The notes below the pieces were generated by a model, which worked only from the letters and a program-made list of their open reading frames with translations, was not told the origin of the DNA and made no database searches. Of a stretch of 64,000 nt of DNA, positions 1 to 64,000 are shown one piece after another (the stretch's first letter is position 1; each line of letters begins with the position of its first letter). The DNA is taken from positions 50,063-114,062 of the IMG/VR virus record IMGVR_UViG_3300048914_000231. The stretch is one strand, 5' to 3'. The stretch comes from a virus. The translations under genes were made by a program, and so were the position numbers.

Positions 1-1119
1 CACCACCGGGAACCAGTTGTCCAGGTACATATCGCGCGAGCCGCCGGCCACCTCGATGGCGGGCGCGCTGGTGTCCGTGACCGAAGCTACGCTGCCATAT
101 GTGACGGAGAACCAGCCCTCGGCGTTGAGCGTGCCGTTCGGGTTGCGCACGAGGTTTTCAAAGTCGCCAACGGCGATCTTGCCGGCCGTGACCGCACCTG
201 CTGCCAGTTCGGTGGCGCCGATGGCGCCGGCGGCAATCTGCCCTGCCGTGATGGTGTCGGCGGCGATCTGCGCGGCAGTGATCGTGTTGGCGGCAATCTG
301 GCCCGCCGTGATGGTATTGGCGGCGATCTCGTTGCCGGTGATGGTGCCCGCCAGAATCTTGGCGGCCGTGACGGCACCGGCGCCGATCTTGGCCGTGGTG
401 ATCGAGTTGTCCGTGATCTGCGTGCTGGTGATCTGGCCAACCAGCTTGGTGACGTCGATCGAGGCAATCTGCGCGCTGGTCAGGGCGCCAACCAGTTTGG
501 ACGAGTCCACGGAGGCGATCTGGCTGCTGGTAAGCGTACCTGTGATGTCGATCGCCGGCGTGGCCGAAGTCCAGGCTGATCCGGTGTAGCGGTACAGCTT
601 GCTGTCGGTCGACAGCATCACCACCTTTGGCCCCGTGTAGCCGGACACGGCCGGCAGGGCCGACACGATCGACACCGGCTGGATGCCGCTGGCAAAGGAT
701 GCCGTGGATACCACACCGGAAGCCAGGTTGCCCGTCACCGGATCGATCGCTGCCACATTCAGGTTCGACGCCTGCACGGCGCCGGCGGCGATGTCCAGGT
801 TGGTCGCCAGCAGCGACTTGGCCACGGCCGAGTTGGACCAGGTTCCATCCGTGCGGCCGTAGATGTTGATCGCGCGCACCCAGTAATAGCGGTTCGTCAC
901 CGGATTGACGCTGGTGGACGAGTCCGTGAAGGTGTTCGTCGTCACGGTGCCGATCTTGGTCGCGCTCGCCACGCTGTTGGTCGAGTTGCTCCAGATTTCG
1001 GCGCCGGCGTAGGTCGTGTCGGTAGGCATGTCCCACAACAGGACCACGGCGCGCAGGCTTGGCGTGGCCGTCAGGTTGTTCAGGGTCGGTGCCGGTACGG
1101 GACGGATATTAAGCAGCAT
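1..1119 (-). CDS. Tail fibre / tip protein, 3' part outside window
   Basis: Open from an ATG at 1119 to the window edge (373 codons, no stop), so the C-terminus is missing. Residues about 8-100 look like a fibronectin type III module (hydrophobic strand pattern, a YYWVRAINIYGR strand near the end). Residues about 190-315 are a run of degenerate 9-11-residue repeats of the type ITAGQIAANT, common in trimeric tail-fibre shafts and in the C-termini of J-like proteins. The gene overlaps the upstream one by 11 nt and follows the J-like gene, so the product probably adds to the tail tip and takes part in host recognition. Fold and role are inferred. Confidence 0.8.
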   Translation of the reverse strand, partial: MLLNIRPVPAPTLNNLTATPSLRAVVLLWDMPTDTTYAGAEIWSNSTNSVASATKIGTVTTNTFTDSSTSVNPVTNRYYWVRAINIYGRTDGTWSNSAVAKSLLATNLDIAAGAVQASNLNVAAIDPVTGNLASGVVSTASFASGIQPVSIVSALPAVSGYTGPKVVMLSTDSKLYRYTGSAWTSATPAIDITGTLTSSQIASVDSSKLVGALTSAQIASIDVTKLVGQITSTQITDNSITTAKIGAGAVTAAKILAGTITGNEIAANTITAGQIAANTITAAQIAADTITAGQIAAGAIGATELAAGAVTAGKIAVGDFENLVRNPNGTLNAEGWFSVTYGSVASVTDTSAPAIEVAGGSRDMYLDNWFPVV

Positions 1120-1573
1120 TGAAGTTCACCACGAAGTCAAGGTTGGTGCTGTATTTGATGGTGGCGGTGTAGGCGCCCGCCACCGTCGTCGTAAGGGTCA
1201 GCGAGCCGTCGCTGATGGTGCCGTTGGCGATCGGGTTGATGCCAACGCCAATCGGCACATCGATCTGGTACGTCGCGCCATTCGGAATCGGGCTGATCGT
1301 GATCGAATCGGTGCCGTTGGCAACGATCGAAGTCTTGTTGGCCGCGATCTGGGTGCCGCTGACGGCAATTGGCGGGCGCGCCTTGGTTGGCAGGTCGCCG
1401 CCGATCGGGATCGCATTCACGTCCACCACCTGCGTGACCGGGTCGGAACCGGTGATGATCACGTTGGTGCCGGGCGAACTGCCCTGCAGGCGCGCGGACG
1501 CCTCCGTCATCGCGGTGCCGGTGCGCAGAATGGCGCCGGTGGTGGTGTCGTACACCGTGTACTGGATTGTCAT
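1109..1573 (-). CDS. Small tail-tip associated protein, unknown
   Basis: A 154-residue protein between the J-like protein and the tail fibre. The start overlaps the J stop as ATGA, so it is translationally coupled. The sequence is rich in T, I, V and G with short alternating beta-strand patterns, and residues about 75-150 look like an immunoglobulin-like or carbohydrate-binding beta sandwich. No catalytic motif is visible. Position suggests a tip accessory or a fibre chaperone; neither can be shown from sequence. Confidence 0.75.
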   Translation of the reverse strand: MTIQYTVYDTTTGAILRTGTAMTEASARLQGSSPGTNVIITGSDPVTQVVDVNAIPIGGDLPTKARPPIAVSGTQIAANKTSIVANGTDSITISPIPNGATYQIDVPIGVGINPIANGTISDGSLTLTTTVAGAYTATIKYSTNLDFVVNFNAA

Positions 1574-4500
1574 TTCTTAACGCCCATCATGAAGATTTCG
1601 TTGTAGCCAAGGATGACGTCGGGGTGCGCCGACCACTCCACCTCGACCTTGGTCGTGCCGGCCGGCAGCTTGACTGACGCCGAGCACACCGGAGCATCGT
1701 TGGCGACGCGGCCCATGATTCCGCGCACCACGGTGCCGGCAACCTTGATGCGGATCGACCAGTAGCGGCTGTTGTTGGCAAAGCCCTGCGCGCTGGTGAC
1801 CAGGATGTAGACCATGCCGTCCTGCGGCATTGCCATGTAGCCCTCGTTGACGACGGTCCAGGTGCCTTCACCCACGCCCTTGCGCTGGCGGTCCGGCGCG
1901 GTGACAACGATCGGCACCGTGACGGCTTCGCCAGCCAGCTTCAGCGTGTTGATCTGGGCATCGCCAATCATGGCCGACGAGATCGAGGCGTCGCCGATCA
2001 GGGCGTTGGACAGAATCACGCGCGGCACGCCGTTCACGGTGCCGACAGTGAATGGCTGCACACCCGGGTAGCTCGGCATGATCAGGCCGAACTTGTCGGC
2101 GTAGATCACGAACTCGGACGTGCCCACGCCGGCCAGGCTGGAGGTCGAAGACAGGCCAAAGCCGGCGATGTAGCCGTTGTTGTCGATCTTGAGGCTGTAC
2201 TGGCCGGACAGGCCGCTGATCGTATTGGCGTTGGTCGAGAACGCCTGCTCCATCGTCACGCCGCCAACGTTGTTCAGACGGCTGGTGATCTGGTAAATCG
2301 CCTGGGCCGCGGCGGACGTCGACGTGGCTGACACGTTGTTGAGCTGCGTGATCGCCGCGGTGGCGGCCGGCAGGCCGGTGGTGGCGTCGTTGACCTGTGC
2401 CTTGAGCTGGTACAGCGTCCTGGCGTTGGTCGAGGCCGACGTGGCCGACACGTCTTCCAGCGCGGTGATCTTGGCCGTCGCCGCCGGCAGGCCGGTGACC
2501 GGGTCGTTGAGAACGTCGCTGACGGCCTTCACGCGCGCGTTGACGCTGCCGGCCACGGTGTCCGCGGCGTCGATCAGGTCGATCCTGGTCTTGAGCGCCG
2601 GCAGCAGCTTGGAGTCCGCGATGACGCCATCGGCGATTGCCGCCACGTTCAGGTTGGTGGTGGTGAACGTCTGCATCGACGACACGTTCAGTTCCGTGCG
2701 GCCGAAGGCGTCGTAGGCCGCCAGTTTGTAGTAGTAGACGGCGTTGAACATCAGGCCGGGCACCGCGAACGACGTGTCCGGGCCGCTGTAGACCAGATAG
2801 GTGTCGCTGGGCGTGCCATTCAGGTTCGAAGCGTTCTGCGACATCCACATGCACACGCCGGCGAAATCCGGATCGTCCGTATGCTGGTAGCTGACGCTGA
2901 CCGAATCGAACGACGGCAGCGCGCTGAAGCTGGTCAGGCCCGGCGACGGGTTGAAGGCGTCGAGCAGGGCCGGCGTGCCGAGATTGTTGAACGTGTCGCG
3001 CTGGCGAACCTGAAACACCAGATGGCGGGTCAGGCCGTCCGAGAAGTTCTTGTCGTAGATGTAGACGTAGCTGTTGTCCGTCGTGTACTCGGTGCGGCGC
3101 AGTGTCGTGCCGTCGGCTTCGAACACCTTGATTTCGTAATCCTTGAAATGCGGATCGAGCGCACCGGCATCAGCGCCGTTCGGTTCGCTGCCGAACTCGT
3201 AGGAGTGCGTGACCGAGTTGTAGCGCCAGTTGATCTTGCAGTCACGGCCGGACCAGACATAGTCCACGCCGGTAGGCATGCCGACATCAATACCCTGCGT
3301 CTCGCCAATCACGGTATAGGTCGCGGTTGGCGCGTCCTCGTACTGGCTGCGCTTGTCGAACAGGTCGAACGCCACCACGCGCACGCCCAGGACGTCACCG
3401 CGCGCGGCGCTGATGACGACGCTGGTGACGCTCTTTACGGTATTGATCTTTTCTTCCGTGCGTCCGTTTCTGGTGACGTACACGTCGGCGCCGCCGTACA
3501 TGCCCACGGTCGACGCCGTCCAGCTGGCCACCACGCTGGTGACGACATTGTCACCGGCAATGTAGGTCTCTTCGTAGACGGCCAGGTTGGCAACCGGTCC
3601 AATCGGAGTGTTCGGGTTGGTCGGTACGGCCACGTTGCTGCCGTAGCGGCTGTAGTCATACACTTCGGGGCGGTATTCGATGGCGGTAATGTCGCGCCGG
3701 TATTCGGAGTCGCCCGTGATCGACTTGATGCGAAACGCCTTCTTGACGCGCGCGGCCTCGCCGAACATCCATTTCGTGAACTGGGCCGGTGCGGCGCTCA
3801 TGGGCGTTTGCAGCGTGACGGTATCGCTGGTGCCAGGCGTGACCACGACCGGGAATTCCTCGATCACGTCGGTATCCCACAGCACATAGGTCTGGCCCGG
3901 AACGACCCCGGCGACGCTTGACAGAATGACGCCATTGCTGAAGGTGCCGTCGACGCCGATATCCTTGCCGCCCACGACAATGCGCCTGACAGTCAGGCCG
4001 GGCGTGAAGCCGGTCAGCGTCACGCTGTTGCCGGTTACGCTGACCACGCTGCCGCTGGCGCGCTGCACGCTGTCACGCATCGCCAGCAGATTGTAGGTCT
4101 TGCCCGAGGCCATGGTCACGGGGCGGTCAAGCTGCATGACCGACGTGGTGGAGCCCGCGTTGAAGCGCCCGGCCTGCGCCCAGTTGGTCAGGTCGGTCTG
4201 TACATAGATCAGGTCGCCCACGCGGCAGGCGATCGCCTCCAGCGGTGCCCCGAACGTGATGGTCTTGAGGATGTAGCGGTTCAGGTTCAGCTGGAACTGC
4301 GCTTCCTTGTAGGCGCGGTCATAATCGACCACGCCATACAGCGTGACGGCGCTGTTGCGCTGCGGTGCGCCTGAAGTGAATGCCACCGGATCATAGACCT
4401 TGATGGTGCGCTGCTTGTACCTGTCGGTCCTGTCGAAAAAGGTGACGTCGATCTCGTTGGCGCGGTCGGCGGTGCCCAGCCAGGTTTCCTTGTACGAGCC

Positions 4501-6255
4501 CTGGATCATGTTCGCGACCGAGAACATCATCACCGGCGTATCGGGCTTTTCCGTAATGACGGTAAAGCGCGTGCCGGATGGCACCAGCTGGCTGTGCCCG
4601 ACGCGCAGCACCAGCTGGCAGGCGTCCCAGACATTCGTTTCGGTCTCGATGGGGCCATTCCAGGTCATGCCCTGCGCGTCGCAGTAATCGGCAAAACTCT
4701 TGAATGCCACCAGATCCAGCCGTGCGGTCGGCATGGCGCCGCCATAGCGCGTGTGCGTGAGAATGTCCCAGACGATCCAGGCCGGATTGGTCGACGCGGC
4801 GACGCTCCAGTCGGTGCCGTCGTACACGCTGATCATGCGCCCGCCATTGACGAACGTGACGTTGGGCAGGCCGGACAGCTGGTCGGTCATCTTGATCTTG
4901 AGCGCGACCAGCGCCGTGTTCGGATAGCTCACGTCATCCAGCGTGATTTCGTTCACGTCCGACAGGTACACGTCGTCCAGGATGTTGTCCTTGGTCGACT
5001 TGGGCGTGACGCGGCGCACGCGAATTTCATAGGCGCCGTTGGTCAGTACATTGGTCGTGTACGAGCGACGCACGGCGCTGCGCTTGTCCGAGCCGATCGT
5101 CACACCGGCCGAGTAGACCGGATAGCGCGCGGCACGCACGCCATCCACGGTGCTGATCACCGCGCCCGATTGCTCCACGTAGGCGAGCGTAAACAGGTCA
5201 TCGACCGGATCGCCGGACGGGCCGGTCCAGGTGTGGCCGTCATAGGTCGCGTATTCCCACGCGGCGATATCGGTCAGCAGCGGCAGCGTTGCCCAGTTGG
5301 TGTCGCCCACGCGGCGATATTCGACATCGATGTCGACCGAGTAGTGTTTGGACGAACCATTGCCGGTGTCGATCTCGCACATGCCGGTCGGCGCCACGAA
5401 ATCCAGGCGCATCTTGTCGACGTTGGCCGTGGTGGTCGAATAGAACCAGTCGGTCGTAAGTTTCTGGCTCTTGTTGATCGGCGTGATGTTATCGTTGAAC
5501 CAGTCGATCATCGTCTGGTTCGACGTGCCAAGACGCGTCTGAACTTCGACGTCGTGATAATCCGTCAGCGGATTTTCGTTGATCTCGATGTCCGTGATCG
5601 AATTGACCGGTCCCTCGCCGGCCGAGACCAGCATGAACAGGGTCTGGTTGTCGTCTTCGTCGGTGGTGGTGTACATGCCGACGATGTTGCCGCCGGTGCG
5701 AAACTGGCCGTAGCAGACCGGAACCGGGATACCTTCGATCGATGTGTTCTTGGCGCCATCAACACCATAGGACGACCTGGTGTCGCTCGCGGTCGTGGTC
5801 GGTTTCGGCGGCGCGAAGATCGTATTGACCAGCATCGAGCCGGCAATCGTGATGCCGGCCTGAATTACAGCACCGCCGATGGTGAGTCCGGTGCCGGTCA
5901 TGCCCATAGCGCCAGCGATGGCCGCGCCGGTGCCCGCCGTCATGACCGAAACGGCGATCAGTGCCACGATCGCCAGAATCTGCTTGGTGCCACCGCCGCC
6001 GGCCGGCACCGGGCAGATCACGACGTTGTCGGTCTTGTCCAGGTACGTGACGGCAAACTGTTCGGGCTGCACGATGCGGCCTGACACCGAAACCACAATC
6101 GGATCGGCTTCGACCAGCGGAAAGTAGTCGGCCAGGGTCTTTTTGCTGCGCCAGACCAGTTCGGTACGCTCCTGCTCGCGCGGATTGAACGGATTGAGAA
6201 TCCGAATTACCGGAATCAGGTGCTTTTTACCTTGGCGCTTCTTCGTTTCCGACAT
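1570..6255 (-). CDS. Host-specificity protein J-like tail tip protein
   Basis: A 1561-residue protein in the position of lambda J, directly after the K-like peptidase gene, which it overlaps by 29 nt. Residues about 90-150 hold hydrophobic, glycine-rich stretches typical of the J N-terminal hub. The middle carries the hub and tip domains with a conserved-looking FRIKSITGD stretch, followed by fibronectin-like modules and then two repeats containing TGLPAATA before the C-terminal receptor-binding part. It should form the tip of the flexible tail and contact the host receptor. The length is somewhat above lambda J (about 1130 residues), with the excess in the C-terminal half. Family assignment is secure from order and composition; receptor is unknown. 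Confidence 0.9.
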   Translation of the reverse strand: MSETKKRQGKKHLIPVIRILNPFNPREQERTELVWRSKKTLADYFPLVEADPIVVSVSGRIVQPEQFAVTYLDKTDNVVICPVPAGGGGTKQILAIVALIAVSVMTAGTGAAIAGAMGMTGTGLTIGGAVIQAGITIAGSMLVNTIFAPPKPTTTASDTRSSYGVDGAKNTSIEGIPVPVCYGQFRTGGNIVGMYTTTDEDDNQTLFMLVSAGEGPVNSITDIEINENPLTDYHDVEVQTRLGTSNQTMIDWFNDNITPINKSQKLTTDWFYSTTTANVDKMRLDFVAPTGMCEIDTGNGSSKHYSVDIDVEYRRVGDTNWATLPLLTDIAAWEYATYDGHTWTGPSGDPVDDLFTLAYVEQSGAVISTVDGVRAARYPVYSAGVTIGSDKRSAVRRSYTTNVLTNGAYEIRVRRVTPKSTKDNILDDVYLSDVNEITLDDVSYPNTALVALKIKMTDQLSGLPNVTFVNGGRMISVYDGTDWSVAASTNPAWIVWDILTHTRYGGAMPTARLDLVAFKSFADYCDAQGMTWNGPIETETNVWDACQLVLRVGHSQLVPSGTRFTVITEKPDTPVMMFSVANMIQGSYKETWLGTADRANEIDVTFFDRTDRYKQRTIKVYDPVAFTSGAPQRNSAVTLYGVVDYDRAYKEAQFQLNLNRYILKTITFGAPLEAIACRVGDLIYVQTDLTNWAQAGRFNAGSTTSVMQLDRPVTMASGKTYNLLAMRDSVQRASGSVVSVTGNSVTLTGFTPGLTVRRIVVGGKDIGVDGTFSNGVILSSVAGVVPGQTYVLWDTDVIEEFPVVVTPGTSDTVTLQTPMSAAPAQFTKWMFGEAARVKKAFRIKSITGDSEYRRDITAIEYRPEVYDYSRYGSNVAVPTNPNTPIGPVANLAVYEETYIAGDNVVTSVVASWTASTVGMYGGADVYVTRNGRTEEKINTVKSVTSVVISAARGDVLGVRVVAFDLFDKRSQYEDAPTATYTVIGETQGIDVGMPTGVDYVWSGRDCKINWRYNSVTHSYEFGSEPNGADAGALDPHFKDYEIKVFEADGTTLRRTEYTTDNSYVYIYDKNFSDGLTRHLVFQVRQRDTFNNLGTPALLDAFNPSPGLTSFSALPSFDSVSVSYQHTDDPDFAGVCMWMSQNASNLNGTPSDTYLVYSGPDTSFAVPGLMFNAVYYYKLAAYDAFGRTELNVSSMQTFTTTNLNVAAIADGVIADSKLLPALKTRIDLIDAADTVAGSVNARVKAVSDVLNDPVTGLPAATAKITALEDVSATSASTNARTLYQLKAQVNDATTGLPAATAAITQLNNVSATSTSAAAQAIYQITSRLNNVGGVTMEQAFSTNANTISGLSGQYSLKIDNNGYIAGFGLSSTSSLAGVGTSEFVIYADKFGLIMPSYPGVQPFTVGTVNGVPRVILSNALIGDASISSAMIGDAQINTLKLAGEAVTVPIVVTAPDRQRKGVGEGTWTVVNEGYMAMPQDGMVYILVTSAQGFANNSRYWSIRIKVAGTVVRGIMGRVANDAPVCSASVKLPAGTTKVEVEWSAHPDVILGYNEIFMMGVKK

Positions 6256-6616
6256 ACTCGAAATATCCTACGATGCGGTGCTGCCAGTCCGCCAGGCGGA
6301 CAATCGTCACGCCACCGGAGGGTTCCCAGGCGTGAATCATGTGGTGTGGACCGAATACATAGCCCACGTGCGCGGCATACCTGCCGACCCGGATGAATGC
6401 CACGGCGCCGTGACGTGGTTCGATCTGGCGCCACTGGGGCAGACTGGCCGTCATCATGGCCATGATGGTCGGCTGGTCGGTCGCGCTGCCGAAGTCCGGC
6501 AGCACCACGCCGTCGCGGCGCGCGCATTCCATCACCAGGCCATAGCAGTCCAGCGCGTCGGGTCCGCGCGCGCCGTATTCGAACGGCACGCCGATCAGGT
6601 CGGCGAAATCAGCCAT
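6227..6616 (-). CDS. NlpC/P60-type tail peptidase (lambda K-like)
   Basis: A 129-residue protein starting at the ATG at 6616, which overlaps the end of the L-like gene; the open frame continues upstream but that part lies inside the neighbouring gene. The NlpC/P60 core is visible: a catalytic cysteine in ALDCYGLV (near residue 24), then a histidine in HVGYVF and a second in HMIHAW. This family cleaves peptidoglycan stem peptides and in lambda-like tails acts in tip assembly and early infection. It lies between the L-like and J-like genes, as in lambda. No I-like gene is seen between it and J. Confidence 0.85.
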   Translation of the reverse strand: MADFADLIGVPFEYGARGPDALDCYGLVMECARRDGVVLPDFGSATDQPTIMAMMTASLPQWRQIEPRHGAVAFIRVGRYAAHVGYVFGPHHMIHAWEPSGGVTIVRLADWQHRIVGYFEYVGNEEAPR

Positions 6617-7256
6617 AGCGGGTGTCGCGCGAATTGATGCCCGGGAAAGCGCCGAAATGAATGACGTTCTGATGCGCGCGGCAGCCATTGGCGCCTTCAA
6701 GCGACAGGTCGCACGACGACATCGAGCCGGTATAGCCACATTCCTGACTCTTGTAGCGCCACTGGCAGTAATCCTTGGTCTGGCGCCGGCGCGGGAAGGT
6801 CTTGGTAATGTTGTTCTCGGCGCCCAGCGTGAAGGCGCAGACGTAGTTGGCCGTCTCGGCGGCCGTGACCTGGAAGTACTCGATCACCTCGGGGCTTTGC
6901 GTCAGGTTGCCGGCGTTGACGACGGTGACCGTGACGGCGAACCCTACGCCGCCGCCATAATCCTGCATGCGCTGCTGTACCGTCAGCGTGTAATCCTTGA
7001 TCGACAGGTTGATCTCGGACTGCGTGCCGGCCTCGGACTTGAGCGTGATGTCGAATGCGGCCGGCGAGTACGTAAAACCGTTGTACGTGACCGGGTCCGG
7101 GTTGCGGGCCAGATGCAGCGTCTCGACGGTGACCAGCGTCGCCGGATCGATCACGGCGACGTCCAGAAGAATGATCCAGGGTACTTCGGAAGAAATCCGG
7201 TTCTTCTCGATGATGCTGGCGACGGAAAGGGAGGTGGTCATGCGGCGATTATACAT
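6609..7256 (-). CDS. Minor tail protein L-like
   Basis: A 215-residue protein. Four cysteines lie close together near residues 160-195 (in DYCQWRYKSQECGY, SSCDLS and ANGCRAH), matching the cysteine cluster of lambda L-family tip proteins, which has been reported to bind an Fe-S cluster. Order M, L, K, J is the lambda order. The first ATG at 7256 has a GGTGA-like site just upstream; a second ATG at 7241 (sixth codon) is also possible. The stop overlaps the K-like start by 8 nt. Confidence 0.85.
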   Translation of the reverse strand: MYNRRMTTSLSVASIIEKNRISSEVPWIILLDVAVIDPATLVTVETLHLARNPDPVTYNGFTYSPAAFDITLKSEAGTQSEINLSIKDYTLTVQQRMQDYGGGVGFAVTVTVVNAGNLTQSPEVIEYFQVTAAETANYVCAFTLGAENNITKTFPRRRQTKDYCQWRYKSQECGYTGSMSSCDLSLEGANGCRAHQNVIHFGAFPGINSRDTRYG

Positions 7257-7284
7257 CAGTCACCGCTGACCTATCAATCGGGCA

Positions 7285-7656
7285 TCAGGCCTGCGCCAGT
7301 TTGAAGGCGACGTCCCACAGTTTGGTTGGTCCGATACCGGAGTACCTGAACGTCATGTCGCCATCGAAACGCACCTGCCAGGTGGTCAGATTGACCGGAT
7401 CGGTCCAGTCGAAGATTACCGCGCCGCCACCCACCGTGGCGTAGAAGTTCATCAGGGTGGTGCGGTCCGCGTCCGTGATGCCCTTGTAGCCGGTGGTGAA
7501 GGTCTTACGCGGCGTGCGGGTGTGGCGCGCGCGCGAGACGACATAGCCACCTTCCATTTCGGACTTGATGGCCACGTCCTCGATCGCGATCGAGTACTGG
7601 GTGGAATCCTGGCCGCCTTTACCCAGGGCCAGGGTGGGGAATACCGGATTTGTCAT
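7285..7656 (-). CDS. Minor tail protein M-like
   Basis: A 123-residue protein between the tape measure gene and the L-like gene, where lambda M sits. The sequence reads as a compact beta protein with a C-terminal strand motif (WQVRFDGDMTFRYSG) seen in M-family tip proteins. It probably joins the tail tip complex to the tape measure. Starts 3 nt after the tape measure stop. Confidence 0.8.
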   Translation of the reverse strand: MTNPVFPTLALGKGGQDSTQYSIAIEDVAIKSEMEGGYVVSRARHTRTPRKTFTTGYKGITDADRTTLMNFYATVGGGAVIFDWTDPVNLTTWQVRFDGDMTFRYSGIGPTKLWDVAFKLAQA

Positions 7657-7659
7657 AAA

Positions 7660-10600
7660 TTAACCTTTCAATGCGTCCTTCATGCCCGAGCGAAACGGAC
7701 CCGGGGTGGTTACGGCCGACAGCACCACGTCCAGAACCATCTGCTTGCCATCAAAGCGGGCGTTGCCCTGCTGGGCGTTGACCGGCGTGGACGTCTGGTT
7801 GATCACGTTGACCTGAACGTTGGCGCCGGCGGCCTGTGTGCTACCCTTCATCGTCACCGGAATCGAACGTCCGTCCGGCAGCGGGACGTAGGCTTCCGTG
7901 CCGGCTTCACCGTAGATCGCGACCTGCGGGCTGTTGGCCACGCCGCCGTTGGCGTACTTGCGCAACTGCAGCGGCCCCATACTCGTCATGATGCCGCCGT
8001 TGGCAAACATGAACTCGGCGACCGAGCCTGCCCCAACGCTGTTTTCCGCTGCCGTGGCACCGGCGGCCATGTCACCGCCGCCAAACAGGGAGCCCAAAAA
8101 TCCACCGCCACTCACGCCAGACCCGCTTGTCATCAGCCGTTCGGCGAACATCTGCAGTGCCGGAATGGCCTGGCTGTAGATCGTGGTGCCCATCTGCATG
8201 GAGGCGCTGGCCGTGGTCTCGTCGGCGGTCACACGCTGGGCCGCCGCGGCCGTGGCCGCAACATCGCTGGCGCCCGTTTTGGCCATGCCGAACACGTTGG
8301 TCTTGAGCCAGTCGCCGCCGGCATCGGACAATTGTCTGAGCGGCTCGGCCAGCGCCTGTTTCAGTTTGGCCGAAGCGATCTCCATCAGCATTTTCTTGAT
8401 GAAGTCCTTGACCGCCAGATGACCGGTATTGAGCGAGTCCACGATCATGCTGACAAAGCTGTCGGCCGCGTTGGCGCCAATCTGGTCGACCGCTCTGCCG
8501 ACGTCCTGCCATTCGCGCGCCATTCTGGCGGTCGCGGACTCCATCTGGCGCGCTTCCTGTTCCGCGCGCAGCCGGCGGCGCTCGTTATAGATGCGGTCGG
8601 TGTTGTCGCGGTCGCGCTGGTAATCCTCGTCGATGGCCAGCAGCATTTCGGTGCGCTGCTCCTCGGTCTCGATGCCGGATTCCTTGCCCAGTGTGGCGCC
8701 CGCGATCAGGCTGCGCTCCCTGGCGTACGTATCGTCCAGCGTCTTTTTGCGCATGTTCAGCTGCGCATCCTCGGCCGCGCGCTCGGCTTCCAGACGCAGG
8801 CGAATGCGCTCGCGCTCGGTATCGGCCAGTTCGGCCTTCGACTGGCGGTTCTTGTCCAGGTAGCCCAGCGCGAACGTATTGTTGTCGGCGCGCGCCTGGT
8901 TGAACAGGGCCATCCCCTTGGCGATATTCCACTTTTCGAACGCACTGGTGCCGGCGCCAAGACGCTGTTCGGCACGCTGCAGCTCCTTGTTCAATGCCTT
9001 GAATGCGTCGGTCTGCTTGGCGAGACCGCCATTTTCCAGCGTATTCATCGCTGAATTGGCTTCGTAGAGGGACGCAGCGACACGCTCGTTGGCAAACGTC
9101 ACGGCCTTGATCTGCTCGTTGTAGAGCATGGCCTGATAGGTCTCATCCTTCAGCTGCCTGATTTTCGGATCGTCCGCGGCCGGATTCTTCGTCTTGTCGT
9201 GGTTGACCGAATAGTCGCCCGCCTTGCGCTTGCCCTCGACCAGATCGATCGCCTCCTGGCGCAGGGTCTCCAGCGTCTCGCCGCCGGCCACCAGCGCATC
9301 CAGCTTGGTCTTGGCGGCGTTCATCTTGCCCTGTTCCTCATACAGGGCTTCGTTCAGCGGATCGCGGTCGCCGCGGCGCTTGCCGCTGGTGGCCGCGGCA
9401 TTGTCGATGCGCGCGGTCAGTTTGTCGTTCGGCTTGTCCTTGGGTTCGGCGACTTTTTGCTCGACGCGCTTGTCCGGGGTCAGCCTGACCGGCTGGCGCT
9501 TCTTGCTCTCTTCCGTGATCAGGGTTGCATCGTAGCGATGCTCGTTGATTGCCGAACGCCTGTCGATGTCGGCTTTCTTGCCGGCGTACTCCTCGTCGCT
9601 GTCCAGGTGTACCAGATGGCGTGCCCAGGCCATCAGACCTTCGCCGCCCAGCGTCAGGCGACGCCAGTTCGCGATGATGTGGGTGATGGCGTTATCGATG
9701 CGCTCGCCGATCGTCAGCGTCATCGTACCGAACAGGTCGAACGAATCGAGCCAGTTGCCGATCACCGTGCCGATGTCAAACGCCAGCACGACGAGGCCAA
9801 ACACCTTGAACACCTTGGTCAGCGCGGCAAAGGCGCTACCGATGAGGCCGACACTACCGGCCGCGGCCGGGCCGACGCCAATCAGCGAGCGCAGCACACC
9901 CATCAGGCCGGTGGCACCGAACATCGACATGAAGCCCTTGACCGACAGCACGACACCGGCGAAGCCGGCACCGATCACGGACAGGGTCGCGGCCACCTGG
10001 TTGTTCTGGCCAAACTCGCGAAACATCATCACGACACGGCTGCCGAACTCCAGCAGCTTGGTCAGGGCCGGCAGGATCGTATCGCCGACGATGACCTTGA
10101 AATTGGTCAGCTGGGCGTTGAACTTCTGCATGTTGGCCGCGTAGCTGCCACCCAGGCGCTCGGCGGTCTTGTTGACGCCGTCGGCGCTGTTGATGGTTTG
10201 CGACTGGTGTTCAAGGCGCTCGCGCGCGGCTGGCGTGCCCACGGCGGTGACGGCGGTGACGGCCGACTGCGTGATGCCCAGGCGCTGCAGATACTGCTGG
10301 ACCGCCAGCATCTGGTCCTGAACATTGTTCGGATCCATGCCGTTCTTGTAGAAGCGCGCGCGGTTCTTCTGCGTGTAGGCGACGATCTGCGGCACCATGT
10401 CCTGAATCGCACGCACCGGGTCGCGCAGCCACAGATCGACGTTCTTGAAGCTGCCGTTCTTGGCGTCCTTGAGCACGCCGGCGTCATCCTTCGACAGGTC
10501 CAGGCCGCTCTCGTCGAGAATGCCGGCGCCGATCGTTTCCTGAACCGCCTTGTTCGACTTGGTCTTGCCGGTGGCATAGGCCTGCATCATCTTGATGATG

Positions 10601-12213
10601 GTGCCGACGGTCGACACGCCGCCGCCCGAGCCGCCATCGCCGCCCGAGACCTTGAACTGGTCGATCAGGCCGACGAGATTGACCAGGCCTGCATCCGACA
10701 GCATGTTGGCGCCCGAGCCGACGCGACGCAGTGCGTTTTCCATGTCGGCCAGGTTGACCTTGCCGGCGGTGCCGATCATCGACTTGTTGAGCACGTCGAA
10801 GGTCTTGAGCATCGCGTCCGGATCGGCCGTCTGCTGGCGCATTTCGGTCACGCCGTAGATGTTGCGCAGCGTGGACTGCAGGTCGCCGTGGCCGGCGCCG
10901 AGCAGCTCCATGTTGTTGGCGGCCGAGATCGCGGCCGGCAGGGTCGCGTCGATCACGCTTTCGTGGTTGTAGCCGAGCGACGAGATCGCCGACATCTTCG
11001 ACTTGATCGCGTCCTTGGTCGAAACGACCCCCAGCTGGTCGCTGATCCTTTGCGCGTCCGCAAACAGCTTGTCTTCCTGAACCTTGGGCAGGTTCAGCGC
11101 CTGCACCATGATGCGCGCGCGCTGGTCATCGTCGGCCTCGCCGACCGACCTGCCGATACCCTGCTCGATCTTGGCGCCGGCATACATCTGCGCCATGCCG
11201 CGCCACATGTCGGCGATCATCTTGGCCTGGGCACGCTGTTCTTCCAGTTCCTGACGCTGGATGCGACGACGTTCTGCCGACGCCTCGCGCGCGGCGCGCA
11301 GGCGTTCTGCCTCCGCCTGACGGGCGGCGCGGACCTTTTCGGCCTCCGCCGTGCGCACGTCGCGCGCCTCTTCTTCGGCGTAGACCTTTTTCTGGCGCGC
11401 GAAGTCGGCAGCATTCTTGGCGGCGTCGCGCGCGGCCTGGGCTTCGCGCCGCGCGGCCATTTCACGAATGCGCGCGATTTCCGCGTCGTTACCCTTGCCG
11501 ACGGCTTTCGACACCCGGTCCATCTGCAGTTTGGCTTCAACGTTGCGCAGAATCGCCTGACGCTCGGCATCCAGCGACGAGATCGAGGAAATGCGCGCGG
11601 CCTGGGCCGTGCGGGTGCTGGCGATCAGGGCGTCGGTGGCGGCGATTTCGCGCCGTACCAGTTCGGCGTTCGCGTTCAGGCGTGCAGCCTCGCCCTCGTA
11701 GCCGGTAGCGGTGGCGCCGGAACCAGCCTTCTTGCTGCGACGCGCCTTTTCGGCGGCCAGTTCCGCGGCCATTGCCTCGGCGCGCATCTGCGACTCCAGC
11801 TTGCGCAGTTCGGCATGGGTCTTGATGCGCGAATCGAGCAGCTTCTTGTTGGAGTCGATTTCGTTTTCGAGCACCTTGAGCTTGGCGTCAATCTGCGCGG
11901 TCGCGGCAGCCTTGGCCTGGGTCGCGGCGTCCTTGACGCCCTTGCTGATGCTGGACATGCCACCCAGCAGATTTTTCTGCAACGACTCGACGGTCGTTGC
12001 CAGCGATTTGGACAGCGAGGCGAAGCCGTTGGCGAAGCCGGACATGCCGCTGGACATATCCTTCAGGCCGCCTTCAACCTTGCTGGTGGATTTGGTAAGG
12101 CCGTCCAGCTGACCGGACAGGCCTTTCACCTCTTCCTGATTCTTGCGGACCTTGACGCTGAATCCGCTGTCGTCCATCGAGAGAACGACCTTGATTTCCT
12201 TACCGATCGGCAT
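7660..12213 (-). CDS. Tail tape measure protein
   Basis: A 1517-residue protein, the second longest in the window, right after the G/GT chaperone genes. Residues about 80-340 are a long charged coiled coil rich in A, E, K and R. A central hydrophobic region near residues 740-830 has several membrane-like segments, as in tape measures that insert into the host envelope. The C-terminal part near 1240-1320 resembles the lambda H C-terminal region (DVGRAVDQIGANAADSFV). With the usual rule of about 0.15 nm per residue the tail would be near 220 nm; that is inference. A good ribosome site (GAGGTAGGC) precedes the ATG. Confidence 0.95.
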   Translation of the reverse strand: MPIGKEIKVVLSMDDSGFSVKVRKNQEEVKGLSGQLDGLTKSTSKVEGGLKDMSSGMSGFANGFASLSKSLATTVESLQKNLLGGMSSISKGVKDAATQAKAAATAQIDAKLKVLENEIDSNKKLLDSRIKTHAELRKLESQMRAEAMAAELAAEKARRSKKAGSGATATGYEGEAARLNANAELVRREIAATDALIASTRTAQAARISSISSLDAERQAILRNVEAKLQMDRVSKAVGKGNDAEIARIREMAARREAQAARDAAKNAADFARQKKVYAEEEARDVRTAEAEKVRAARQAEAERLRAAREASAERRRIQRQELEEQRAQAKMIADMWRGMAQMYAGAKIEQGIGRSVGEADDDQRARIMVQALNLPKVQEDKLFADAQRISDQLGVVSTKDAIKSKMSAISSLGYNHESVIDATLPAAISAANNMELLGAGHGDLQSTLRNIYGVTEMRQQTADPDAMLKTFDVLNKSMIGTAGKVNLADMENALRRVGSGANMLSDAGLVNLVGLIDQFKVSGGDGGSGGGVSTVGTIIKMMQAYATGKTKSNKAVQETIGAGILDESGLDLSKDDAGVLKDAKNGSFKNVDLWLRDPVRAIQDMVPQIVAYTQKNRARFYKNGMDPNNVQDQMLAVQQYLQRLGITQSAVTAVTAVGTPAARERLEHQSQTINSADGVNKTAERLGGSYAANMQKFNAQLTNFKVIVGDTILPALTKLLEFGSRVVMMFREFGQNNQVAATLSVIGAGFAGVVLSVKGFMSMFGATGLMGVLRSLIGVGPAAAGSVGLIGSAFAALTKVFKVFGLVVLAFDIGTVIGNWLDSFDLFGTMTLTIGERIDNAITHIIANWRRLTLGGEGLMAWARHLVHLDSDEEYAGKKADIDRRSAINEHRYDATLITEESKKRQPVRLTPDKRVEQKVAEPKDKPNDKLTARIDNAAATSGKRRGDRDPLNEALYEEQGKMNAAKTKLDALVAGGETLETLRQEAIDLVEGKRKAGDYSVNHDKTKNPAADDPKIRQLKDETYQAMLYNEQIKAVTFANERVAASLYEANSAMNTLENGGLAKQTDAFKALNKELQRAEQRLGAGTSAFEKWNIAKGMALFNQARADNNTFALGYLDKNRQSKAELADTERERIRLRLEAERAAEDAQLNMRKKTLDDTYARERSLIAGATLGKESGIETEEQRTEMLLAIDEDYQRDRDNTDRIYNERRRLRAEQEARQMESATARMAREWQDVGRAVDQIGANAADSFVSMIVDSLNTGHLAVKDFIKKMLMEIASAKLKQALAEPLRQLSDAGGDWLKTNVFGMAKTGASDVAATAAAAQRVTADETTASASMQMGTTIYSQAIPALQMFAERLMTSGSGVSGGGFLGSLFGGGDMAAGATAAENSVGAGSVAEFMFANGGIMTSMGPLQLRKYANGGVANSPQVAIYGEAGTEAYVPLPDGRSIPVTMKGSTQAAGANVQVNVINQTSTPVNAQQGNARFDGKQMVLDVVLSAVTTPGPFRSGMKDALKG

Positions 12214-12228
12214 GCCTACCTCAAAAAG

Positions 12229-12887
12229 TTACTGGCCTGTGTTCTGGCCCGCCATCCTCTTGAGTTCGGCGAACCCATCTTCGTCGCGACGTGCGAGCAT
12301 TGGATTGACCTCGTCATCCATGCGCACGATGGTGCCGGCTTCCAGCACCAGAGCCTGCCTGAGAGTCGCAACATTCTCCGGCGTGCCTTGTGAAACCATA
12401 CTGAGCGTCAGACGCCGCTGATCGTCCCTGGCTTCGATTCGGTCGATGTTCCGGTTCATGGCCCAGAACGTTTTCAGGGGCAGTGCGCGGATTGCGTCAA
12501 ACCCCATGCCGTAGTAACCCATCACCCGACAGAAGAAGAACCCGAAATCGAGCTCCTCTACCTGCCGGTCTTCTACTTTCCCGCTTCGTCGGCGACTTCC
12601 TCGGCGCCCTCGACATCGGCACCGCGCACGAATTCGGCGATCTGGTTGAGTTGCTCCAGCGTATATTTCCTCAGCTTCTCTTCCTTGAGCGTCGGCACCA
12701 GGCGCAGGATGGTCTTGACCGTGAAGCGCACCTGCGCTTCGACATCCTCGTGATCCATGGCCTTGACCGCCATCGTGGTCTCGATGAACGCATCGACGTC
12801 GATGCTGTTGATGGCGTGATCGACGCCGTCGACCTTCAGGAAGCGGCCCGTGGCGGGAGTGAATTTGTCCAGGTCGAGAAATTTCAT
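12229..12887 (-). CDS. Tail assembly chaperone GT, made by -1 frameshift
   Basis: The short G reading frame (start 12887, stop TAG at 12573-12575) ends in the heptamer GGGAAAG, with frame G GGA AAG. The frame that ends at 12229 is exactly -1 relative to G and stays open through the G stop. A ribosome slipping on the heptamer would therefore make a 219-residue fusion: 104 residues of G, then 115 residues beginning VEDRQVEELDF. In lambda the same heptamer and arrangement give gpG and gpGT; GT recruits tail tube protein and the tape measure. The T part has an internal ATG at 12525, but it lacks an obvious ribosome site. Confidence 0.9.
12573..12887 (-). CDS. Tail assembly chaperone G
   Basis: A 104-residue acidic helical protein between the tail tube gene and the tape measure gene, the invariant place of the G chaperone. 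The start at 12887 has an AAGGAGAC site upstream. It coats the tape measure during tail assembly and is absent from the finished particle, as known for lambda. Most ribosomes should end here; a minority would shift to make GT. Confidence 0.9.
   Translation of the reverse strand: MKFLDLDKFTPATGRFLKVDGVDHAINSIDVDAFIETTMAVKAMDHEDVEAQVRFTVKTILRLVPTLKEEKLRKYTLEQLNQIAEFVRGADVEGAEEVADEAGK
12576..12582 (-). promoter_or_regulatory. Programmed -1 frameshift slippery heptamer GGGAAAG
   Basis: On the minus strand the G frame reads GCG GGA AAG TAG, so the heptamer G GGA AAG lies directly before the stop codon. It fits X XXY YYZ and is identical to the lambda G/T slippery sequence. The downstream frame is open in -1 only. 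Confidence 0.92.
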
Positions 12888-12907
12888 GATGTCTCCTTGG
12901 GAGGATC

Positions 12908-12930
12908 AGCCCCGCCAGGGAGGCGGGGCT
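12908..12930 (-). terminator. Intercistronic hairpin after the tail tube gene
   Basis: A perfect 9-bp stem (AGCCCCGCC / GGCGGGGCT) with a 5-nt loop lies between the tail tube stop and the G ribosome site. It has no U-run, so it is more likely a partial terminator or an mRNA 3'-end stabiliser that gives more tube protein than chaperone. Confidence 0.6.
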
Positions 12931-12945
12931 TGGGTTGCCGGCCGG

Positions 12946-13788
12946 TTACTGGCCGATGTAGAACAGCTTGTTGGTGGTCGGGTCCGGGTAGGCCTTGAAC
13001 TCGGCGTTGAACACGCGCTCGTCTTCCAGCTTGTACGCGAACGTCAGTGCGCCCGACGAAGCGGCCAGCGGAATGACAAAGTCGTCCGACTTGTCGTTGT
13101 CGGCCTTGCCCAGCGGGTGCAGGCGCAGTTCCTTGGCGATCGACAGCAGGTCGATGCCGATACCGGTCGACACGTCCACGCGCGCGGCGGTGACGGCAGT
13201 GCCGCCCGACAGGGTGGCGCCAGACACGGTGACCGATGCGCCGGCGGTGCCGGTTGCGATCGTGAAGGCGTTGCCGGCGGTGCCGCGCAGGTCGTAGGTC
13301 ACGGTGACGATGTTGGCTGCAGCGACGTAGTTGGCCAGGGCGATGGCCGGCACGCTCGACGCGTTCAGCACGGTGGCCAGGTTGGCTGCGGTGACGGCGG
13401 TGGTGCCGCCGATGGTGACGTCCAGCGGGCCGGCGGCGGCGGTCTTGAACGTGACCGTCTGGCCGTTGATCGTGATCGTCTGGCCGTTGGTCGGCTGGGT
13501 CGCGATGGTGACGGTGCCGGTTGCGAACACGCCGTCCGAGGTCAGGGTTGCGCCCGGCATCGTGGCCACGAGGTTGTCCAGCGTGGTTTCAGCCAGCGGG
13601 GCCTTCACGGTGCACTGGCGGCCCATGATGTATTCGTTGATCGGGGTCTTGCCGAACTGGTCGACGTTGACCTCGTGGGTGTCGGTTTTCACCTCCACCT
13701 CGACGCCACCCTTGGTGTAGCCGAGATCCGTTCCGTTGAACAGAACGCGGCACACGCCAAGCTTGACGTTTTTAGTATCGCTTGCCAT
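12946..13788 (-). CDS. Major tail tube protein
   Basis: A 280-residue protein upstream of the tail chaperones with its own leader and a strong AAGGAG site. The N-terminal 75 residues (GVEVEVKTDTHEVNVDQFG) and the C-terminal 60 residues (FAYKLEDERVFNAEFKAY) read as the tube core. Residues about 90-205 are a low-complexity T, A, V, G insert with ITINGQTVTF, a surface domain type found in many phage tube and head proteins. Lambda V likewise carries an extra surface domain, but at its C-terminus. It should polymerise around the tape measure. Confidence 0.88.
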   Translation of the reverse strand: MASDTKNVKLGVCRVLFNGTDLGYTKGGVEVEVKTDTHEVNVDQFGKTPINEYIMGRQCTVKAPLAETTLDNLVATMPGATLTSDGVFATGTVTIATQPTNGQTITINGQTVTFKTAAAGPLDVTIGGTTAVTAANLATVLNASSVPAIALANYVAAANIVTVTYDLRGTAGNAFTIATGTAGASVTVSGATLSGGTAVTAARVDVSTGIGIDLLSIAKELRLHPLGKADNDKSDDFVIPLAASSGALTFAYKLEDERVFNAEFKAYPDPTTNKLFYIGQ

Positions 13789-13807
13789 CTAAAACTCCTT
13801 TGCAAAG

Positions 13808-13845
13808 GTATAAGTCAGTACTGACTGACGGAATATATCACAAAA
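13808..13845 (-). promoter_or_regulatory. Leader with perfect AGTCAGTACTGACT operator
   Basis: Positions 13813-13826 are a perfect 14-bp palindrome of the AGTCA-N4-TGACT family, 25 nt upstream of the tail tube ATG. A TATATT sequence lies just upstream on the minus strand and could be a -10 element; no good -35 is clear. It probably gives the tube gene its own regulated promoter. Confidence 0.55.
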
Positions 13846-13857
13846 GTGGACAGTTTC

Positions 13858-14334
13858 CTACATGAAGTCACGCAGAATGTCCACCAGTTCCGCATCAATG
13901 GTGGCGTCGATTTCCGCTTCCACCGCACGGTCCATGAAAGCACCACCAACCTGCACGTCGACGGTTTCCTGCTTCAGGCGCGACCGGTCGCCCAGCTGCA
14001 TCAGGCCGGCCGGCTCCAGGTGCTCGTGAATCTCGTAGGCGTAGTCGCCCACGGTATGGCCGGGCCGCTCCGGCACTTCCATGTCGGTGTCGATGTAGAC
14101 CTCGACTTCGGAGCGCTGAAAACGACCAAAGGCGTCGCGCTCGCGCCCGCCGTCGCCGCGCACCTTGATCGCCGCTTCCAGGTTGCCGTGTTCTTCCGGC
14201 GCCATCTTGCGCGCGGTGTCGCGAATCCTGTAGGCGCGCCTGATCAGGACATTCATCACGCGGCGCTTGGCGGTGGTGTCCAGGCGGATGAACATCTGCC
14301 CGGCCGATACGAGGCCTTCGATCTTCACCGGCAT
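13858..14334 (-). CDS. HK97 gp10-like head-tail completion protein
   Basis: A 158-residue protein starting at the ATG at 14334, which has an AAGGAG site overlapping the end of the upstream gene. A longer frame exists but its first 33 residues lie inside that gene. The stretch LIRRAYRIRDTARKMAP followed by HGNLEAAIKVR fits the helix and loop of the HK97 gp10 family, which sits at the head-tail interface. Position, two genes before the tube protein, agrees. The 70-nt gap after it holds the tube promoter. Confidence 0.7.
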   Translation of the reverse strand: MPVKIEGLVSAGQMFIRLDTTAKRRVMNVLIRRAYRIRDTARKMAPEEHGNLEAAIKVRGDGGRERDAFGRFQRSEVEVYIDTDMEVPERPGHTVGDYAYEIHEHLEPAGLMQLGDRSRLKQETVDVQVGGAFMDRAVEAEIDATIDAELVDILRDFM

Positions 14335-14336
14335 GG

Positions 14337-14723
14337 TCACTCCTTCACGAAGCAGCAATCGAACATCAGGTTGAATTCGATCAGGTTGCCTTTCGAGAGC
14401 GGGAATGGCGTCGGCTCGGTACGCGGGCGGCAATAGTTGAAGAAATGGTTTTCGACCTGCGTTTCCATCATGGTCAGGGCGCTCATGATGTCGCGCGTCA
14501 GTTCCTCGCCGGTGTCGAAGCTGGCCGCCGGCACGCGCACGATCAGCTGGAATTCGGTCTTGAAGAAGCCCGGCAGTTCGTAGTTGATCGCGGTGCCGGT
14601 CAGCGGCGTGCGCAGCAGGACGGCTTTCTCCGCCTCGGCCGGCATCATGTGCACGAACAGGTCGGTGCCCTGCGTGCCCAGGCCCCTGTCCTGCAGCAGG
14701 TTAGCAAGCGGCATCAGGTTCAT
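14337..14723 (-). CDS. Tail terminator-like protein
   Basis: A 128-residue protein. The N-terminal LLQDRGLGTQGTDLFVHMMP resembles the start of phage tail terminator or minor capsid proteins that cap the tube at the head end. Located among the head completion genes. The start overlaps the upstream stop as ATGA. Assignment rests on that motif and on gene order. Confidence 0.65.
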   Translation of the reverse strand: MNLMPLANLLQDRGLGTQGTDLFVHMMPAEAEKAVLLRTPLTGTAINYELPGFFKTEFQLIVRVPAASFDTGEELTRDIMSALTMMETQVENHFFNYCRPRTEPTPFPLSKGNLIEFNLMFDCCFVKE

Positions 14724-15070
14724 TCTTTACCCCACATGGTGGCGTTGATCTCGTAATGATCCAGGCGCATGTCGACATCGAAACGCGGCTGCCGGCCGGT
14801 GATGCGCAGCTTGTAACCGGCCACGATGATGATGTCGTCGATCTGCGCGCGCGTGCTGGCGCCCAGCAGGATCACCGACTGCGCCTCCATTTCCTGCGCG
14901 GTGCCGCGCGAGGCAGACGAGTCGGCGCGCACGCTGGACTTTTCATTGCTGATGACAAGCTTGACCACGGCGCACTTCTCGCCCACCAGCGGGCCCGGGA
15001 TGGGCTGGCCGCGCACGTCGTTCTTGCCGGAGGCCAGCTGGATCTTACAGGGTAGGGTTGGTCGGAACAT
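14720..15070 (-). CDS. Head-tail connector protein, unknown family
   Basis: A 116-residue protein beginning MFRPTLPCKIQ at 15070, preceded by AAGGA at good spacing. The longer frame to 15280 runs inside the upstream gene and is arginine and serine rich, so it is not used. The product is basic in the middle and beta-rich, with an AGYKLRITGRQPRFDVDMR stretch near the end. Overlaps the upstream gene by 26 nt. Probably a head completion protein by position; no motif decides it. Confidence 0.65.
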   Translation of the reverse strand: MFRPTLPCKIQLASGKNDVRGQPIPGPLVGEKCAVVKLVISNEKSSVRADSSASRGTAQEMEAQSVILLGASTRAQIDDIIIVAGYKLRITGRQPRFDVDMRLDHYEINATMWGKE

Positions 15071-15707
15071 GGGTCTGAATCCTTGCACTGCCATTGACGT
15101 GGAAAATCTGCCTGCGGCCGGCAACCGCTTCGGCCAGGTCGAGCACCGTATTGCGCGCCGGATCGGCGTACACGACGGCGACCCTGTCAGCCCCGAGCGC
15201 CGCAGCGCGCGCCAGCATGACATCGACATAGGTCTGGTAGGCGAAGTCGCGTGCCAGCAGCGACACCAGCTTGGCGGCATCCCATGCGCGGCCGGCGCTG
15301 TCGCGCGCGGTGAAGTGCGGCCGGCTCATCTTCTGCTGCAGCAGCAGGCCGACGGCGCCGGCCGGCTGGGTGAGCAAATCGGCGGGACGCTGCAGCCCGA
15401 GGCCCATCATGCGCACGATCAGGTCGTTCAGGTTCTTGACCGCGATACGCTGCAAATCAGCCCGCCAGTACGTCTCACGCTCGCCCACGCCCGATCCATC
15501 GGGCAGTTCGTTGAGGTAGCGCCCGGTCATCGCATGGACGCTGTTCATGAGCGTGTCGAGCAGCCCCAGACCGCGCTGGCGCAGTTCGGTAACGGCGTCA
15601 GGGCCGCGGCCGGCGGCCTTGAATCCAAGGTACGTGCCGGTCAGCGCCAGCACGTACACGTCATAGGCGGCGCGCACTTCGGCGCCGTACTGGTCATGGT
15701 TCATCAT
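15045..15707 (-). CDS. Head/neck protein, unknown
   Basis: A 220-residue protein starting at tandem ATGs at 15707 and 15704; the latter overlaps the stop of the upstream gene. Mostly helical, with an arginine-rich central part and no clear catalytic site. It lies in a coupled run of four genes between the capsid and tail tube genes, so a role in the neck or connector is likely. The upstream part of the open frame is an arginine-rich shadow of the neighbouring gene. Confidence 0.7.
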   Translation of the reverse strand: MMNHDQYGAEVRAAYDVYVLALTGTYLGFKAAGRGPDAVTELRQRGLGLLDTLMNSVHAMTGRYLNELPDGSGVGERETYWRADLQRIAVKNLNDLIVRMMGLGLQRPADLLTQPAGAVGLLLQQKMSRPHFTARDSAGRAWDAAKLVSLLARDFAYQTYVDVMLARAAALGADRVAVVYADPARNTVLDLAEAVAGRRQIFHVNGSARIQTHVPTNPTL

Positions 15708-16531
15708 GCGCGCGCGATCATCAGGGCAAACGAGACGTAGCCGGACAGGTAGCGCAGCGCCGCGCGCGACACCGGCAGGTCGAGCGGCTTGCCTTGACGG
15801 AACATCTGGCGTGATTCGCCGATATTGTCCTGAATCAGGCCGTCGCGACGTTTCTGGTCGATGGTCGAGCCGCCGAGGATTTCGTTGGCTTCGCACAGCT
15901 GGGCGTTGCGCAGCGCCGCCATGAACTCGACCGGCAGGTTCTGGTACTGGTCCGGACGCAGCAGTGACAGGTCGCCGGCGATCCCGTTACCGCCGATCCA
16001 GCTGGTGTCGCGCGACCCCTCGAAGCCATAAAACAGGCTGGACTGGTCGCGGTAACGGTCGATGTCGGTAAAGCGCAGGCGCAACACGCGGCGCCAGGCT
16101 TCGACCAGCGCCCGAATGCGGCCCTGCTCGTCGGCGCCATCCCAGCCGTCCAGACCAGGCATGGTCAGGGCGACGAACTGGGCCTGCACATAGCTCATGA
16201 ACGAATTGACGCCCATGAGCAGGGCCTCGTTCGCCTGGATCGCGTAGAACGCCGTCTTGCGCACCGTATTGCCGCCGACTTCGCAGTCGAGCATGACCTG
16301 ACGCATGTCCTGGGTCTGGCCGGCGGCCAGGGCGTTCTTTTCCGCCGGCACGACGACGACGGCCGTCTCGGAGTCCGGCACGAAGTCCGCGAGCGGGGTC
16401 GGCGGAATGATCTCGACGCCATTGACGTCGATGACGCTGTAGCTGATGGAAGTGACCGCCAGGGCGTTGCCGTCCTTGTCGGTCAGCGGCACCTCCAGCG
16501 ATACGTCTGTGTTGGCGGAAAAGATGTCCAT
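15704..16531 (-). CDS. Structural protein with N-terminal beta domain
   Basis: A 275-residue protein. Residues about 1-95 look like an immunoglobulin-like beta domain (LEVPLTDKDGNALAVTSISYSVID); residues about 100-275 are helical and contain WRRVLRLRFTDIDRY and a C-terminal LSGYVSFALM segment. It sits between the capsid-associated genes and the connector genes and its stop overlaps the next start. It may be a decoration or connector component; no family is recognised. Confidence 0.7.
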   Translation of the reverse strand: MDIFSANTDVSLEVPLTDKDGNALAVTSISYSVIDVNGVEIIPPTPLADFVPDSETAVVVVPAEKNALAAGQTQDMRQVMLDCEVGGNTVRKTAFYAIQANEALLMGVNSFMSYVQAQFVALTMPGLDGWDGADEQGRIRALVEAWRRVLRLRFTDIDRYRDQSSLFYGFEGSRDTSWIGGNGIAGDLSLLRPDQYQNLPVEFMAALRNAQLCEANEILGGSTIDQKRRDGLIQDNIGESRQMFRQGKPLDLPVSRAALRYLSGYVSFALMIARA

Positions 16532-16534
16532 CGA

Positions 16535-16969
16535 TTAACCCTGTTTGGCGAGGATGTCGTCGATCAGGCCGGTGACGGAATTGTTCTTGACGCCGATGGC
16601 GTCACCGATGGCGCGCAACCCCTTGATGCCCTGCTTGTCGGCGATGTCTTCCAGTTCGGCGCGGCCGTACTTCTTGGCCGCCATCGCGAATGCGCTTTCC
16701 TGCGCCTGGTTGGCATTGATGATCATGGCCAGCGCCTCGTCGGCGTTGATCTCGCGCGGCATGTTGGACAGGTTGCTGTGCGAATGGTCCAGCAGCGACT
16801 GGGCCACAGACGCGGTTGTGCCGTCTTCCCACTCGCACAGAAACTGCGCGGCCAGACGTACGGCATCCTGCGGGCGCACGTCGGCGGTGGACAGACCGTC
16901 GACGAAGAACGTCGTGCCCATCTGGCCGGTGTAGGTATCGAAGCCCGGCTGGGTGAGGCGAATTTTCAT
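16535..16969 (-). CDS. Capsid-associated protein with duplicated N-terminus
   Basis: A 144-residue protein. Its first 30 residues (MKIRLTQPGFDTYTGQMGTT) closely match those of the gene just upstream at 16979-17293, while the rest is unrelated: here a helical domain with NADEALAMIINANQAQESAFAMAAKKYG. An AAGGAG site precedes the ATG. Lying after the major capsid gene it may be a decoration protein or head stabiliser with a shared docking peptide. Confidence 0.7.
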   Translation of the reverse strand: MKIRLTQPGFDTYTGQMGTTFFVDGLSTADVRPQDAVRLAAQFLCEWEDGTTASVAQSLLDHSHSNLSNMPREINADEALAMIINANQAQESAFAMAAKKYGRAELEDIADKQGIKGLRAIGDAIGVKNNSVTGLIDDILAKQG

Positions 16970-16978
16970 GACTGCTCC

Positions 16979-17293
16979 TTATACGGGGTCGGCTTCCGGC
17001 GTGCCTGGCGGCTGGTCGACCGGTTCGACGTCGGTGTTGTCGGTGTTGGCGGGTGCGGGTTCATTGGCCACGTCCGGGTCGCCGGTGGTGTCGCGCACCA
17101 CGATGGAAGGGTCGGTAACGTCGAACTGACCCACGTCGATATCGTCCTCGACACGGTCGCACTGGATCAGGTTGGCGATGCCGGCGGCGGTTTCGATACT
17201 CACTTCGTCATCGGACAGTCCGTTGGTGAAGGTCAGGCTGCCAAAGAGGCCGGTGAAGCTTTCGTAGCCGGGCTGGGTAAGGCGAATTTTCAT
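16979..17293 (-). CDS. Capsid-associated acidic protein, paralogous N-terminus
   Basis: A 104-residue protein, first gene after the capsid terminator. The first 30 residues repeat the MKIRLTQPG(F/Y) module of the next gene; the C-terminal half is very acidic, proline and threonine rich and likely disordered. Its promoter lies in the capsid terminator region. Role unknown; head decoration or packaging accessory is a guess from position. Confidence 0.7.
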   Translation of the reverse strand: MKIRLTQPGYESFTGLFGSLTFTNGLSDDEVSIETAAGIANLIQCDRVEDDIDVGQFDVTDPSIVVRDTTGDPDVANEPAPANTDNTDVEPVDQPPGTPEADPV

Positions 17294-17310
17294 CTTGTCC
17301 TCTGGATGTG

Positions 17311-17336
17311 AAAAAGGCGGGCCGAAGCCCGCCTTT
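17311..17336 (-). terminator. Terminator after the major capsid gene
   Basis: Minus-strand stem AAAGGCGGGC / GCCCGCCTTT with a TTCG loop running into TTTTT. A classic rho-independent terminator 36 nt after the capsid stop. A promoter lies immediately upstream on the same strand and its predicted start falls inside the stem. Confidence 0.92.
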
Positions 17337-17337
17337 C

Positions 17338-17366
17338 ATTCTAAATCAGTGCTGACTTAGCAGCAA
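17338..17366 (-). promoter_or_regulatory. Promoter nested against the capsid terminator
   Basis: Minus strand: -35 TTGCTG (17361-17366), 17-nt spacer, -10 TAGAAT (17338-17343). The spacer holds the palindrome AAGTCAGCACTGATT of the recurrent operator family. Initiation near 17331 would remove part of the 5' arm of the terminator, so this promoter could feed the 16.5-17.3 kb genes while capsid transcripts stop. Confidence 0.65.
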
Positions 17367-17371
17367 CCGCG

Positions 17372-18307
17372 TTAGATGTTGGTGACGCCCTGCAGGCCGG
17401 CGATCGAACGGGTCGATTTCAGGGCCAGGCCGGTGTACCACTTCAGACGGATGCGGGTAGCATCCTTGTTCTGCACCGTGCCGATGTTCTCGACCACGAT
17501 ACCGGCGTTGTCGCCGCCGTACAGACCGTGCAGACCGTCGTGCTCGTTCAGGCGCAGCGCGTACACCGTCGTGGTGTTGCCGACCGACGTACCCTTGGTC
17601 TCGGCGCCGGACAGGAACTCGTTCATGATGATCGGGATGCCGTTGTGGGTCAGCATCGGACGACCGAAGTTTTCCATCATCTGCATGACGGCATCGGTGC
17701 CGTACGTGGCGCGCAGCAGGGCGCGGTACGCACGGATGGTGCCGCGACGCATCACGATGACGTCGGCGCCATTCGGCACGGCGTCGCACAGTTCGTCCAG
17801 CATCGACAGCGTCAGGGCGTTGCCGTTGGTGCCGGCCGACACGACCTGCGAACCGCCGGCGGTAGCGGCATAAGCCTGGGCCTGGGTCAGCAGAACCGGC
17901 AGACCGTCGAAGATTTTCGAGTTGGTGCCCGAGTTACCGGTGGCCAGGGCGCGATGGAACTCGCGGCCGACCGTCTTGGCCTTCTTCTGGATCTGGATCG
18001 CCATCTGGGCGTTCTGGTCGCTCATGGTGCCCGACAGGAATTTGTCGACGTCCACGTCGCCTGCCAGGATGCGCAGTTTGGTCGTGACTTCCTGGAAGGT
18101 CGCTGCCGACTCGTTCACAGGATCGTTCGGATCGAGCCAGTCGGCGCTGCCGATGGTCGCTTCACGGTTGTACAGGTAGGCCTTGCCGTCGGTTTTCACG
18201 AACGGCAGGACGGAGAAAAGGTCATCGCGGTCGATGATTTCGTCGATGACGCCCGAGACCATGTCATTTTGGCTCAGACGCTCGGCTTCTACGCGCAGCA
18301 AAGGCAT
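17372..18307 (-). CDS. Major capsid protein
   Basis: A 311-residue protein between scaffold and head completion genes, with its own promoter and terminator as expected for the most abundant phage protein. The N-terminal MPLLRVEAERLSQNDMVSGVI and the TVGREFHRALATGNSGTN loop are typical of HK97-fold capsid proteins of the encapsulin-like group. No N-terminal delta domain is visible, consistent with a separate scaffold gene. GAGGATAT precedes the ATG. Confidence 0.88.
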   Translation of the reverse strand: MPLLRVEAERLSQNDMVSGVIDEIIDRDDLFSVLPFVKTDGKAYLYNREATIGSADWLDPNDPVNESAATFQEVTTKLRILAGDVDVDKFLSGTMSDQNAQMAIQIQKKAKTVGREFHRALATGNSGTNSKIFDGLPVLLTQAQAYAATAGGSQVVSAGTNGNALTLSMLDELCDAVPNGADVIVMRRGTIRAYRALLRATYGTDAVMQMMENFGRPMLTHNGIPIIMNEFLSGAETKGTSVGNTTTVYALRLNEHDGLHGLYGGDNAGIVVENIGTVQNKDATRIRLKWYTGLALKSTRSIAGLQGVTNI

Positions 18308-18386
18308 TTCATATCCTCAAAAGGAGTTGAACGGAACAATTTGGGTAGTTCGGGCCTAAGTCGCTCTAGTCACCGATTGGGAGGCA

Positions 18387-18429
18387 ACAATAGCTTATGT
18401 TGCCTCCTTTGTCAAGTCAGTGCTGACTT
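18387..18429 (-). promoter_or_regulatory. Major capsid promoter with operator on the -35
   Basis: Minus strand: -35 TTGACA (18410-18415), 17-nt spacer, -10 TATTGT (18387-18392). The perfect palindrome AAGTCAGTGCTGACTT (18414-18429) overlaps the -35: the right arm runs into TTGACA. The leader to the capsid ATG is about 70 nt. This is the best sigma70-type promoter in the structural region. Confidence 0.8.
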
Positions 18430-18448
18430 ATCTACGGGCCCGAACGAA

Positions 18449-19342
18449 TTACATGGGCTTTTGTGCCAGCAGATTCAGGTTCGCCAGGCCGGCAGCGATC
18501 TTGCTGGCCGGGTCGGTCGGCTTGGCCTGGGTTGCGGGCTGGGCGGTGCGCTGGCTGATCGAACCGGCGCCGGCCTTCATCTTCGAGCGCAGCAGCGAAT
18601 CCTTGTCCGGGTCGGCGTCGATGATCTTGCGCAGCGCGTCCTCGAAACCGACGTTGTTGCCGAACTGGTCGACCAGCGGCGTGCGGCCGGCGGCGCCGCG
18701 CGGCTTGTCGTATGCGACGACCTGGCCGTCGACCGTGTCGAAGTGGGCGCCATAGATCGTACGCGCCTTGGTCGGGGTCAGGGTCAGTTCCTCGCCGATG
18801 AACTTGGACTGGGCAAACTGGGAACCGATCGCCAGTTCCTCGATCTGGCGCTGGGCCGCGGCCAGCTGCTCGGCCAGGGTCTGCTTTTCGGTCTGGATCG
18901 TCGACATCGCCTTGGTGTGTTCCTCGGCCATGCGCGCCTTCAGCGTTTCGAAATCACCCTTGGCGGCCAGCTGCGCTTCTTCCGCACTCTTGCGTTCGGC
19001 GATCAGCTTTCTGATCTCGGCCGGGTCAACGCCGTCGAATTCAGCCAGACGCGCCTTTGCGGCGGCGGCATCTTCCTCGGCCTTCTTCAGGGCTTCCTTC
19101 TTCTGCATCACTTCCTTGAGCAGCTTGGCTTCGGCGTCGGTGGGCTGGTTGCCCTTCCTGGCCGCTTCCTCGGCGGCGGCTTTATCTGCGGCAGCCTTGT
19201 CGGCGGCGGCTTTTTCGGCCGCGGCTTTTTCTTCCGCCGTCGGTTCAGCGCCGCCCGAGCCGCCGGACGAACCGCCGGTGCCATCGTTGGCCTGATCCAT
19301 GAAGCGGCGACCGCCTGGGAATTTCCAGTATTTCGGGTGCAT
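18449..19342 (-). CDS. Capsid scaffolding protein
   Basis: A 297-residue protein directly before the capsid gene. Residues about 20-60 are glycine and alanine rich with repeats of KAAADKAAADKAAAEEA; residues about 65-170 are a charged coiled coil; the last 100 residues hold the probable capsid-binding part (FIGEELTLTPTKARTIYGAHF). This composition and position are standard for a scaffold that guides procapsid assembly and then leaves. ATG at 19342 has an AAAGG site. Confidence 0.85.
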   Translation of the reverse strand: MHPKYWKFPGGRRFMDQANDGTGGSSGGSGGAEPTAEEKAAAEKAAADKAAADKAAAEEAARKGNQPTDAEAKLLKEVMQKKEALKKAEEDAAAAKARLAEFDGVDPAEIRKLIAERKSAEEAQLAAKGDFETLKARMAEEHTKAMSTIQTEKQTLAEQLAAAQRQIEELAIGSQFAQSKFIGEELTLTPTKARTIYGAHFDTVDGQVVAYDKPRGAAGRTPLVDQFGNNVGFEDALRKIIDADPDKDSLLRSKMKAGAGSISQRTAQPATQAKPTDPASKIAAGLANLNLLAQKPM

Positions 19343-19421
19343 CGTTTGCCTTTCTGACCTATCTCTCGGTCATCGGTGAGTAATGCGGCGCCTGTTCTCT
19401 CAGACGGCCGCGGTTGATGAA

Positions 19422-21071
19422 TTACTTCGTGTCCTTGCTTACGCTGCCCTGGCCGGGCCTGGCGTTCGCGGTGGCGGGCGCCTTGGCTCCGCCGGTGGTT
19501 GCGGTCAGCTTGCCGGCGCCGGTAGCCTCGGCCAGCTGGCCCGCAAGTTCAACCGGGTCGACCGGCCATTCCTTGAGCGAGGCGATCATTTTCTCTTTGA
19601 TCGCTTTGGCCACTTGCGGAAACAGCTTGTCGATCACGGCGTTCATCTGCTCGCGACGCACCTCGTCAGGTGCCTCGATGAGCATCAGGCGGGCGGCGAT
19701 ATCGAACTCGTCGTACAGGCCACGCGTGTCGAAGTTGTCCGGGTAGGACACCAGCTTCATACCTTCCGGGATGGTTTCGCCATGCCAGAGTGCGACCAGT
19801 TCTGCGATCCGGTTCTCGGTCACTTCCAGGCTGTCGGCTTTCGCCTGCAGCAGGGCGTTGACGCGTTCGAAGTCGTACGCCTTCGCCACGCCCGAACTGT
19901 TGTCGATGCCCACGGAGTTGTCCTCCTTGGTGCGCTCGCCAGCCAGGCCGGACGTGTGGTAAATCTCGTTGATGATCTTGTTGACCATGGCCAGCACCAT
20001 CTGTGCCTGCTTCGGGTCCGGCGAAATGTAGCCCGGCGTGCCGCCGCCTTCGCCGTCGTACAGAAACACGCGCTTGGTGCCCATGTCTTCCAGCACACGC
20101 GCGGTGTCCGAACCGGGCAGCACGTTCTGGGCCGGCATCACCAGCTGGCTGAAGGTCTGGTCCTGGATGATGGCGTCCAGGTTCGACAGGTAGTTGGCCA
20201 CGGCGCGGTCGAGGTAGGCGATCTCGTCGATGAACGACGGCGCCACGTAATCCTCGTCCGTGATGATGTGGTCGCACAGCACCACCGGCACCTTGTTCAG
20301 GTTGTGGCTGCCTTCGTCAACGACGACGATTCTGGTCTTTTTCGTGTTGCCGACCTGGCGTTCCTCCAGCAGGTGCCAGGACTGGCGCGTCCACAGACGC
20401 CAGCGGGTTTTCTGCGCGCCGCTGGAAGTCAGCGGATCCTGGTCGTCACGCGCGACTTCCAGCAGCAAAATCCAGTTCAGTTCGCCGTCATCGTCATTCC
20501 ACGAGAAGTCGAGAATCTGGGTCGGGCCGACCGCGTACGCATACGTGCGCACGCCGGCGCGACGCTCGTCCGCCTTGGACAGAACGACGTCGGCCGGCGC
20601 GTTGTTGTCGACCACGATCGCCACGCGACCGGAAATCGAGCTCTTGCGCGCGGCCTGACGCATGAAGTCGCGGATACCCAGGTTGTTCTTGGTGGACGAC
20701 TCCCAGAAGCGTTTGATGCATTCCGGGGCGTCGTCGGTGTTGCGGGTGATGTTCTGCTTGAACAGGTATTTGTTCAGCAGGTCAACCACTTCCTTGGTGT
20801 GGTTGAAGCGGTACGCGCGCTTGACGCGGTCGCCGTATTCGCCATCACCTTCCTTGATATAGCGGAAGACGTTCCCTTCCAGGAACCACTCGCGCCCGCC
20901 CTCATAGGTCGATTCCAGGAATTTCCAGTGCTGGGTGTGTTCCTCGTACTCCGGGTGCCGGCGGTTGACCAGATGGCGCAGGACTTTCTGGTCATCGCTC
21001 ATGATGGGCGACGACGCCTCGTCTTTTTGCAGATCGATCGTGGCTGTGGCGCCTGGTTTTGTGATATTCAT
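19422..21071 (-). CDS. Portal protein
   Basis: A 549-residue protein between terL and scaffold. The N-terminal EYEEHTQHWKFLESTYEGG and the NKYLFKQNITRN helix, the central beta-rich part with RWRLWTRQSWHLLEE, and a long C-terminal helical crown fit phage portals of this size. It forms the dodecameric DNA channel and docks terminase. It has its own operator-bearing promoter. The acidic and proline-alanine C-terminus is probably flexible. Confidence 0.85.
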   Translation of the reverse strand: MNITKPGATATIDLQKDEASSPIMSDDQKVLRHLVNRRHPEYEEHTQHWKFLESTYEGGREWFLEGNVFRYIKEGDGEYGDRVKRAYRFNHTKEVVDLLNKYLFKQNITRNTDDAPECIKRFWESSTKNNLGIRDFMRQAARKSSISGRVAIVVDNNAPADVVLSKADERRAGVRTYAYAVGPTQILDFSWNDDDGELNWILLLEVARDDQDPLTSSGAQKTRWRLWTRQSWHLLEERQVGNTKKTRIVVVDEGSHNLNKVPVVLCDHIITDEDYVAPSFIDEIAYLDRAVANYLSNLDAIIQDQTFSQLVMPAQNVLPGSDTARVLEDMGTKRVFLYDGEGGGTPGYISPDPKQAQMVLAMVNKIINEIYHTSGLAGERTKEDNSVGIDNSSGVAKAYDFERVNALLQAKADSLEVTENRIAELVALWHGETIPEGMKLVSYPDNFDTRGLYDEFDIAARLMLIEAPDEVRREQMNAVIDKLFPQVAKAIKEKMIASLKEWPVDPVELAGQLAEATGAGKLTATTGGAKAPATANARPGQGSVSKDTK

Positions 21072-21079
21072 GGTGGCGA

Positions 21080-21108
21080 ATCCTAACTCAGTGGTGACTT
21101 ACGGTCAA
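21080..21108 (-). promoter_or_regulatory. Portal promoter with operator in the spacer
   Basis: Minus strand: -35 TTGACC (21103-21108), exact 17-nt spacer, -10 TAGGAT (21080-21085), 9 nt before the portal ATG. The spacer holds GTCACCACTGAGT, a one-mismatch member of the AGTCA-N4-TGACT family. Initiation this close to the ATG would give a nearly leaderless message, or it may start slightly upstream. Confidence 0.6.
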
Positions 21109-21111
21109 GCG

Positions 21112-22359
21112 TCAGCGAGACTTGCCGCCGATCTCGATCTTCCGCAGCGGGAATTCCAGTTCGATGCAGTAGCCGCCAGCGTCGGCGCTGTGTTCAACCC
21201 CGGCCGCCTTGTCGACGTCGCGCGAACCCGGCTTGTAGATGGTCTGCTCCAGTGCATTGATGAAATGCTTGCAGCGGATGTCCACGCGCAGCCGGATCGT
21301 GCCGTCGGCCGTGCGCAGCATGCGGTTGACCGCGTTGACGCGGTCGGCCACGGCCGGGTGCTTGCGCCGGAACTTGATGCGCTTGAAGCCCTTCTCGCGC
21401 AGGATGTCCAGGTCAGTCTCGCCGCGCGCGTGCTGGCGCTGGCCGCCGGCCGGGTCGGGGTAGATGATGATCTGCAGCATATGGCGCCAGTAGCGCTTTT
21501 CCAGCTCCTCGCACACCTCTTCGGTATTGGATGAGAACAGCACGATCTCGTCGACCGCCCACACCTCACCGTTGGGCTGTGGCTGAAAGATCACGGTCGA
21601 CATCGGGTCGATGTTGAAGTCCATGCCGACCCAGATTGGCAGCTTCGGGTTGAACGGGTACTGGCCCACGTGTTCGTTGCGGTCAAACGGATAGTAGACG
21701 CGGCCGGACATGGTCTCGAAACTGGCTTCGAATTCCTGCTTGAACGATTTTTCGTCCATGTCCTGCTTGGCCGCCTCGATCTCCGAGATCGGGATGAACG
21801 GCGACGTGATGGTCGGGAACTGCCAGGATTCCCATGCGTGCTTGGCCACGTTGGCCGGATCCTGGCCGCGCTTGTACAGTTCGTACAGGTAGTTGTAGGC
21901 CTTGGGCGTGCCGATGAAAATCGCGTCGCCGCGACGGTCGGCCAGAACCGGGCGCAGAACCTTGACCCAGGTATCGGCATCGATGTCCTGAAATTCGTCG
22001 AGCACCAGGAAGTCGACACCGACACCGCGCAGGGAATCACCCTTGTCGGCGCCCTTGAGCTCGATGACGGTGCCATTCAGTAGCGTGACTTCGAGGCGTG
22101 TCTCGTTGACCTTCTTGACCCAGCGGCGCGGGATTGCGTCGAGCAGGTCGGACCACATGATCTGCTTGGCCATCTTGTAGGTTGGGGCGACGTACCAGAT
22201 TTTGCGCTTCTTGACGCGTGCGCGCGTGATCATCAGCGTCTTGGCCAGCTGGGTCTTGCCCCACCGGCGGCCAGCCACCACGACGCGAAAACGCGCCTGC
22301 GACTTGTAGACGACCATCTGCTTCGGATGCAGGGTCAGGCTGGCAATCTTGGCGGCCAT
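21112..22359 (-). CDS. terL: Terminase large subunit
   Basis: A 415-residue packaging motor. The ATPase domain shows Walker A AGRRWGKT (residues 29-36) and Walker B FLVLDE with an FQD follow-on (117-125). The RNase-H-like nuclease domain starts near GMDFNIDPMSTVIFQ with its first catalytic aspartate. It pumps DNA through the portal and cuts the concatemer. The start overlaps the terS stop (TGATG). Length is at the low end for TerL but all core parts are present. Confidence 0.95.
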   Translation of the reverse strand: MAAKIASLTLHPKQMVVYKSQARFRVVVAGRRWGKTQLAKTLMITRARVKKRKIWYVAPTYKMAKQIMWSDLLDAIPRRWVKKVNETRLEVTLLNGTVIELKGADKGDSLRGVGVDFLVLDEFQDIDADTWVKVLRPVLADRRGDAIFIGTPKAYNYLYELYKRGQDPANVAKHAWESWQFPTITSPFIPISEIEAAKQDMDEKSFKQEFEASFETMSGRVYYPFDRNEHVGQYPFNPKLPIWVGMDFNIDPMSTVIFQPQPNGEVWAVDEIVLFSSNTEEVCEELEKRYWRHMLQIIIYPDPAGGQRQHARGETDLDILREKGFKRIKFRRKHPAVADRVNAVNRMLRTADGTIRLRVDIRCKHFINALEQTIYKPGSRDVDKAAGVEHSADAGGYCIELEFPLRKIEIGGKSR

Positions 22360-22988
22360 CAGCCTTCCTCGACCACATTGTTGCCGTCTTCTTCGTCGGG
22401 CGGGTCGCCGTCATCCCCGTCATCGTCCTTCTGTGGCGCCACATCGTCCATTTCGTCATGGTCGCGGTCGCGCAGCGCCTGAATCTGGTCGGCGGTCAGT
22501 TCGGTGATCTGCAGCTCCGGCACCTCGTCCGGATCGACCGCATCCGGGCGGTCCAGACCCAGCACGGCCCAGCGCTCCTCGCGCACCTTCTTCAGGCCGG
22601 TGGCGGCCAGGTCCAGCGCCTTCAGGTTGTTGATCACGCTGGAGACCGGGTTACCGGCCTTTTTCGCTTCCAGCAGTTCGTTCCAGATCAGCTTGCCAAG
22701 GTTCGACGACATCACGTAGTGCTGTTCCTTGGTCTCCTTGATGCGCGCCGCCAGAATGGTCGCCTCGTCGACGGAAGCCGCAACCAGCCTGTCTTCCACC
22801 GCCTTGCGGGTGGCGGCTGCGGCCGAACCCTTGACAATGTGGTGTTTTTTGAAATGTCGTTCGAAGGTCGACATGGCGCAGCCGTACTTGGCGACCAGGT
22901 CGTCGTAGGTAACGGTGCCGGCCGCCCACTGGGCTTCAGCTTCTGCCCACTGGGCCGGCGTCAGGCGGCGTTTCGGGTTCTCGGACAC
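22359..22988 (-). CDS. terS: Terminase small subunit, GTG start
   Basis: A 209-residue protein. I place the start at the GTG at 22988 (VSENPKRRLTPAQW) because an AAAGG site precedes it; the frame extends to an ATG at 23078, but that lies upstream of a terminator and inside the predicted promoter. Residues about 10-60 read as a helix-turn-helix DNA-binding part (TYDDLVAKYGCAMSTFERHF), then a coiled middle and a very acidic C-terminus (EEDGNNVVEEG). It recognises the packaging site and loads TerL. Confidence 0.85.
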   Translation of the reverse strand: MSENPKRRLTPAQWAEAEAQWAAGTVTYDDLVAKYGCAMSTFERHFKKHHIVKGSAAAATRKAVEDRLVAASVDEATILAARIKETKEQHYVMSSNLGKLIWNELLEAKKAGNPVSSVINNLKALDLAATGLKKVREERWAVLGLDRPDAVDPDEVPELQITELTADQIQALRDRDHDEMDDVAPQKDDDGDDGDPPDEEDGNNVVEEG

Positions 22989-23005
22989 GTGCAAACCTTT
23001 CAAGC

Positions 23006-23034
23006 AAAAAAAACGGGCGCAGGGAAGGCGCCCG
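23006..23034 (-). terminator. Terminator in the terS leader
   Basis: Minus-strand stem CGGGCGC / GCGCCCG with a 7-nt loop followed by eight U residues, 18 nt before the GTG of terS. It would stop transcripts arriving from the 28-23 kb operon, but it also lies downstream of the predicted terS promoter. Confidence 0.88.
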
Positions 23035-23066
23035 AGGAGAACAATGGAAAAGCTGTTCAGGCCCCA

Positions 23067-23110
23067 ACTGTAAAACATATTTCCTCAGGATGTCAAGTCA
23101 GTGCTGACTT
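23067..23110 (-). promoter_or_regulatory. terS promoter with operator on the -35
   Basis: Minus strand: -35 TTGACA (23091-23096), 18-nt spacer, -10 TACAGT (23067-23072). The perfect palindrome AAGTCAGTGCTGACTT (23095-23110) overlaps the -35 just as at the capsid promoter. Start would be near 23060, about 26 nt before the leader terminator. Confidence 0.65.
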
Positions 23111-23169
23111 AACCCCGGGCCTCGGACCATCACTCCGGGGATTTCTGTCTTTCCGCGACTTCAGTTACC

Positions 23170-23317
23170 CGACTTGGCGGACCAGTTGGTAGTTGTCTGG
23201 ATTACAACGCGTTTCCGAAATACTTTTATACTTCTTGTTTACTACTTCTTCTTTATATATATAAGTACTTATAGAAAAGGGGTGTAATACCCAACTACCA
23301 ACTGGTCCGCCAAGTCG
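23170..23317. repeat. 26-bp inverted repeat around an AT-rich element
   Basis: Positions 23170-23195 and 23292-23317 are perfect inverted copies (26 bp), separated by 96 nt of AT-rich DNA. The spacer holds the palindrome TATAAGTACTTATA and runs of TATATA. The spacer sequence recurs, on the other strand, at 35.8 kb. No gene fits here. It lies just upstream of terS, where packaging sites are often found, but an origin or a promoter region is equally possible. Confidence 0.85.
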
Positions 23318-23329
23318 TATAACCAGAAG

Positions 23330-23701
23330 TTACAAAATGTCCGGAATGATGGATTCCAGCACCGGTTCCAGGTCCGCGGAGAGGATGTCCGCCCCCAGTT
23401 CGATGATGTTGTCCACCTCCTGCGGGCGTGCCCGTGCGCTGGCCTGGCCGTACCCGCGGCCCTCGTCCGTGACCGTGATCAGGCGCCGGGCCGCGCCGCG
23501 GCGCTTCTCGATGCCCAGTTTCTTGACCAGGCCACGGTCGATCAGCACGCGCAGCGAGAACTGCAGGCTGTCCTTGGTGGTGTGATAGCGGATCCGCTCC
23601 AGAATCTGGTCCATGTCGCACGGCGTGCCGTCGTCGTTGGCGGCGGTGATCACGCGCATCAGTTCCAGCTGTTTGGCGGTCAGGTGCGGGGTTTTCGTCA
23701 T
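23330..23701 (-). CDS. Winged-helix regulator-like protein
   Basis: A 123-residue protein starting MTKTPHLTAKQ at 23701; the longer open frame upstream overlaps the GNAT gene in another frame. Residues about 7-85 fit a winged helix: LTAKQLELMRVI, then DMDQILERIRYHTTKDSLQFSLRVLIDRGLVKKL and a basic wing RRGAARRLITVTDEG. The C-terminal 25 residues are acidic. It is the last gene of the 28-23.3 kb operon and ends beside the AT-rich element, which it might bind; that is inference. Confidence 0.75.
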   Translation of the reverse strand: MTKTPHLTAKQLELMRVITAANDDGTPCDMDQILERIRYHTTKDSLQFSLRVLIDRGLVKKLGIEKRRGAARRLITVTDEGRGYGQASARARPQEVDNIIELGADILSADLEPVLESIIPDIL

Positions 23702-23715
23702 TTTGTAACTGCCGG

Positions 23716-24606
23716 TTAAGCGGGGTTGAGCGGCTCGGTTACAGCCTGGTTGTCGAACGCCAGTACGTTGATGCGCTCGGGCAGGCTGCGGCCAAAGTCC
23801 GGGTTGGTATAAATGCCATACAGCGGGCTGGCCAGCACCAGCTGCTGCAGGCTCTTGAGCAGGTAACCGACTTCCATCGCGTCGACCCGGGACGTGCCGT
23901 TGGCGCGGTTGTCGCCCGATTTCTCCATCGACGAGCAGCGATAGTAGAACTTGCGCATTTCGTCGACGCATTTGGCGCGCACCGCCGGCGGGAATGCGTC
24001 GAGCTCGGCCCTGATGCCCACATAGTCCATCGGCACCGAGCGGAACCAGCGCCCGAAGAACGCCAGACCCTTTTCGTAATGGCTGCTGCGCTTGGGTTTT
24101 GTGAAGCGCATGCCGGCTTTTGCCGCGAACGGGTTGAATTTGCTCATCGACGACTGGAATTCGACGAAGCGGCAGCCGGTCATGCGCATCATGAGGTTCT
24201 GCATGCGGTAGGCGATGCCGGCGCCGCGGAACATCGTGTCCAGCACCAGACGCGAGTTCGTGCAGCTGTGCTCGTTCAACCACATCGCGCGGGTTCGGTT
24301 GATCAGCTTCGTGTCGCGTCCATTCTGGTTCGGGCGCATGTGGGGCATCGCTTCGTTACGGCCCGACAGCAGCATCTTGGGCACGGTCATGACGCCCACG
24401 CCGATCACCTGACCATCGAGCACGCAGCGGTAGATTTTCGGCCCGATGCCGAGGTTTTCCGCCTTGTAGTGCAGCTCGTGCAGCAAGTTCCAGTCTTCCT
24501 TGGTACCGCGCTCGACGTAGACGCGGTCCAGCAGCGACAGGCGGTGGTTGGCCGGCACCGGCCGGCGCTCGACCAGCAGGTTGTCGTTGTCGATCAGGAC
24601 GGTCAT
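23716..24606 (-). CDS. GNAT-fold acyltransferase-like protein of the ABC-associated type
   Basis: A 296-residue protein; the ATG at 24606 overlaps the preceding peptide stop. A GNAT-like core is visible: CVLDGQVIGVGVMTVP as strands 2-4, and TMFRGAGIAYRMQNLMMRM as the RGxG-type cofactor loop and helix, then FVEFQSSMSKFNPFAAKAGM. ABC ATPases fused to a GNAT-like domain form COG2401; here the two are separate genes in one operon, which supports a joint role. Mom of phage Mu is a GNAT-fold DNA-modifying enzyme, so base modification is a reasonable hypothesis. Substrate is unknown. Confidence 0.75.
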   Translation of the reverse strand: MTVLIDNDNLLVERRPVPANHRLSLLDRVYVERGTKEDWNLLHELHYKAENLGIGPKIYRCVLDGQVIGVGVMTVPKMLLSGRNEAMPHMRPNQNGRDTKLINRTRAMWLNEHSCTNSRLVLDTMFRGAGIAYRMQNLMMRMTGCRFVEFQSSMSKFNPFAAKAGMRFTKPKRSSHYEKGLAFFGRWFRSVPMDYVGIRAELDAFPPAVRAKCVDEMRKFYYRCSSMEKSGDNRANGTSRVDAMEVGYLLKSLQQLVLASPLYGIYTNPDFGRSLPERINVLAFDNQAVTEPLNPA

Positions 24607-24656
24607 TTCTTCACCCCGCCGCCGAAGATGATCAGAATGATGGCGAGCCAGCTCAT
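24603..24656 (-). CDS. 17-residue hydrophobic peptide
   Basis: Very short frame MSWLAIILIIFGGGVKK with an ATGA overlap at both ends: the start overlaps the stop of the 24-residue peptide, and the stop overlaps the GNAT start. A single membrane-like segment. The double coupling suggests it is translated, if only to pass ribosomes on to the GNAT gene. Confidence 0.45.
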   Translation of the reverse strand: MSWLAIILIIFGGGVKK

Positions 24657-24727
24657 GTCGGCCACTTCCAGATGAGAATGACGCCCACGGCAATCATGCC
24701 GAGACCAAAACAGTCAAACGTGCTCAT
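24653..24727 (-). CDS. 24-residue membrane peptide
   Basis: Frame MSTFDCFGLGMIAVGVILIW ending KWPT. The ATG overlaps the thioredoxin stop (ATGA) and its own stop overlaps the next ATG. One transmembrane-like segment with a tryptophan-lysine end. Coupling on both sides argues for real translation; function unknown. Confidence 0.5.
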   Translation of the reverse strand: MSTFDCFGLGMIAVGVILIWKWPT

Positions 24728-25035
24728 GCCGGCACTCCCGCCGCGGCCAGGAATGAACGCAGCCTGGCGTCGGTCTGGCCGCCCGAGACCGATGCCTGGG
24801 CAGCGCCATCCCTGAACACGGTCAGGGTCGGTACGCCGCGCACGCCGTGCACGCTGGCGAGAGTGCGGTGTTCGCCGGCGTCGACGCCGATCAGCCTGAA
24901 ACCCAGTTCCGCGGCGAGCGCCTCAACCAGCGGCTTCATGCCCTTGCAGGGGCCGCACCAGCTGGCGTGGAACATGACGACGGTGGTGCCGGCGCCGACG
25001 TCTGCGGCGAAGTTTTCGGGGGTGGTGTTGTGCAT
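24724..25035 (-). CDS. Thioredoxin-like protein
   Basis: A 103-residue protein. Active site WCGPCK near residue 25, a cis-proline in GVRGVPTLTVF, and full thioredoxin length. AAGGA precedes the ATG at 25035; the longer frame is a shadow of the ABC gene. It could reduce the phage ribonucleotide reductase, whose C-terminus ends in a CESC pair, but its place inside the ParB/ABC/GNAT operon suggests a role there too. Confidence 0.9.
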   Translation of the reverse strand: MHNTTPENFAADVGAGTTVVMFHASWCGPCKGMKPLVEALAAELGFRLIGVDAGEHRTLASVHGVRGVPTLTVFRDGAAQASVSGGQTDARLRSFLAAAGVPA

Positions 25036-25037
25036 GT

Positions 25038-25730
25038 TCAGTCCTTGATGGGGTCGGTCGGGTGCGGCGGCTCCCTGAAGCCGTCGGCGCTGGCGCCGGG
25101 GCGCAGAATGCGCACCTTTTCCCGGTAGCGTTTTTCGATATAGAGGCTGGGCGCCAGGTCGTCGACCATGTCGCCGTGAGTGGTGGCGACAATCACGGTG
25201 GCGCCCACCTTGCGCGCGATCTTCTGCAGGTTGAAGGCGAGCACCTTCGCGGTCACGCGGTCGAGCACGGCCAGAAATTCGTCGGCGACCCATACCTGCG
25301 CGCCGGATTCGATGATCTTGGCCAGGCGGAAGCGGTAGCGTTGGCCGTCCGACAGTTCGGCGGGTTTCCGGATGAACAGGTAGGCGTCGTTCAGGCCGGC
25401 GATCGACAGGAAGTTCAGTGCCTCGGTCGTGTTCTTGCCGATCTGGTCGATCAGCGGGCAGTCCAGCAGCGGCACCTCGTCGATGGTAACAACATTCAGG
25501 CCGCCCTCGACCATGCGTTCTGCCAGTTCGCGCAGCACGGTCGACTTGCCGGCGCCGGACTGGCCCGTGACGTACACAATGTCGCCCTGTTCGATGTCGA
25601 TCGGCTGGTTGTCAAAGACGACGAATTCCTTGTCATCCAGGCCCAGGCCGAAGGCTTCGGCGATCTCCAGCACGCGGTCGGTGCGCTCGACGGTTGTATG
25701 AAACCGCTTGTCGATTTTGTATGTTGTCAT
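25038..25730 (-). CDS. ABC-type ATPase without membrane partner
   Basis: A 230-residue soluble ABC ATPase. Walker A GQSGAGKST (near 55), an LSDGQ signature in place of LSGGQ (near 130), and Walker B VWVADEFLAVLDR (near 155) with the catalytic acidic residue, then an H-loop region TTHGD. No permease gene is nearby, so it is not a transporter. It resembles the ATPase half of COG2401 ABC-GNAT fusions. GGAG precedes the ATG; the start overlaps the upstream stop (ATGA). Likely powers or gates the GNAT/ParB system. Confidence 0.85.
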   Translation of the reverse strand: MTTYKIDKRFHTTVERTDRVLEIAEAFGLGLDDKEFVVFDNQPIDIEQGDIVYVTGQSGAGKSTVLRELAERMVEGGLNVVTIDEVPLLDCPLIDQIGKNTTEALNFLSIAGLNDAYLFIRKPAELSDGQRYRFRLAKIIESGAQVWVADEFLAVLDRVTAKVLAFNLQKIARKVGATVIVATTHGDMVDDLAPSLYIEKRYREKVRILRPGASADGFREPPHPTDPIKD

Positions 25731-25909
25731 TGCTGTCTCCAGGCTTTCAGGCACTGCGCCGGCGACAGCGCATCCATTTCGGTTTTCGGGTTGACGCAGC
25801 TGGCATGTACCAGCACGCGTACGGTCGCCCAGTACACGACGCGGCGCGGCAGACAGTACGCGATCGCGCCGCACAGGTGGTCCAGGATGTCGCTGATCAG
25901 TTCTTTCAT
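25727..25909 (-). CDS. Small cysteine-containing protein
   Basis: A 60-residue frame coupled at both ends by ATGA overlaps between the ParB-like gene and the ABC gene. N-terminal helix MKELISDILDHLCGAIAY, a basic PRRVVYW turn, then a second hydrophobic helix. No known motif. The double overlap in a co-transcribed operon is the main support. Confidence 0.65.
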   Translation of the reverse strand: MKELISDILDHLCGAIAYCLPRRVVYWATVRVLVHASCVNPKTEMDALSPAQCLKAWRQQ

Positions 25910-26550
25910 GCGATCCCCGCGAACTGGCTGACGAATTCGACGAAGGCGTCAGCACCCTTCTTGCCGGTATCGGCCTCGATCTGTGCCATGAACATCGCGA
26001 TGGCGCGCTGGTCTGCGCCCCTGACGGTCTTGAAGCCCAGCGCCTGCGCGATCGGCACGCCCTTTTCGGTCGCGGCCGCGATTTGCCCCTTGGTTTCGAC
26101 GGCCTGCGCGGCGATTTCGGCGTCCAGGTCGGTGACGAAGGCGGCATCATTGACCTCGCCCAGATCGGCGGTCATGAAGTCCAGTTCCTTCCTGTCGAAG
26201 AACAGGTCCATCGAGAAGTCCAGCGTGGCCAGTTCCTGCTGCAGCAGGTCGGTGTCGATGTTGCCGATGGCGACGCGGTTGTCGGCCAGGCGCAGCGCGC
26301 GCACCTGCGCCGGCGTCAGGTCGTCGCGCACCCACACCGGCACCTTTCTGTCGCCGCGCGACAGGCCGGCCAGGCGCCGGCCGTGGCCGGCAATGATCAC
26401 GCCATCCTTGTCGACGACGATCGGCTGGGTCCAGCCGAATTCGTCGATGGACTTTCTGATCTTCGCCACCTGGGCGTCGTCGTGGATTTTCGAGTTGAGC
26501 TCGTAGGGCACCAGGCGGGCGATGTCCCAGACTTGAATATTCGGTTTCAT
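25906..26550 (-). CDS. ParB/sulfiredoxin-fold protein 1
   Basis: A 214-residue protein, start MKPNIQVWDIARLVPY at 26550, overlapping the upstream stop. The ParB/Srx core is clear: IRKSIDEFGWTQPIVVDKDG, the GHGRRLAG box near residue 60, and LTPAQVRALRLADNRVA. It has no centromere-binding helix-turn-helix of true partition ParB after the core; the C-terminal 90 residues are alanine-rich helices. In phages this fold is often linked to DNA modification or nuclease activity; CTP binding is also possible. Second of two ParB-fold genes in this operon. Confidence 0.85.
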   Translation of the reverse strand: MKPNIQVWDIARLVPYELNSKIHDDAQVAKIRKSIDEFGWTQPIVVDKDGVIIAGHGRRLAGLSRGDRKVPVWVRDDLTPAQVRALRLADNRVAIGNIDTDLLQQELATLDFSMDLFFDRKELDFMTADLGEVNDAAFVTDLDAEIAAQAVETKGQIAAATEKGVPIAQALGFKTVRGADQRAIAMFMAQIEADTGKKGADAFVEFVSQFAGIA

Positions 26551-26726
26551 GGAATGAATGAGAGCAGATAAAAGATGCACCACAAGAAGATCAGGACCGG
26601 CGTGCAGAAAATCAGGAAAGTTGCGGCCAGAAGTTCGCAATGCGCCTCGCGCGTGGTGGCGATCCAGAATGTGACCATCAGGACCAGGACGACCAGGACG
26701 AACGGGACGACATACCAGTGGATCAT
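26547..26726 (-). CDS. Small two-segment membrane protein
   Basis: A 59-residue protein with hydrophobic segments at about residues 4-24 and 35-57 and a short polar loop between them (TTREAHCELL). The start overlaps the stop of the 40-residue gene and the stop overlaps the ParB start, so it is coupled. Function unknown. Confidence 0.65.
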   Translation of the reverse strand: MIHWYVVPFVLVVLVLMVTFWIATTREAHCELLAATFLIFCTPVLIFLWCIFYLLSFIP

Positions 26727-26845
26727 CGCTTGATCTCCTTCATGAGCGCGTGGTAGCCGGCGACCATGAGGGCCGCGGTGCCGGCAGCGATGGTCGTGCA
26801 CGCGCAGACCGTACAGGTCCAGACGAAAACGTCCGGCGGGGTCAT
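26723..26845 (-). CDS. 40-residue membrane peptide with cysteines
   Basis: Start MTPPDVFVWTCTVCACTTIA at 26845 overlaps the stop of the Acb2-like gene. Three cysteines precede an alanine-rich membrane-like segment and a basic tail (KEIKR). Coupled on both sides. Function unknown. Confidence 0.6.
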   Translation of the reverse strand: MTPPDVFVWTCTVCACTTIAAGTAALMVAGYHALMKEIKR

Positions 26846-27132
26846 CACAGGGCCTCCGGCTGGGCCAGCGCGCGCACGAGCGCCATCACGCCCTCCTGAA
26901 AGTGCGTGCGGCCGATGGAGGCCCAGCGCTCCGGTTCGGCGGCGTTCATGCGCATGGATTCGCGCACCTGATGCTCGTCCTCCATGCTGCGGCACTTGTC
27001 GCGCTGGGCGGCGATATGCTCACGCACCTCGCGCACCAGTTCCAGCAGCACCTTTTCATGCAGCTTGACCTTGTTGATCAGGTCCAGCGTATCCTGATCG
27101 AGCTGGCGATAACCTTTGATCGGGTTGCTCAT
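26845..27132 (-). CDS. acb2: Acb2-like anti-CBASS cyclic nucleotide sponge
   Basis: A 95-residue helical-hairpin protein. The N-terminal IKGYRQLDQDTLDLINKVK and the C-terminal RWASIGRTHFQEGVMALVRA followed by LAQPEAL match the pattern of the phage Acb2/Vs.4 family, which forms hexamers that sequester cyclic oligonucleotide signals of CBASS (and in some cases Thoeris signals). Tyr8 and Lys23 have the same 15-residue spacing as the ligand-binding Tyr and Lys that I recall for PaMx33 Acb2 (Y11 and K26). The 2-gene position early in the operon fits an early-expressed anti-defence protein. Confidence 0.85.
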   Translation of the reverse strand: MSNPIKGYRQLDQDTLDLINKVKLHEKVLLELVREVREHIAAQRDKCRSMEDEHQVRESMRMNAAEPERWASIGRTHFQEGVMALVRALAQPEAL

Positions 27133-27141
27133 GTGGTTCTC

Positions 27142-27306
27142 CTATGCTGCTTCCGGCAGACGCCGGAAGCGGATGGGGTGTTCGGTGAGGGTGTCTTCCG
27201 CGAGTGGCTCGAACATGTCGCCGTCATCGCATTCGTCGCACATGTAGGAGAGCTCCTGGTTGGAGCAGTCCTCGCAAAATTCGTAGCCCTTGTTGCAGCG
27301 CGCCAT
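27142..27306 (-). CDS. Small zinc-ribbon-like protein
   Basis: A 54-residue protein with cysteines spaced CEDC and CDEC (FCEDCSNQELSYMCDECDDG), a likely zinc knuckle, followed by an acidic and then basic tail. It lies between the second ParB-like gene and the Acb2-like gene in the coupled operon. May bind nucleic acid or a protein partner; nothing more can be said. Confidence 0.65.
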   Translation of the reverse strand: MARCNKGYEFCEDCSNQELSYMCDECDDGDMFEPLAEDTLTEHPIRFRRLPEAA

Positions 27307-27307
27307 G

Positions 27308-27967
27308 TCAGACCCCGATGTCCTTGAAGATGTGCACCAGCGCATTGCCGGCGTTGGTGAGGCTGTCCTCGTCGTCGAAGCGCTGGCGCTTTTTGACGGC
27401 GTTGATCTTGGCGGTGATGGTGTCGACGTCCTCGACCGGCACCTTGAAGCGCATGATGGCGTGGGTCTGTGCGGCGCGAACGGTCGGCGCGCCCGGGGCC
27501 GGGCCGGCGGTATCGTCCAGATCGAGCGCGTCAAGCTCGTCGAGCGCTATATTGCTGGTATTGAAGATCGATTCGAAATCGACGTCCGTATAGGGCAGGA
27601 AGACGCCCAGCTCGCCGGGCGTGCCCAGTTCGTCGAGCAGCTTGGACAGGGCGATGCTGTCGTCGTTGCCGTAGCGGCCATTGTCGACCAGACCGATCTC
27701 CTTGGCCTGCCTGTCGCTGATGCTGCCGAGGTTGATGACCGGCACCTTGTCGATTTTCAGGCGGATCGCCGAGTCCCGGCGGTGTGCGCCACCCAGGATT
27801 TGCAGCGTGCCGTCGGCAAGGGTGCGCACGATGATCGGCTTGAACATGCCGAAGCGCTTGACCGAGGCGTCGATTTTCGCCTCGTTCTCCGGGGAGACCA
27901 CGTTGGTGTTCCAGGGGTTGGGCTGGAGCGTGTGGGGGTCGGCGTAATGCTGGGTGGTAGTTGACAT
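27308..27967 (-). CDS. ParB/sulfiredoxin-fold protein 2
   Basis: A 219-residue protein and first gene of the operon, starting MSTTTQHYADPHTLQPNPWN at 27967 (17th codon of the longest frame). ParB/Srx core: IDASVKRFGMFKPIIVR, GGAHRRDSAIR in place of the GxxR box, then DRQAKEIGLVDNGRYGNDD. The C-terminal region is acidic with a separate alpha-beta segment (HAIMRFKVPVEDVDTITAKI). Overall similarity to ParB 1 is only in the core. Two different ParB-fold proteins in one operon could act as a pair. Confidence 0.85.
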   Translation of the reverse strand: MSTTTQHYADPHTLQPNPWNTNVVSPENEAKIDASVKRFGMFKPIIVRTLADGTLQILGGAHRRDSAIRLKIDKVPVINLGSISDRQAKEIGLVDNGRYGNDDSIALSKLLDELGTPGELGVFLPYTDVDFESIFNTSNIALDELDALDLDDTAGPAPGAPTVRAAQTHAIMRFKVPVEDVDTITAKINAVKKRQRFDDEDSLTNAGNALVHIFKDIGV

Positions 27968-27979
27968 CTGCGGGATGAA

Positions 27980-28008
27980 TTGATAGTCAGTCAGTGATGA
28001 CTTATACT
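27980..28008 (+). promoter_or_regulatory. Plus-strand promoter with operator in the spacer
   Basis: -35 TTGATA (27980-27985), exact 17-nt spacer, -10 TATACT (28003-28008), 31 nt before the helicase ATG. The spacer holds AGTCAGTGATGACT (27989-28002). The same 70-nt gap must also serve the divergent minus-strand ParB operon, so one bound regulator could control both directions. Confidence 0.75.
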
Positions 28009-28038
28009 TTAGCATCCAACTTTTGAATTGGCAACCAA

Positions 28039-29766
28039 ATGGAAAAAGTAACGATCGCGCGTAACGCCGTGACAGCCATGCTGCACAAGCCCAGTCGCGA
28101 TGTAAAACTGGAAGTGCAGGCGATTCTGTCGTACGCGGTCGCCGGCGCCGAGCATGCGATCGCCTTCAAAAAGGGGGTGTGGGACGGGCGCTCGTCGTTC
28201 CTGGACTTCAGGAACGGCACCTTCCCGGCCGGCTTTACGCACTACGTCACGGCGCACCTGCGGCGCAAGGGGTACGAGGTGCAGATCGCCCAGAAGGCCC
28301 TGCCCGAGCCGCTCGGCCCGGAAAACCCGGTGGTCGACGCCTTTCCGGAAGACCCGCGCTACGACTACCAGATGGAAACCGTGCGGCGTCTGGTCAAGCA
28401 CGGCCAGATCATCGCCCAGATCGCCACCGGCGGCGGCAAGAGCCGTACCGCGCGCCTGGCGTACGCGCGCATCAACCGCATGACCCTGTTCATCACGACG
28501 CGCTCGATCCTCATGTACCAGATGAAGGACAGTTTCGAGCGCGACCTTGGCGTGCCGGTATCGGTGCTGGGCGATGGCCAGTTCGGTCACACCACGTCGG
28601 ACGGGCGCCAGGCGGTGCGCAAGATGTGCGTCGGCATGGTGCAGACCCTGGCGGCCAAGCTGAAGGAAAAGACGGTCGAGGGCGAAGTCGAGGCCGTGAT
28701 CGACGCGCTGGTGGCCAGGGAGCTCAAGGCGGTCAAGGCGCTGGAGAAGAAGCTGGTCGACGCCGGTGCCACGCCGGCGCAGGTCAGGGCCCGGGTCAGG
28801 CAGCTGGAAGAACAGCAGCTGGCCGCGCGCTCGGACTCGAAAAAGATCCAGGCCGATTGCGCCGTCAAGGTGCATGAGCACATGGCGATGCGCGCGCGGG
28901 TGATTGAATTGCTGGGCCGGTTCGAATTCGTGATCATCGAAGAGGCGCACGAGGCATCGGCCGAGGATTTCTACAACGTCATGCAGCACTGCAAGAGCGC
29001 GCACTACCGCATGGCGCTGACGGCGACGCCGTTCATGAAGGCCGACGAAGAGGCGAACATGCGCCTGATGGCGGTGTCCGGCCCGATCGCGATCAAGGTG
29101 TCCGAGCAGACCCTGATCGACCGCGGCATTCTGGCCCAGCCGCATTTTCGCTTCATCCCGTGGGCCGGCAAGCCGCCCAAGCTGTTCAAGCACACCGGCT
29201 GGGCGTCGGCGTACCGGCTTGGCATCACCGAGCACGAATGGCGCAACCAGACCGCGACCGCCGTGTGCCGGCGCTTTGCCGAGTATGGTCTGACGTCGAT
29301 GGTGCTGGTACAGCACACCGCGCACGGTGAGACCGTCAGGCGCCTGATGCTGGCCGCCGGCCTGCGCGTGGATTTCATCCAGGGCGAGGATGACCAGGAC
29401 GGGCGCAAGGCAGCACTGCAGCGCCTGGCGCGCGGCGAACTCGACATCCTGATCGGCACCACGATCCTCGACGTCGGCGTGGACGTGCCGGCCGTCGGTC
29501 ACATCTGCCTGCTGGGTGGTGGCAAGGCCGAGGTGCAGCTGCGTCAGCGTATCGGGCGCGGCCTGCGCGAGAAGAAGAACGGCATGCCGAACCTGTGCTT
29601 TGTGACCGACTTCGCCGACACGCTCAACGAGCACCTGCACAACCATGCCAGACAGCGTCAGGCGATCATCAGGGACACGCCGGGATTCGACCGCTTCATC
29701 CTCTCCGACGGGCGCGACTTCGACCTGGAGGCGCTCGGCTTCAGGCGGCTGGCGGCAGCGGCGTGA
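28039..29766 (+). CDS. SF2 DNA helicase, UvsW-like
   Basis: A 575-residue protein. Motif I ATGGGKS (near residue 135), motif II IIEEAHE (near 300) in place of DEAH, motif III LTATPF, and motif VI QRIGRGLRE (near 500). Between motifs I and II is a charged coiled insert of about 70 residues (LKEKTVEGEVEAVIDALVAR and on). The N-terminal 110 residues resemble the UvsW DNA-binding start. In T4 the relative unwinds branched DNA and R-loops. It heads the only plus-strand block and has an operator-bearing promoter. The ribosome site is weak. Confidence 0.85.
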   Translation: MEKVTIARNAVTAMLHKPSRDVKLEVQAILSYAVAGAEHAIAFKKGVWDGRSSFLDFRNGTFPAGFTHYVTAHLRRKGYEVQIAQKALPEPLGPENPVVDAFPEDPRYDYQMETVRRLVKHGQIIAQIATGGGKSRTARLAYARINRMTLFITTRSILMYQMKDSFERDLGVPVSVLGDGQFGHTTSDGRQAVRKMCVGMVQTLAAKLKEKTVEGEVEAVIDALVARELKAVKALEKKLVDAGATPAQVRARVRQLEEQQLAARSDSKKIQADCAVKVHEHMAMRARVIELLGRFEFVIIEEAHEASAEDFYNVMQHCKSAHYRMALTATPFMKADEEANMRLMAVSGPIAIKVSEQTLIDRGILAQPHFRFIPWAGKPPKLFKHTGWASAYRLGITEHEWRNQTATAVCRRFAEYGLTSMVLVQHTAHGETVRRLMLAAGLRVDFIQGEDDQDGRKAALQRLARGELDILIGTTILDVGVDVPAVGHICLLGGGKAEVQLRQRIGRGLREKKNGMPNLCFVTDFADTLNEHLHNHARQRQAIIRDTPGFDRFILSDGRDFDLEALGFRRLAAAA

Positions 29767-29832
29767 CGCTTGCGTAGCGTTATCACGTCATGCTACGCTG
29801 GGAATACCTCACTACTGACTGAAGGATGCCTC

Positions 29833-30057
29833 ATGAACCACACCCTGATTATGAACCTGTTCATCGGCATTCTCGTTGCCGGCGTCGCGTTCGTCACCAA
29901 CGATCCGCTGGCGCTGCTGGGCCTGTTCTTCATGCACGACCTGCCGCTGCACGTTGTCACGAACGAGCAGCAGATTCGCGCCGCCGCGATGGACAAGATG
30001 GATGACGATGATGACGCCGATGGCGGCGGCATCGGATTTACCGCGCCGATCAAATAA
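29833..30057 (+). CDS. Small membrane protein with acidic tail
   Basis: A 74-residue protein. Two hydrophobic segments at about residues 4-20 and 25-37, then a polar region and a run DKMDDDDDADGGG. GAAGGA precedes the ATG at 29833. It ends before a strong terminator, so with the helicase it forms the first plus-strand unit. Function unknown. Confidence 0.75.
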   Translation: MNHTLIMNLFIGILVAGVAFVTNDPLALLGLFFMHDLPLHVVTNEQQIRAAAMDKMDDDDDADGGGIGFTAPIK

Positions 30058-30081
30058 TTTCGCTGTCAATCGTGCCATTTC

Positions 30082-30108
30082 AGCGCCCCACGGGGCGCTT
30101 TTTTTATT
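30082..30108 (+). terminator. Terminator of the helicase unit
   Basis: Stem AGCGCCC / GGGCGCT with a 4-nt loop followed by TTTTTTT, about 25 nt after the stop of the small membrane protein gene. Strong rho-independent terminator. Confidence 0.93.
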
Positions 30109-30138
30109 TGCGTTCACAAGATGAACGCACGCTATAAT
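30109..30138 (+). promoter_or_regulatory. Promoter and operator of the small-gene array
   Basis: -10 TATAAT at 30133-30138; TTGCGT or TGCGTT about 18-19 nt upstream may act as -35. The sequence TGCGTTCA / TGAACGCA is an 8-bp inverted repeat around CAAGA (30109-30129), lying between the elements. This operator differs from the AGTCA family. The first gene of the array looks like a small DNA-binding protein and could act here. Confidence 0.65.
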
Positions 30139-30173
30139 GAATGCACAGAATCACAAATGAACCGGAGAATTAA

Positions 30174-30458
30174 ATGAGCAATATTGACAAGCGCAACCGC
30201 TTTTCCATCGATCTGCCACCCGACTGGCAGGATTACCTGGCGCACACCGCCCGAATTCACCGGCTGACGCAGGGCGAGGTGGTGCAAACCCTGCTGGCCA
30301 ACATGCACAGCTGCGCCGGCATCGAGCAGGCTCTTGCCGCGCGGCGCGAGGAAAAGGTGGCAGCAAGGCGCAGCAAGGCGTCGATGACCGCGGCATTCAA
30401 GCAGTTGACACCCGAGCAACAGCGGCGCGCGCTGGAGGCGCTCGGAGCCGAATCGTGA
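30174..30458 (+). CDS. Small DNA-binding-like protein, first gene of array operon
   Basis: A 94-residue protein. The N-terminal RFSIDLPPDWQDYLAHTARI followed by HRLTQGEVVQTLLANM has the strand-helix-helix pattern of ribbon-helix-helix proteins. The C-terminal half is basic and helical (ARREEKVAARRSKAS). GGAG at good spacing precedes the ATG. It may repress its own promoter at 30109-30138. Assignment is from pattern only. Confidence 0.7.
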   Translation: MSNIDKRNRFSIDLPPDWQDYLAHTARIHRLTQGEVVQTLLANMHSCAGIEQALAARREEKVAARRSKASMTAAFKQLTPEQQRRALEALGAES

Positions 30459-30754
30459 AAGACAGGGCACCCGGGCCGAAGCCGGTTGAGGTGTGCCGGC
30501 ATGTATTCCGGCACGCGACGCTGAAGACGATCAATGCCAGGGTTGACCACATCGAATGGATCTTCTTCGAAGGTGAGAAATGGCCGCGCCAGCTGGTGTA
30601 TTTCACGAATGGATCGACCACGTTTGACGCCGCCGCACAGTGGACGCTGGCCCAGGCCAATGCGCTGGCCGAAACGGGCAACTGGACCAGGGAAATCTTC
30701 ATGACCGTGGAAAACGACAGGCCGGATGCATCGTACGGTACGGAGGTATGGTGA
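30455..30754 (+). CDS. Unknown protein of array operon, GTG start
   Basis: A 99-residue protein starting at a GTG at 30455 that overlaps the previous stop (GTGA). Contains HIEWIFFEGEKWPRQLVYF and a helix DAAAQWTLAQANALAETGNW; reads as a compact alpha-beta protein. It ends TEVW, with the DNA GAGGTATGGTGA forming both the ribosome site and the start of the next gene: the first of eight identical 7-nt overlaps. Confidence 0.75.
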   Translation: MKDRAPGPKPVEVCRHVFRHATLKTINARVDHIEWIFFEGEKWPRQLVYFTNGSTTFDAAAQWTLAQANALAETGNWTREIFMTVENDRPDASYGTEVW

Positions 30755-31029
30755 ACCTGCTGTTTATTGAACTGCATTCTGAAAAACTCAGGGATACCGC
30801 GCCGTTTGTGACGGCGTACGACCTGGATTATCCCGGGCCGAACAAGCGTCAGTGGCGCGTCGACAGGGCGCGCGGTGTCGAGTCCGGGGTCAATCGCGAT
30901 GGGAGTGGCATGCGGGGTGTATGGGCGTATCTGGCGGCCGGCACCTGGCTGCAGCTGACGCAGCAGGAAGCCTATACCAAATTTCCTGAACTGCAGACGG
31001 CGATCGAAAACTGGGTGGAGCCATGGTAA
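30748..31029 (+). CDS. Unknown protein of array operon
   Basis: A 93-residue protein (MVNLLFIELHSEKLRD start). Beta-rich first half with YDLDYPGPNKRQWRVDRARG, then WAYLAAGTWLQLTQQEAYTKF and a VEPW end. It may relate distantly to the previous gene. Joined to both neighbours by 7-nt ATGGTxx overlaps. Confidence 0.75.
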   Translation: MVNLLFIELHSEKLRDTAPFVTAYDLDYPGPNKRQWRVDRARGVESGVNRDGSGMRGVWAYLAAGTWLQLTQQEAYTKFPELQTAIENWVEPW

Positions 31030-31379
31030 ATCTGAGCAACAGCATAACGTACGAGAACTACCTGTACCTGCGCCGGCAGCTGGGTGAACAGGAAAACGGC
31101 GACTGGCCGTCGTCATCATGGAACATCATGTCGGCATCAGGCACGCAAAACGTGATCAACACCATGCTTGCCAAATGCGAAAACCTGATGCGCGAGCGTG
31201 ATCTGTCATGGGAGGCGTACAAGAAAGTGTGGAGCAAGGGGTCGGTGCCTGCGTATTTAAATCCGACCGCCTGGGAGGAAGCGCCGCTGTTCATCAAGGC
31301 GGCCATCATCAAGCCGCGTGAGGTGGGTATCGTTGACGTGCGCGAGGACGTGCCGCAAAGCGAGGTGACGCCATGGTGA
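31023..31379 (+). CDS. Array paralogue 1, two-unit protein
   Basis: A 118-residue protein that seems to hold two copies of the array unit: ITYENYLYLRRQL with W at about 32, and LSWEAYKKVWSKG with W at about 83, ending SEVTPW. The unit pattern is (S/T)-aromatic-x2-Y-x3-7, a tryptophan about 15-20 residues on, then a hydrophobic helix. It may be the fused product of two ancestral single-unit genes. Function unknown. Confidence 0.75.
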   Translation: MVNLSNSITYENYLYLRRQLGEQENGDWPSSSWNIMSASGTQNVINTMLAKCENLMRERDLSWEAYKKVWSKGSVPAYLNPTAWEEAPLFIKAAIIKPREVGIVDVREDVPQSEVTPW

Positions 31380-31588
31380 GATACCGGCCCGACGGACGCA
31401 AAATTGACACGAGCTACGCCAACTATCTGCGTCTGGCCGGTTTGAACCTGATCAGCGCCGACAACCAGCTGACGTCGAACGACTGGAACTGGCTTGATAT
31501 GGACGGCAAGGCTGGTGAAATCGAGCGCCTGATGAACCTGGCCGAAGTGCGCGACCGGCCGGAAAGCGGCGGGGTGGTGGCATGGTAG
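31373..31588 (+). CDS. Array paralogue 2
   Basis: A 71-residue protein. Unit pattern: TSYANYLRLAGLNL, then NDWNWLDMDGKAGEIERLMNL, ending GGVVAW. Both ends form 7-nt overlaps with neighbours. The N-terminal 12 residues (RYRPDGRKID) extend the unit. Function unknown. Confidence 0.75.
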   Translation: MVRYRPDGRKIDTSYANYLRLAGLNLISADNQLTSNDWNWLDMDGKAGEIERLMNLAEVRDRPESGGVVAW

Positions 31589-31785
31589 AGCGTCTGTCCT
31601 ACCGTCATTACAAGTCGCTTCATTTTGCCGCCGGTTATGGAGAAGGTGAACTGGCCGACATCGTCATGTGGATGGATACGCCCGACCAGCTGAAACTCGC
31701 CGAGATTGAAATGCTGGAAGAACGCCTGCGCGAGATTCGTGACGAGGTGTCCGATATACCAACCAGCATGGTGACGCCATGGTAA
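31582..31785 (+). CDS. Array paralogue 3
   Basis: A 67-residue protein. Unit pattern: LSYRHYKSLHFAAGYGEGEL, a WMDTPDQ turn, an acidic helix AEIEMLEERLREIRDEV and a TSMVTPW end. Coupled to both neighbours by 7-nt overlaps. Function unknown. Confidence 0.75.
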   Translation: MVERLSYRHYKSLHFAAGYGEGELADIVMWMDTPDQLKLAEIEMLEERLREIRDEVSDIPTSMVTPW

Positions 31786-31982
31786 AAGATTCAGCCTACC
31801 CTTACGAACGTTATGTGGAGTATTTCAAGATCGTCTGGCCAGGCATGCACCCGATGGATGAATATGAATGGTATGTGCGGCATGGACGCACGGCGCGCGC
31901 GAGGACGATCAAGATACTCGTTCGGCAGATTCCAGATCATCAGCGCAAAGCGCCATTCTTGAAGGAGAGGGTCACATGGTAG
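31779..31982 (+). CDS. Array paralogue 4
   Basis: A 67-residue protein, the most divergent member. YPYERYVEYFKIVW replaces the usual start of the unit, followed by EYEWYVRHGRTARARTIKIL and an ERVTW end. More basic than the others. GGAGAGGGT before the next ATG is the ribosome site. Function unknown. Confidence 0.7.
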   Translation: MVKDSAYPYERYVEYFKIVWPGMHPMDEYEWYVRHGRTARARTIKILVRQIPDHQRKAPFLKERVTW

Positions 31983-32182
31983 ACGTGAGCTATGACCGTT
32001 TTTACGCTTTGCGCAGGGCGCTGGATATGCCAGAAGAGGGGGAGGTGGCGCGCAGCAGGTGGGAGATTCTGCCGGAGGCGCATCGGCAAAGCGTCATCGC
32101 CATGATGACCGGCACGCTCAACGGGCGCAACACCGTCCTGTTCCCGTGCGACGCGCCTGAAAGTGAGGTGGTGCCATGGTAG
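31976..32182 (+). CDS. Array paralogue 5
   Basis: A 68-residue protein starting MVDVSYDRFYALRRALDMPE at 31976; the longer open frame upstream belongs to another reading frame of the previous gene. Unit pattern continues with RWEILPEAHRQSVIAMM and ends PESEVVPW. Close to paralogues 6 and 7. Coupled by 7-nt overlaps. Confidence 0.75.
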   Translation: MVDVSYDRFYALRRALDMPEEGEVARSRWEILPEAHRQSVIAMMTGTLNGRNTVLFPCDAPESEVVPW

Positions 32183-32385
32183 AGGATTGCACTTACGAGC
32201 AATACAAGGCGGCCTGCGTATCGATCAACGAAAAAGCATGTTGGACGCGAGGAGGATGGCTGGGCTTGGTCAAAGACGCGCGGATCGCGGTCATGGCAAA
32301 CCTGTTGAATGCCGGGGCCTGGTGGCCCGATAGGGAGCTTGGCGAGGGTGAGGATGTTCCAGAAACTGAGGTGACGCCATGGTAG
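32176..32385 (+). CDS. Array paralogue 6
   Basis: A 69-residue protein. CTYEQYKAACVSINEKA, then GGWLGLVKDARIAVMANLLNA and the VPETEVTPW end that matches paralogues 1 and 5. Coupled by 7-nt overlaps at both ends. Function unknown. Confidence 0.75.
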   Translation: MVEDCTYEQYKAACVSINEKACWTRGGWLGLVKDARIAVMANLLNAGAWWPDRELGEGEDVPETEVTPW

Positions 32386-32573
32386 AGGAATTGTCGTACG
32401 AAGCATATCTGCGTCTTCGGCGCGCCGCCAGGCGCGAGGAAGCGCATGACGTCTCGCGCGAATCCTGGGAAGGCGGCAAGGTGGCGCGACGCTTCGTCAT
32501 CAGCTGGCTCACGCGGGAGATCGGGCAGCGCGTCGATGCGCAGGAACTGCCCGAATGGGGAACATGGGGATAG
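32379..32573 (+). CDS. Array paralogue 7, last member
   Basis: A 64-residue protein. LSYEAYLRLRRAARREEA is the clearest copy of the unit start, followed by RESWEGGKVARRFVISWLTREI. It ends EWGTWG and lacks the EVTPW/ATGGT coupling cassette, as expected for the end of the chain. A short out-of-frame ATG overlaps the end. Confidence 0.75.
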   Translation: MVEELSYEAYLRLRRAARREEAHDVSRESWEGGKVARRFVISWLTREIGQRVDAQELPEWGTWG

Positions 32574-32941
32574 GGAAATTGGGAGCCTGACCTGGCGGTC
32601 TCTGTCGATGGGAAATTGGTATAAGGATCGCGTATCCGAGGACCGGGGCCATGTATAAGGATCGATCGTTTTCGGGCCGGCCCGGAAATATAAGGAAGGG
32701 TTATTGGAGACCGGAAGTTGAGGAAGGCTGGGCCATCAAAGGGCGAAATCCGCCCTAAGACATCGGTCTCGCGCGCACGCGTCGCGCGTCGCTTACAACC
32801 CGCACATTGACAGAATCTGCGAGACCGAACCAACAAGCAAGACCGCGACAAAGACCGCAACCGCAGCGGTACGGGTCAGCGCGGTATCGATGACGCTACG
32901 CGCATGCAGGTCTGCGCAGTAGTCAGCAGTACTGCGCGCGC
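32574..32941. other. Convergent intergenic region with spaced TATAAGGA repeats
   Basis: About 370 nt between the plus-strand array and a minus-strand gene. TATAAGGA occurs at about 32620, 32654 and 32689, spaced 34-35 nt, the first two extended to TATAAGGATCG. Two hairpins follow: AGGGCG / CGCCCT (32740-32756) and GCGCAGTA / TACTGCGC (32914-32937), neither with a U-run. They may end the two converging transcripts. No secure gene. Confidence 0.6.
32651..32758 (+). CDS. Possible 35-residue peptide after the array
   Basis: Frame MYKDRSFSGRPGNIRKGYWR and on to GRNPP, ending in the hairpin at 32740-32756. Only a weak GAGG site. It may be a decayed continuation of the array or chance; a second micro-frame (MGNWYKDRVS) precedes it and overlaps in the same way. 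Confidence 0.25.
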   Translation: MYKDRSFSGRPGNIRKGYWRPEVEEGWAIKGRNPP

Positions 32942-33115
32942 TCACGCTTGCACCTGATACGACACACTGATATGCAACCCGATAAATTCATGCGGTTCAT
33001 CGTGCATGTTAAGCAGGTTTGCAAGCGAACCCGCATCGACGGGAAACGATTCGCCCGTCGTTTCATTCTCGACGATGAACGCATCGTTCTGTTCGTCATA
33101 TTCTTTAACAATCAT
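32942..33115 (-). CDS. Small acidic protein, unknown
   Basis: A 57-residue frame (MIVKEYDEQNDAFIVENETT start) ending QVQA, with an AGGGGGA site before the ATG at 33115. Codon use and composition look coding: acidic N-terminal strand region, then SLANLLNMHDEPHEFIGLHI. It follows the 33.2-33.9 kb gene, with a parS-like palindrome in between. Function unknown. Confidence 0.7.
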   Translation of the reverse strand: MIVKEYDEQNDAFIVENETTGESFPVDAGSLANLLNMHDEPHEFIGLHISVSYQVQA

Positions 33116-33126
33116 GGTTTTCCCCC

Positions 33127-33152
33127 TGTTTCACGTGAAACGGTGCACCGTA
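33127..33152. promoter_or_regulatory. parS-like palindrome and adjacent GTGCACC palindrome
   Basis: TGTTTCACGTGAAACG at 33127-33142 matches the chromosomal parS consensus TGTTTCACGTGAAACA at 15 of 16 positions; the inner 14 bp (33128-33141) are a perfect palindrome. It abuts a second perfect palindrome ACGGTGCACCGT. The pair lies between two minus-strand genes, just upstream of the 57-residue protein. Confidence 0.8.
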
Positions 33153-33174
33153 GTGCACCGTGCAGACTGATCAG

Positions 33175-33891
33175 TTATGCGTCGAGCGAATCAAGTTCAT
33201 CATTTTCTTCATGCTGCGTTTCGGGTACGTCAGCATTAATCGGTGCGATACCAGCACGCTTTGCAAGCGGTTCGAAATACTGCGTCATGTTCGTGACCAC
33301 TTCGGGCAACAGTTCGATATTCGCTTGACGTGCGCCCTTTACACCGTCAGTCATGCGCAGAATACGCAGCATTTCGCGCGTACTGCTAACCTGCGTGCTA
33401 CCCGTACCGGGCGTATGGTTGCGACGCTCACGCAGAATCTGCTGTTCGTCGAGCGCGTCAAATTCGATCTTAACCAGCGTTGCGAACGCGTTCTTTGCGG
33501 TAATCACACCGTTACCTACAAGGGTATTGACGATGATCGCACGCGAGTAACCGTCAAGCTTGCGCGGGTCTTTGAACCCGAACGCTTGAATGCATTTCAG
33601 CACCTTGACGACCGTCTTGCACTGAATGTAATCGGCGTCATTCGCGCCCTTCTGCTTGTCGTTACCGATCACGCTTGCGAAGTAGCTGTAATCGATAAAC
33701 GAGCGCGTTTCGTTCACCGCATGTAGAAACGGGCGATAGTTTTTCCCGTTCGGGTCAAGATGGTCAAGAATGCCCTTGATCTCTGCTGCGACATGCTTGC
33801 CGTCGTCGATCAGCGCTTGCTTGCGGTTCGTGACCGCTTCGAACATTTTAGCGATGATCGTTTCGGTTTTGGTTTTAGCGTTGATTTTCAT
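33175..33891 (-). CDS. Unknown protein, lower GC than surroundings
   Basis: A 238-residue helical protein (NAKTKTETIIAKMFEAVTNR start) with a central SYFASVIGNDKQKGANDADY stretch and a very acidic C-terminus (QHEENDELDSLD). AAAGG precedes the ATG. It has a long leader (about 145 nt) behind a strong promoter with repeats, so it is probably abundant. Base composition is less GC-rich than its neighbours, hinting at a different origin. No motif recognised. Confidence 0.8.
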   Translation of the reverse strand: MKINAKTKTETIIAKMFEAVTNRKQALIDDGKHVAAEIKGILDHLDPNGKNYRPFLHAVNETRSFIDYSYFASVIGNDKQKGANDADYIQCKTVVKVLKCIQAFGFKDPRKLDGYSRAIIVNTLVGNGVITAKNAFATLVKIEFDALDEQQILRERRNHTPGTGSTQVSSTREMLRILRMTDGVKGARQANIELLPEVVTNMTQYFEPLAKRAGIAPINADVPETQHEENDELDSLDA

Positions 33892-34012
33892 GATATTACC
33901 TTTCGTGTTTGATTAAGTTTATTTTGTGTTTTATGAGCTCTTGCAGTTGCGGGTAACTAGCCCGGTTCGTGCATGCTCACGCTTGAATTGTGAAAGAGCT
34001 TTTTACCGCTTT

Positions 34013-34072
34013 TCGACGCAGCGCTGTGTGCGTCGATGTAGTGATATTAAAACCTGGCGAGTTTGCGTGCAA
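34013..34072 (-). promoter_or_regulatory. Promoter of the 33.2-33.9 kb gene with hairpin operator
   Basis: Minus strand: -35 TTGCAC (34067-34072), exact 17-nt spacer, -10 TAATAT (34044-34049). Just downstream, TCGACGCA / TGCGTCGA (34013-34036) forms an 8-bp inverted repeat of the second operator family. Upstream, TTTGCGTGCAA and its inverted copy TTGCACGCAAA flank the -35 region about 35 nt apart. Confidence 0.72.
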
Positions 34073-34451
34073 GTAGTTTTTGCACGTTTTGAACAAAATA
34101 TTTTTGCACGCAAAAGATGTGGTATTTTCGCGGATCGCTTGACGCCGGGTTGTGTTGCTGCTATTCGCGTCATGCGGGCGCGCTCTTGTTCCAGGCGGGG
34201 TGGCGCGGTCGGGCAGGCGCAGCCGAGGCATTGCCGAGGCGGGTGAACCCGGCGCAGCCGGTCCGGGCAGGCGGGTCCATGGCTGCCGGCGCCAGCTGGA
34301 AGGGCGGCGGGCCGAAACCCCGGAAATACCGTTGTCGTGGCTGCGGATGCTTCCGGGAATAGACGTCGCCGCGGCTACGGACCATCACCTGTTCATGGCA
34401 CTGCCACGGCGCGTCCTGGGTGGGTTTACAGGCCCGTGGCGGGCCTTTGTG
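34073..34451. other. Intergenic region without secure gene
   Basis: The first 40 nt hold AT-rich copies of GTGCAAAAA next to the promoter. The rest is GC-rich; a plus-strand frame ends KYRCRGCGCFRE, which looks a little like a zinc-ribbon end, but its start, codon use and orientation are not convincing. AGGCCCG / CGGGCCT at about 34429-34445 is a hairpin after the 34452 stop. Confidence 0.5.
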
Positions 34452-34616
34452 TCACTTGTACTGGCGCATCTTTCTGAGCGGCTGGTTGACGCGCTGGCGG
34501 GCCTGACGCTGACGCTCCTGCTCGTGCTGACGCTCCAGCAGGCGGGTCAGGTCATGCTCAGGCTCGTAACGCTCGTGTTCGGCTTGCTGCGGCTCGTCGC
34601 GGTATTGGTGGCGCAT
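34452..34616 (-). CDS. Small glutamine and arginine rich protein
   Basis: A 54-residue frame (MRHQYRDEPQQAEHERYEPE start) ending KMRQYK, strongly helical with repeated Q, E, R and H. The start lies 3 nt after the stop of the next gene upstream. Third gene of a three-gene unit from the promoter at 34985-35012. Function unknown. Confidence 0.6.
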   Translation of the reverse strand: MRHQYRDEPQQAEHERYEPEHDLTRLLERQHEQERQRQARQRVNQPLRKMRQYK

Positions 34617-34618
34617 GC

Positions 34619-34786
34619 TCAGTGCTCCTGACGTGCGTAATGATTAATGCCGCAATGCGCCACTTTGACCAAATTGCCAAAATCATCGGTAACATAGGCG
34701 CGCGGAATGGCGCTCTCCATGTTCGCGCGTACGTACCAGGCGCCATAGCGGTGCAATTGACGCACAGTGAATGTCAAACCTTTCAT
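34619..34786 (-). CDS. Small protein, unknown
   Basis: A 55-residue frame (MKGLTFTVRQLHRYGAWYVR start) with alternating strands (AIPRAYVTDDFGNLVKVAH) and a polar end. The ATG overlaps the upstream stop (ATGA) and a GGAGGTG site precedes it. Likely real; function unknown. Confidence 0.7.
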   Translation of the reverse strand: MKGLTFTVRQLHRYGAWYVRANMESAIPRAYVTDDFGNLVKVAHCGINHYARQEH

Positions 34787-34965
34787 CTGGCACCTCCGAG
34801 CATGATCAGGGTGTCGGCGGTGCGCACGACGGGAACGGCAACGCCGGCTGCGTCGCGCAGAATGCTGATCTGGGTGGTCCGCAGGGCAAGGTGCAGCTGC
34901 GGGCGGGCGGTGATGTCATGGCGTGGTTGCAGGGCGACCAGGCGGGCTTGAATATGGGTTTGCAT
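34783..34965 (-). CDS. Small protein, unknown
   Basis: A 60-residue frame (MQTHIQARLVALQPRHDITA start) with a hydrophobic beta-like second half (DAAGVAVPVVRTADTLIML). GAGAGA precedes the ATG. First gene after a promoter with a perfect 16-bp palindrome. Function unknown. Confidence 0.6.
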   Translation of the reverse strand: MQTHIQARLVALQPRHDITARPQLHLALRTTQISILRDAAGVAVPVVRTADTLIMLGGAR

Positions 34966-34984
34966 GTCTCTCTTTCGGTTGATC

Positions 34985-35012
34985 GCTGCAACGTTGCAGC
35001 AGAACCATTATG
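34985..35012 (-). promoter_or_regulatory. Promoter with perfect GCTGCAACGTTGCAGC operator
   Basis: Minus-strand -10 CATAAT (35007-35012) followed 6 nt later by a perfect 16-bp palindrome (34985-35000). The -35 (GCCATG at 17-nt spacing) is poor, so activation may be needed. The layout -10 then palindrome recurs across the accessory region. Confidence 0.65.
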
Positions 35013-35099
35013 CGGGTGGGTGTGTGGCGCATGGCCGGCGAATTCACTGGCCTGGCATTCTGGCCTGCGATCGCGGCCTGTGCCTGGCCTGATGCCATG

Positions 35100-35151
35100 A
35101 AAAAGCCGAGGCGATGCCTGACGGCCGGTACAGGCGCCGCGTGGGCGCCTG
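35100..35151 (-). terminator. Double hairpin terminator
   Basis: After the stop at 35155 the minus strand forms AGGCGCC / GGCGCCT (35133-35151), then a second stem with GCCG and AGGC arms ending in TTTTT (35100-35126). The second has the U-run. Confidence 0.75.
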
Positions 35152-35154
35152 GGC

Positions 35155-35445
35155 CTAGCAGGTGTGCTGGAACAGCCGGCCCGCGCTGACTTCCTTGTGG
35201 CACCAGGGGCATTGCGCGCGGACACGGTGTACCTTGCGGCCGGCCTTCAACGGCGCGATCCACACCTTGACCTTCACGTACTGTTCGATCGGCTTGTCGT
35301 TGTAAGCCACCGCTGCATTCAGGAACTGCGGCTCCAGCCCCGCGTTCGGCAGCTTCTGTTCGACCGTCAGGCCCAGCAGCGGCTTCAGATGGTGGCTCTG
35401 TGCGTTGCGGCCGTACTTGTTCAGAATCACGGTGGTGCGTTTCAT
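35155..35445 (-). CDS. Small protein with C-terminal zinc-finger-like motif
   Basis: A 96-residue protein starting MKRTTVILNKYGRNAQ at 35445. The last 25 residues hold CPWCHKEVSAGRLFQHTC, a CxxC with following His and Cys that could bind zinc. The middle is basic (PLKAGRKVHRVRAQ). Single-gene unit: promoter with a -10-like GATACT at about 35475, and a double terminator after it. Function unknown. Confidence 0.7.
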   Translation of the reverse strand: MKRTTVILNKYGRNAQSHHLKPLLGLTVEQKLPNAGLEPQFLNAAVAYNDKPIEQYVKVKVWIAPLKAGRKVHRVRAQCPWCHKEVSAGRLFQHTC

Positions 35446-35563
35446 GGTGTGGTTCCCTCGGTGTGTTGTTGACGAGTTCTCAGTATCGAGGGCCATGTGC
35501 GGCACCGGTGTGGCGAGGTTCAGTCTGCCTAAAAATTGGGCAAAAAGAAGGAATATTCCATGG

Positions 35564-35647
35564 AATTGAGGATTTTGAGCATGAATCCTCGGCTACGCCT
35601 CGGAGCAAACCATACTTTGGCCGAAGCAAATTGAGGATTTTGAGCAT
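35564..35647. repeat. 19-bp direct repeat pair
   Basis: AATTGAGGATTTTGAGCAT occurs at 35564-35582 and again at 35629-35647, 65 nt apart, in non-coding DNA. The spacer holds small inverted sequences (CCTCGGCTACGCCTCGG). Confidence 0.85.
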
Positions 35648-35730
35648 AAACATGCTTCGAGGATGGGCCAAGGAAGGGCCTGGGAGGGCGTTTCGCGTGA
35701 AAATCCGGACCTTTCGTCGCCGTGGCCGGG

Positions 35731-35910
35731 GCTTGGGTGAGGTTGGGTGTCTTCTCTCCGCAGCTTGGGTGTTTGACCCCTTTCCGTAAGGAGCTTGGGT
35801 TACTTGGGTGTTTGACCCCTCCGCTATAAGTACTTATATATCTATACTAAAGTAAGAAGTACTTAAGTATTTTCGGAAACGCCTTGGATACCCAGGCCTG
35901 GGTATACCGG
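35731..35910. repeat. CTTGGGT iterons next to AT-rich element copy 2
   Basis: An 18-bp word CTTGGGTGTTTGACCCCT is repeated at 35764-35781 and 35803-35820, with two further CTTGGGT copies at 35732 and 35793. Immediately downstream comes TATAAGTACTTATATAT and about 60 nt that match, with gaps, the inverse of 23.2 kb, ending CGGAAACGCCTTGGATACCC, then the palindrome CCAGGCCTGG. Confidence 0.8.
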
Positions 35911-36084
35911 GATGGAGAAGCCGCGGCACAGAGGGAAGGCGGCCCGGGAAGGCTGCTTCCTCTATGGGAGAAGACTGGCGGGCGCGGGAGGAAGCGGGTC
36001 GGCGGGCGATTTTTCGGGTGTTCGGTTACTTGGTGGCGGGAGGGAGGTGATGTTGATGATTAGGCATTACCTCCACCCTCAATC

Positions 36085-36200
36085 CTTATACACGCTCCGT
36101 ACACGTCTTATACACACCCTACGCACGTTCTTCCACGCACTCCATACACGCCTCACACACCCTACGCACAGCCCTGTACGCGTCCTATGCGTGTACGTTG
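36085..36200. repeat. Pyrimidine-rich TACACGC/TACGCAC repeats
   Basis: A strand-biased run in which TACACGC, TACGCAC and similar words recur about every 10-12 nt. CACACCCTACGCAC is an exact 14-bp repeat at 36113-36126 and 36156-36169. Near 36175-36195 the words invert (GTACGCG then CGTGTAC). Confidence 0.7.
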
Positions 36201-36282
36201 AGCCTTCTTCACATACATGCCTGACGTTCTATGTGTGCATGTATTCTTCCCATTCCGGTATGGTTTGCTTGTGGTCCTTCTT

Positions 36283-36780
36283 CTATGCGTTGCTCCAGCG
36301 GTCTCTGCCGTCGATGTTCTTCTGTTGCGGTTGGTCGTTTTCGTTTTTTGAGCTACTGTCGCCGAAGGTTGCCCAGCCTGTGTACGCCATAGAGGCCTGC
36401 TCTTCTTTTTGCCCTGCGTGGCCTGGGTTTGCCGGTTGAGCGGCTGCCCTGTCGTTGAGGCTTTTTGGCATGTCTTTCCGGGTTTGTCTTTCCATCTTTT
36501 CGATTTCTTTTCTGATGGCGTCTGCGTTCTGCCTGAGTTCCCATCTTGCCTGCTTTTCCGGGTTGATGAAGGTTTGCGTTTTGCTTTCGAAGCCGGTTTC
36601 GTGCCTTGCGTTGTAGTAGTCGGCCATCTTGTGTGCCGTGCTTTCCGCTACGTATTTGAAGCCGAGACTTTGCAGGTTGCCGGGCTTGTCCTCGCCCATG
36701 ACGAGCCAGACCTGCCTGTCGAAGCGATTTTTGTCCTCTTCCGCGTAGTAGCGTTCGAATTCATACTTTGGCGTGCTCAT
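36283..36780 (-). CDS. Unknown protein with disordered tail
   Basis: A 165-residue protein. The first 60 residues (MSTPKYEFERYYAEEDKNRF start, WLVMGEDKPGNLQSLGFKYV) read as a folded alpha-beta domain; the remainder is K, E, Q, N and R rich and probably coiled or disordered. It borders the repeat region. Codon use is less GC-biased than neighbours. No family recognised. Confidence 0.75.
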   Translation of the reverse strand: MSTPKYEFERYYAEEDKNRFDRQVWLVMGEDKPGNLQSLGFKYVAESTAHKMADYYNARHETGFESKTQTFINPEKQARWELRQNADAIRKEIEKMERQTRKDMPKSLNDRAAAQPANPGHAGQKEEQASMAYTGWATFGDSSSKNENDQPQQKNIDGRDRWSNA

Positions 36781-36792
36781 ATGCGCAAACTC

Positions 36793-37440
36793 CTACCAGT
36801 TGGCCCACGTGTCGTAGGCGTCGATGCGAATTTCGTGTTCCAGCCTGATTTCGCTGCGCATCTGCCCGATCATGTCGATGCGCCAGTTGATCCGGATGGC
36901 GCGGTTTTCGATACGGTCCTGGCTGCAGTTGTCGATGACGACCTGATCCCTGAAGCCGTTGTGAAAATACAGAACCATGCAGCCGCTTTTTGCCTCGACG
37001 CTTGCGATATTTTCCCTTTGAACGATGGCCCAGTCGTGCCGGTCATCCTTCAGAAGCAGATTCATCTTTTCGGCCCGGTGTCTGGCCACGAGATTGCTTG
37101 AGCAGGTTTCGATCACGTCCCGCCGGTCGTGGTTCGTCGTTCTGATTCTGTACGTCAGGTTGAAGCCGTCGGCGCCGAATTCGGCATGGTAATCGCCGTT
37201 CGTGTCGCGCTCGATCAGCAGCCGGTTGATCCGGTCGATGCGCTCGTGCGTCAGGATATTGTCTCTGCTGCCGTCCGTGATCGCATACAGAATATCGGAC
37301 TGGTTCAGACGCTCCTGATAAATGTTGCCGGCGTCGTTGATGTAGACCCGCACCATCAGCGGATCGATTGTCACATTCGTGGCGTCGTTTTCCAGGCGCT
37401 CCTGCTGCGCGTGCGCTTCCTGTTGTTCCCGCCGATTCAT
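36793..37440 (-). CDS. Unknown protein
   Basis: A 215-residue protein. I choose the ATG at 37440 because GGAGGGG lies 6 nt upstream; a GTG at 37446 is too close to that site. Rich in N, D, R and I, with repeated strand-like patterns (DPLMVRVYINDAGNIYQERL, IRTTNHDRRDVIET). Starts the two-gene unit that ends at 36283. No motif recognised. Confidence 0.78.
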   Translation of the reverse strand: MNRREQQEAHAQQERLENDATNVTIDPLMVRVYINDAGNIYQERLNQSDILYAITDGSRDNILTHERIDRINRLLIERDTNGDYHAEFGADGFNLTYRIRTTNHDRRDVIETCSSNLVARHRAEKMNLLLKDDRHDWAIVQRENIASVEAKSGCMVLYFHNGFRDQVVIDNCSQDRIENRAIRINWRIDMIGQMRSEIRLEHEIRIDAYDTWANW

Positions 37441-37550
37441 TTTCACCCCTCCTGCGCTATACTGCCTTCGACACGCTCGTGTCCCTTCTGCTTAGGCGCC
37501 CTGACCCCTGCACTCTGCGCCGGTGCACTGTTCGCTGCCATCCCAGCATT

Positions 37551-37580
37551 GCCGGTGACGTTCTTCCCAGCGTCACCGGC
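37551..37580 (+). terminator. Strong hairpin with U-run on the plus strand
   Basis: Perfect 10-bp stem GCCGGTGACG / CGTCACCGGC followed by ATTTTTATT on the plus strand. The adjacent gene is on the minus strand, where the hairpin follows its stop but lacks a U-run. It may stop antisense transcription or act in both directions. Confidence 0.7.
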
Positions 37581-37584
37581 ATTT

Positions 37585-37902
37585 TTATTGGGCCGGGCCG
37601 AACTTCATCGCGTGCATGATCCGGCCGAGATCGAGCGCGACGGCATCGAAGAACGCGCCGTCGTGATCCTGATCCAGAATGTCCGGTTCGTCCTTCACGA
37701 ACAGCCCGTCCTGATTCACGACGTAGCCGATGTTGTTGAGCAGCTGGTAGGTCTGCTCCTTGATGTCGTAATAGCGGCGGATCAGGCGGGTATCCTTGCT
37801 CGTCATCGCGTAGGCCTGCAGGTCGGTCATTTCGTCGACCTTGTTCCAGTACAGCCTGGCTTCCAGTTCGCTGGCTTCGCGCCAGGTCAGTTGCAGATTC
37901 AT
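37585..37902 (-). CDS. Unknown helical protein
   Basis: A 105-residue protein starting MNLQLTWREASELEARLYWN at 37902 behind GGAGAG. Helical and tyrosine rich in the middle (LIRRYYDIKEQTYQLLNNIGY), acidic towards the end. The longer open frame upstream is not supported. Function unknown. Confidence 0.75.
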   Translation of the reverse strand: MNLQLTWREASELEARLYWNKVDEMTDLQAYAMTSKDTRLIRRYYDIKEQTYQLLNNIGYVVNQDGLFVKDEPDILDQDHDGAFFDAVALDLGRIMHAMKFGPAQ

Positions 37903-38240
37903 GGACTCTCCTGTTATGCGCATGTGCGCTTTGCAATACGTCATTGTCGCCCCGGTGATTCGGCATTGCAATCTGGACACGCGGCGGGCTGGTCGATCGG
38001 TCCGACCGTTTAAACGCGTTTTGAGCGCTCGGATGCGTGCGACGTCATCAGGTGACAACCGATTGTAGAAAACGTCTTGTACGCCCGTTTTGACCCGTTT
38101 GCGGGCGGGCTGATCCCGTATCGGTCGATTTGCGCAAATGACGCTGGAAAAGTTCGGCACTGCTTGCGCGTTGGGTCCGCATTGTCTTGGCTAAGTTGTT
38201 GATTTTTAAGGCATTTGCCAAGGCGGTGAAATATTGCATA
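37903..38240. other. Intergenic region with a repeated TTTAAACGCGTTTT word
   Basis: About 340 nt without a supported gene. It must hold the promoter of the 37.6-37.9 kb gene. The word GGTCCGAC-N2-TTTAAACGCGTTTT (37999-38022) recurs at 43589-43612 in another gap. A minus-strand TACAAT near 38065 could be a -10. Confidence 0.5.
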
Positions 38241-38264
38241 AATAGCAGGCATAAGCCTGCTATT
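38241..38264. terminator. Bidirectional hairpin
   Basis: Perfect 10-bp stem AATAGCAGGC / GCCTGCTATT with a 4-nt loop, flanked by ATTGCAT / ATGCAAT that can extend it. It follows the minus-strand stop at 38281. U-rich on both sides but without a long U-run. Confidence 0.7.
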
Positions 38265-38280
38265 GTTGTATTTCATGCAA

Positions 38281-38469
38281 TTACCTGGTGGAACCGCCAG
38301 GTCCGGGCGCCAGCACGTAGCCGCAGGTGCGCAGTGCGTCCTCCCTTGCCTCTTCTGCCGTGCTCCAGCGCGCGACGGAGACCGGCCTGCCATAGCCTTC
38401 CGTCACCACGGTCCATTTGCTGACGTGCCAGAGCGGGCGCGGATTTTGGTCTTGATGCCAGGTACTCAT
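38281..38469 (-). CDS. Small protein, unknown
   Basis: A 62-residue protein with a strand-rich first half (WHVSKWTVVTEGYGRPVSVA) and a helix WSTAEEAREDALRTC. This strand-strand-helix plan is common in small phage proteins of no known function. Last gene of a four-gene unit from the promoter near 39090. GGACATC precedes the ATG. Confidence 0.7.
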   Translation of the reverse strand: MSTWHQDQNPRPLWHVSKWTVVTEGYGRPVSVARWSTAEEAREDALRTCGYVLAPGPGGSTR

Positions 38470-38478
38470 GATGTCCTT

Positions 38479-38679
38479 TCAGGGCAGCTCGGGCGTAATG
38501 TGCCGATGTTCACGATGGCCGCACGCCTTGCACTGGTAGGCGTCGGGTTCGTCCGTGTGGCGCATTTCACCGCCGCAGTCCGGGCAGGGCGGGCGCAGGT
38601 TTGGATCGCGAAAGTCCAGGCCGGTCAGCAGGGTGGCAATCATGACGATCAGGATGATGGTTAAAAGAATGGCGAGCAT
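38479..38679 (-). CDS. Membrane-anchored zinc ribbon protein
   Basis: A 66-residue protein: one transmembrane segment (LAILLTIILIVMIATLLTG, residues 2-20), then a zinc ribbon with CPDCGG and CKACGH pairs. The N-terminal start at 38679 has AGACC upstream; the longer frame is a shadow. The anchor would place the ribbon at the cytoplasmic or periplasmic face. Function unknown. Confidence 0.75.
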   Translation of the reverse strand: MLAILLTIILIVMIATLLTGLDFRDPNLRPPCPDCGGEMRHTDEPDAYQCKACGHREHRHITPELP

Positions 38680-38692
38680 GACTGGTCTCCGT

Positions 38693-38761
38693 TTAGCGCT
38701 GGTTGGCTTCGGGCATGCTGGCATACAGCGCGAGTGCGGCCGCCGCACGGGTGGTTTTCAT
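38693..38761 (-). CDS. Possible 22-residue peptide
   Basis: Frame MKTTRAAAALALYASMPEAN ending QR. The ATG overlaps the stop of the upstream gene (TGATG) and GGAGAA lies 6 nt upstream, which is a good site. Looks like a truncated signal-peptide-like helix. May couple translation to the next gene. Confidence 0.4.
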   Translation of the reverse strand: MKTTRAAAALALYASMPEANQR

Positions 38762-39048
38762 CACAGTTCTCCGATCAGGGTCATGAACAGTTCGGTGCTG
38801 GCAACCGCGGCGGCAAATTCTGCGCTGCTGAAGTCGCCCGAATTCATCAGAACGGCGCGCGTCAGGTTCAGGATCGTCTGCTCGACGTCCACCTGGACTT
38901 CTTCATCGCTCCGGTAGGTCAGCACACCGAGCTCGGGATCGGCACTGGTGGCGCTGTCGGCACCATTCTTCACTACAACTTCCCCACCCGGCGTGATGAT
39001 CAGGGTGCCCACCGGGCAGGCGGAGAAGTTCAGGTTACGTTGGCTCAT
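38761..39048 (-). CDS. Small protein, unknown
   Basis: A 95-residue protein (MSQRNLNFSACPVGTLIITP start at 39048, AAGGAG site). Beta-rich first half, then VDVEQTILNLTRAVLMNSGD and an alanine-rich helical end. First gene after a promoter with -10 GATAAT near 39082. Function unknown. Confidence 0.72.
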   Translation of the reverse strand: MSQRNLNFSACPVGTLIITPGGEVVVKNGADSATSADPELGVLTYRSDEEVQVDVEQTILNLTRAVLMNSGDFSSAEFAAAVASTELFMTLIGEL

Positions 39049-39196
39049 CGTTTTCTCCTTCATGCGCTGTTGCGCTGTTTCGATAGAGTCATTATCGCGA
39101 CCGGTATGCGGCGATCGTGTGGCTGGTACATGCGCCGGGCCACTTTTCCATGGCATGTTTTGCGTGGAGCAAAAGCGGGCGCTCGGCCCGCTCGTG

Positions 39197-40099
39197 TTAC
39201 GGCTGTTCGCCGATCGCCTTGTAGCCGGCGTCGACCGCGGCGTTGGCCCTTTCCCATGCCGGGTCTTCGTTGCCGCCCTGTTCGTGCAAGTCTTCGGCGC
39301 GCGAACGGGCGTACGGCAGCAGATCGCGAATGACCGCCTTCGACGTCACGGTCGTGTCCGTGCGGTTGATACGCTCGCACAGACTGTCAATGTTTTCGGC
39401 CAACTGTGCGCGGTCATCGGCCGTTTCTACGCCGATATTATCTTCGGCCAGGATATCGATGATGCCTTCGCTCAACTGATGGCGCTGTTCCTGCAGGCAG
39501 CGCAGGCCAGCCAGAATCAGCGTGACATCGAGATTTTGCGGCGACGGCGGTGCGTAATCCAGGTTCGCCTGTTCTTCCAGATGCCGCCAACCTTCCAGCG
39601 CGGCCACTTTCATCGCTGGCGCCATGACATTCCAGGTGGGGCGCAAATCACCCAGCGCTTGATCGGCAAGGCCACCATCCGTAATGCCAGCGATTTCCTG
39701 TACGTGCAAGACAGCGGCTTCGATGTCGTTCAGCTTGGCGGCGTCCAGCAGCGCCTCATCGGTCATGCGCCGCCATGCCCGCGCCGGCTTGGCATCGGCT
39801 TCGACGAAGATGAAGATCGGCCAGCCGTACTGACGATGCAATTCTTCGGCGTACTCGATGGCGTCGGTGCGCATCGAGAAATCGCCGGCGCATTGCACAC
39901 CTTCGCAGAGTTGGCTGTTGCCGGGTTTGTAGTGCAGGTAGACGGAAAAGAAATCCGGGTATTCGTTGTCGCGCTCAATAACTTCCTGATCCATCCTGCC
40001 CACCCGTCGTACGCCATACACTTCGATGCCGTTGAAGTCTTCTGGCTGGCCGCCGATCACGGAATCGGCATAACGGTCAAACATTTTTTCCTGACTCAT
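39197..40099 (-). CDS. Unknown protein, 300 residues
   Basis: A 300-residue protein. The N-terminal 100 residues are an alpha-beta region (DFFSVYLHYKPGNSQLCEGV, ADAIEYAEELHRQYGWPIFIF); the rest is helical with LEGWRHLEEQANLDY and a conserved-looking VTLILAGLRCLQEQRHQLSE. Acidic overall. Second gene of the unit from 40457. No catalytic motif or family recognised. Confidence 0.75.
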   Translation of the reverse strand: MSQEKMFDRYADSVIGGQPEDFNGIEVYGVRRVGRMDQEVIERDNEYPDFFSVYLHYKPGNSQLCEGVQCAGDFSMRTDAIEYAEELHRQYGWPIFIFVEADAKPARAWRRMTDEALLDAAKLNDIEAAVLHVQEIAGITDGGLADQALGDLRPTWNVMAPAMKVAALEGWRHLEEQANLDYAPPSPQNLDVTLILAGLRCLQEQRHQLSEGIIDILAEDNIGVETADDRAQLAENIDSLCERINRTDTTVTSKAVIRDLLPYARSRAEDLHEQGGNEDPAWERANAAVDAGYKAIGEQP

Positions 40100-40142
40100 G
40101 GTTTCTCCTGATGTGGGCCGGCATTGTGCCAGCCCGATTGTG

Positions 40143-40457
40143 TTAAATCTTTTCCCAGCCGACCGCTGCGCACAGCCAGGCGTTGCCGCCGGTCACGACA
40201 ATGTCGCCGCACGAGACAGAGCGGATGCGCCCGTACTTCTGCTCGCGCTCTTCCTGCCGGCCTGGATGGTTGGTCAGGTCGAAGCATTCTTCGGCGGCCG
40301 CTTCACCCACACGCGCGCCAACCTTGACAGTGGCCGCGGTCTTGTAGCGCCCATCCTGATACGCCGCGATCAGTTGCGGCTTGGACGATGAAAACCAGGC
40401 GTCGCGTTGCAGGTAATCAGGCGGGAACATCACGAAGGCGGTGTTATTGATGGTCAT
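40143..40457 (-). CDS. Small protein, unknown
   Basis: A 104-residue protein starting MTINNTAFVMFPPDYLQRDA at 40457, shortly after the operator promoter at 40477-40503. Mixed alpha-beta with VKVGARVGEAAAEECFDL and a hydrophobic end. Function unknown. Confidence 0.75.
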   Translation of the reverse strand: MTINNTAFVMFPPDYLQRDAWFSSSKPQLIAAYQDGRYKTAATVKVGARVGEAAAEECFDLTNHPGRQEEREQKYGRIRSVSCGDIVVTGGNAWLCAAVGWEKI

Positions 40458-40476
40458 TTCGTTTCTCTCGGTTGTC

Positions 40477-40503
40477 GCTGCACGTCGCAGCAAAACCAGT
40501 ATG
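40477..40503 (-). promoter_or_regulatory. Promoter with palindrome after the -10
   Basis: Minus-strand -10 CATACT (40498-40503), then GCTGCGACGTGCAGC (40477-40491) 6 nt downstream. Same layout as at 35.0 kb with a related palindrome. Confidence 0.6.
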
Positions 40504-40544
40504 ACGCCCGCAATATGGCAGCGGGCGTCGGCATGGTGGCTGGT

Positions 40545-41024
40545 TTAGTGCAGCGTTACGCCGGTCGGCGCGCCTTCGCGCCACAGCATGTCCTGATGAT
40601 GTGCGACGACGTGGTCGAAGCCCTCCTGCCAGGGCATCAGGCCCGCCAGGTCGGCAATCACCAGCTGGACGAACTGCTCCGGCTGCAGCGCCGGGTTGTC
40701 ATGAAATGCCACCGATGCCAGCTCCCTGACCATGTCCGGCTGGGCCGAGGTCTTGATGGCAAAATTGTTACCCTGCATGTCGAATACCTCGCCATCGGCG
40801 GGTGGGCCATTGTCGATCATGCGATGACCGGCGGCGTGCACGATGGCGCCGCAGGAAACGACATTCGGGCCGATGACCATGAGCTCCGGCAGACCGCGCC
40901 TGGCCAGGCCCAGTGTGTAGGCGTAGGGCGTGCCGTCCTGCAATTCTCCACCCATCACCGCAAAGCCGCATTGGCCCTTTTGCTTTGCGATCAGTGCGGA
41001 CTCTACCTTGTTCAACATTTCCAT
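40545..41024 (-). CDS. DUF4262-like protein
   Basis: A 159-residue protein. The stretch PYAYTLGLARRGLPELMVIG, a following histidine-rich AIVHAAGHRM and the late DHVVAHHQDMLWREG fit the DUF4262 pattern (Y-T-x-G-L with P-E-L). Function of that family is unknown; it is scattered in phages and bacteria. Single-gene unit with a GTCGCAC operator promoter. Two ATGs (41024, 41018) are possible; the first has AAGGAG close by. Confidence 0.75.
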   Translation of the reverse strand: MEMLNKVESALIAKQKGQCGFAVMGGELQDGTPYAYTLGLARRGLPELMVIGPNVVSCGAIVHAAGHRMIDNGPPADGEVFDMQGNNFAIKTSAQPDMVRELASVAFHDNPALQPEQFVQLVIADLAGLMPWQEGFDHVVAHHQDMLWREGAPTGVTLH

Positions 41025-41043
41025 TCTCTCCTTCGTGATGTGC

Positions 41044-41068
41044 GTCGCACCGTGCGACTGGTATATTG
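41044..41068 (-). promoter_or_regulatory. Promoter with GTCGCACCGTGCGAC operator
   Basis: The 15-nt palindrome (41044-41058) follows a TATA-rich -10 region (AATATACC, minus strand, 41060-41067) by about 4 nt. It differs at one central base from the operator at 47054-47068. Confidence 0.65.
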
Positions 41069-41100
41069 TGCCCGCGCATGCATGGCGTGGGTACGGCGGG

Positions 41101-41328
41101 CTAGAAGCTGCCGAAACCCGGGTATGGGCTTGGCTTCACACCGAACAGGTGGTCGAGGTCTTCCCGGCTTGCCGTTGGCAGAATGCGGCGGTATTCCTGA
41201 CAGCAGGACAGACACAGGAAACTGTTAGCCCAGCGTGCGGAAGGAACGGTGACTGTTCCACTGCGACATGTGTGGCAGTCAAACTGATCGCCCGGTTCGA
41301 ATTCACCGCTGATCGGATCGGGACTCAC
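41101..41328 (-). CDS. Small zinc-binding-like protein, GTG start
   Basis: A 75-residue protein with CHTC and CLSCC cysteine groups (FDCHTCRSGTVTVPSARW, SFLCLSCCQEYRR) that can form a zinc ribbon. The start is a GTG at 41328 overlapping the upstream stop (GTGA), with GGAGG before it. End of a unit that starts at 42495. Function unknown. Confidence 0.7.
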   Translation of the reverse strand: MSPDPISGEFEPGDQFDCHTCRSGTVTVPSARWANSFLCLSCCQEYRRILPTASREDLDHLFGVKPSPYPGFGSF

Positions 41329-41492
41329 GCCACCTCCGGTAGTTGGGCGATCAGCTGCGGCAGGCTGCCGAGAATGCGCCGCACCGTCGATGGCGAAGTG
41401 CCGACATGCTGGGCGATATCGGCCGCCGTCATGGTGCGCGCCAGTTCGATCACGCGTGGCAGAATCTCTTCGATTCTCGGCGTGAGCTTCAT
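41325..41492 (-). CDS. Small helix-turn-helix protein
   Basis: A 55-residue protein, almost a bare helix-turn-helix: LPRVIELARTMTAADIAQHV then GTSPSTVRRILGSL. Start at 41492 overlaps the upstream stop (ATGA). The size suggests a minimal DNA-binding regulator. It is a candidate ligand for one of the operator families in this region. Confidence 0.72.
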   Translation of the reverse strand: MKLTPRIEEILPRVIELARTMTAADIAQHVGTSPSTVRRILGSLPQLIAQLPEVA

Positions 41493-42202
41493 GCGTATTC
41501 CTCCGGATAGACCTCGGACAGGTCGCGCTTGCACACGTCTACACGCATGCGTGCCTCATTGATCTCCACGACCAGCTCCTCGCCTTCTTCATGGCGGGTG
41601 CCAATCCTTTCGACGCGGCGCGCCAGGTCTTCCATGATCATGGCGGCATCGTAATGCGAGCCGGCCGGGCTGTTCCAGCGCTGCATGGCGGCGCGCACGC
41701 CAACCCGCATCCAGTCGGCCAGGTTCTTGGCCAGTTCGCCGTCCGGGTCGATTAAATCAAGAGTTCGCAATTCGTATTCGTCATGTCCGAACTCCTCGTT
41801 GAACTTCTCGACGCCTTTGCGTACCGACTCGGCAATGATCAGCTCCATTTCCTCGCCGATTTCGTCTTCGGTCGGCACGCTGCGCACCGGTCCCGGCTGG
41901 GTGGTACCGTTAAAGAGGATGTATTCCAGCTGGCGCATTACCTCGCCGGTCCATGTCTGCGTTGGCGTGACGAAAAAGTTCTGCGCATACCACCAGCCGG
42001 ATTCGACCCGCAGGTACAGGCGCGCGCCCAGCGCCAGCATTTCATCGGCGATGGCGCCGTGTTTCAGGCCACCGGGCAGGTGTTCCATGCAGTCGTGTCC
42101 GATCGTGTCGCCAAACGACGCGTCGAAGTGCGGCATGTTCTTGAGAACCCAGCCGGTTGCGCCTTCCTGGTCACGGCCCCACACGAACACGTGCCGGCTC
42201 AT
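41489..42202 (-). CDS. Unknown protein, 237 residues
   Basis: Start MSRHVFVWGRDQEGATGWVL at 42202 overlaps the upstream stop. First half mixed alpha-beta with many aromatics (RVESGWWYAQNFFVTPTQTW), second half acidic helices (EEMELIIAESVRKGVEKFNE). No family recognised. Second gene of the unit from 42495. Confidence 0.78.
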   Translation of the reverse strand: MSRHVFVWGRDQEGATGWVLKNMPHFDASFGDTIGHDCMEHLPGGLKHGAIADEMLALGARLYLRVESGWWYAQNFFVTPTQTWTGEVMRQLEYILFNGTTQPGPVRSVPTEDEIGEEMELIIAESVRKGVEKFNEEFGHDEYELRTLDLIDPDGELAKNLADWMRVGVRAAMQRWNSPAGSHYDAAMIMEDLARRVERIGTRHEEGEELVVEINEARMRVDVCKRDLSEVYPEEYA

Positions 42203-42495
42203 TTCGGCAGCTCCATGTGCCCGATGTAGTTGCCGACCCAGGCGGTGAACACGGCGCGCGCCTTGTCGTATTCGAACATCGAGGTGCCGAACACCTCGCA
42301 TTTGTGCTCGACGTCGGCGACGCCGCTGCCGGTGATCAGGCGATAGTCGACCACGTTGGCGACGTGGTTGTCGCCTTCGAACTTGGCGGTCAGACGAAAG
42401 CGCACGTGCGAATCCTGAAACAGGCGGTGCACGAACGTGGTCGGGTCGACCTGGCCGACGACGCCGGCATTAAAGTGGTCCAGAGGCATTTTCAT
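42199..42495 (-). CDS. Small protein, unknown
   Basis: A 98-residue protein (MKMPLDHFNAGVVGQVDPTT start) with strands RFRLTAKFEGDNHVANVVDY and a hydrophobic end. First gene after the CATAAT promoter at 42528-42533. Function unknown. Confidence 0.75.
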   Translation of the reverse strand: MKMPLDHFNAGVVGQVDPTTFVHRLFQDSHVRFRLTAKFEGDNHVANVVDYRLITGSGVADVEHKCEVFGTSMFEYDKARAVFTAWVGNYIGHMELPK

Positions 42496-42527
42496 TTTGT
42501 TTCTCTTCGTGTTGTTGCGATGTAGTA

Positions 42528-42533
42528 ATTATG
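42528..42533 (-). promoter_or_regulatory. -10 element of the 42.5-41.1 kb unit
   Basis: Minus-strand CATAAT, with CGGTGCC about 13 nt upstream, also seen before the promoters near 35.5 and 45.5 kb. Only half of an operator (TCGCAA) follows. Confidence 0.5.
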
Positions 42534-42575
42534 ATGTCCGGTATGCGGCACCGGGGTGGCGCATTGATGCCCGCC

Positions 42576-42875
42576 TTACCAGCTGCCGGCCAGCGTATGG
42601 GTTGGCAGGTCGGCTTTGGCCAGTTCGTGCGCCTTGAGCCAAATCGCCTGTTCCCATTGCAGGTCGTGCCACAGTTTGTCGAAGCCACGGGTGCGTTTTT
42701 CAAGCCATTTGCCCTGTTCCAGTTGCAGGTCGCGCCAGGCCTGCTCCCACGCCTGGCGTTCCAGCTCGACGCGAACGCGCTCGCGCACGACCCTGTTGGC
42801 TTTCTCGCGCTCACGCAGCGCGGCGGCCTTCTGGATCTGATCGCGCTGCCTGACGCGTTTCTGCTTCTTGTTCAC
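42576..42875 (-). CDS. Charged coiled-coil protein, GTG start
   Basis: A 99-residue protein starting at a GTG (42875) with GAGG upstream; MNKKQKRVRQRDQIQKAAAL and then an almost uninterrupted helix rich in R, E, W and Q (AWEQAWRDLQLEQGKWLEKR). Highly charged; may bind nucleic acid or act as a spacer. Overlaps the upstream stop. Confidence 0.7.
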   Translation of the reverse strand: MNKKQKRVRQRDQIQKAAALREREKANRVVRERVRVELERQAWEQAWRDLQLEQGKWLEKRTRGFDKLWHDLQWEQAIWLKAHELAKADLPTHTLAGSW

Positions 42876-43189
42876 ACCGCATCCTCAAGCAGTTCGTAGC
42901 GTGCATTGTGCTCGATGGTGGTTTCGGTGATCAGACCTTCCTTCTTGCCGGCGATGCCGCGCAGAATGGCGACCGAGCAGCAGATTTCAGGATACTTGCC
43001 GGTGTACGGCATGATCTTCTCGACGCGCATGCCATCGTTGCCGTTGGTCCAGAACCTGATCACGTCGCCAACCTGCAGTTCCGGCCCCATCCTGAAGCCG
43101 CGCTTTGCGTTCTGTTCGGCCGCCCAACTGCCGGCGCGCGGGGTGATCGGCTGGTGCCGGCCATTCCTGAATTGTCCGTAGCCCATCAT
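42872..43189 (-). CDS. Small protein, unknown
   Basis: A 105-residue protein. Basic N-terminus (GQFRNGRHQPITPRAGSWAA), then a beta-rich part LQVGDVIRFWTNGNDGMRVE resembling a small SH3-like or KOW-like barrel. The start overlaps the upstream stop (ATGA). Function unknown. Confidence 0.75.
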   Translation of the reverse strand: MMGYGQFRNGRHQPITPRAGSWAAEQNAKRGFRMGPELQVGDVIRFWTNGNDGMRVEKIMPYTGKYPEICCSVAILRGIAGKKEGLITETTIEHNARYELLEDAV

Positions 43190-43485
43190 GCCTCCCGCTG
43201 CAGCGTGGATTGACTGTCGAGCCAGGCGACGACGCCTTCGAACGACGCTTCCGGTGCGCCCTCGCTGGCCAGCAGGCGGTAGTTGACCTCGTTGGCGTAG
43301 TAGTTCTGCTGGCGCTCGCTGGTCAGGAACACGGCGGTGGCGAACGCGTCGGTGGTCTGGATCACGACGATCTTGCCGGCGCCGCTGCCGTCGCGCCTGA
43401 TGTGGAAACTGACATGCACGTCATCGTTGAAGATGGTCAGGCGCGTGCGCCATGCATTGTCATACTCCGGGACAATCGGTTTCAT
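43186..43485 (-). CDS. Small protein, unknown
   Basis: A 99-residue protein, start MKPIVPEYDNAWRTRLTIFN at 43485 behind GGAGAG. Strand-rich first half (DVHVSFHIRRDGSGAGKIVV), then helices. First gene of a three-gene unit with a good promoter. Function unknown. Confidence 0.75.
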   Translation of the reverse strand: MKPIVPEYDNAWRTRLTIFNDDVHVSFHIRRDGSGAGKIVVIQTTDAFATAVFLTSERQQNYYANEVNYRLLASEGAPEASFEGVVAWLDSQSTLQREA

Positions 43486-43501
43486 GTTTCTCTCCATTAA
43501 T

Positions 43502-43557
43502 GTCGTACATCACGACTGACTGATAGCGATTATCGCGCGCGCTGCCCGGCGTCGCAA
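43502..43557 (-). promoter_or_regulatory. Promoter with TTGCGA-17-GATAAT and downstream palindrome
   Basis: Minus strand: -35 TTGCGA (43552-43557), exact 17-nt spacer, -10 GATAAT (43529-43534). Downstream is GTCGT / ACGAC around 5 nt (43502-43516) and, beside it, a half site CAGTCAGTC of the AGTCA family. Confidence 0.72.
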
Positions 43558-43588
43558 CCGGACGCGCACTCTTCGCCACCGTGTTTCA

Positions 43589-43612
43589 GGTCCGACGATT
43601 TAAACGCGTTTT
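43589..43612. repeat. Copy 2 of the TTTAAACGCGTTTT word
   Basis: GGTCCGACGATTTAAACGCG and the next four bases TTTT match 37999-38022 except at two positions. Both copies lie in gaps upstream of minus-strand promoters. Confidence 0.65.
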
Positions 43613-43698
43613 AAGACATTTTCGCGCAAACTGGTGCGCTGGTATCAACCGGGTCGTTCCAACGCCCTGTAGCGCGTTCTGCGGGCAGGAAAACCGGT

Positions 43699-44367
43699 TT
43701 ATGCTGCGTTATCTGGTTGAGACGATGACTCAGCTTTTCTTTTGGCGATCCCGGCCTGGCGCGAAGCACGTATTTTGGCGATTGTTTCAGCTGATTTCGG
43801 CTTGCCTTTCAAAGCAGCACTTCGCTTGGCGTTGGACTCAGGCTTCGACTGGCGTGAAGACGAAGCCGCGGACATTTTTGCACGTGCCTCTTCCGTGATT
43901 GGCTTGCGATTTCGTTGCGCTGCGCGCATTCGCTCCAAAGTCTCGGGTGATTTTGATTTTCCCTTGAGCGCCTCGGAAATTAGACGACGCGCATCTTTCG
44001 TTACTGATACGCGACCTTTCTTTGCCAGACTCATGCGGGCCTTGGACTCTTCGCTGCATTTGGTTCCGAGACGAGATTTGGAAACGCCACAGACATTGTA
44101 GCCATAACTGCCATCGGCGGCCTTGTGTGCATCGATAAATAGTTGCTCCTGAGCAGTCATATTCGCGACGCCGCACTCGCATAAGACAGTCAAAAGAAAT
44201 GCGCTCTCTCCATCAATGTCCCAGGCTCGTTGAAGGTGAGGCGAATGATGAGCGCCTTTCCTAAGAGCCCACTTGTGTTGCTTCCACCTACGCTCAATGT
44301 TGATTGAACTTCCGATGTAAATTTTGCCATTGGTGGTGTTGATGATGGAATAAATGCCAGTCGTCAT
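43699..44367 (-). CDS. GIY-YIG homing endonuclease 1
   Basis: A 222-residue protein. GIYSIINTTNGKIYIGSSIN gives the GIY and YIG motifs in the first 20 residues, followed by RRWKQHKWALRKGAHHSPHL and E of the catalytic core. The C-terminal half carries repeated SxETxxRMRAA-type modules (KSPETLERM, KSAETIAKI) typical of the DNA-binding NUMOD3 repeats. It is free-standing, with its own promoter and lower GC, as expected of a mobile gene. Confidence 0.93.
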   Translation of the reverse strand: MTTGIYSIINTTNGKIYIGSSINIERRWKQHKWALRKGAHHSPHLQRAWDIDGESAFLLTVLCECGVANMTAQEQLFIDAHKAADGSYGYNVCGVSKSRLGTKCSEESKARMSLAKKGRVSVTKDARRLISEALKGKSKSPETLERMRAAQRNRKPITEEARAKMSAASSSRQSKPESNAKRSAALKGKPKSAETIAKIRASRQAGIAKRKAESSSQPDNAA

Positions 44368-44376
44368 GCTGTTTCC

Positions 44377-44433
44377 AAAAAGAAAAGACCAGTCTAGGAT
44401 GACTGGTCTTTGTCGTCAAGTCAGTTTTGACTT
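44377..44433 (-). promoter_or_regulatory. Terminator with a nested promoter and operator
   Basis: The stem AAAGACCAGTC / GACTGGTCTTT (44384-44411) followed by TCTTTTT terminates the gene ending at 44432. Nested in it is TTGACG (44414-44419), 17-nt spacer, TAGACT (44391-44396), with AAGTCAAAACTGACTT (44418-44433) overlapping the -35. New transcripts would start after the stem. Confidence 0.8.
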
Positions 44434-45460
44434 ATTTGAGACCCAGACCTGCGTAGGCCATTTGGAGCAGCGGGCTGTGCGGATTCGGAGTCATTTCGCC
44501 TTTACTCTTGAGGGTCATACCGAGAATCGGCAGCATCATTTGCATCTGATTCGACTGGCTCGCCGCAGTCCCTGTGCTATAGGGTTTCGAAAGGAGGTTC
44601 GTGTACAGGTTTCCTTTGGCGCCGGTTGTGATTTTCCCATCCTGGTGCAACACGGTGATGGCGCGTTTCATCACCTCGTTCAGCTGACCGCCGTTCTTGA
44701 GCCACACAAAGAACATCAGAATTTTGTCGCGCACCTTGTCGGCGATGTAGCCCTCGGCGTTGCTGCTCGTGATGTTCATCTTGTGGATGAACTCGGCGTG
44801 CTCGGCCTGAATCTGCTCACCATCATGACGGTCGTCGAACACCAGCAGCGCGGCGGCATTGTCGGTGCCCAGCTTGGCGATCAGCAGGTCGCCCGGCTTG
44901 TGCGTGATACTCGACACGCGTGGCGCTTTCGGCTCGGCTGCCGCAGGCGGCGCTGCGTCTTCGGGCCCGGCATCGGGCGCGTCTTCGCCTTTCGCTTCGA
45001 TCGCGCCGGCATCGGGCTGCTTGGCTTCTTCACCGTCGCTGCCGTAGCCCGCCGGAACCGTCGTCTTTTTCTTGCCGCCTTTTTTGGCGCCGCCCTTCTT
45101 CGCCTTCACCGGCGTTTCGGGTTCGGCGGGGGCGGCAGCGACGGCGTCGATCGCGCCTTCGATGATCTCGTCGACCGGGTCGACGCTGACATCGGCGCCC
45201 TTCGCCTCGATCGTGCCGGCGTTGTCGCCCTCGATCGTTTCGAGAATCGAGTCGTCGAGACCGGCGAGTGGGTCGTTACCGGCCAGGGCCGCGATGTCGT
45301 TGACCAGATTGACCATGCCCGGCACACCGGCCGCTGCATCGGTGGCGATCACGCTCTCGATGCTTGCGCCGCCCGCGTCGAGCGAGGACAGCAGGTCGTC
45401 GAGCATGGCGTCGCCCGCGTTGACGTCGGTGGCGACGATGGTGTTTTCGGCTGCGTTCAT
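44432..45460 (-). CDS. Acidic protein with lysine-rich linker, unknown
   Basis: A 342-residue protein. Residues 1-110 are acidic and alanine, aspartate rich; residues about 110-185 are a low-complexity linker (KAKKGGAKKGGKKKTTVPAG); residues about 190-340 form a folded domain with KVRDKILMFFVWLKNGGQLN and ITTGAKGNLYTNLL. AAGGAG precedes the ATG and it is a single-gene unit with its own promoter and terminator, so it is likely abundant. A DNA-binding or packaging-associated role is only a guess. Confidence 0.82.
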   Translation of the reverse strand: MNAAENTIVATDVNAGDAMLDDLLSSLDAGGASIESVIATDAAAGVPGMVNLVNDIAALAGNDPLAGLDDSILETIEGDNAGTIEAKGADVSVDPVDEIIEGAIDAVAAAPAEPETPVKAKKGGAKKGGKKKTTVPAGYGSDGEEAKQPDAGAIEAKGEDAPDAGPEDAAPPAAAEPKAPRVSSITHKPGDLLIAKLGTDNAAALLVFDDRHDGEQIQAEHAEFIHKMNITSSNAEGYIADKVRDKILMFFVWLKNGGQLNEVMKRAITVLHQDGKITTGAKGNLYTNLLSKPYSTGTAASQSNQMQMMLPILGMTLKSKGEMTPNPHSPLLQMAYAGLGLK

Positions 45461-45489
45461 GTGCTACTCCTTCGTGTTTGGTTTGATTG

Positions 45490-45514
45490 ATCGCTTTGTG
45501 CGATGACCGTATTG
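45490..45514 (-). promoter_or_regulatory. Promoter with ATCGC/GCGAT operator
   Basis: Minus-strand -10 CAATAC (45509-45514) followed 4 nt later by ATCGC-N5-GCGAT (45490-45504). TTGCGG at 19-nt spacing may be the -35. Confidence 0.6.
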
Positions 45515-45730
45515 TCAGACCCGGGATTTGGCACCGCAACTGCTGAACCTGGCGACTTTTCCCGCTTCGCTGCTACGCTGTTTTGCTGCGCGCTGCATCG
45601 ATGTATTGAAGTTTGAAGCGCGCGGACAGGCGCGACAAGCGCGCGGCATGGAAGGTTTCGACTTGATGAATGTGAGCCCGCGCGCGTAGCAGCGCATGCC
45701 CGGCGCAGGTCAGGAAGAGTGCGGGCCAAG
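45515..45730. other. Intergenic region, nothing clear
   Basis: Lies between the promoter of the 44.4-45.5 kb gene and the terminator of the 47.0-45.8 kb unit. The minus-strand frames here are arginine and serine rich without a ribosome site. No repeats or RNA structure stand out. Confidence 0.5.
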
Positions 45731-45755
45731 AAAAAGGCGCCGTGTGGGCGCCTTT
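45731..45755 (-). terminator. Terminator of the 47.0-45.8 kb unit
   Basis: Stem AAAGGCGCC / GGCGCCTTT with a 5-nt loop running into TT and a U-rich tail, 5 nt after the HicA-like stop. Confidence 0.9.
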
Positions 45756-45759
45756 GCTA

Positions 45760-45993
45760 TCACAGTCCTGCGAACACGTCAGCCGGCACGCCCTGTCGCC
45801 TGATCTGGCTGATCCAGTTTTTGGTCGCGCGCGGATCGGACGGCGTGATCGACAGGGTCAGTTTCATCCCGCCATCCGGCGCCACGATGCGCTTGTGCCG
45901 GCCGCCAGTATGAATGGTCCAGCCGCGGTCCAGCAGCCGGCGCACCACCTTGTTGGCGATCTCGCAGCTGGAAATGAACTGTCGCTTAGCCAT
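45760..45993 (-). CDS. hicA: HicA-like mRNA interferase, no HicB partner
   Basis: A 77-residue protein. CEIANKVVRRLLDRGWTIHT then GGRHKRIVAPDGGMKLTLSI gives the HicA dsRBD-like plan with the catalytic histidine in GGRH. HicA toxins cut mRNA and are held by HicB. No HicB-like gene is next to it: the neighbour upstream belongs to a different small family. It may be inactive, controlled by another protein, or used against the host. Confidence 0.65.
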   Translation of the reverse strand: MAKRQFISSCEIANKVVRRLLDRGWTIHTGGRHKRIVAPDGGMKLTLSITPSDPRATKNWISQIRRQGVPADVFAGL

Positions 45994-46291
45994 GACCCGC
46001 CTCCTCTTTCTCGCACTCGGCGATCATCCAGTCCAGCCACTGCAGGCGCGCTTCACGAAAATCACCCCGGTATCCGCCGCCGCGTGCGAAGTGACGGGGA
46101 TGATGGATCATCAGCCAGGTTGTGTAGGAGCTCGGCCCATCCATCATTCCCGTGATCCAGTCGATCAGCGCTTTGCGTCGCGCGGCGGGAACGCGCACGA
46201 TCGCAATGGCGTGACAGATCATGATGCGCCTTCCGCTTACAATGAGCTTGCGGGCGCGGCGCAGAATATCGCTGTCATTGACGTCAGCCAT
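45986..46291 (-). CDS. Small helical protein, paralogue of next gene
   Basis: A 101-residue protein. RRIMICHAIAIVRVPAARRK, then WITGMMDGPSSYTTWLMIHH and LQWLDWMIAECEKE align with the protein encoded immediately upstream (FICNAIEVV, DFVYKVRDIIDPYAYYSLW, RLKLIDQLIRE). Overlaps both neighbours by 8 nt. Function unknown. Confidence 0.72.
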   Translation of the reverse strand: MADVNDSDILRRARKLIVSGRRIMICHAIAIVRVPAARRKALIDWITGMMDGPSSYTTWLMIHHPRHFARGGGYRGDFREARLQWLDWMIAECEKEEAGHG

Positions 46292-46604
46292 GAGCCACCT
46301 CCCTGATCAGCTGGTCGATCAGCTTCAGACGCCCGCGCTTTTGCCAGCCCAGGCCGGACTTCTCGATGCCGGGGTCGGTCTGCGCCATCGCCCACAGGCT
46401 GTAGTAGGCGTAAGGGTCGATGATGTCACGCACCTTGTAAACAAAGTCCGTGATCTGCTGCGGCGTGCCGAACTGCCGGCCAACGACCTCGATGGCGTTG
46501 CAGATGAAGCGCTCGTCATCGCGCTCGATCATGGCGCGCACCTTCTGCAGGAATTCGACATCGGTGACGCTCTGGCGCGCCAGTGGTTTTGCGAGCGTCA
46601 CCAT
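46284..46604 (-). CDS. Small helical protein, paralogue of previous
   Basis: A 106-residue protein. RDDERFICNAIEVVGRQFGT, QQITDFVYKVRDIIDPYAYY and the end RGRLKLIDQLIREVAHG align with the 101-residue neighbour. The tyrosine-rich core and short basic end are shared. Overlaps by 7-8 nt at both ends. Function unknown. Confidence 0.72.
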   Translation of the reverse strand: MVTLAKPLARQSVTDVEFLQKVRAMIERDDERFICNAIEVVGRQFGTPQQITDFVYKVRDIIDPYAYYSLWAMAQTDPGIEKSGLGWQKRGRLKLIDQLIREVAHG

Positions 46605-47029
46605 GCTGCGTCTCCGTCAAAGCCAGGCAGGACGATCATCGAGTCGGGCAGGTCCGGGTTGATCGGCTTGAGCGTGTTGCCTTCCTCGACGAACTTGCCG
46701 CCGTTGCTGTGCGATTCGGTCCACGAGGTCAGAAACTCCTCGTAGTGCGCGATCGCCTCTGCCTCGTTGCGGTGCCAGGTCTCGCCGTTCAGGGCGTCGC
46801 GCACCATTTCGCCGTTCTCCAGGTAGTTGTGGACGGTCATCCTGAATACCTTCTTGTAGGCTTCGAAGACGTTCTGCACGCCGTCGATCTTGCCGTACCA
46901 TTCCACCTCCACGTGCACGCGGCCGTTGTCATAGCGCCTGACCGAAACATAAGCCGCGTCCTGACGTAGTTCGATCCAGCGTTCGCGCCTGATATCATTG
47001 TCCTTGCGGTCCAAATATTGTGTTGCCAT
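46598..47029 (-). CDS. Unknown protein, 143 residues
   Basis: Mixed alpha-beta protein: RRERWIELRQDAAYVSVRRY, VHVEVEWYGKIDGVQNVFEA and a HRNEAEAIAHYEEFLTSW helix. First gene of a four-gene unit that ends with the HicA-like gene. An aGGG-type site precedes the ATG weakly. No family recognised. Confidence 0.75.
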   Translation of the reverse strand: MATQYLDRKDNDIRRERWIELRQDAAYVSVRRYDNGRVHVEVEWYGKIDGVQNVFEAYKKVFRMTVHNYLENGEMVRDALNGETWHRNEAEAIAHYEEFLTSWTESHSNGGKFVEEGNTLKPINPDLPDSMIVLPGFDGDAAW

Positions 47030-47053
47030 GTTGTTTTCCCTTCGTGGTATTAC

Positions 47054-47079
47054 GTCGCACTGTGCGACAAACGCTATTG
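47054..47079 (-). promoter_or_regulatory. Promoter with GTCGCACTGTGCGAC operator
   Basis: Minus-strand -10 CAATAG (47074-47079) followed 5 nt later by the palindrome (47054-47068). A second imperfect copy, TGTCGCACTGTGCACA, lies just upstream, so two operators may flank the -10. Confidence 0.68.
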
Positions 47080-47107
47080 TGCACAGTGCGACATGGAGCA
47101 GAGCAGG

Positions 47108-47473
47108 CTATCGCAGTTCCACCAGCTTGATTTCGTTATTTTCAAACGGCACCTGGCCGCCGTTGTACATGTGTTTGCCAAATACCATCATCAGGTGCCA
47201 CAACGTGTCGGTCACGGTGTCACCGGCGTTCAGGACGGGCGGGCGCACCTTGGCGGGAAACTGCCAGTAGTAGGCCTTCAGGATGTCGGCGCCGAACCTG
47301 GTCAGGACCGCCGAGACTTCGCTGTTGGTGTTGATGGTCAGTGGCAAAACGTACATGTTGACCGGAGTGTGTTCGGCCTGCATGTGCTCGCCATTCAATA
47401 CTTCCAGCTCTGCATGCAGGCCATCGCCATCTGCGTCAAAAGTGATATGAGCCCTTGCGACAGGTTCTGTCAT
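47108..47473 (-). CDS. Unknown protein, 121 residues
   Basis: Start MTEPVARAHITFDADGDGLH at 47473 overlaps the upstream stop (ATGA). Contains HTPVNMYVLPLTINTNSEVS and a GADILKAYYWQFPAKVRPPV stretch; beta then helix. Last gene of the 49.3-47.1 kb unit. Function unknown. Confidence 0.75.
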   Translation of the reverse strand: MTEPVARAHITFDADGDGLHAELEVLNGEHMQAEHTPVNMYVLPLTINTNSEVSAVLTRFGADILKAYYWQFPAKVRPPVLNAGDTVTDTLWHLMMVFGKHMYNGGQVPFENNEIKLVELR

Positions 47474-47889
47474 GCTTTCTCTCCTTGCTCGCGCCACCTG
47501 GCGCAGATTTGCACGACGCGCTTGCACATTTCGACGTCGAACATGCCGATGTGGCAGTCCTTCGCCTCGATACCAAGTTCCCGGGCCAGCTTGGCGTACA
47601 TGACGCTGCGCAGGCTGCGCTCGCCGCCTCTCCAGAACGGATCGAACACGGTATGCGCATTGCCTTTCCACATGCGCAGATGGGCATTGGCCAGGCGCCC
47701 GAGCGGCTCTGTGCCGTCGCCACGCGCGTATCCAGAGCCGCTGCCGGCCTTGTGGCAGCCAACATAGGCGTCGCAGGGCTGGCACTGCCAGAAATTCAGC
47801 TTGTACAGGTCGGGCCGGTGCGGATAGATCGCGGCGCCGGGAACAAGGCGCGCGGGCTGGTTGCAGTAGGGGCAGATTGGCGTGGTCAT
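47470..47889 (-). CDS. Zinc-finger protein, DUF3268-like
   Basis: A 139-residue protein. CPYCNQPARLVPGAAIYPHR, then FWQCQPCDAYVGCHKAGSGS gives a zinc ribbon with two CxxC pairs; EPLGRLANAHLRMWKGNAHT and VFDPFWRGGERS follow in the order seen in DUF3268 proteins. That family is found in phages and mobile elements without a known role. Coupled to both neighbours by ATGA overlaps. Confidence 0.72.
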   Translation of the reverse strand: MTTPICPYCNQPARLVPGAAIYPHRPDLYKLNFWQCQPCDAYVGCHKAGSGSGYARGDGTEPLGRLANAHLRMWKGNAHTVFDPFWRGGERSLRSVMYAKLARELGIEAKDCHIGMFDVEMCKRVVQICARWREQGEKA

Positions 47890-48233
47890 GCCCACTCCGG
47901 TTTCTCGACGACGCCACGCCATTTGGCGTGACACTTTTCGTATAAAAGGATACTTCGATCTTCCATGCGCTCGGCAAGGTACGTGGTGCCTTCGGCCCTG
48001 CGCCAGTAACCGTCCTTCCACAGCGCATACCGCGGACTATTCCAGTGGTCCGTCACGACCTGATAGACGCCATCGACCGTCGGGTTGATGCCAATATCGA
48101 ACCATTCGGTCGGCGTCAAGCGCAGGTGTGAAAATTGATCGGCGTATTTCTTGTTGAATTCTGCGAACGCCTTCTTTTCCTCGTTCGTCGGCGCGCGACC
48201 AACGGCATTGAACACTTCCTGCAGCCGGCTCAT
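47886..48233 (-). CDS. Tryptophan-rich paralogue A
   Basis: A 115-residue protein, start MSRLQEVFNAVGRAPTNEEK at 48233. After a helical N-terminus it carries the module EWFDIGINPTVDGVYQVVTD, a W-D-G-Y-W turn and the end KWRGVVEKPEWA. The module recurs in the 48230-48496 and 49011-49283 genes. Such short strand-rich W-rich modules are known in phages but their function is not. Coupled to neighbours. Confidence 0.75.
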   Translation of the reverse strand: MSRLQEVFNAVGRAPTNEEKKAFAEFNKKYADQFSHLRLTPTEWFDIGINPTVDGVYQVVTDHWNSPRYALWKDGYWRRAEGTTYLAERMEDRSILLYEKCHAKWRGVVEKPEWA

Positions 48234-48496
48234 GCCAACTCCGGATTTTCTACCAGGCCGCGCCAGCCGTTGTACCAGCCTGGAATTAAGCCCCAAGTGT
48301 GACCATTCTCCATTCTGGACAGTAGCTCGGCGTAACCTACGCTGAATGCTGCGCCGCACCAGTGCGCACCATTCCAGAAGCAATAGAAGGACTGGTCCTC
48401 ATAATGGTTTTCCGGGCCAGGTCGTAATTCATACACGCCAATAATCGACGGATTCACGTTAAGGCCAAACCAGTCCGTGACAGTTTTGTTTTTCAT
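48230..48496 (-). CDS. Tryptophan-rich paralogue B
   Basis: An 88-residue protein. TDWFGLNVNPSIIGVYELRP, a FYCFWNGAHWCGAAF strand pair and the end GWRGLVENPELA match paralogue A. No extra N-terminal domain. The start overlaps the upstream stop. Confidence 0.75.
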   Translation of the reverse strand: MKNKTVTDWFGLNVNPSIIGVYELRPGPENHYEDQSFYCFWNGAHWCGAAFSVGYAELLSRMENGHTWGLIPGWYNGWRGLVENPELA

Positions 48497-49011
48497 GCTT
48501 TCATCCTTGCGGTCAAATCGGCGAACCGTTCCAGTGAAACACCAAGTTCCCTGAGCCAGTGCTTGAAATAGAAGTGCAGTTCCTTTGCGCGCGGGTGCGT
48601 GTCGGCGTGGTAGGTCAGGAAGTCCGCGTAGTTCTGCACTTTGTCGGCAACCAGCATGTCACGCACCTCGGCGAGCGGGCCGGGCGTGGCCGATTTACCG
48701 GCCCAGGCCGGGCTGGAGCCACGCAGCATGATCACGCGGTCCGACAGCGATTCATTGGCGCGTGCCCGGTATTCCATCACCAACATCATCACGTAGGGGT
48801 TGAATTCGCCCACGCGCGGCAGGTTGGTGATCAGGTCGGCGTCGGCCTGGAACATCGGGTGCAGGCAGAACGCGTCGCGCGCCGCCCGGGTTGCGCCAAT
48901 GCAGTCCAGAACCGTCAGGCCTTCGACGATATGGTTGATCAGAAGGACGCCGCTGCGCTGGGCACGGCGCTCGCCGTAGAATGCGGCGATGGCATTGAAA
49001 GCGACGCTCAT
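48493..49011 (-). CDS. Unknown protein, 172 residues
   Basis: Start MSVAFNAIAAFYGERRAQRS at 49011, overlapping the upstream stop. Helical, with NPYVMMLVMEYRARANESLS and a YADFLTYHADTHPRAKELHF region. Lies between W-rich paralogues B and C in a single coupled operon. No family recognised. Confidence 0.75.
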   Translation of the reverse strand: MSVAFNAIAAFYGERRAQRSGVLLINHIVEGLTVLDCIGATRAARDAFCLHPMFQADADLITNLPRVGEFNPYVMMLVMEYRARANESLSDRVIMLRGSSPAWAGKSATPGPLAEVRDMLVADKVQNYADFLTYHADTHPRAKELHFYFKHWLRELGVSLERFADLTARMKA

Positions 49012-49283
49012 TACATTTTCTCCAGCGGGCCGGGCGGGAACGGGTAGTGCGGCTTTTCGATCAGACCGCGCCACCGAATGCTCGTCTGTCGTTCCGGCGC
49101 CTTCGTGCGACGTCGGGCCTGCTGTTGAACTTCGCTGTTATAGTCCGACCAGTATGCTGAGGACCAGTATTCGCCATTCCACCAGCGACGCACGAACATG
49201 TCACGCGATACGCTGGCGTTATACTCGCCGATCATCGGCGGCTTTTTTCTGGACCAGTCGGTCATCTTGGGCTGCTTTGCCAT
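49011..49283 (-). CDS. Tryptophan-rich paralogue C
   Basis: A 90-residue protein; the ATG at 49283 has GGGAGAG upstream, better than the frame start at 49310. TDWSRKKPPMIGEYNASVSR, RRWWNGEYWSSAYWSDY and RWRGLIEKPHYP match paralogues A and B. First gene of the operon. Confidence 0.72.
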   Translation of the reverse strand: MAKQPKMTDWSRKKPPMIGEYNASVSRDMFVRRWWNGEYWSSAYWSDYNSEVQQQARRRTKAPERQTSIRWRGLIEKPHYPFPPGPLEKM

Positions 49284-49317
49284 ATATCTCTCCCTGTTGT
49301 TAAGTCTCAAGTTTAAA

Positions 49318-49336
49318 CGGGCGCACGCGGCGCCCG
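49318..49336 (-). terminator. Hairpin after the second GIY-YIG gene
   Basis: Stem CGGGCGC / GCGCCCG with a 5-nt loop, then TTTAAAC, starting next to the stop at 49337. Moderate terminator. Confidence 0.7.
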
Positions 49337-50080
49337 TCAGGATGCGACAGGTTCCGCACGCACTGTCCAGCCCTTGTGTTTCTCTTGTTCGCCCCTGGCG
49401 ACGCGCATCATGGCGCAGGCGTGAATGTCACGCGTGGCGCAGAAATGTTTCATGCTTGTGGCGACATGCTCAGTGCCGTCCGGGGCCGTGATCAGGTATC
49501 GGAACTTCACCTTTGCGGCGCGCTGCAGTTCCTTGGCCTCGTCGGTGTGACCTTTCCCAAGGAAGGCCGTCCTGGCGCGCTCCCGGTATGCTTCGCGCTT
49601 TTCGTCGGACCAGCAGGCCCGGCTGCTTTCGCTGACTCGCGCCCTCTCCTCGTCGGTCAACGGCCTGCGCCTCTTGCCCTTCGTCGCGGCGCTGATATTC
49701 GCGCGGTGCTCCTCGGTGAACGGGCCGCGCTTCTTGCCGCGTGCGGCCGCGGCTATCTTCTCCTTGGCTTCCTCGCTGAACTTGACGCCGAGCGTGCTGC
49801 CGGCCGTCTTGGCGATGTTGTAGAAGGGGTCGAGCCGATCCATGTGGCGCTGCTCCGCGGCGATCAGATCATCCTTTTCGACAAGCTCCACCACTTCGAA
49901 CAGAAATGCCGATTCGCCGTATTTGTTGAAGGCGGCCTGCAGCTTCCGGTTGCGGTGCTTGCCATTTCGAAGCTGCGACAGATGAATGTTCTTCCGCTTC
50001 CGGAGATTCACGGCGCTACCGATGTATTGCCGTGAATTCACCGCATTGGTGATGGAATAAATTCCACTCGCGTCGATCAT
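49337..50080 (-). CDS. GIY-YIG homing endonuclease 2
   Basis: A 247-residue protein. GIYSITNAVNSRQYIGSAVN holds the GIY and YIG motifs; NIHLSQLRNGKHRNRKLQAA and FNKYGESAFLFEVVE follow as in the catalytic core. The C-terminal part has repeated FxEEHRANISAATKGK-type modules and a helix-turn-helix-like end (TSMKHFCATRDIHACAMMRV). Similar plan to endonuclease 1 but only moderately similar sequence. It sits directly after the exonuclease gene. Confidence 0.93.
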   Translation of the reverse strand: MIDASGIYSITNAVNSRQYIGSAVNLRKRKNIHLSQLRNGKHRNRKLQAAFNKYGESAFLFEVVELVEKDDLIAAEQRHMDRLDPFYNIAKTAGSTLGVKFSEEAKEKIAAAARGKKRGPFTEEHRANISAATKGKRRRPLTDEERARVSESSRACWSDEKREAYRERARTAFLGKGHTDEAKELQRAAKVKFRYLITAPDGTEHVATSMKHFCATRDIHACAMMRVARGEQEKHKGWTVRAEPVAS

Positions 50081-50635
50081 TTACGCTGCAGCCTTCATGC
50101 CTGGAAGCTGGTAAAAGCCGCGATCAAGACCCTGGAAGAAGCACTGCATCATGACGTGGACGTCATACTCAGCGGCGTGTGCGAGAGCGGGATCGTAAGG
50201 AATCCCAAGAGCAAACGCCAGCTCCATCAGCTTCGGGCTCTTGCCGTCCATCGTGGCCCAGCGGCCCTGCTCCATCGTGCACATGGTGCCGGCAGGGCCA
50301 AACGACAGGCCGACACGCGCCAGCTCGGCGCTCAGAAACGGCTCGTCAAAGGCGCGGTTGTGGATGATCACGTAGTCGCACCCGGCCAGGCGGCGCGCAA
50401 CATGCGGCGCGACCGCGTCCCATTTCGGCTGGCCCGCCAGCTCGGCATAGGTAATGCCGTGCACCGCCTGCGCTTTCGGATCGATCGGGCGCTCCGGGTC
50501 GATGCGATGCACAAAGCGATCCACCAGCGTGCGCGTATGCAGGTCGTACGTCAGCAGCGCCACTTCGATGATGCGGTGACCGGTCGACTGGTCCAGACCG
50601 GTCGTTTCAAGGTCCAACCCTGCGATTAACGGCAT
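50081..50635 (-). CDS. DnaQ-like 3'-5' exonuclease
   Basis: A 184-residue protein, start MPLIAGLDLETTGLDQSTGH at 50635. Exo I DLETTGL (residues 7-13), Exo II HNRAFDEPFLSAEL (near 110), Exo III with HAAEYDVHVMM (near 160) in the DEDDh arrangement. Related to the epsilon subunit of DNA polymerase III; may proofread or trim DNA or RNA. Ribosome site AAGGAGAA. The homing endonuclease right after it may have been drawn to this gene. Confidence 0.9.
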   Translation of the reverse strand: MPLIAGLDLETTGLDQSTGHRIIEVALLTYDLHTRTLVDRFVHRIDPERPIDPKAQAVHGITYAELAGQPKWDAVAPHVARRLAGCDYVIIHNRAFDEPFLSAELARVGLSFGPAGTMCTMEQGRWATMDGKSPKLMELAFALGIPYDPALAHAAEYDVHVMMQCFFQGLDRGFYQLPGMKAAA

Positions 50636-50645
50636 GAGCTTCTCC

Positions 50646-51176
50646 TTAGCGCGGACGCTGCGCGCGCGTGGTCGGGCCGCCAGGGCGTTTCTCGGCCGGC
50701 GCCGCGATAACCGGTGCCATTCTTGCGGCCACACCCGGCCCGACAACTTCCAGACGCTGGGCGGCAACGAAACCGGTGTCGCTGAACGTGCCTTCTTCCT
50801 TCTGTTTGGCAGTCTGCTTCGGCTGCACGTTGTAGTAGACGCAGCCATTGATGAAGGTCGAGCGCTGCACCGTGATGCCAACCAGCCCGGTGACGACATC
50901 CTCGACTTCGTTGCCAAGCTCGATGGTTTGCGGCGCAGCCGGGGTCACGCGATCGGCCGCGCCGTCGGCCACGAAATCCAGCTGCGGCAGGTCGATCGAC
51001 AGGGCCGTCGGGATCGCCAGCGAATCGCCGGTATTCGTCGTGCCTTCCGGCAATTGCGGCTGCACCGCCAGCTGCACGCTGCCGGACAGCATTTCGATGT
51101 ATTGTGTTGCCATGCCGGTGAAGCCGGTGGCGATGTCGCGAACAATGTTGCCAAGTTGTGGCACTTTACGTTTCAT
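50646..51176 (-). CDS. Protein with two repeats of a small beta module
   Basis: A 176-residue protein, start MKRKVPQLGNIVRDIATGFT at 51176. Residues about 6-40 (LGNIVRDIATGFTGMATQYI) and 85-120 (LGNEVEDVVTGLVGITVQRS) are copies of a KOW-like module that occurs singly in many phage and bacterial small proteins. A proline and alanine linker follows each. Basic C-terminus. Function unknown; may bind a common partner in two copies. Confidence 0.75.
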   Translation of the reverse strand: MKRKVPQLGNIVRDIATGFTGMATQYIEMLSGSVQLAVQPQLPEGTTNTGDSLAIPTALSIDLPQLDFVADGAADRVTPAAPQTIELGNEVEDVVTGLVGITVQRSTFINGCVYYNVQPKQTAKQKEEGTFSDTGFVAAQRLEVVGPGVAARMAPVIAAPAEKRPGGPTTRAQRPR

Positions 51177-51220
51177 GAATTTTCTCCCTTGACGATCAGT
51201 CACGTCTGATCTATTCGAAC

Positions 51221-51249
51221 ATTGTACGGGCGCCCGTCAGGACGGGCAA
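51221..51249 (-). promoter_or_regulatory. Promoter TTGCCC-17-TACAAT
   Basis: Minus strand: -35 TTGCCC (51244-51249), exact 17-nt spacer, -10 TACAAT (51221-51226). The spacer holds the right half of GCCCGTC / GACGGGC, a hairpin after the upstream stop. Downstream is an imperfect palindrome ATCAGACGTGACTGAT. Confidence 0.68.
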
Positions 51250-51264
51250 CCCGTGAAGCTGGCG

Positions 51265-51690
51265 TTATTCGCCCAGACCGGCCAGGACGTCGTCCAGCGG
51301 GTCGGCCGCCGGCGCTTTTGCGACCTGGTCGGGCTTCGGTTCCGGTTGCGCAGTGCGCTTCGAACCCTTGTCGGCACGCGGCTTGCGCTGTTTGGTTGCA
51401 TCGGCGGAACCCTTGCGCGGGCGGCCGACCGGATTGACCGCCTTGTTCAGCAGCGTGCGCAGCGCGTCGGCGTGCCTGACGATGAAGGCCGGCAGGTCGG
51501 CCAGGTCGAGGAAGATGCCGGAAGTGATCGGATCGTTGCTCGCGTCCAGGAAAAAGGCGGCGTTCGGATCGATACCGTTGACGAACTCCTCGACCAGCGG
51601 CGTGGTGCGCAGTTCGACGTTCTTGGCGTCGCATGCCTTTTGGGTTTCGTGCAGCGAACCGTCGTTCGCCTTGTACATCGTGACTTTCAT
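51265..51690 (-). CDS. Unknown protein with basic linker
   Basis: A 141-residue protein. Residues 1-85 form an alpha-beta region (MKVTMYKANDGSLHETQKAC start, LADLPAFIVRHADALRTLL); residues 88-125 are a basic low-complexity linker (GRPRKGSADATKQRKPRADK) with an AT-hook-like GRPRK; the end is acidic. May bind DNA through the linker. Function unknown. Confidence 0.75.
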   Translation of the reverse strand: MKVTMYKANDGSLHETQKACDAKNVELRTTPLVEEFVNGIDPNAAFFLDASNDPITSGIFLDLADLPAFIVRHADALRTLLNKAVNPVGRPRKGSADATKQRKPRADKGSKRTAQPEPKPDQVAKAPAADPLDDVLAGLGE

Positions 51691-51735
51691 GGATTCTCCA
51701 GTGAGGTGAGGGCCGGCGGGTGCCGGCCTGGTAAA

Positions 51736-52038
51736 TCAGGCGACGCGCCTGTCTTCGGCGCCGATGATCGGCTTGTTCGACAGGCGGTAATGCTGGCGGC
51801 GGTCGCCCATCAGGTCGCGCAGGTCGCGAATGCTCATGCCGGTGAGCTCATGCATGCGGATCAGCATCGAGGCACCGATCGGCAGGTGGTGGTGACGGAT
51901 CTTGCTGATCACCGGAGGAGCGACTTCCAGCATGCGCGACAGCGCGGCATCGTTCTTCAGCTGCATCCTGGCGAGCAGGATGTCCAGCAGGTGGTTCGGG
52001 TTATAGGTATCCGGCAGTTCGACCTTCGTGTTGGCCAT
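51736..52038 (-). CDS. Cro/C1-like helix-turn-helix regulator
   Basis: A 100-residue protein. Residues about 15-75 fit an XRE-type five-helix domain: HLLDILLARMQLKNDAALSR, MLEVAPPVISKIRHHHLPIG with the recognition helix, then MLIRMHELTGMSIRDLRDLM. A perfect AGTCAGTGCTGACT operator and a TATAAT -10 lie just upstream, so it may regulate itself and, by extension, the other copies of this operator. That link is inference. Confidence 0.8.
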   Translation of the reverse strand: MANTKVELPDTYNPNHLLDILLARMQLKNDAALSRMLEVAPPVISKIRHHHLPIGASMLIRMHELTGMSIRDLRDLMGDRRQHYRLSNKPIIGAEDRRVA

Positions 52039-52064
52039 GTTTTCTCCGTTATAAATTGGTTTCT

Positions 52065-52090
52065 AGTCAGTGCTGACTGATCACATTATA
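52065..52090 (-). promoter_or_regulatory. Regulator promoter with AGTCAGTGCTGACT operator
   Basis: Minus-strand -10 TATAAT (52085-52090) with the perfect palindrome (52065-52078) starting 6 nt downstream. No good -35. The operator would cover the start point, a typical repressor position. Confidence 0.7.
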
Positions 52091-52108
52091 GCTTAAACGA
52101 AATGAAAT

Positions 52109-52333
52109 TTACGCGGCGCGCAGCGTCTTCCTGTTGTAATGCCGGCGAATCACGTAACCGCGCAGGATCGACGCCACCGTGAACATGCCGGTCAGCGTCA
52201 GGTTCTGCGCCAGATGGACCGGCGCGTGCACGATCAGCGGCACCACGAACATGTTCAGCAGGGTGGAAATGAAAAAGCCGACGAGCGTGCTGACCAGCGT
52301 CTCGTGCAGGCTGTGACGACGGGATTGGCTCAT
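52109..52333 (-). CDS. Small two-segment membrane protein
   Basis: A 74-residue protein, start MSQSRRHSLHETLVSTLVGF at 52333. Segments at about 14-33 and 40-58, with a basic N-terminus and a basic end (RGYVIRRHYNRKTLRAA). Resembles small phage membrane proteins of no known function. Coupled to the upstream gene. Confidence 0.75.
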   Translation of the reverse strand: MSQSRRHSLHETLVSTLVGFFISTLLNMFVVPLIVHAPVHLAQNLTLTGMFTVASILRGYVIRRHYNRKTLRAA

Positions 52334-52539
52334 GTCTCTTGCTCCTCTTCGAACAGCTGCCAGTTGGCGATCATGATGGAGGAACCGCACGGCAGGTTGG
52401 TGCTCACGTTCAGGATTTGGGCCTCCATGCTTTCAATATCGGCGATACAGGTGATTGGCCGGTTGCGTACCATTTCGCAACGTCCGCATCCACTTGTGCC
52501 TTCCCTGTTCAACCATTGATAAAATACAAAATATCTCAT
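52330..52539 (-). CDS. Small protein, unknown
   Basis: A 69-residue protein, start MRYFVFYQWLNREGTSGCGR at 52539, coupled at both ends. Strand MRYFVFYQW, a CGRCEM loop, then helix and acidic end (LFEEEQET). Function unknown. Confidence 0.7.
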   Translation of the reverse strand: MRYFVFYQWLNREGTSGCGRCEMVRNRPITCIADIESMEAQILNVSTNLPCGSSIMIANWQLFEEEQET

Positions 52540-52838
52540 CGATCCTCCATGTTGCAAATGTTGTCGTACTCATCGAACACGCGGCGCGATTCGCGATTGA
52601 TCAGCGCAGCGTCAAAACCCGCCACCGGGCGCCCGTTAACATAGTCGGGCATGCGCGCGCTGGCGCTGTGACCGAACGTCTGGCGCTTGCCTGGCTTCTT
52701 TGGCGTGCGCCCGCCGTTCTTGCGCTTGGCGGTGCGGCTGCAAAAGTCGCTGCACCATCGGGATTTCGGCTTGTCGCGATCCGAGTTGTGCACCCGATAC
52801 GCGCCGCCACAGTGCTCACAACGGCAGGTAATCATCAT
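52536..52838 (-). CDS. Small zinc-finger protein
   Basis: A 100-residue protein. TCRCEHCGGAYRVHNSDRDK with CxxC, then RWCSDFCSRTAKRKNG gives a second C-x3-C pair: a likely treble-clef or ribbon of the HNH-associated kind but without the HNH residues. Basic middle. Tandem ATGs at 52838 and 52835. First gene of a three-gene unit. Confidence 0.72.
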   Translation of the reverse strand: MMITCRCEHCGGAYRVHNSDRDKPKSRWCSDFCSRTAKRKNGGRTPKKPGKRQTFGHSASARMPDYVNGRPVAGFDAALINRESRRVFDEYDNICNMEDR

Positions 52839-52850
52839 CTGGTCCTGAAA

Positions 52851-52896
52851 CGAAAGCGCCCTTCGGACGCATGGCGCGCGAAGGGCTATTGTCCGG
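52851..52896 (-). terminator. Hairpin after the AAA+ ATPase gene
   Basis: Minus-strand AGCCCTTCG / CGAAGGGC arms around 13 nt, following the stop at 52904 and running into TTTCG. Weak U-run. Confidence 0.6.
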
Positions 52897-52903
52897 CTGC
52901 CGG

Positions 52904-54037
52904 TCAGAAGGCGTCGTAGTTGAAGTGCATCGACTTCGGCACCTGACGTTTGAACTGCAGCGTGTAGCCGGGGTGCTCGGTGTTGTAGACAAACACGTCG
53001 TTGTCCATGTCGTACTTGACCATCAGGTCGTTGTTGATATGGACTTCCAGGTTTTCCGTCAGGTCGTTCGGATCGGTGGACACCCTGCGCTCGCCGGTTT
53101 CCGGGTCGCGGTGAATTGGCGGGTACAGGTCGAGCATGTAGCCATTCTTGGCCATCGGGCTGGCGTTGATGGTGTCATCCTGGCCGGCGCGCACGTTCAG
53201 GCGTTTTTCGCCACGATACAGGTGCACCTCGTAGATGCCGCCGCCGCTCGACATCGGCTTCATGTTCAGCATCTTCATCGCCTGGGTGGCGTTTTCGCCG
53301 TAGCGGTTCATTTCCTCGACCAGCGCCTGCAGCATGTCGAAGGAGAATTCCCAGAAGAATTGCGATGCCACGATCACGCCGACATAGTCCGACTTCTTGA
53401 TCAGCTTGTCGTCGCAGTATTCCTTGATGAAGTCCTTGTCCAGGCCCTTGAAGTCCAGCGCGTAGTACATGCGGCCGGGCCGGTTCGTGATGTAGCGGTT
53501 GACCTTGCCGAATTCGTTGGCAGTCAGGATGTACAGCTTGCGCGACGAGAACGTGCCGTCCAGCAGGGTCAGCAGCCTGTTCTGCCCGTCGATGTCGTAC
53601 ACCTTTTCGAATTCGTCAAAGAGCACGATGGACGGCTGCTCGATGGCGGCGAGGAAGTTGTTGAAGTCGTCGCCGGTGTAAGCCTGGTTGACCACCAGCG
53701 TGATCACGTCGTGGTTCTTCATGGCCAGTTCCGACACGCGCTTGGACAGCATGGTCTTGCCCGAGCCGGCGGTGCCGGTCAGCAGTACGCCGGTACTGCG
53801 CTCACGGCTCATGAACGTGGTCAGAATACGCTCGGCCTGCTCGTTGGTGTGGCCGTACAGCTTGGCCGGCGTCGTGAAGTTTTCCATGCGCTCCAGGTAG
53901 AAGCCGCGCAGCGGGTGGAATGCAACCCGGTACGTGCCGCCCGGCAGGCGGTTCAGCATGTCCAGATTTTCCTTCTTGCCGATGGTGAATTCGCTACCAT
54001 CGCGGAAAAATACGCTCTTGTTGTCGGAAACGTTCAT
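52904..54037 (-). CDS. AAA+ ATPase
   Basis: A 377-residue protein, start MNVSDNKSVFFRDGSEFTIG at 54037. Walker A GTAGSGKT (near 88), Walker B SIVLFDEFEKVYD (near 140), sensor 1 LYILTANEFGKVN (near 170) and an arginine-finger-like NRPGRMYY (near 185). N-terminal 70 residues and the C-terminal 130 are phage-specific. It should act as an oligomeric remodeller in replication or recombination. Operator-controlled promoter directly upstream. Confidence 0.88.
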   Translation of the reverse strand: MNVSDNKSVFFRDGSEFTIGKKENLDMLNRLPGGTYRVAFHPLRGFYLERMENFTTPAKLYGHTNEQAERILTTFMSRERSTGVLLTGTAGSGKTMLSKRVSELAMKNHDVITLVVNQAYTGDDFNNFLAAIEQPSIVLFDEFEKVYDIDGQNRLLTLLDGTFSSRKLYILTANEFGKVNRYITNRPGRMYYALDFKGLDKDFIKEYCDDKLIKKSDYVGVIVASQFFWEFSFDMLQALVEEMNRYGENATQAMKMLNMKPMSSGGGIYEVHLYRGEKRLNVRAGQDDTINASPMAKNGYMLDLYPPIHRDPETGERRVSTDPNDLTENLEVHINNDLMVKYDMDNDVFVYNTEHPGYTLQFKRQVPKSMHFNYDAF

Positions 54038-54052
54038 TGGTTCTCCAGTTGA

Positions 54053-54081
54053 TTGATAAGTCAGTAATGACGTTGTGTCAT
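54053..54081 (-). promoter_or_regulatory. AAA+ promoter with operator in the spacer
   Basis: Minus strand: -35 ATGACA (54076-54081), exact 17-nt spacer, -10 TATCAA (54053-54058), 16 nt before the ATG. The spacer holds GTCATTACTGACT of the AGTCA family. Same architecture as at 28.0 kb and 21.1 kb. Confidence 0.72.
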
Positions 54082-54091
54082 GTAGTGTATT

Positions 54092-54116
54092 GTGCGCGCC
54101 CGAACCTGGCGCGCAC
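54092..54116 (-). terminator. Hairpin after the 54.1-54.7 kb gene
   Basis: Perfect 9-bp stem GTGCGCGCC / GGCGCGCAC with a 7-nt loop, 9 nt after the stop and just upstream of the AAA+ promoter. No U-run. Confidence 0.65.
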
Positions 54117-54124
54117 ACGGACTG

Positions 54125-54673
54125 TTACCCGGATTTGTTCTTTGCCGCGGGCCTGAACAGCGGGTCGGCGCCGATGTAGATGGCTTCCGGGGCCTCCGGC
54201 CACTCGCGGCGCAGGACCTCGAACTCGCCTTCGTTCCAGAGACGCAGGAACTGCAGCTTGTCGTAGTCGTTGTCGTCGTTGTCGCGGTCGAGCACATGGT
54301 TGATGACTGTCACAGCCGCGTCGACCGGCCACTTTTCCTCGATCCCTTCGACCGTGACGTCGATCTTGTTGGCTTCGGCACCGCGCACGAAGAACCGGGT
54401 CTGTTTGCCATTGCGCAGCCTGACCGAGAAGGCGATCTTCTCCCAGCCATTTTGCGCCTGGCGAACGTCGATGGTCCGGATGATCAGTTCGGTGCCGGCC
54501 GGCAGCATGGCAGGCCAGGTCGGGTTGGTGTGCGCTGGTGCCCGGATGCGCGCGGCCGGCGCCGCCTTCAGTTCCCTGATCAGCGGCTCGTTTTGGGAGT
54601 CGTCCGGCAGGTTGAAATGCCAGTTCTGGGTCAGGACCATCTTCGTACCAAGCGGCGGGATGAAGACTTTCAT
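54125..54673 (-). CDS. Unknown protein, 182 residues
   Basis: Start overlaps the upstream stop (ATGA). Mixed alpha-beta: MKVFIPPLGTKMVLTQNWHF, TELIIRTIDVRQAQNGWEKI and an acidic RDNDDNDYDKLQFLRLWNEG. The C-terminus is basic. Next to a small P-loop protein and upstream of the AAA+ ATPase, so a role in the same process is possible. No family recognised. Confidence 0.75.
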   Translation of the reverse strand: MKVFIPPLGTKMVLTQNWHFNLPDDSQNEPLIRELKAAPAARIRAPAHTNPTWPAMLPAGTELIIRTIDVRQAQNGWEKIAFSVRLRNGKQTRFFVRGAEANKIDVTVEGIEEKWPVDAAVTVINHVLDRDNDDNDYDKLQFLRLWNEGEFEVLRREWPEAPEAIYIGADPLFRPAAKNKSG

Positions 54674-54912
54674 ACGCTTCTCCGCAGCTGAATCTGGTCA
54701 ATGACGATGGCCTGGCCCTGCAGGCTTTCGACCAGTTCCTTCAGGCGCTCCGGCTGATACACGGCCAGAACTTCCGGTGTCGTGTCCTCGTTGCGAACGC
54801 GCACCTCGATGCCGGCGTCATTCAGCGCCTTCATGATCAGCATGGCGATCGTGCTCTTGCCGGTCTTGGCCTGGCCGAAGATGGTGATGGTGGGTGGATT
54901 CAGGGTGCTCAT
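54670..54912 (-). CDS. Short P-loop protein
   Basis: An 80-residue protein with a clear Walker A, IFGQAKTGKSTIAML (residues 11-25). IVIDQIQLRRS near the end may be a remnant of a second strand, but a full Walker B and the rest of a kinase or GTPase fold are missing. It is either a truncated NTPase or a minimal nucleotide-binding protein. Confidence 0.7.
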   Translation of the reverse strand: MSTLNPPTITIFGQAKTGKSTIAMLIMKALNDAGIEVRVRNEDTTPEVLAVYQPERLKELVESLQGQAIVIDQIQLRRSV

Positions 54913-54927
54913 GATGTTCTCCTTCGG

Positions 54928-55344
54928 TTAAATTTCAGTGTAGCCAGCGGCCAGCAGCTTCGCGGCGATATCCCGCATGGCGTCGCGCGCCTTTGCCGCG
55001 TCGGTGTTTTCGCGATGTTTTGCGTCCATCAATTCGCCATTCACATACGACTTCAGATACACGGTGTCGTCGCCAACCACGCGGTCCACGACAACCATCC
55101 TGAACCTGTCGACGAACACGCGTTTCTCTACCGGTGCCGATTTTGGCGCTTCGTTGCCGCCGGCCGTGATCAAGTCGATGATGTCTTCGTCGATCAGGCC
55201 CGCCACTGCCATCCACAGCGCGTCGATGCCGGTCGCGAACTGATGCGGCGTGATGCGGCCCGCGTGCGACGCGGTGATCAGGTACGAGATCGCCTCCATC
55301 GACTTGCGGGTGATCTCATCCTTGAGGTCTGGTATGGCACTCAT
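54928..55344 (-). CDS. Unknown helical protein
   Basis: A 138-residue protein, start MSAIPDLKDEITRKSMEAIS at 55344; overlaps the upstream gene by 29 nt. N-terminal helices with ITPHQFATGIDALWMAVAGL, then strands RFRMVVVDRVVGDDTVYLKS and an alanine-rich end. No family recognised. Confidence 0.72.
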   Translation of the reverse strand: MSAIPDLKDEITRKSMEAISYLITASHAGRITPHQFATGIDALWMAVAGLIDEDIIDLITAGGNEAPKSAPVEKRVFVDRFRMVVVDRVVGDDTVYLKSYVNGELMDAKHRENTDAAKARDAMRDIAAKLLAAGYTEI

Positions 55345-55531
55345 AGCCTTTGCTCTTTCTGTAATGAAAGTATTTGCCATCAAACATGACCATTGTCAGT
55401 TTGCCGTCTTTACACATGCGCCGCGTCAGCTTGCGCACTTTCTCCGCGCTGTAGCTGTATTTGTTGACGTAGAAGATGCCGCTTGAGGCGATTTCAAGAA
55501 TCTGCCTCTCGGTCCAGCGCCTGGGCTTCAT
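55316..55531 (-). CDS. Small winged-helix-like protein
   Basis: A 71-residue basic protein: WTERQILEIASSGIFYVNKY then SAEKVRKLTRRMCKDGKLTM and VMFDGKYFHYR fit helix-helix-wing. Probably binds DNA. The start overlaps the upstream stop (ATGA). Confidence 0.68.
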   Translation of the reverse strand: MKPRRWTERQILEIASSGIFYVNKYSYSAEKVRKLTRRMCKDGKLTMVMFDGKYFHYRKSKGYECHTRPQG

Positions 55532-55746
55532 TTAAGGTGCCAGGTGACTTCGAACGGCGCGTAGACCAGCGCCAGGGTCAGAAAGCCGGCGGCGCCCACG
55601 AAGGCCAATGCGATCATTGCAATGAGTGACCATGCGGCGCCCGGCGACAGTTGAGCAAGGATCGGCAGTGCGCCGAACCATTTCACGCCGTAAAACATGC
55701 AAGCGATGCCGATCAGAATCAGCACGACGAATCCGAAAATTGCCAT
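55528..55746 (-). CDS. Small two-segment membrane protein
   Basis: A 72-residue protein: segments MAIFGFVVLILIGIACMFYG and WSLIAMIALAFVGAAGFLTL. AGGGGA precedes the ATG at 55746. First gene of the unit that runs to 54125. A TATCAT -10-like sequence lies about 45 nt upstream. Function unknown. Confidence 0.75.
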   Translation of the reverse strand: MAIFGFVVLILIGIACMFYGVKWFGALPILAQLSPGAAWSLIAMIALAFVGAAGFLTLALVYAPFEVTWHLK

Positions 55747-55812
55747 TTTGTTTCCCCTTGCGCGACAACCGCGCGAACATTTGAATGATACAGCGACAAC
55801 GCAGGAGCGACC

Positions 55813-55826
55813 AGTCATCAATGACT
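55813..55826. promoter_or_regulatory. AGTCATCAATGACT palindrome
   Basis: Perfect AGTCAT / ATGACT arms, extended by flanking CGAYC / GRTCG to about 22 bp, between the DGQHR-like gene stop and the next unit. It may be an operator, a terminator stem or both. Confidence 0.6.
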
Positions 55827-55842
55827 GATCGCCGCTGGCATG

Positions 55843-56622
55843 TTACTTGTCGTAGACGGTCGCAATCGCGGCCCGTACGATCTCGCCGGCCGAATCGGTA
55901 TCCAGGCGCAGCTGCTTGAAGGACTTGTTGCGCTGGTTGAAGATGTACAACGCCACCGCCATCGTTTCATTCTTGTTGGCTGCGCTGGTGCGACCCTGCA
56001 GGTGCGCCTTGACAAGCGCAGCTGCCACGGGCGGGATCGAGTCGACATTGCTGCGGCACAGGTTCGCATACAGGTCCAGGACGTATTGCTCGTCCTCGCC
56101 CAGCAGAATGCGCGAAACAGCGCCCAGCTTCATTGCCGCCGACGAAAAGAACGTGGCATTGTTGCTGCAGTATTCCACCAGACGCCCCACAGCCGGGCCG
56201 ATTGCCGCATGCATCTTTTGCAGCGTTGCCGCCGACGGTGTCATTTCGTTCGTATAGACACGCGACGCGAAATTGATCACCTCGGCGGTGCGCGGCGGCA
56301 GGCGCAGAATGTCGGCCGCGGTGCGGCGCACGCCCTGATCCAGTACCGCGAAGGTTTCCGGCGCCACGCCGCGCGTGACCATCATTTCAACCGTGGCGCC
56401 GGTACGTGCGATCGCCATCAGGCGGTGCTGGCCGTCGACCAGCTTGCCGGTGTCGTCGAAAGCAATACCCTGATGCGTCACCCGCCATTCGCCGCGGGTG
56501 ATGATACGCATGTATTTGGCGACGACGGAATCGCGCACGTCGCGGTTTTCCCTGTTGTGACAAAGCATTGCGCTGGCGATTTCCGGTGTGATCTTCTCGA
56601 TGCCAGTGGTGATTTTGCTCAT
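55843..56622 (-). CDS. ParB-fold DGQHR-type protein
   Basis: A 259-residue protein, start MSKITTGIEKITPEIASAML at 56622. VVAKYMRIITRGEWRVTHQG, then FDDTGKLVDGQHRLMAIART has the DGQHR box of ParB/Srx-like proteins, followed by RGVAPETFAVLDQGVRRTAA. The helical C-terminal 120 residues are separate. The family is known in phages and in modification systems; the reaction is unknown. It is the third ParB-fold gene of the window and is far from the other two. GAGGGG precedes the start. Confidence 0.82.
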   Translation of the reverse strand: MSKITTGIEKITPEIASAMLCHNRENRDVRDSVVAKYMRIITRGEWRVTHQGIAFDDTGKLVDGQHRLMAIARTGATVEMMVTRGVAPETFAVLDQGVRRTAADILRLPPRTAEVINFASRVYTNEMTPSAATLQKMHAAIGPAVGRLVEYCSNNATFFSSAAMKLGAVSRILLGEDEQYVLDLYANLCRSNVDSIPPVAAALVKAHLQGRTSAANKNETMAVALYIFNQRNKSFKQLRLDTDSAGEIVRAAIATVYDK

Positions 56623-56654
56623 TTTCGAGCTTCCCCTCATGTTTGATTTTAGAC

Positions 56655-56734
56655 ATGTCGCGCAATTGCGACATAACAAGTATGCGATGAAGCGCGCGGA
56701 CGAACAAGTCAGAAATGACTTCGTCCGCGCGCTT
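56655..56734 (-). promoter_or_regulatory. Promoter nested in a long hairpin, two operators
   Basis: Left to right: ATGTCGC / GCGACAT (56655-56674) after the -10; -10 CATACT (56679-56684); 17-nt spacer; -35 TTGTTC (56702-56707); and AAGTCAGAAATGACTT (56706-56721) over the -35, all flanked by 15-bp perfect arms (56690-56704 and 56720-56734). Both operator families meet at this single promoter. Confidence 0.72.
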
Positions 56735-56739
56735 CGCCT

Positions 56740-57375
56740 TCAGTGCAACAGGTTGCCGCCGGCGACGTACAGCTGGCTGGTCTGCTGGTGATGATGCTCG
56801 GATGCGCCGACGATCGTCTCCAGCGTTGCCACGCGCTCGTTCAGGTCCGTCACGTGGCGGGCAATGTAGCGCGGCACCAGCTTGCAGCGCGGGTCCGCGG
56901 CCAGGCCCAGCATCAGGCTGTTCAGATGCTCGATGTAGGCCGGGTTCGACACCGCCTTGCCCTCGGCCGCCACCAGCGGAATGCCCGGCTGCACCAGCAC
57001 GACGGTGGAAAACCGCCTGTTCAGCACGTCGTAACACGCGTCGATGTAGCTACCCAGTTCCGGCATGCATTCAGACGGCACAGAATCGCCCACGGCGTCG
57101 CCAAGCGTGTAACCCAACAGGTCAATCGGGCAGCGGTCGAAAATCGCCTGGCGGCCCGCATAGCGCTCGTAGACGGCATCCAGGCGCTTGAGGATTTCCT
57201 GTTGTACCGACAAGCGCTGCGCAAACAGCATCGGCACCGCCGGGTCTAGACCAAGATCGCGAAAAATCGCCGAGACGCTCGTCTCGACGAACTCGATGCC
57301 ATGCTTGTCGGCGTATGCTTTCGCCAGCGTGGTCTTGCCGGTGCGATGCGCGCCGAAAAGGCTGATTGTCGTCAT
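56740..57375 (-). CDS. AAA-type nucleoside kinase-like protein
   Basis: A 211-residue P-loop protein. Walker A FGAHRTGKTTLAKAYA (residues 7-22), then HGIEFVETSVSAIFRDLGLD and RQAIFDRCPIDLLGYTLGD, the DRCPID segment resembling the DR-x-P site of NadR-like and deoxynucleoside kinases. Probably phosphorylates a small molecule. C-terminal 40 residues are phage-specific. In a nucleotide-metabolism neighbourhood, which fits. Confidence 0.82.
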   Translation of the reverse strand: MTTISLFGAHRTGKTTLAKAYADKHGIEFVETSVSAIFRDLGLDPAVPMLFAQRLSVQQEILKRLDAVYERYAGRQAIFDRCPIDLLGYTLGDAVGDSVPSECMPELGSYIDACYDVLNRRFSTVVLVQPGIPLVAAEGKAVSNPAYIEHLNSLMLGLAADPRCKLVPRYIARHVTDLNERVATLETIVGASEHHHQQTSQLYVAGGNLLH

Positions 57376-57388
57376 ACGGGCGCTTTCC

Positions 57389-57688
57389 CTATGCCGCTTT
57401 GGCTTTCGCCAGATTGGCCTGGCGTCTGGCCAGGTTTTCCTGCGACTTCTTCAGACGCGCTTCCTGCTCCGCCAGCATTCTTTCGGCGATCGTGATTGCC
57501 TGCGCGCGCGTTTCGAACAGCGTTTTCAGATAGTACTGCCTGCCTTTGCTGTCGACCTCATAGCCGGTGCGCTCGTAGTCGCTACCTCTCCAGCCACGCC
57601 CCATCGCTTTGCCGGTGAGGACGATTTCCTTGATGTTCATCGATGTCGTGACCTGGAACATCGAATAGGGGAATTTCTTTTTCGCCAT
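57389..57688 (-). CDS. Small basic protein with coiled tail
   Basis: A 99-residue protein. Strands SMNIKEIVLTGKAMGRGWRG and GYEVDSKGRQYYLKTLFETR, then a helix QAITIAERMLAEQEARLKKS and an alanine-lysine tail. Basic. Between the MazG-like and kinase-like genes. Function unknown. Confidence 0.75.
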   Translation of the reverse strand: MAKKKFPYSMFQVTTSMNIKEIVLTGKAMGRGWRGSDYERTGYEVDSKGRQYYLKTLFETRAQAITIAERMLAEQEARLKKSQENLARRQANLAKAKAA

Positions 57689-57690
57689 AA

Positions 57691-58362
57691 TTACAGTCCT
57701 TTCGACAGGATAACGCGTTCGTTGTCGAGATCGCGGCGCAGCGCGCGCACGGCGTCAAAGTCGCCCGAAGCGTAGCGCCCGGCCAGCTTGCCGTTGCCCT
57801 GCAGTTTTTCGATATTGCGCAGCTGGATCGAGGACTTGCTGATCACGCCGCCGGTCAGCCTGGTCAGTTCGTCGACTTCGATGGCGTCATACCAGCACGC
57901 GTCACCCGACTCTTCGGCGTAGTTGACGATGTCCAGACCCTTGCCTTCCAGCTGCGCCTTGAGCGCTTCCAGCTGCTCGGTCGATTCGGTGAAGCGACCC
58001 AGCGCCGCGTGCAGCAGACGAATGTTCAGGTTGCGGTCGTCCAGCGAGACGAGGTCCGGGTCTTCGGCCGCCTGACGCTCGGATGCCATCTGGTCATCGT
58101 TCAGGCGCTCGTTGATCGACAGCGGTCCGTCGACGGCCTCGCCCATGAAGTCGGCGATGTTGGCGATGACTTCCAGGGCCGGGACGAATGCGGCATTGTC
58201 GATGGCCTTGCCGTAGAAGACGCGACGCTTGACCTGATCCATCACATTGCCGGCGGCGATCGCCAGTTCCAGCAGCGCATGCAGCGCGAACTGGTTCATT
58301 TCGATGGAAGCGGGTCGCGATTCGGTCTTGAGGGCGAGAGGCTGGTATTGTTCGAAATTCAT
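57691..58362 (-). CDS. MazG-like NTP pyrophosphohydrolase
   Basis: A 223-residue all-helical protein. MNFEQYQPLALKTESRPASI is the usual start of phage MazG-like proteins; MDQVKRRVFYGKAI and the later YAEESGDACWYDA fit the E-x2-D and E-E-x-G-D-x2-W-Y metal-site helices, although the first EAGE motif reads AAGN and is incomplete. The domain seems duplicated around a linker. May hydrolyse dNTPs or ppGpp-like signals. Confidence 0.6.
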   Translation of the reverse strand: MNFEQYQPLALKTESRPASIEMNQFALHALLELAIAAGNVMDQVKRRVFYGKAIDNAAFVPALEVIANIADFMGEAVDGPLSINERLNDDQMASERQAAEDPDLVSLDDRNLNIRLLHAALGRFTESTEQLEALKAQLEGKGLDIVNYAEESGDACWYDAIEVDELTRLTGGVISKSSIQLRNIEKLQGNGKLAGRYASGDFDAVRALRRDLDNERVILSKGL

Positions 58363-58382
58363 GTGGTTCTCCTTGAGGTGAC

Positions 58383-58401
58383 GGGCGGCGTTTTGCCGCC
58401 C
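58383..58401 (-). other. Intercistronic hairpin
   Basis: Stem GGGCGGC / GCCGCCC with loop AAAAC between the 58.4-58.7 kb gene and the MazG-like gene. No U-run; may set relative expression. Confidence 0.6.
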
Positions 58402-58410
58402 GGTTGGTGT

Positions 58411-58674
58411 TTAGCCGTGGTCGTAGCCAGTCAGGCTGTTCAGTGCTTCGGCGCCGATTGCGCTGCCCAGCAGGATTTCGATGCGTCCGGCCGCCTGACG
58501 TGCCAGGGCCGCCTCTTTGGCCGCCGCTTCCCGTGCCGCCTGCGACTGTTCGGCGGCGATGCGGTGCTGCTCCGCTTCCGCTGCGTGGTTTTCTTCCACT
58601 TCGCGCAGGTCCGACAGAACGCGCTGGAAGCCGGCCATGACGGTCGCGGTGGTTTTCTTGCCGAGGTTGAACAT
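58411..58674 (-). CDS. Small coiled-coil protein
   Basis: An 87-residue protein: a short N-terminal FNLGKKTTATVMAGFQRVLS, then a long alanine and glutamate rich coil (ENHAAEAEQHRIAAEQSQAA). Such small coil proteins are frequent beside thyX or replication genes in phages of this type. GGAGAAAACACC precedes the ATG. Function unknown. Confidence 0.75.
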   Translation of the reverse strand: MFNLGKKTTATVMAGFQRVLSDLREVEENHAAEAEQHRIAAEQSQAAREAAAKEAALARQAAGRIEILLGSAIGAEALNSLTGYDHG

Positions 58675-58686
58675 GGTGTTTTCTCC

Positions 58687-59607
58687 TTAGTTGTGGGTGT
58701 GGTAAATGTCGAATTCGACGAGCTCGCGGAACTGGCGCCAGCCGAAGAAGTTCTTCGATTGCTGGGTCGCGAGCGGCAGCGGGTAGCCTTGGTGCTCGAC
58801 CGGGCTGGCGTGCAGCGGGCGGGCGCCGACCAGCATGTTGTAAAGATGCAAATCCTCGCGCTCGAGCGGCGCGCGGCCGTCGTGGGTCAGGTACGAGACA
58901 CGCGCGCAGCGGGCCGCCGACAGCTTCGCCAGGTGCAGCGGGTTGTCGCGGTACTGAGCACGCTCTTCCTGGGTCACATACGGCAGGTGCCAGGCGTCGG
59001 CGATCAGGCGGTCACGCGGACGGAACACCGGGGTTGACGCCTTCTCTGCTTCTGCCATGATCAGTGCCAGCTGGTGAATCTCGGGCTGGGCGTCGGGGTG
59101 CGCACGCAGTTCGTTCCAGTTGGCGATCTCGGTCGTAGTCAGGATCACGCTGATGTGCGAGTCCGCTTCCAGGCGGCGATTCACGATCTGCTTGTGGAAG
59201 CCGGCAGCTGCGAACGCTTCGGCGCCGTGCGACTGGAGCCAGCCCAGGAACTGCCAGAACACTTCGCGGGTTGCCTTCTGCGGCACCGGGAATGCGTGCT
59301 CCATGCCGCAGAAGTAGCCGTAGGCTTCGGCGAGCGGCGCTGGCACCAGGATCAGTTCGTTGCATTCCTCGCGGGCCTGCATGCCGGGCTGGTTCTTGCC
59401 CCAATGGATCGGCATTGCCGGGTCGGTGCGAACCTGCTCGATCATCTTGGCGACCGGGATCGCACGGGACGAGCTGGCGTTGCGGCTGAATACGCGGTGC
59501 GTCATCAGCTCGGCGTGGATGAAGCGCGGGTAGCGCAACTGGTACGTGGCGAGCTTCTTGCCGTGGTCAGCGACGCTGTGCTCGACGATTTTGGCTTCGA
59601 TGGTCAT
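58687..59607 (-). CDS. thyX: Flavin-dependent thymidylate synthase
   Basis: A 306-residue ThyX. The signature region THRVFSRNASSSRAIPV (residues 36-52) corresponds to RHRxxSxNxxSxR with the first arginine changed to threonine, a common phage variant. The C-terminal SCARCARVSY-like LSAARCARVSYLTHDGRA is also typical. It makes dTMP from dUMP with FAD and methylene-tetrahydrofolate. With NrdAB and the kinase-like and MazG-like genes it forms the nucleotide pool module. Confidence 0.95.
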   Translation of the reverse strand: MTIEAKIVEHSVADHGKKLATYQLRYPRFIHAELMTHRVFSRNASSSRAIPVAKMIEQVRTDPAMPIHWGKNQPGMQAREECNELILVPAPLAEAYGYFCGMEHAFPVPQKATREVFWQFLGWLQSHGAEAFAAAGFHKQIVNRRLEADSHISVILTTTEIANWNELRAHPDAQPEIHQLALIMAEAEKASTPVFRPRDRLIADAWHLPYVTQEERAQYRDNPLHLAKLSAARCARVSYLTHDGRAPLEREDLHLYNMLVGARPLHASPVEHQGYPLPLATQQSKNFFGWRQFRELVEFDIYHTHN

Positions 59608-59608
59608 T

Positions 59609-59716
59609 TTATTTACGGGTCAGGCGGTACATGGTCCATGCGCCGGCGATGTAGCCGACGGCCATCAGGGCGAGGGATGCCTCGACGATTTCGGTGAACG
59701 AGATATGCGGGATCAT
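59609..59716 (-). CDS. 35-residue membrane peptide
   Basis: Frame MIPHISFTEIVEASLALMAV then GYIAGAWTMYRLTRK, one membrane segment with a basic end, filling the gap between the lipoprotein and thyX genes exactly. The ribosome site is weak. Plausible because it has no frame overlap with another gene. Confidence 0.5.
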   Translation of the reverse strand: MIPHISFTEIVEASLALMAVGYIAGAWTMYRLTRK

Positions 59717-59718
59717 GA

Positions 59719-60192
59719 TCAGCGACGGCCCGAACGCAACGATGAAAAGCTGCTGCGGCTGGAGAACGACGTCGACGAGGAACGCGACGTCAGGCCGGAC
59801 GACGAACGCATCGCACCGTAGCTTGAACCCGAGAACGATGCACGCGCGGGCGCAGGAGCTGCAACTGGCGCTTTCGGTGCCGCCTGCTGCACGACGACGG
59901 TCTTGTTGACGACAGTCGTCCGGTTCACGCTCGTGTGGTTGTCGTAACCGCGCGAACCGCTGTTGCCGGCGCTGCCGGCGCTGCCCATCATGTAGCCAAG
60001 TGCGCCTGCGGCCAGCATGCTGCCGGTGTGGTCCTGCTGCTGAACGATCACTGGCGCCGGCGCGGCGACAACGGCCGGCGCCTGCTGCACGACCTGCGGC
60101 TGGGTATAGATGGGCGCCGGTGACGGGTTGCAGGCAGCCAGCCCCAGAATGATGGCCGACGTCACGCAGATGGCGATGGTGGTCTTTTTCAT
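59719..60192 (-). CDS. Lipoprotein
   Basis: A 157-residue protein with a lipoprotein signal: MKKTTIAICVTSAIILGLAA then C at residue 21 (LAAC lipobox). The mature part is low complexity: a P, A, V, Q region, a glycine-rich MLAAGALGYMMGSAGSAG segment and a serine-rich end (TSRSSSTSFSSRSSF). Likely anchored in the inner or outer membrane. Phage lipoproteins can block superinfection or act in lysis (Rz1-like), but the length and low complexity fit neither well. Role unknown. Confidence 0.8.
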   Translation of the reverse strand: MKKTTIAICVTSAIILGLAACNPSPAPIYTQPQVVQQAPAVVAAPAPVIVQQQDHTGSMLAAGALGYMMGSAGSAGNSGSRGYDNHTSVNRTTVVNKTVVVQQAAPKAPVAAPAPARASFSGSSYGAMRSSSGLTSRSSSTSFSSRSSFSSLRSGRR

Positions 60193-60218
60193 GAATTACC
60201 TTCGTAGGTGGATGATTG

Positions 60219-60488
60219 TCAAGCGGGTGGCAGAACGAGGTTCACGCCCTTGGTCGCCAGAAGCTCCTGTAATGCCGGCATCGCCATGCGCGCCTTCCTG
60301 CCGCCGTCCCAGCCCTGCTGGGCGTAGAACGCCAGCGTGGCGATCACGACCATGGCCGAGCTTTCGGTCAGCATGATCTTGACTTCCCTGCCCGGTTCGG
60401 TCGGCGCAGTCGGCGCTGGCCCGATTTCCTTTTCAGGTTCGGGCCTGGCGTTATCGCGCTTCGAAAACAGATCGATCACATTGCTCAC
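60219..60488 (-). CDS. Small protein, GTG start
   Basis: An 89-residue protein starting at a GTG (60488) with GGAG at 7-nt spacing. MSNVIDLFSKRDNARPEPEK, a proline-rich linker, then VKIMLTESSAMVVIATLAFY. First gene after a promoter with a perfect TATAAT. Function unknown. Confidence 0.72.
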   Translation of the reverse strand: MSNVIDLFSKRDNARPEPEKEIGPAPTAPTEPGREVKIMLTESSAMVVIATLAFYAQQGWDGGRKARMAMPALQELLATKGVNLVLPPA

Positions 60489-60533
60489 TAGTTTCTCCTG
60501 ACTGCGGGCGCTACCTCGCGCCCGCTTGCATAC

Positions 60534-60555
60534 ATTATAGTTCAGCGCTGACTTA
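60534..60555 (-). promoter_or_regulatory. Promoter with consensus -10 and AGTCA operator
   Basis: Minus-strand -10 TATAAT (60534-60539) directly preceded by AAGTCAGCGCTGAA (60542-60555). No clear -35 at 17 nt. The leader then forms GCGGGCGC / GCGCCCGC just after the start. TTCTGAC / GTCAGAA at the nrdB stop may act as its terminator. Confidence 0.65.
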
Positions 60556-60569
60556 CTTCTGACGGCAAG

Positions 60570-61574
60570 TCAGAATTCCATGTCGAGCGTGCCGCCGGCC
60601 TGGTAGTCGGTCGGCTTGCCTTCGAAGAAATTGGTCTCGACGCCATTGACCGCGCTGAACGATTCCACCCACGGGGTCGGGTTCTTCACGCCCGGGAACA
60701 GCGGCGCCCAGCCCAGCGACGCGACGCGCTCGTTGGCCAGGAACTTGATGCGCTGGTCGATAATCTGGTCGGTCAGGCCCACAACGCCGCCCTCGATGCT
60801 GTGCTGACCCCAGGCGATCTCCAGGTTCGTCGCAGCGATCAGGATCGCGCGCGCCTTGTCGTAAAAGTCCTTCGTGAAGATACCCGGGTTTTCCGCCTGC
60901 AGGGTGTGGTAGATGTGCACGAAAAACGCCAGGTGGGCCAGTTCGTCGCGCTGGATGTACTTGATCTGGTCCGCGGACTTGAGCATCCGGCCGCGCTTGG
61001 CCAGAACGTAAAAGCCCATGAAGCCGGAGAAGAAATAGATGCCTTCCAGCGCGATGTTACCGATCACCGCCAGCGCGAATTTTTCCGGGCTGTAGTCGCC
61101 GCGCAGCGCATCGCTCTGGGCCATTATGAACTCGTTCTTGGCTGCCAGCACCCTGTCGGTCATGTACATGCCATAAATCTGCTCGGGCCTGAGCGAGACC
61201 GCCTCGATCATGGTGGCGTAGGCGCGCACGTGGTTGGCCTCTTCGTAGGCCTGACGCGCGAACACCATCGACACTTCCGGACTGGTCACGTGCACGCTGA
61301 TGTTGGTGATCAGGTTGTCGAACTGGATGCCGTCCAGGTTGGACAGAAACGACAGGTTGCGGTCGTACATCAGGCGCTCGCCGTCGGTCAGCTTTTCCTG
61401 ATAGCACAGCTTGTCGTCACCCATCGGGATTGATTTTGGAAACCACGTGTTCGCTTCGAGGGTATCCATCATGTCCCAGGCCCACTTGTGCTTGAGCGGA
61501 TTGACGCACATCAGCCTGTCCTGAAACCCTCCGATCAAACGTCGTTCATTTACCATCTGTTGAATAGTTTTCAT
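60570..61574 (-). CDS. nrdB: Ribonucleotide reductase class I small subunit
   Basis: A 334-residue protein, ATG at 61574 overlapping the endonuclease stop. The di-iron and radical residues are visible: Glu112, His115 and Tyr119 in EANHVRAYATMIE correspond to E115, H118 and Y122 of E. coli NrdB, so it should be a tyrosyl-radical class Ia enzyme. Later ALEGIYFFSGFMGF and RDELAHLAFFVHI supply the second set of iron ligands. It pairs with the NrdA encoded upstream. Confidence 0.95.
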   Translation of the reverse strand: MKTIQQMVNERRLIGGFQDRLMCVNPLKHKWAWDMMDTLEANTWFPKSIPMGDDKLCYQEKLTDGERLMYDRNLSFLSNLDGIQFDNLITNISVHVTSPEVSMVFARQAYEEANHVRAYATMIEAVSLRPEQIYGMYMTDRVLAAKNEFIMAQSDALRGDYSPEKFALAVIGNIALEGIYFFSGFMGFYVLAKRGRMLKSADQIKYIQRDELAHLAFFVHIYHTLQAENPGIFTKDFYDKARAILIAATNLEIAWGQHSIEGGVVGLTDQIIDQRIKFLANERVASLGWAPLFPGVKNPTPWVESFSAVNGVETNFFEGKPTDYQAGGTLDMEF

Positions 61575-62197
61575 TTCTTCACTTTCGTTGTTAAAGCCTG
61601 CTTTATGGACCATCCGTTTTCCAATCTATATCGGATGGTTCCCCATCCGATCCCTGTTTGCCTTGCCCACTGCATCAATGTCTGCCTCACGCCTTCAAAT
61701 TCGATGACACGGCTGGAGCGAGTATTGTTGGCCTGTTCCAGTACGGTCGCCCAGCGGCAGTTTCCCGGTTCATAGTTGCCATTGACGTCATCACGTTCGA
61801 TGCTCAAGCCCGCCGGTCGCTCGCCCATATCAGCCAAAAAGTTTTCGAACTTCTTCCAGCGCTCGCATACTGAAATTCCCCGTCCGCCATAGCGGTCATC
61901 GGACAGGTCATTACAACGCGCGATCATGCCGGCCCAGATGGAATACGTTTCAGTATTGGACATGCCGTGCGTTGCATTCAGCTTGCCTCGCGCTGCAGTT
62001 TTCTCTCGGTTGAGACAGCCGCACGACAATGTGACACCGGAGACAAGCGCGCAGCGCTGAATGATCTTGGCGGTTCCGCACTCACAACTACAAAGCCAGC
62101 GCTGACCCGACTTGTCGCGATCAGCCTGCTCTACCGCAAGCAGACGCCCAAATTTCAGACCTATCAGGCTATCGGGGAATCGACGTTTTGCACCCAT
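61571..62197 (-). CDS. HNH homing endonuclease between nrdA and nrdB
   Basis: A 208-residue protein. A zinc-ribbon N-terminus WLCSCECGTAKIIQRCALVS and CGCLNRE is followed by MIARCNDLSDDRYGGRGISV, SIERDDVNGNYEPGNCRWAT (the HNH-AP2 type catalytic stretch with H replaced in part) and a helix-turn-helix-like end RQTLMQWARQTGIGWGTIRY. Free-standing intergenic endonucleases between nrd genes are known in T4-like phages. The stop overlaps the nrdB start. Confidence 0.88.
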   Translation of the reverse strand: MGAKRRFPDSLIGLKFGRLLAVEQADRDKSGQRWLCSCECGTAKIIQRCALVSGVTLSCGCLNREKTAARGKLNATHGMSNTETYSIWAGMIARCNDLSDDRYGGRGISVCERWKKFENFLADMGERPAGLSIERDDVNGNYEPGNCRWATVLEQANNTRSSRVIEFEGVRQTLMQWARQTGIGWGTIRYRLENGWSIKQALTTKVKK

Positions 62198-62211
62198 TAT
62201 CTTCTCGGTTG

Positions 62212-62254
62212 AAAGGGCGGCCGAAGCCGCCCATTACGTCAGTGATGACTTACT
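62212..62254 (-). terminator. Terminator after nrdA with adjacent operator
   Basis: Stem GGGCGGC / GCCGCCC with a TTCG loop then TTTC (62212-62232). Immediately upstream lies AAGTCATCACTGACG (62238-62252), an AGTCA-family site, so a promoter for the endonuclease and nrdB may be nested here as at 17.3 kb. Confidence 0.78.
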
Positions 62255-62260
62255 CTTGCA

Positions 62261-64000
62261 TTATTGGCACGATTCGCATGTCGGGTCTTCAAGCGAGCAC
62301 ATCTTGCCGCTCATGTCTTCCGGCTGCGCGACTTCGGTCTGAACTGGCGCCGCCTGCTTGACTTCTGCCGACTGCGCGCGCAGGTAGTAGGTCGTCTTCA
62401 GGCCTTTCTTCCAGGCCCGGGTGTAGATCGCGTCCAGGTCTTTGCCCTTGACGTTGCCGGGAACCCAGATGTTGGTGCTCTGGGCCTGATCGATCCACTT
62501 CTGGCGCACCGCGGCCGGATCGATGATCCACTGCGGCGCGATGGTGAAGGCTTCCTTGCACAGTTCCGGGCGGCCGTGGCGCAGCGCCGGATCGACCACG
62601 ATGAAGGAACCGGACATGTTCTTCTTGGTCGTTTGACGCTTGAATACCGGCTCGATGGTCGCGGTGGTGCCGACGATGTTGGAGATTGTCGCGGTCGGGG
62701 CCACGGCCATCGTGTTCGAATTGCGCATGCCATAGGTGACAACCTGATTACGCAGCCAGTCCCAGTTCAGCACATAGTCGCGCGTCGTCAGGTCTTTGGC
62801 TTCCTGCTTGGCGGTGTCGATCGGCAGGATGCCCTGCGACCACAGCGAGCCGGCGAACGTCTCGTAGGCGCCGCGTTCTTTCGACAGGTTGCAGGATGCG
62901 TTGATTGCATACCAGGAGAAGCGCTCGGTCACTTCGTCGGCGAACTCCAGGTGCTCTTGAGACTCCCAGTCGATGCCGGCCATGACCAGCATTTCCGCCC
63001 AGCCCATCATGCCCAGGCCCACCGGGCGATGCTTCAGGTTCGAATTGCGGGCGCGCTCGGACGGGTAGTAATTGATGTCGATGACGTTGTCGAGCATGCG
63101 CATGGCGATGCGCACGGTGCGCTCCAGTTTTGCATAATCCATCCGACCGTCGACCATGTGCCGCGCCAGGACCACGCTGCCGATGTTGCAGACGGCGGTT
63201 TCGTCGTCGGACGTGTTCAGGGTGATTTCCGTGCACAGGTTCGAATTGTGGATGACGCCGACGTGCTGCTGCGGGTTGCGGCGGTTGCACTCGTCCTTGA
63301 ACGTGATCCACGGGTGGCCGGTTTCGAACAGGGCCATCAAGACCTTCTTCCAGACGTCGATGGCCGGTTCCTGACGCACGTACCTGCCTTCGGCTTCCAG
63401 TTCCTCGTAGCGGGCCCTGAAGGCTTCACCGTGCAGTTCGTGCAGTTCGGGGTAGTCCTTGGGCGAGAAGAAGCTCCAGACGCCGCGCGCCTCCTTGCGC
63501 TCCATCAGCAGGTCGTTGGTCCACAGGGCCGGGTAGATGTCGTGCGCGCGCATGCGGTCGTCGCCCGATTCCTTTTTCAGGTCGGCGAATGCGCCGAAGT
63601 CCGGGTGGTGCGGCTCGATGTACGGCGCGAACGAACCCTGACGCTTGCCACCCTGATTCACCGCCACGGCAGTGTCGTTGTAGACCTTGAGGTACGGCAC
63701 GATGCCCGACGAGACGCCGTCGGTGCCCTTGATGTGGCAGCCCATGTGACGCACGCGGTGCCAGTCGGTGCCCACGCCGCCGGCAAACTTCGACAGGTTG
63801 GCGCATTCCTGGATGGTGCCGTAGATCGAGGCGTAGCGGTTGACCTGGAAGTTTTCCGCCGTCAGGTCGTCGGCGTCGATGGTGTCGGCCACCGTGTTCA
63901 GGAAGCAGCTGGCCAGCTGGCTGTGACGGGTGCCGGCGTTGAACAGGGTCGGCGTCGAGCTCATGAAATCGAACGAGGACAGGACGTCGTAGAATTCCAG
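62261..64000 (-). CDS. nrdA: Ribonucleotide reductase class I large subunit, 5' part outside window
   Basis: 579 residues are present, open at the right edge, so about the first 150-200 residues are missing. PTLFNAGTRHSQLASCFLN holds the active-site cysteine (C225 of E. coli); NLCTEITLNTSDDETAVCNI holds the thiyl-radical and second active-site cysteines; the extreme C-terminus CSLEDPTCESCQ carries the CxxC pair reduced by thioredoxin or glutaredoxin. It reduces ribonucleotides for phage DNA synthesis. Confidence 0.96.
   Translation of the reverse strand: MEFYDVLSSFDFMSSTPTLFNAGTRHSQLASCFLNTVADTIDADDLTAENFQVNRYASIYGTIQECANLSKFAGGVGTDWHRVRHMGCHIKGTDGVSSGIVPYLKVYNDTAVAVNQGGKRQGSFAPYIEPHHPDFGAFADLKKESGDDRMRAHDIYPALWTNDLLMERKEARGVWSFFSPKDYPELHELHGEAFRARYEELEAEGRYVRQEPAIDVWKKVLMALFETGHPWITFKDECNRRNPQQHVGVIHNSNLCTEITLNTSDDETAVCNIGSVVLARHMVDGRMDYAKLERTVRIAMRMLDNVIDINYYPSERARNSNLKHRPVGLGMMGWAEMLVMAGIDWESQEHLEFADEVTERFSWYAINASCNLSKERGAYETFAGSLWSQGILPIDTAKQEAKDLTTRDYVLNWDWLRNQVVTYGMRNSNTMAVAPTATISNIVGTTATIEPVFKRQTTKKNMSGSFIVVDPALRHGRPELCKEAFTIAPQWIIDPAAVRQKWIDQAQSTNIWVPGNVKGKDLDAIYTRAWKKGLKTTYYLRAQSAEVKQAAPVQTEVAQPEDMSGKMCSLEDPTCESCQ

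Follow-up and report, generated by a model that had tools for sequence, protein, structure and literature searches.

The 64,000-nucleotide window analysed here lies within a 114-kb virus record of SSU5/Nickievirus type and carries on its minus strand an operon of 13 genes, running from position 27967 down to 23330 (Table 1). Along it, a first ParB/Srx-fold protein (ParB1) is followed by a Cys-rich 54-aa protein, an Acb2-like 95-aa protein, membrane peptides of 40 and 59 aa, a second ParB/Srx-fold protein (ParB2), a 60-aa protein, a soluble ABC ATPase, a thioredoxin, two hydrophobic peptides of 24 and 17 aa, a GNAT-fold protein and a winged-helix-like protein (wHTH). An earlier note on this DNA had listed 13 genes on one strand together with a set of motifs, all of which we confirmed: GGAHRRD in ParB1, GHGRRLAG in ParB2, GQSGAGKST and LSDGQ in the ABC ATPase, RGAGIAYRM in the GNAT protein and WCGPCK in the thioredoxin. 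Its description of almost all genes as joined by 1-4-nt overlaps was slightly generous, since overlaps of 1 or 4 nt account for 8 of the 12 junctions and gaps of 1, 9, 2 and 14 nt for the other 4. For ParB1, an alternative in-frame ATG at 28015 is possible. The operon continues directly into the genes for TerS, TerL and the portal protein, a run-on that the note had overlooked.

Table 1. Genes of the operon and its neighbours, with the number of distinct related loci, among the 52 with enough flank, in which each was found
Feature	Position	Strand	Status	Evidence	Loci
ParB1, ParB/Srx-fold, 219 aa	27308..27967	-	core	PF02195 2.2e-8; phrog_723 9e-60	52/52
Cys-rich protein, 54 aa	27142..27306	-	accessory		13/52
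Predicted Acb2/Tad1-type cyclic-oligonucleotide sponge, 95 aa	26845..27132	-	accessory anti-defence, non-core	PF24729 1e-13	6/52
Membrane peptide, 40 aa	26723..26845	-	accessory	sequence	1/52 (phmmer)
Membrane peptide, 59 aa	26547..26726	-	accessory	sequence	1/52 (phmmer)
ParB2, ParB/Srx-fold, 214 aa	25906..26550	-	core	phrog_930 1.3e-79	52/52
60-aa protein	25727..25909	-	accessory		6/52
Soluble ABC ATPase, 230 aa	25038..25730	-	core	PF00005 (ABC_tran) 1.5e-10	
Thioredoxin (WCGPCK), 103 aa	24724..25035	-	accessory	PF00085 1.5e-21	33/52
Hydrophobic peptide, 24 aa	24653..24727	-	accessory	sequence, 4-nt overlaps	
Hydrophobic peptide, 17 aa	24603..24656	-	accessory	sequence, 4-nt overlaps	
GNAT-fold protein, predicted base-modifying acyltransferase, 296 aa	23716..24606	-	core	phrog_886 1.7e-130	
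Winged-helix-like protein (wHTH), 123 aa	23330..23701	-	near-core	phrog_900 2.9e-19	50/52
TerS	22359-23078	-	invariant downstream neighbour	order kept in 52 loci and annotated phages	
TerL	21112-22359	-	invariant downstream neighbour	order kept in 52 loci and annotated phages	
Portal	19422-21071		after TerS/TerL		
UvsW-like helicase, divergent	28039..29766	+	invariant upstream neighbour	annotated helicase in relatives	52/52

When the same gene set was sought in other phages, the core recurred in every one of the 52 distinct related loci, always in the order divergent helicase, ParB1–ParB2–ABC–GNAT–TerS–TerL–portal. The operon therefore lies far beyond chance, with common descent accounting for part of this invariance within the SSU5/Nickie group. 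Homologues of the GNAT protein and close homologues of the ABC ATPase were both present in the same 30 phage records. The wHTH gene is missing from few of the 52 loci, the thioredoxin gene from many more and the sponge gene from most (Table 1), and the membrane peptides are almost private to the window. The core is only part of the 13-gene operon, namely ParB1–ParB2–ABC–GNAT, with the wHTH protein as a near-core member. The view that all 13 genes form one system found no support, since the small genes and the thioredoxin are dispensable across these loci. No family was found in Pfam or PHROGs for the Cys-rich protein. The third gene of the operon, another feature that the note had passed over, is by its sequence a clear homologue of Acb2 and a predicted cyclic-nucleotide sponge; its Acb2-like hairpin domain (PF24729) reaches 51.7 bits, above its cut-off of 27, and it matches the solved Acb2 structures (PDB 8ixz/8h2j) at 1.1e-15.

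All catalytic motifs of the ABC ATPase are intact, and its Walker A, LSDGQ signature, Walker B DE and H-loop are invariant across 23 relatives; the Walker B glutamate is E151. In the GNAT protein, the CoA-loop signature R-x-x-G-x-[AGS], with R127 as the loop arginine, is kept in 28 of 29 relatives. This protein matched no Pfam family, with no match to Mom at E-values up to 1, and a PDB sequence search with its profile was empty, so its fold was derived by AlphaFold and Foldseek. The AF2 model, for which three alignment rows from annotated records were left out, has a pLDDT of 89.7 and matches GNATs, the ABC–GNAT protein of Leptospira LE4 and a Mom; the predicted structure confirms a GNAT fold. 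The Mom, from a phage, stands at rank 17 (E 9.7e-4) amid many GNATs. Membership of the Mom family was considered and rejected (11% probability against a seven-member Mom profile, no Pfam match), and the suggested closeness to Mom in sequence does not hold.

The proposal that an ABC–GNAT fusion is split here fared better. In hhalign profile comparison with fused ABC–GNAT proteins, the ABC ATPase aligns to their ABC half (99.8%, E 5.5e-29) and the GNAT protein to their GNAT half (96.4%, E 1.1e-9). These matches show that the two proteins correspond to the halves of a phage fusion protein of the phrog_11143 type, which in the window are encoded by separate genes rather than on one polypeptide. 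Split versions also occur in P335, Javan420 and Vinitor-27, and depositors have labelled two relatives 'ABC-type ATPase fused to a predicted acyltransferase domain'.

The two ParB-fold proteins retain conserved motifs as well: the GG.HR region of ParB1 is conserved among relatives, and the GHGR motif of ParB2 is invariant. ParB2 matches ParB_N of Pfam more weakly than ParB1 (4e-4, under the cut-off) and matches phrog_498, a family of ParB–DNA methyltransferase fusions, at 2.5e-37. An identity as partition ParB was examined and set aside, as Pfam gives only ParB_N in both proteins and no ParA gene was found adjacent. In Arthrobacter EastWest, the ParB next to a fused ABC–GNAT also has the ParB1 family, phrog_723, as its top match. 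The pairing extends to unrelated phages, in which ParB and then ABC–GNAT precede the terminase: Streptococcus MismyG and Javan420, Lactococcus P335, Leptospira LE3, Pasteurella Pmp13 and Gordonia NHagos. Of 84 proteins neighbouring fused ABC–GNATs in bacterial genomes, 45 are ParB-like. Homologues of the ABC and GNAT genes thus clearly co-occur with ParB-fold genes, both here and in the 52 loci, as the note had expected. No ParB was recognised adjacent in pT24 and PX29, and two Mu-like phages, Komp_PAO1_1 and phage011a_WW2952, carry the fusion behind the tail genes, in the region of com–mom in Mu.

The strongest indication of function comes from what else occupies the position after ParB. We carried out two swap tests, in which the queries were ParBs that partner ABC–GNAT in other phages, distinct from the window's own. 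With the ParB of Javan420, the 76 partners comprised 35 N6/N4 methyltransferases, 13 TGT/DpdA-like proteins, 12 ABC–GNATs, 5 TET-associated glycosyltransferases (TAGTs), 4 Moms, 2 C5 methyltransferases and 5 unassigned proteins. Three ParBs whose N-terminal part is 83-89% identical to the Javan420 protein carry a fused methyltransferase. The ParB of Pmp13 gave 80 cases: 55 methyltransferases, 11 ABC and/or GNAT proteins, 8 Moms, 2 TAGTs, 1 PLP enzyme, 1 DUF4417 protein, 1 case with none and 1 at a contig edge. In both tests, almost all partners that could be identified are enzymes that modify DNA, with counts that are not independent events because many of the retrieved sequences are mutually related.

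This exchange of ABC–GNAT with DNA-modifying enzymes in the ParB slot supports DNA base modification well, and we consider a late-acting base-modification cassette the probable function and the best explanation of the locus. The earlier note had proposed that the operon either hypermodifies DNA or senses modified DNA; the shared slot speaks for modification, and sensing found no support. From the domain identities, intact active-site motifs, fusion homology, invariant synteny and swap pattern we infer that DNA is modified, and likewise the base concerned, the transfer of an acyl group, the timing, the targeting by ParB and the protection. We propose that the core ParB1–ParB2–ABC–GNAT(–wHTH) acts late to modify DNA bases, with the ABC and GNAT proteins working jointly as a split version of the fused phage enzyme. 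A dimer of the ABC ATPase would presumably use ATP to open or clamp DNA, and the GNAT protein would acylate an amino group of a base (adenine N6 or cytosine N4) from an acyl-CoA donor. Selection or presentation of the DNA would fall to the ParB-fold proteins, a role apparently common to the ParBs that stand beside methyltransferases, Mom, glycosyltransferases and TGTs in the same slot of other phages. Modification would be timed just before packaging, thereby guarding virion DNA against restriction.

Several alternatives deserve consideration. The best of them, which we nevertheless regard as unlikely, is that the genes belong to a packaging or genome-segregation machinery, in which the ParBs, with the ABC working in SMC-like fashion, would ready DNA for the terminase by loading or condensing it, and the target of GNAT acetylation would be a packaging protein. 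The strict adjacency to TerS–TerL–portal, seen also in unrelated phages, fits this idea, but it is at odds with the DNA methyltransferases, Mom, TAGT or TGT that hold the same slot in other phages, with the position of the fusion away from the terminase in Mu-like phages, and with the ParB_N-only content and missing ParA neighbour described above. A host-takeover module appears improbable; its GNAT would, in the manner of the phage GNAT Rac, acetylate RNA polymerase or a defence protein of the host. There are known examples of phage GNATs with host proteins as targets (PMC7824862), and an anti-defence sponge gene lies in the same operon; the obligate ParB and ABC partners and the swap with DNA-modifying enzymes would nonetheless go unexplained. 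Slightly less probable still is a toxic or restriction function, with the ParB-fold proteins as nucleases or NTPases against competing DNA and ABC–GNAT as a regulator: ParB/Srx proteins are capable of both DNA nicking and nucleotide hydrolysis, according to work cited in PMC10853773 and PMC12839542, but the core has no recognised nuclease partner and the ParB partners in other phages modify DNA rather than cut it. An ABC transporter with the tiny membrane peptides as its membrane part, as the depositors' product names in SSU5 and relatives and NBD-like sequence matches in the PDB would have it, is scarcely credible given that these peptides of 17-59 aa are almost never conserved (1/52), that a conserved transmembrane partner was looked for across the 52 loci and is absent, and that the ABC protein is paired with a GNAT whose homologue forms the second half of a soluble fusion.

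Returning to base modification, a more specific version can be offered only tentatively, and we think it somewhat likelier to fail in some part than to hold throughout. It states that the split ABC–GNAT and two ParBs carry out ATP-driven acylation of a base amino group, giving an undescribed DNA base in the whole SSU5/Nickievirus group, that the fused form does so across many bacterial phyla, in their phages and prophages, and that ParB is a general adaptor for plugged-in DNA-modifying enzymes. Searches of the 114-kb record, whose controls matched, found no N6/N4 methyltransferase, C5 methyltransferase or formyltransferase; for Mom (PF25680) and TGT, the controls gave no match. In the literature we found no report of a modified nucleoside measured in any phage with the cassette, and papers on Nickievirus and Leptospira phages describe neither restriction nor nucleoside tests. 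If the proposal is true, the cassette would add a further class to phage DNA hypermodification, in which acyl transfer is coupled to ATP hydrolysis, and in many phages and phage-plasmids would give a function to genes labelled 'ABC transporter' or 'ParB partition protein'. Moreover, the swap pattern suggests a rule, a ParB gene before the terminase and then a DNA-modifying enzyme, that could reveal further modification enzymes.

A DNA acyl-modification system of an ABC ATPase and a GNAT was predicted earlier by Iyer, Zhang, Burroughs and Aravind in 2013 (NAR 41:7635), as restated in PMC7824862 with Tenacibaculum phage pT24, which we retrieved as a relative of the ABC–GNAT fusion. The window cassette is thus a variant of a predicted, unproven kind, and its chemistry may be less novel than the note had supposed. 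It shares the two enzymes, each half homologous, with this system and the phrog_11143 or COG2401-type fusion, and differs in having separate ABC and GNAT genes, two ParB genes and a wHTH gene in fixed order before the terminase; its GNAT is also longer (296 aa), and its C-terminal helical part is specific to the family. The window GNAT and Mom of phage Mu (PF25680) both have the GNAT fold and an HY motif near the N-terminus, and Mom is likewise found as a plug-in after ParB, but the two have no significant sequence relation and mom in Mu lacks a neighbouring ABC gene. The phrog_498 fusions combine the same kind of ParB, in the same slot before the terminase, with a methyltransferase domain where the window has ABC–GNAT. 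In the Dpd system, the TGT DpdA is accompanied by the ParB-like ATPase DpdB (PMC12839542), again a ParB-like protein paired with a base-modifying enzyme, as in the ParB–TGT pairs of our swap test; its chemistry is TGT base exchange, in contrast to ABC–GNAT here. The Acb2 anti-CBASS sponge is homologous to the third operon gene, an accessory outside the modification core. Finally, the RNA cytidine acetyltransferases TmcA and NAT10, which were among the structural matches of the GNAT model with similarity at the level of the fold, couple a GNAT to an ATPase domain and target a nucleobase amino group, using a helicase-type ATPase on RNA where the window has an ABC ATPase.

The thirteen-gene operon that an earlier note had described, together with the motifs quoted there, is present on the minus strand of the window, and 1- or 4-nt overlaps occur at eight of its twelve gene junctions. 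TerS, TerL and portal genes lie downstream and a divergent UvsW-like helicase upstream, within the final 64 kb of a virus record of 114,062 bases. Viral contigs searched with the window GNAT and the window ABC yielded 145 loci, some being overlapping pieces of one contig, and phmmer found an identical core gene order at every locus with a long enough flank. Removal of duplicates left 95 distinct ABC genes, 52 of them with at least 3.5 kb of left and at least 5.5 kb of right flank. The helicase, ParB1, ParB2, ABC, GNAT, TerS, TerL and portal genes are each found in all 52 loci. The winged helix is present in 50/52, thioredoxin in 33/52, the Cys-rich gene in 13/52, p60 in 6/52, and each of the two membrane peptides (59 aa and 40 aa) in 1/52. 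Among annotated phages, GNAT and close ABC homologues occur in the same 30 records (SSU5 and related Salmonella, Klebsiella and E. coli phages, Nickievirus, and Stenotrophomonas and Rhizobium phages), whose layout matches that of the window.

The third operon gene is an Acb2 homologue (PF24729, 1e-13; PDB 8ixz/8h2j, 1.1e-15), also found in 6/52 related loci. This homology, which the earlier note overlooked, makes the gene a likely anti-CBASS accessory of the operon. Separately, about eight small genes (64-118 aa) are chained through the 7-mer ATGGTGA, so that each protein has a C-terminal W and the next begins MV; the chain resembles one tandem family whose small members have diverged.

Coordinates of features in the window and in retrieved loci (L-numbers)
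Feature	Locus	Coordinates	Position or source
Thirteen-gene operon	window	27967 to 23330 (-)	
Acb2 homologue	window	26845-27132 (-)	third operon gene
Small-gene chain	window	30748-32573 (+)	
ABC–GNAT fusion, then PurN-like formyltransferase (phrog_9240)	L156, L158, L007	4944-6673, 4905-6505, 630-2473	Mu-like and Gordonia phages
PLP-dependent enzyme (PALP)	L309	755-2382	ParB-slot partner
ParB–DUF4417 fusion	L354	1259-2320	ParB-slot partner
TGT/DpdA-like proteins (phrog_887)	L241, L245, L250, L263, L229		immediately after short ParB, ahead of terminase

The proposal that a fusion is split here proved right, since the window ABC and GNAT each match their own half of other phages' fused ABC–GNAT proteins (99.8%, E 5.5e-29 and 96.4%, E 1.1e-9, respectively). 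Walker A, signature, Walker B and H-loop are invariant in 23 ABC relatives, and 28/29 GNAT relatives have the R-x-x-G-x-[AGS] signature of the acyl-CoA loop. The GNAT had no match in Pfam; its AlphaFold model is confident (pLDDT 89.7, pTM 0.78), and Foldseek matched it to GNATs in the PDB, including the nucleobase acetyltransferases TmcA/NAT10. Against viral models, the GNAT of the Leptospira phage LE4 ABC–GNAT fusion ranked 4 and a phage Mom ranked 17; the sequence comparison with Mom that had been suggested gave no significant relation.

If ABC–GNAT is a DNA modifier, its ParB partner would be expected elsewhere beside other DNA-modifying enzymes. We searched viral contigs with the ParBs of Javan420 (n=76) and Pasteurella Pmp13 (n=80) and classed the fused or next gene. 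The counts are not independent events, since sequences within each set are related, but the enzyme kinds are independent: N6/N4 DNA methyltransferases 35/76, TGT/DpdA-like 13/76, ABC–GNAT 12/76, TET-associated glycosyltransferases 5/76, Mom 4/76, C5 methyltransferases 2/76 and no class 5/76 for Javan420; methyltransferases 55/80, ABC and/or GNAT 11/80, Mom 8/80, glycosyltransferases 2/80, and a PLP enzyme, DUF4417, no recognised gene and a contig edge (1/80 each) for Pmp13. Three methyltransferase fusions carry a ParB with 83-89% identity to that of Javan420 across 131-140 N-terminal residues, and window ParB2 hits phrog_498, a ParB–methyltransferase family (2.5e-37). DUF4417 is a candidate for an unrecognised DNA-modifying enzyme.

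Some unrelated phages also place a ParB and then an ABC–GNAT pair, fused or as separate genes, ahead of the terminase: Streptococcus MismyG and Javan420, Lactococcus P335, Leptospira LE3, Pasteurella Pmp13 and Gordonia NHagos. Arthrobacter EastWest has a ParB and a fusion. In the Mu-like Komp_PAO1_1 and phage011a_WW2952, the fusion and a PurN-like formyltransferase lie downstream of the tail genes, the region occupied in Mu by com–mom, and NHagos unites ParB, fusion and formyltransferase. This formyltransferase may hint at the chemistry of that branch. Around 80 fused relatives from bacterial and archaeal genomes, the 84 adjacent proteins classed included 45 ParB-like proteins, 13 terminase small subunits and nine formyltransferases. 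Such fusions (L365-L444) are common in Planctomycetota, with two archaeal MAGs also containing them; many adjoin ParB-like and terminase genes and are therefore probably proviral.

Mechanistically, ATP-driven closure of the ABC dimer, with ParB on DNA, would present a base to the GNAT, which would move an acyl group onto its exocyclic amine late in infection, ahead of packaging. A glycinamide-type group is conceivable where a phage carries the PurN-like gene as well; no PurN-like gene was found in the window's 114-kb record. Nor did that record yield N6/N4 or C5 methyltransferases.

As restated in PMC7824862, Iyer et al. (2013) predicted that a GNAT coupled to an ABC ATPase modifies a DNA base with an acyl group in an uncharacterised way, and we found no experimental report on ABC–GNAT DNA modification in the open-access literature. 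The window cassette is thus a novel version of a predicted, unproven kind of system, differing from that of Iyer et al. in its split genes, its two ParBs and its fixed place at the terminase.

Follow-up and report, generated by a model that had tools for sequence, protein, structure and literature searches.

An Acb2-family gene as probable exchangeable cargo of a conserved ParB/ABC/GNAT block in an SSU5/nickie-type phage

A 95-codon reading frame between two ParB-like genes of a large phage raises the question of whether it encodes a cyclic-nucleotide sponge of the Acb2 family and, if so, whether the sponge belongs together with the genes around it. The DNA analyzed here (the window, 64,000 nucleotides) covers positions 50063-114062 of a virus record that is 114,062 bases long, the record of a 114-kb phage of the SSU5/nickie type. 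The original prediction, made from the letters alone, had proposed an Acb2-like anti-CBASS protein embedded in an operon with a possible modification system and, from this position, a combined defence-evasion unit. On the basis of sequence comparison and structure prediction, we consider it probable (about 0.82) that the gene codes for an Acb2-type sponge and is exchangeable cargo between the two ParB-like genes of a conserved ParB/ABC/thioredoxin/GNAT block. The genes concerned are the following, with positions in the window.

28039-29766, plus strand: UvsW/DEAD-type helicase (PF04851, PF00271), the divergent border of the block
27308-27967, minus strand: ParB1, a ParB-N-domain protein (PF02195 2.2e-8, phrog_723 9e-60), the upstream border of the slot
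27142-27306, minus strand: 54-aa Cys-cluster protein, a common slot companion that falls in a cluster of 49 related small slot ORFs
26845-27132, minus strand: acb2, predicted from sequence to encode a 95-aa Acb2-family cyclic-nucleotide sponge (Tyr8, Lys23)
26723-26845, minus strand: 40-aa ORF, its start overlapping the acb2 stop, with no Pfam or phrog match
26547-26726, minus strand: 59-aa hydrophobic, membrane-like ORF with no Pfam or phrog match; a similar ORF is present in L009
25906-26550, minus strand: ParB2, ParB-like (phrog_930 1.3e-79; PF02195 0.0004, under the cut-off), the downstream border of the slot
25727-25909, minus strand: 60-aa ORF in the ParB2-ABC slot, read from the translation
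25038-25730, minus strand: ABC ATPase of a predicted ABC-GNAT system (PF00005 1.5e-10; phrog_293 5e-46; phrog_11143)
24724-25035, minus strand: thioredoxin (PF00085 1.5e-21)
23716-24606, minus strand: GNAT-fold protein, partner of the ABC ATPase (phrog_886 1.7e-130; AlphaFold2 pLDDT 89.9)
21112-22359, minus strand: probable large terminase subunit downstream of the block, from its translation and gene order

The acb2 gene and its product

The acb2 ORF begins with ATG and ends with TGA, a Shine-Dalgarno-like AGGAGAA lies a few bases upstream of its start, and its stop shares a single base with the start of the 40-aa ORF (TGATG). It lies at the position given in the original prediction, on the minus strand, and the motifs named in support of the family assignment (IKGYRQL, RWASIGRT and ALVRALAQP) were all found in the translation, where Tyr8 and Lys23 are indeed 15 residues apart. 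Just upstream of acb2, at the end of the 54-aa ORF and before the ribosome-binding site, there is a GC-rich 9-bp inverted repeat, GCTTCCGGC GTCT GCCGGAAGC (about 27146-27170, minus strand), which is partly retained in L009 only. We considered this hairpin as a conserved regulator of acb2 and rejected the idea, as most relatives are without it. No Rfam family was found between 20 and 32 kb of the window.

The assignment to the Acb2 family was backed both by sequence searches and by the predicted monomer fold. An HMM search against the Acb2/Tad1 hairpin family had been named as a check in the original prediction, and PF24729 (Acb2_Tad1_hairpin) matched the product with 51.7 bits (cut-off 27), covering positions 1-58 of the 58 in the profile. 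The product also matched phrog_717 (E 1.5e-22), and phmmer against the PDB gave Acb2 p26 (8h2j, 8ixz) as the sole strong match (E 1.1e-15), with the next at 0.46. When acb2 was used as a tblastn query, 58 phage records were found at 29-58% identity. Taken together, the p26 E-value, PF24729, phrog_717 and the 58 tblastn records show that the similarity is not due to chance. The Acb2 proteins of the Pseudomonas phages PaMx33 and PaP2 (p26; 8h2j, 8h2x, 8ixz) resemble the window protein in length, in the predicted hairpin and in the Tyr/Lys pair, and have in common with it the core RW..GKT/RT..Q.G.MA..RA.AQP, at 38-41% identity. However, the N-terminus is MSNPIKGYR in the window protein and MDNQHKKIKGYR in PaMx33/PaP2 Acb2, and the latter is encoded in another type of genome among other neighbour genes.

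Alignments placed Tyr8 and Lys23 in register with Y11 and K26 of PaMx33 Acb2 and with Y8 and K23 of the T4 protein. Y11 and K26 are the ligand pair in the PaMx33 structure. In an alignment of 63 sequences, all of the invariant residues are present in the window protein, which retains Tyr8, Lys23, Asn20, Thr76, Gln79, Met83, Arg87 and the QP. Its start departs from the usual M(D/E)NQH in lacking Gln-His, which are near-invariant; these residues are also missing in T4 Vs.4 and in a handful of contig proteins that start with PPIKGYR or QPKITGYR. For T4 Acb2, cyclic dinucleotide binding has been reported to be lost or disrupted in the Y8A variant, and Phe82 stacks on the ligand (PMC12657218). We rejected the possibility that the terminal Leu95, which replaces a Phe, marks a broken site: relatives end in Cys or Val or without the residue, and Leu95 is no evidence of such damage because T4 Phe82 corresponds to Ala90 of the window protein and not to its last residue.

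An AlphaFold2 monomer, built with 62 relatives from viral contigs, has a pLDDT of 90.6 and forms a three-helix hairpin (helices 13-49, 53-65 and 67-90), the helical-hairpin fold expected of Acb2. With this model, Foldseek gave Acb2 (8h2x/8h2j) at the top (E 3e-6, TM 0.81-0.90), followed by T4 Vs.4 (7uq2), and the matches after these two were insignificant. The VIA aligner gave Z values of 11.2 to 8h2j and 9.4 to 7uq2, while unrelated helical chains stayed at 8.7 or below; taken alone, values of this size would be weak evidence in the case of a helical hairpin, yet they agree with the sequence result. Although only about 25% identical to the window protein, T4 Vs.4/Acb2 is like it in fold (Foldseek TM 0.63-0.73) and has Tyr8 and Lys23 at the same positions. 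Tad1 belongs to the same PF24729 hairpin family. However, Tad1 has an N-terminal beta part, an antiparallel sheet, whereas the 95-aa window protein starts straight at the hairpin and is predicted to consist of three helices with no beta-sheet. Judged from the alignments and the model, the gene is a genuine member of the Acb2 family, and by analogy with that family its product would bind cyclic nucleotides and inhibit CBASS. Annotation of Acb2 in phages is already routine (PMC13348362). Many Acb2 homologues in Pseudomonas phage records are named 'NAD/FAD-utilizing enzyme', and this name looks wrong.

The block and its predicted DNA modification

The neighbours on which the original prediction relied, namely two ParB-like proteins, an ABC ATPase, a thioredoxin and a GNAT-fold protein, are real, and the genes of the block are tightly packed. 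The order helicase (divergent)/ParB1/slot/ParB2/ABC/(thioredoxin)/GNAT/terminase is kept in SSU5, nickie, RHEph10, ANB28 and most of 98 viral and bacterial contig loci, which include some fragments. SSU5/nickie/AB-like phage-plasmids have the helicase, two ParB, ABC, GNAT and terminase genes ordered as in the window; however, only about 26 bases lie between the two ParB genes of SSU5, which leaves no room for a sponge, and none is present there. The terminase was placed by the same order as the annotated terminases of nickie, RHEph10 and the A. baumannii plasmids. The GNAT-like gene matches phages of the SSU5, nickie, RHEph10 and ANB28 types, mostly of 103-122 kb, and is matched by 905 plasmids.

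The GNAT-like protein had no match in Pfam, and its model has a GNAT fold in comparison with PDB structures; Mom of phage Mu (8bv8) aligned over 142 residues with a Z value of 11.2, on a level with other GNATs. The profile phrog_11143 gave two matches at successive positions, a strong one to the ABC protein and a weak one to the GNAT-like protein, and in two public records the annotation of the GNAT gene is that of an ABC-type ATPase with a fused, predicted acyltransferase-type domain. A GNAT coupled to an ABC ATPase has been predicted to be an acyl modification system for DNA bases, still uncharacterised (PMC7824862). The window resembles that predicted system in having an ABC ATPase with a GNAT-fold partner; here, the two are separate genes, with two ParB-like genes and a thioredoxin around them. 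Because of the GNAT fold, phrog_11143, the record annotations and this publication, the phrase 'possible modification system' was a fair description of a published prediction. By analogy, the block probably adds an acyl group to the bases of the phage DNA.

By its position, within a block whose GNAT resembles Mom, the 54-aa Cys-cluster ORF recalls the zinc-finger protein Com of phage Mu; it had no significant match in Pfam, nor did it match Pfam Com. The name of phrog_886, the family of the GNAT protein, is 'ABC transporter ATP-binding subunit', which looks wrong. On the plus strand at 30748-32385, the window has a run of about seven short ORFs of 67-118 aa. Each begins with ATGGT.., overlaps the last 7 bases of the ORF before it and has Trp before the stop; this looks like a translationally coupled tandem array.

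Sponge genes in the slots of the block

Acb2 is found between ParB1 and ParB2 in about 10 of the 88 loci with a readable interval: in the window, L009, L013-L018, L121 (added by a later search) and probably L023. L033 has it immediately ahead of the ABC gene. The Acb2 relatives in the same slot are 40-57% identical to the window protein. The block is present but Acb2 absent in L012, L019 and L025, which are near relatives, and only 7 of the 80 best-matching Acb2 contig loci have the block. The window and seven contigs have a PF24729 gene inside the block, and in five cases such a gene lies outside it (four short Acb2 genes and one Tad1-like gene, in RHEph10); because of these five, the family is not tied to the block. 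We rejected Acb2 as a fixed part of the block, since most block loci are without Acb2 and most Acb2 genes are without the block. In RHEph10 (L202, 101000-101900), the Tad1-like frame of 136 residues lies about 5 kb from the block, which has Tad2 too, and L072, L074 and L075 have Tad2 in the block and a short Acb2 elsewhere, a stacking of sponges.

Tad2 (PF11195) and Acb4 (PF13876) are families unrelated to Acb2, yet they occur in the same slots of the block in relatives. The ParB1-ParB2 interval contains a Tad2-like protein in eight loci (up to 85.6 bits) and an Acb4-family protein in four (PF13876, 87.7 bits), and in further loci Tad2 or Acb4 is found between ABC and GNAT or between ParB2 and ABC. 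Acb4 of SPO1 has been placed in PF13876 (PMC11722364). The four Acb4 loci correspond to 107-kb Acinetobacter baumannii plasmids, in which the gene is annotated as 'Gp49 family protein'. A search of the window's record found no Tad2; Acb4 also gave no match there, in a search in which the control genomes were likewise without a match, whereas the family was found in the records of relatives. By whole-record searches, Tad2 is a single-copy gene inside the block in 9 of the 9 phage records having it, and Acb4 is inside the block in 5 of 5. Among the 31 records with a length of 60 kb or more, with HNH_3 genes as the control, 13 of 18 sponge genes were inside the block (4.3% of the DNA), compared with 0 of 19 HNH_3 genes (Fisher 2.4e-6), a p-value that is an indication only, because the uniform null is simplistic and relatedness makes the records non-independent.

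As unrelated sponges stand at the same spot in relatives, the block looks like a site where phages swap counter-defence genes in and out. The window gene is a new Acb2 member whose counter-defence slot has apparently gone undescribed; our literature search, with most subscription journals outside its range, returned nothing on point about the slot or about anti-defence genes of SSU5-like phage-plasmids. The interpretation in the original prediction is partly supported, and its combined defence-evasion unit has to be rephrased. Acb2 itself is optional in the block, and the idea is supported indirectly by Tad2 and Acb4 in the same slots and by the ABC-GNAT prediction (PMC7824862).

Other proteins also occupy the slots. 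A 204-aa phrog_1810 protein fills the ParB1-ParB2 slot of A. baumannii phage-plasmids, in L079 (4617-5231) as well as throughout L078-L086 and in L204 (2129-2731; A. baumannii pA52-1). Its N-terminal domain is phrog_419, which is present in 769 of 50,697 phage records and partly covers the Acb4 domain; the phrog_419 relative in L061 has 82 residues. Between ParB2 and ABC, a metallopeptidase-like phrog_1233 protein (HEV.HG motif) is often found, in L024 (1783-2151) and 34 related loci.

A tree of the four core proteins calls for 13 changes of sponge state (family and slot); with each family counted singly, there are seven changes for Tad2, three for Acb2 and two for Acb4. The sister of the window, and its closest relative, is L009, the flanks of which are about 81-91% identical to those of the window (ParB1 83%, 54-aa ORF 83%, ParB2 88%, ABC 86%, GNAT 91%), with the thioredoxin at 73%, whereas its Acb2 is only 40% identical. 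In the Acb2 tree, the window protein groups with those of L016, L015 and L121 (96/93), and that of L009 is on another branch. The discordance between flanks and Acb2 in L009, together with the Acb2 tree, suggests in-place replacement of Acb2. The block-borne Acb2 genes need five changes, and a single clade of them was marginally rejected (AU p 0.043) with a weak tree of 107 columns.

Alternative explanations and biological meaning

One possible explanation is that this is an ordinary Acb2 gene in an accidental position, the region merely tolerating small genes and sponges being common among the small genes of phages, so that the pattern of Acb2, Tad2 and Acb4 would have no functional meaning. 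PF24729 is indeed found outside the block too, and most block-bearing relatives have no sponge in the slot, which is also occupied by small ORFs of membrane-like character, by unknowns, and by proteins resembling HNH (L087) or a metallopeptidase (L069). However, all of the phage records with Tad2 or Acb4 have it in the block, in two or three different slots, the HNH_3 genes of the records of at least 60 kb never do, and the core tree calls for at least several independent gains; we therefore regard an accidental position as doubtful. A further step would be to take the slots as a dedicated docking site for second-messenger sponges, tied to the DNA-modification operon, in which case some tenants with no assigned function (phrog_1810, phrog_419) would be undiscovered sponges. 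We hold this to be rather unlikely.

Alternatively, the sponge and the ParB/ABC/GNAT proteins might work as a single machine, the nucleotide bound by the sponge being one that the block makes or needs. The tight packing, the stop/start overlap with the neighbouring ORF and the recurrence of sponges in the block would fit such a machine. However, SSU5, nickie and most loci have a complete block but no sponge in it, sponges that differ in fold and ligand substitute for each other, and most Acb2 genes are elsewhere, all of which makes a single machine highly improbable. Finally, CBASS inhibition might have been lost as the protein drifted in function or ligand preference, for instance towards gcADPR of Thoeris or towards avoidance of the Panoptes decoy. 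The divergent N-terminus without NQH and the 40-57% identity to same-slot relatives point in this direction, and Acb2 variants that bind differently or not at all are favoured under selection by Panoptes (PMC12657218). However, the ligand-pair and other conserved residues listed above, from Tyr8 to the QP, are retained and the predicted fold is intact, and we consider such a drift improbable.

We favour the reading of acb2 as a sponge gene carried as exchangeable cargo. Its product would be a short helical-hairpin sponge that assembles as a hexamer like its solved relatives, and the hexamer would bind cyclic di- and probably trinucleotides from host CBASS enzymes, so that the CBASS suicide effector would stay off during phage replication; perhaps cA3-using systems would be silenced too. 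This sponge step draws on what is known of the Acb2 family (PMC12657218, PMC12043709). The sponge would travel as cargo of a block that probably protects the phage DNA by modification, and the slots of this block would repeatedly take up Acb2, Tad2 and Acb4-family genes and exchange them in place. The sponge and the DNA modification may cooperate, with acb2 putatively co-expressed with the block. Carriage of a sponge is costly where Panoptes-type systems exist (PMC12657218), and the gain, loss and exchange of sponges may possibly be due to this cost.

Acb2 is already known, and the useful part of the present finding is the syntenic slot, where three unrelated sponge families occur at the same position within a single phage group; phage-plasmids of clinical Acinetobacter baumannii belong to this group. 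The slot predicts where to seek new counter-defence proteins in the hundreds of plasmid records that hold the block. Furthermore, with sponges joined to a predicted DNA-modification operon, a combined evasion strategy becomes testable.
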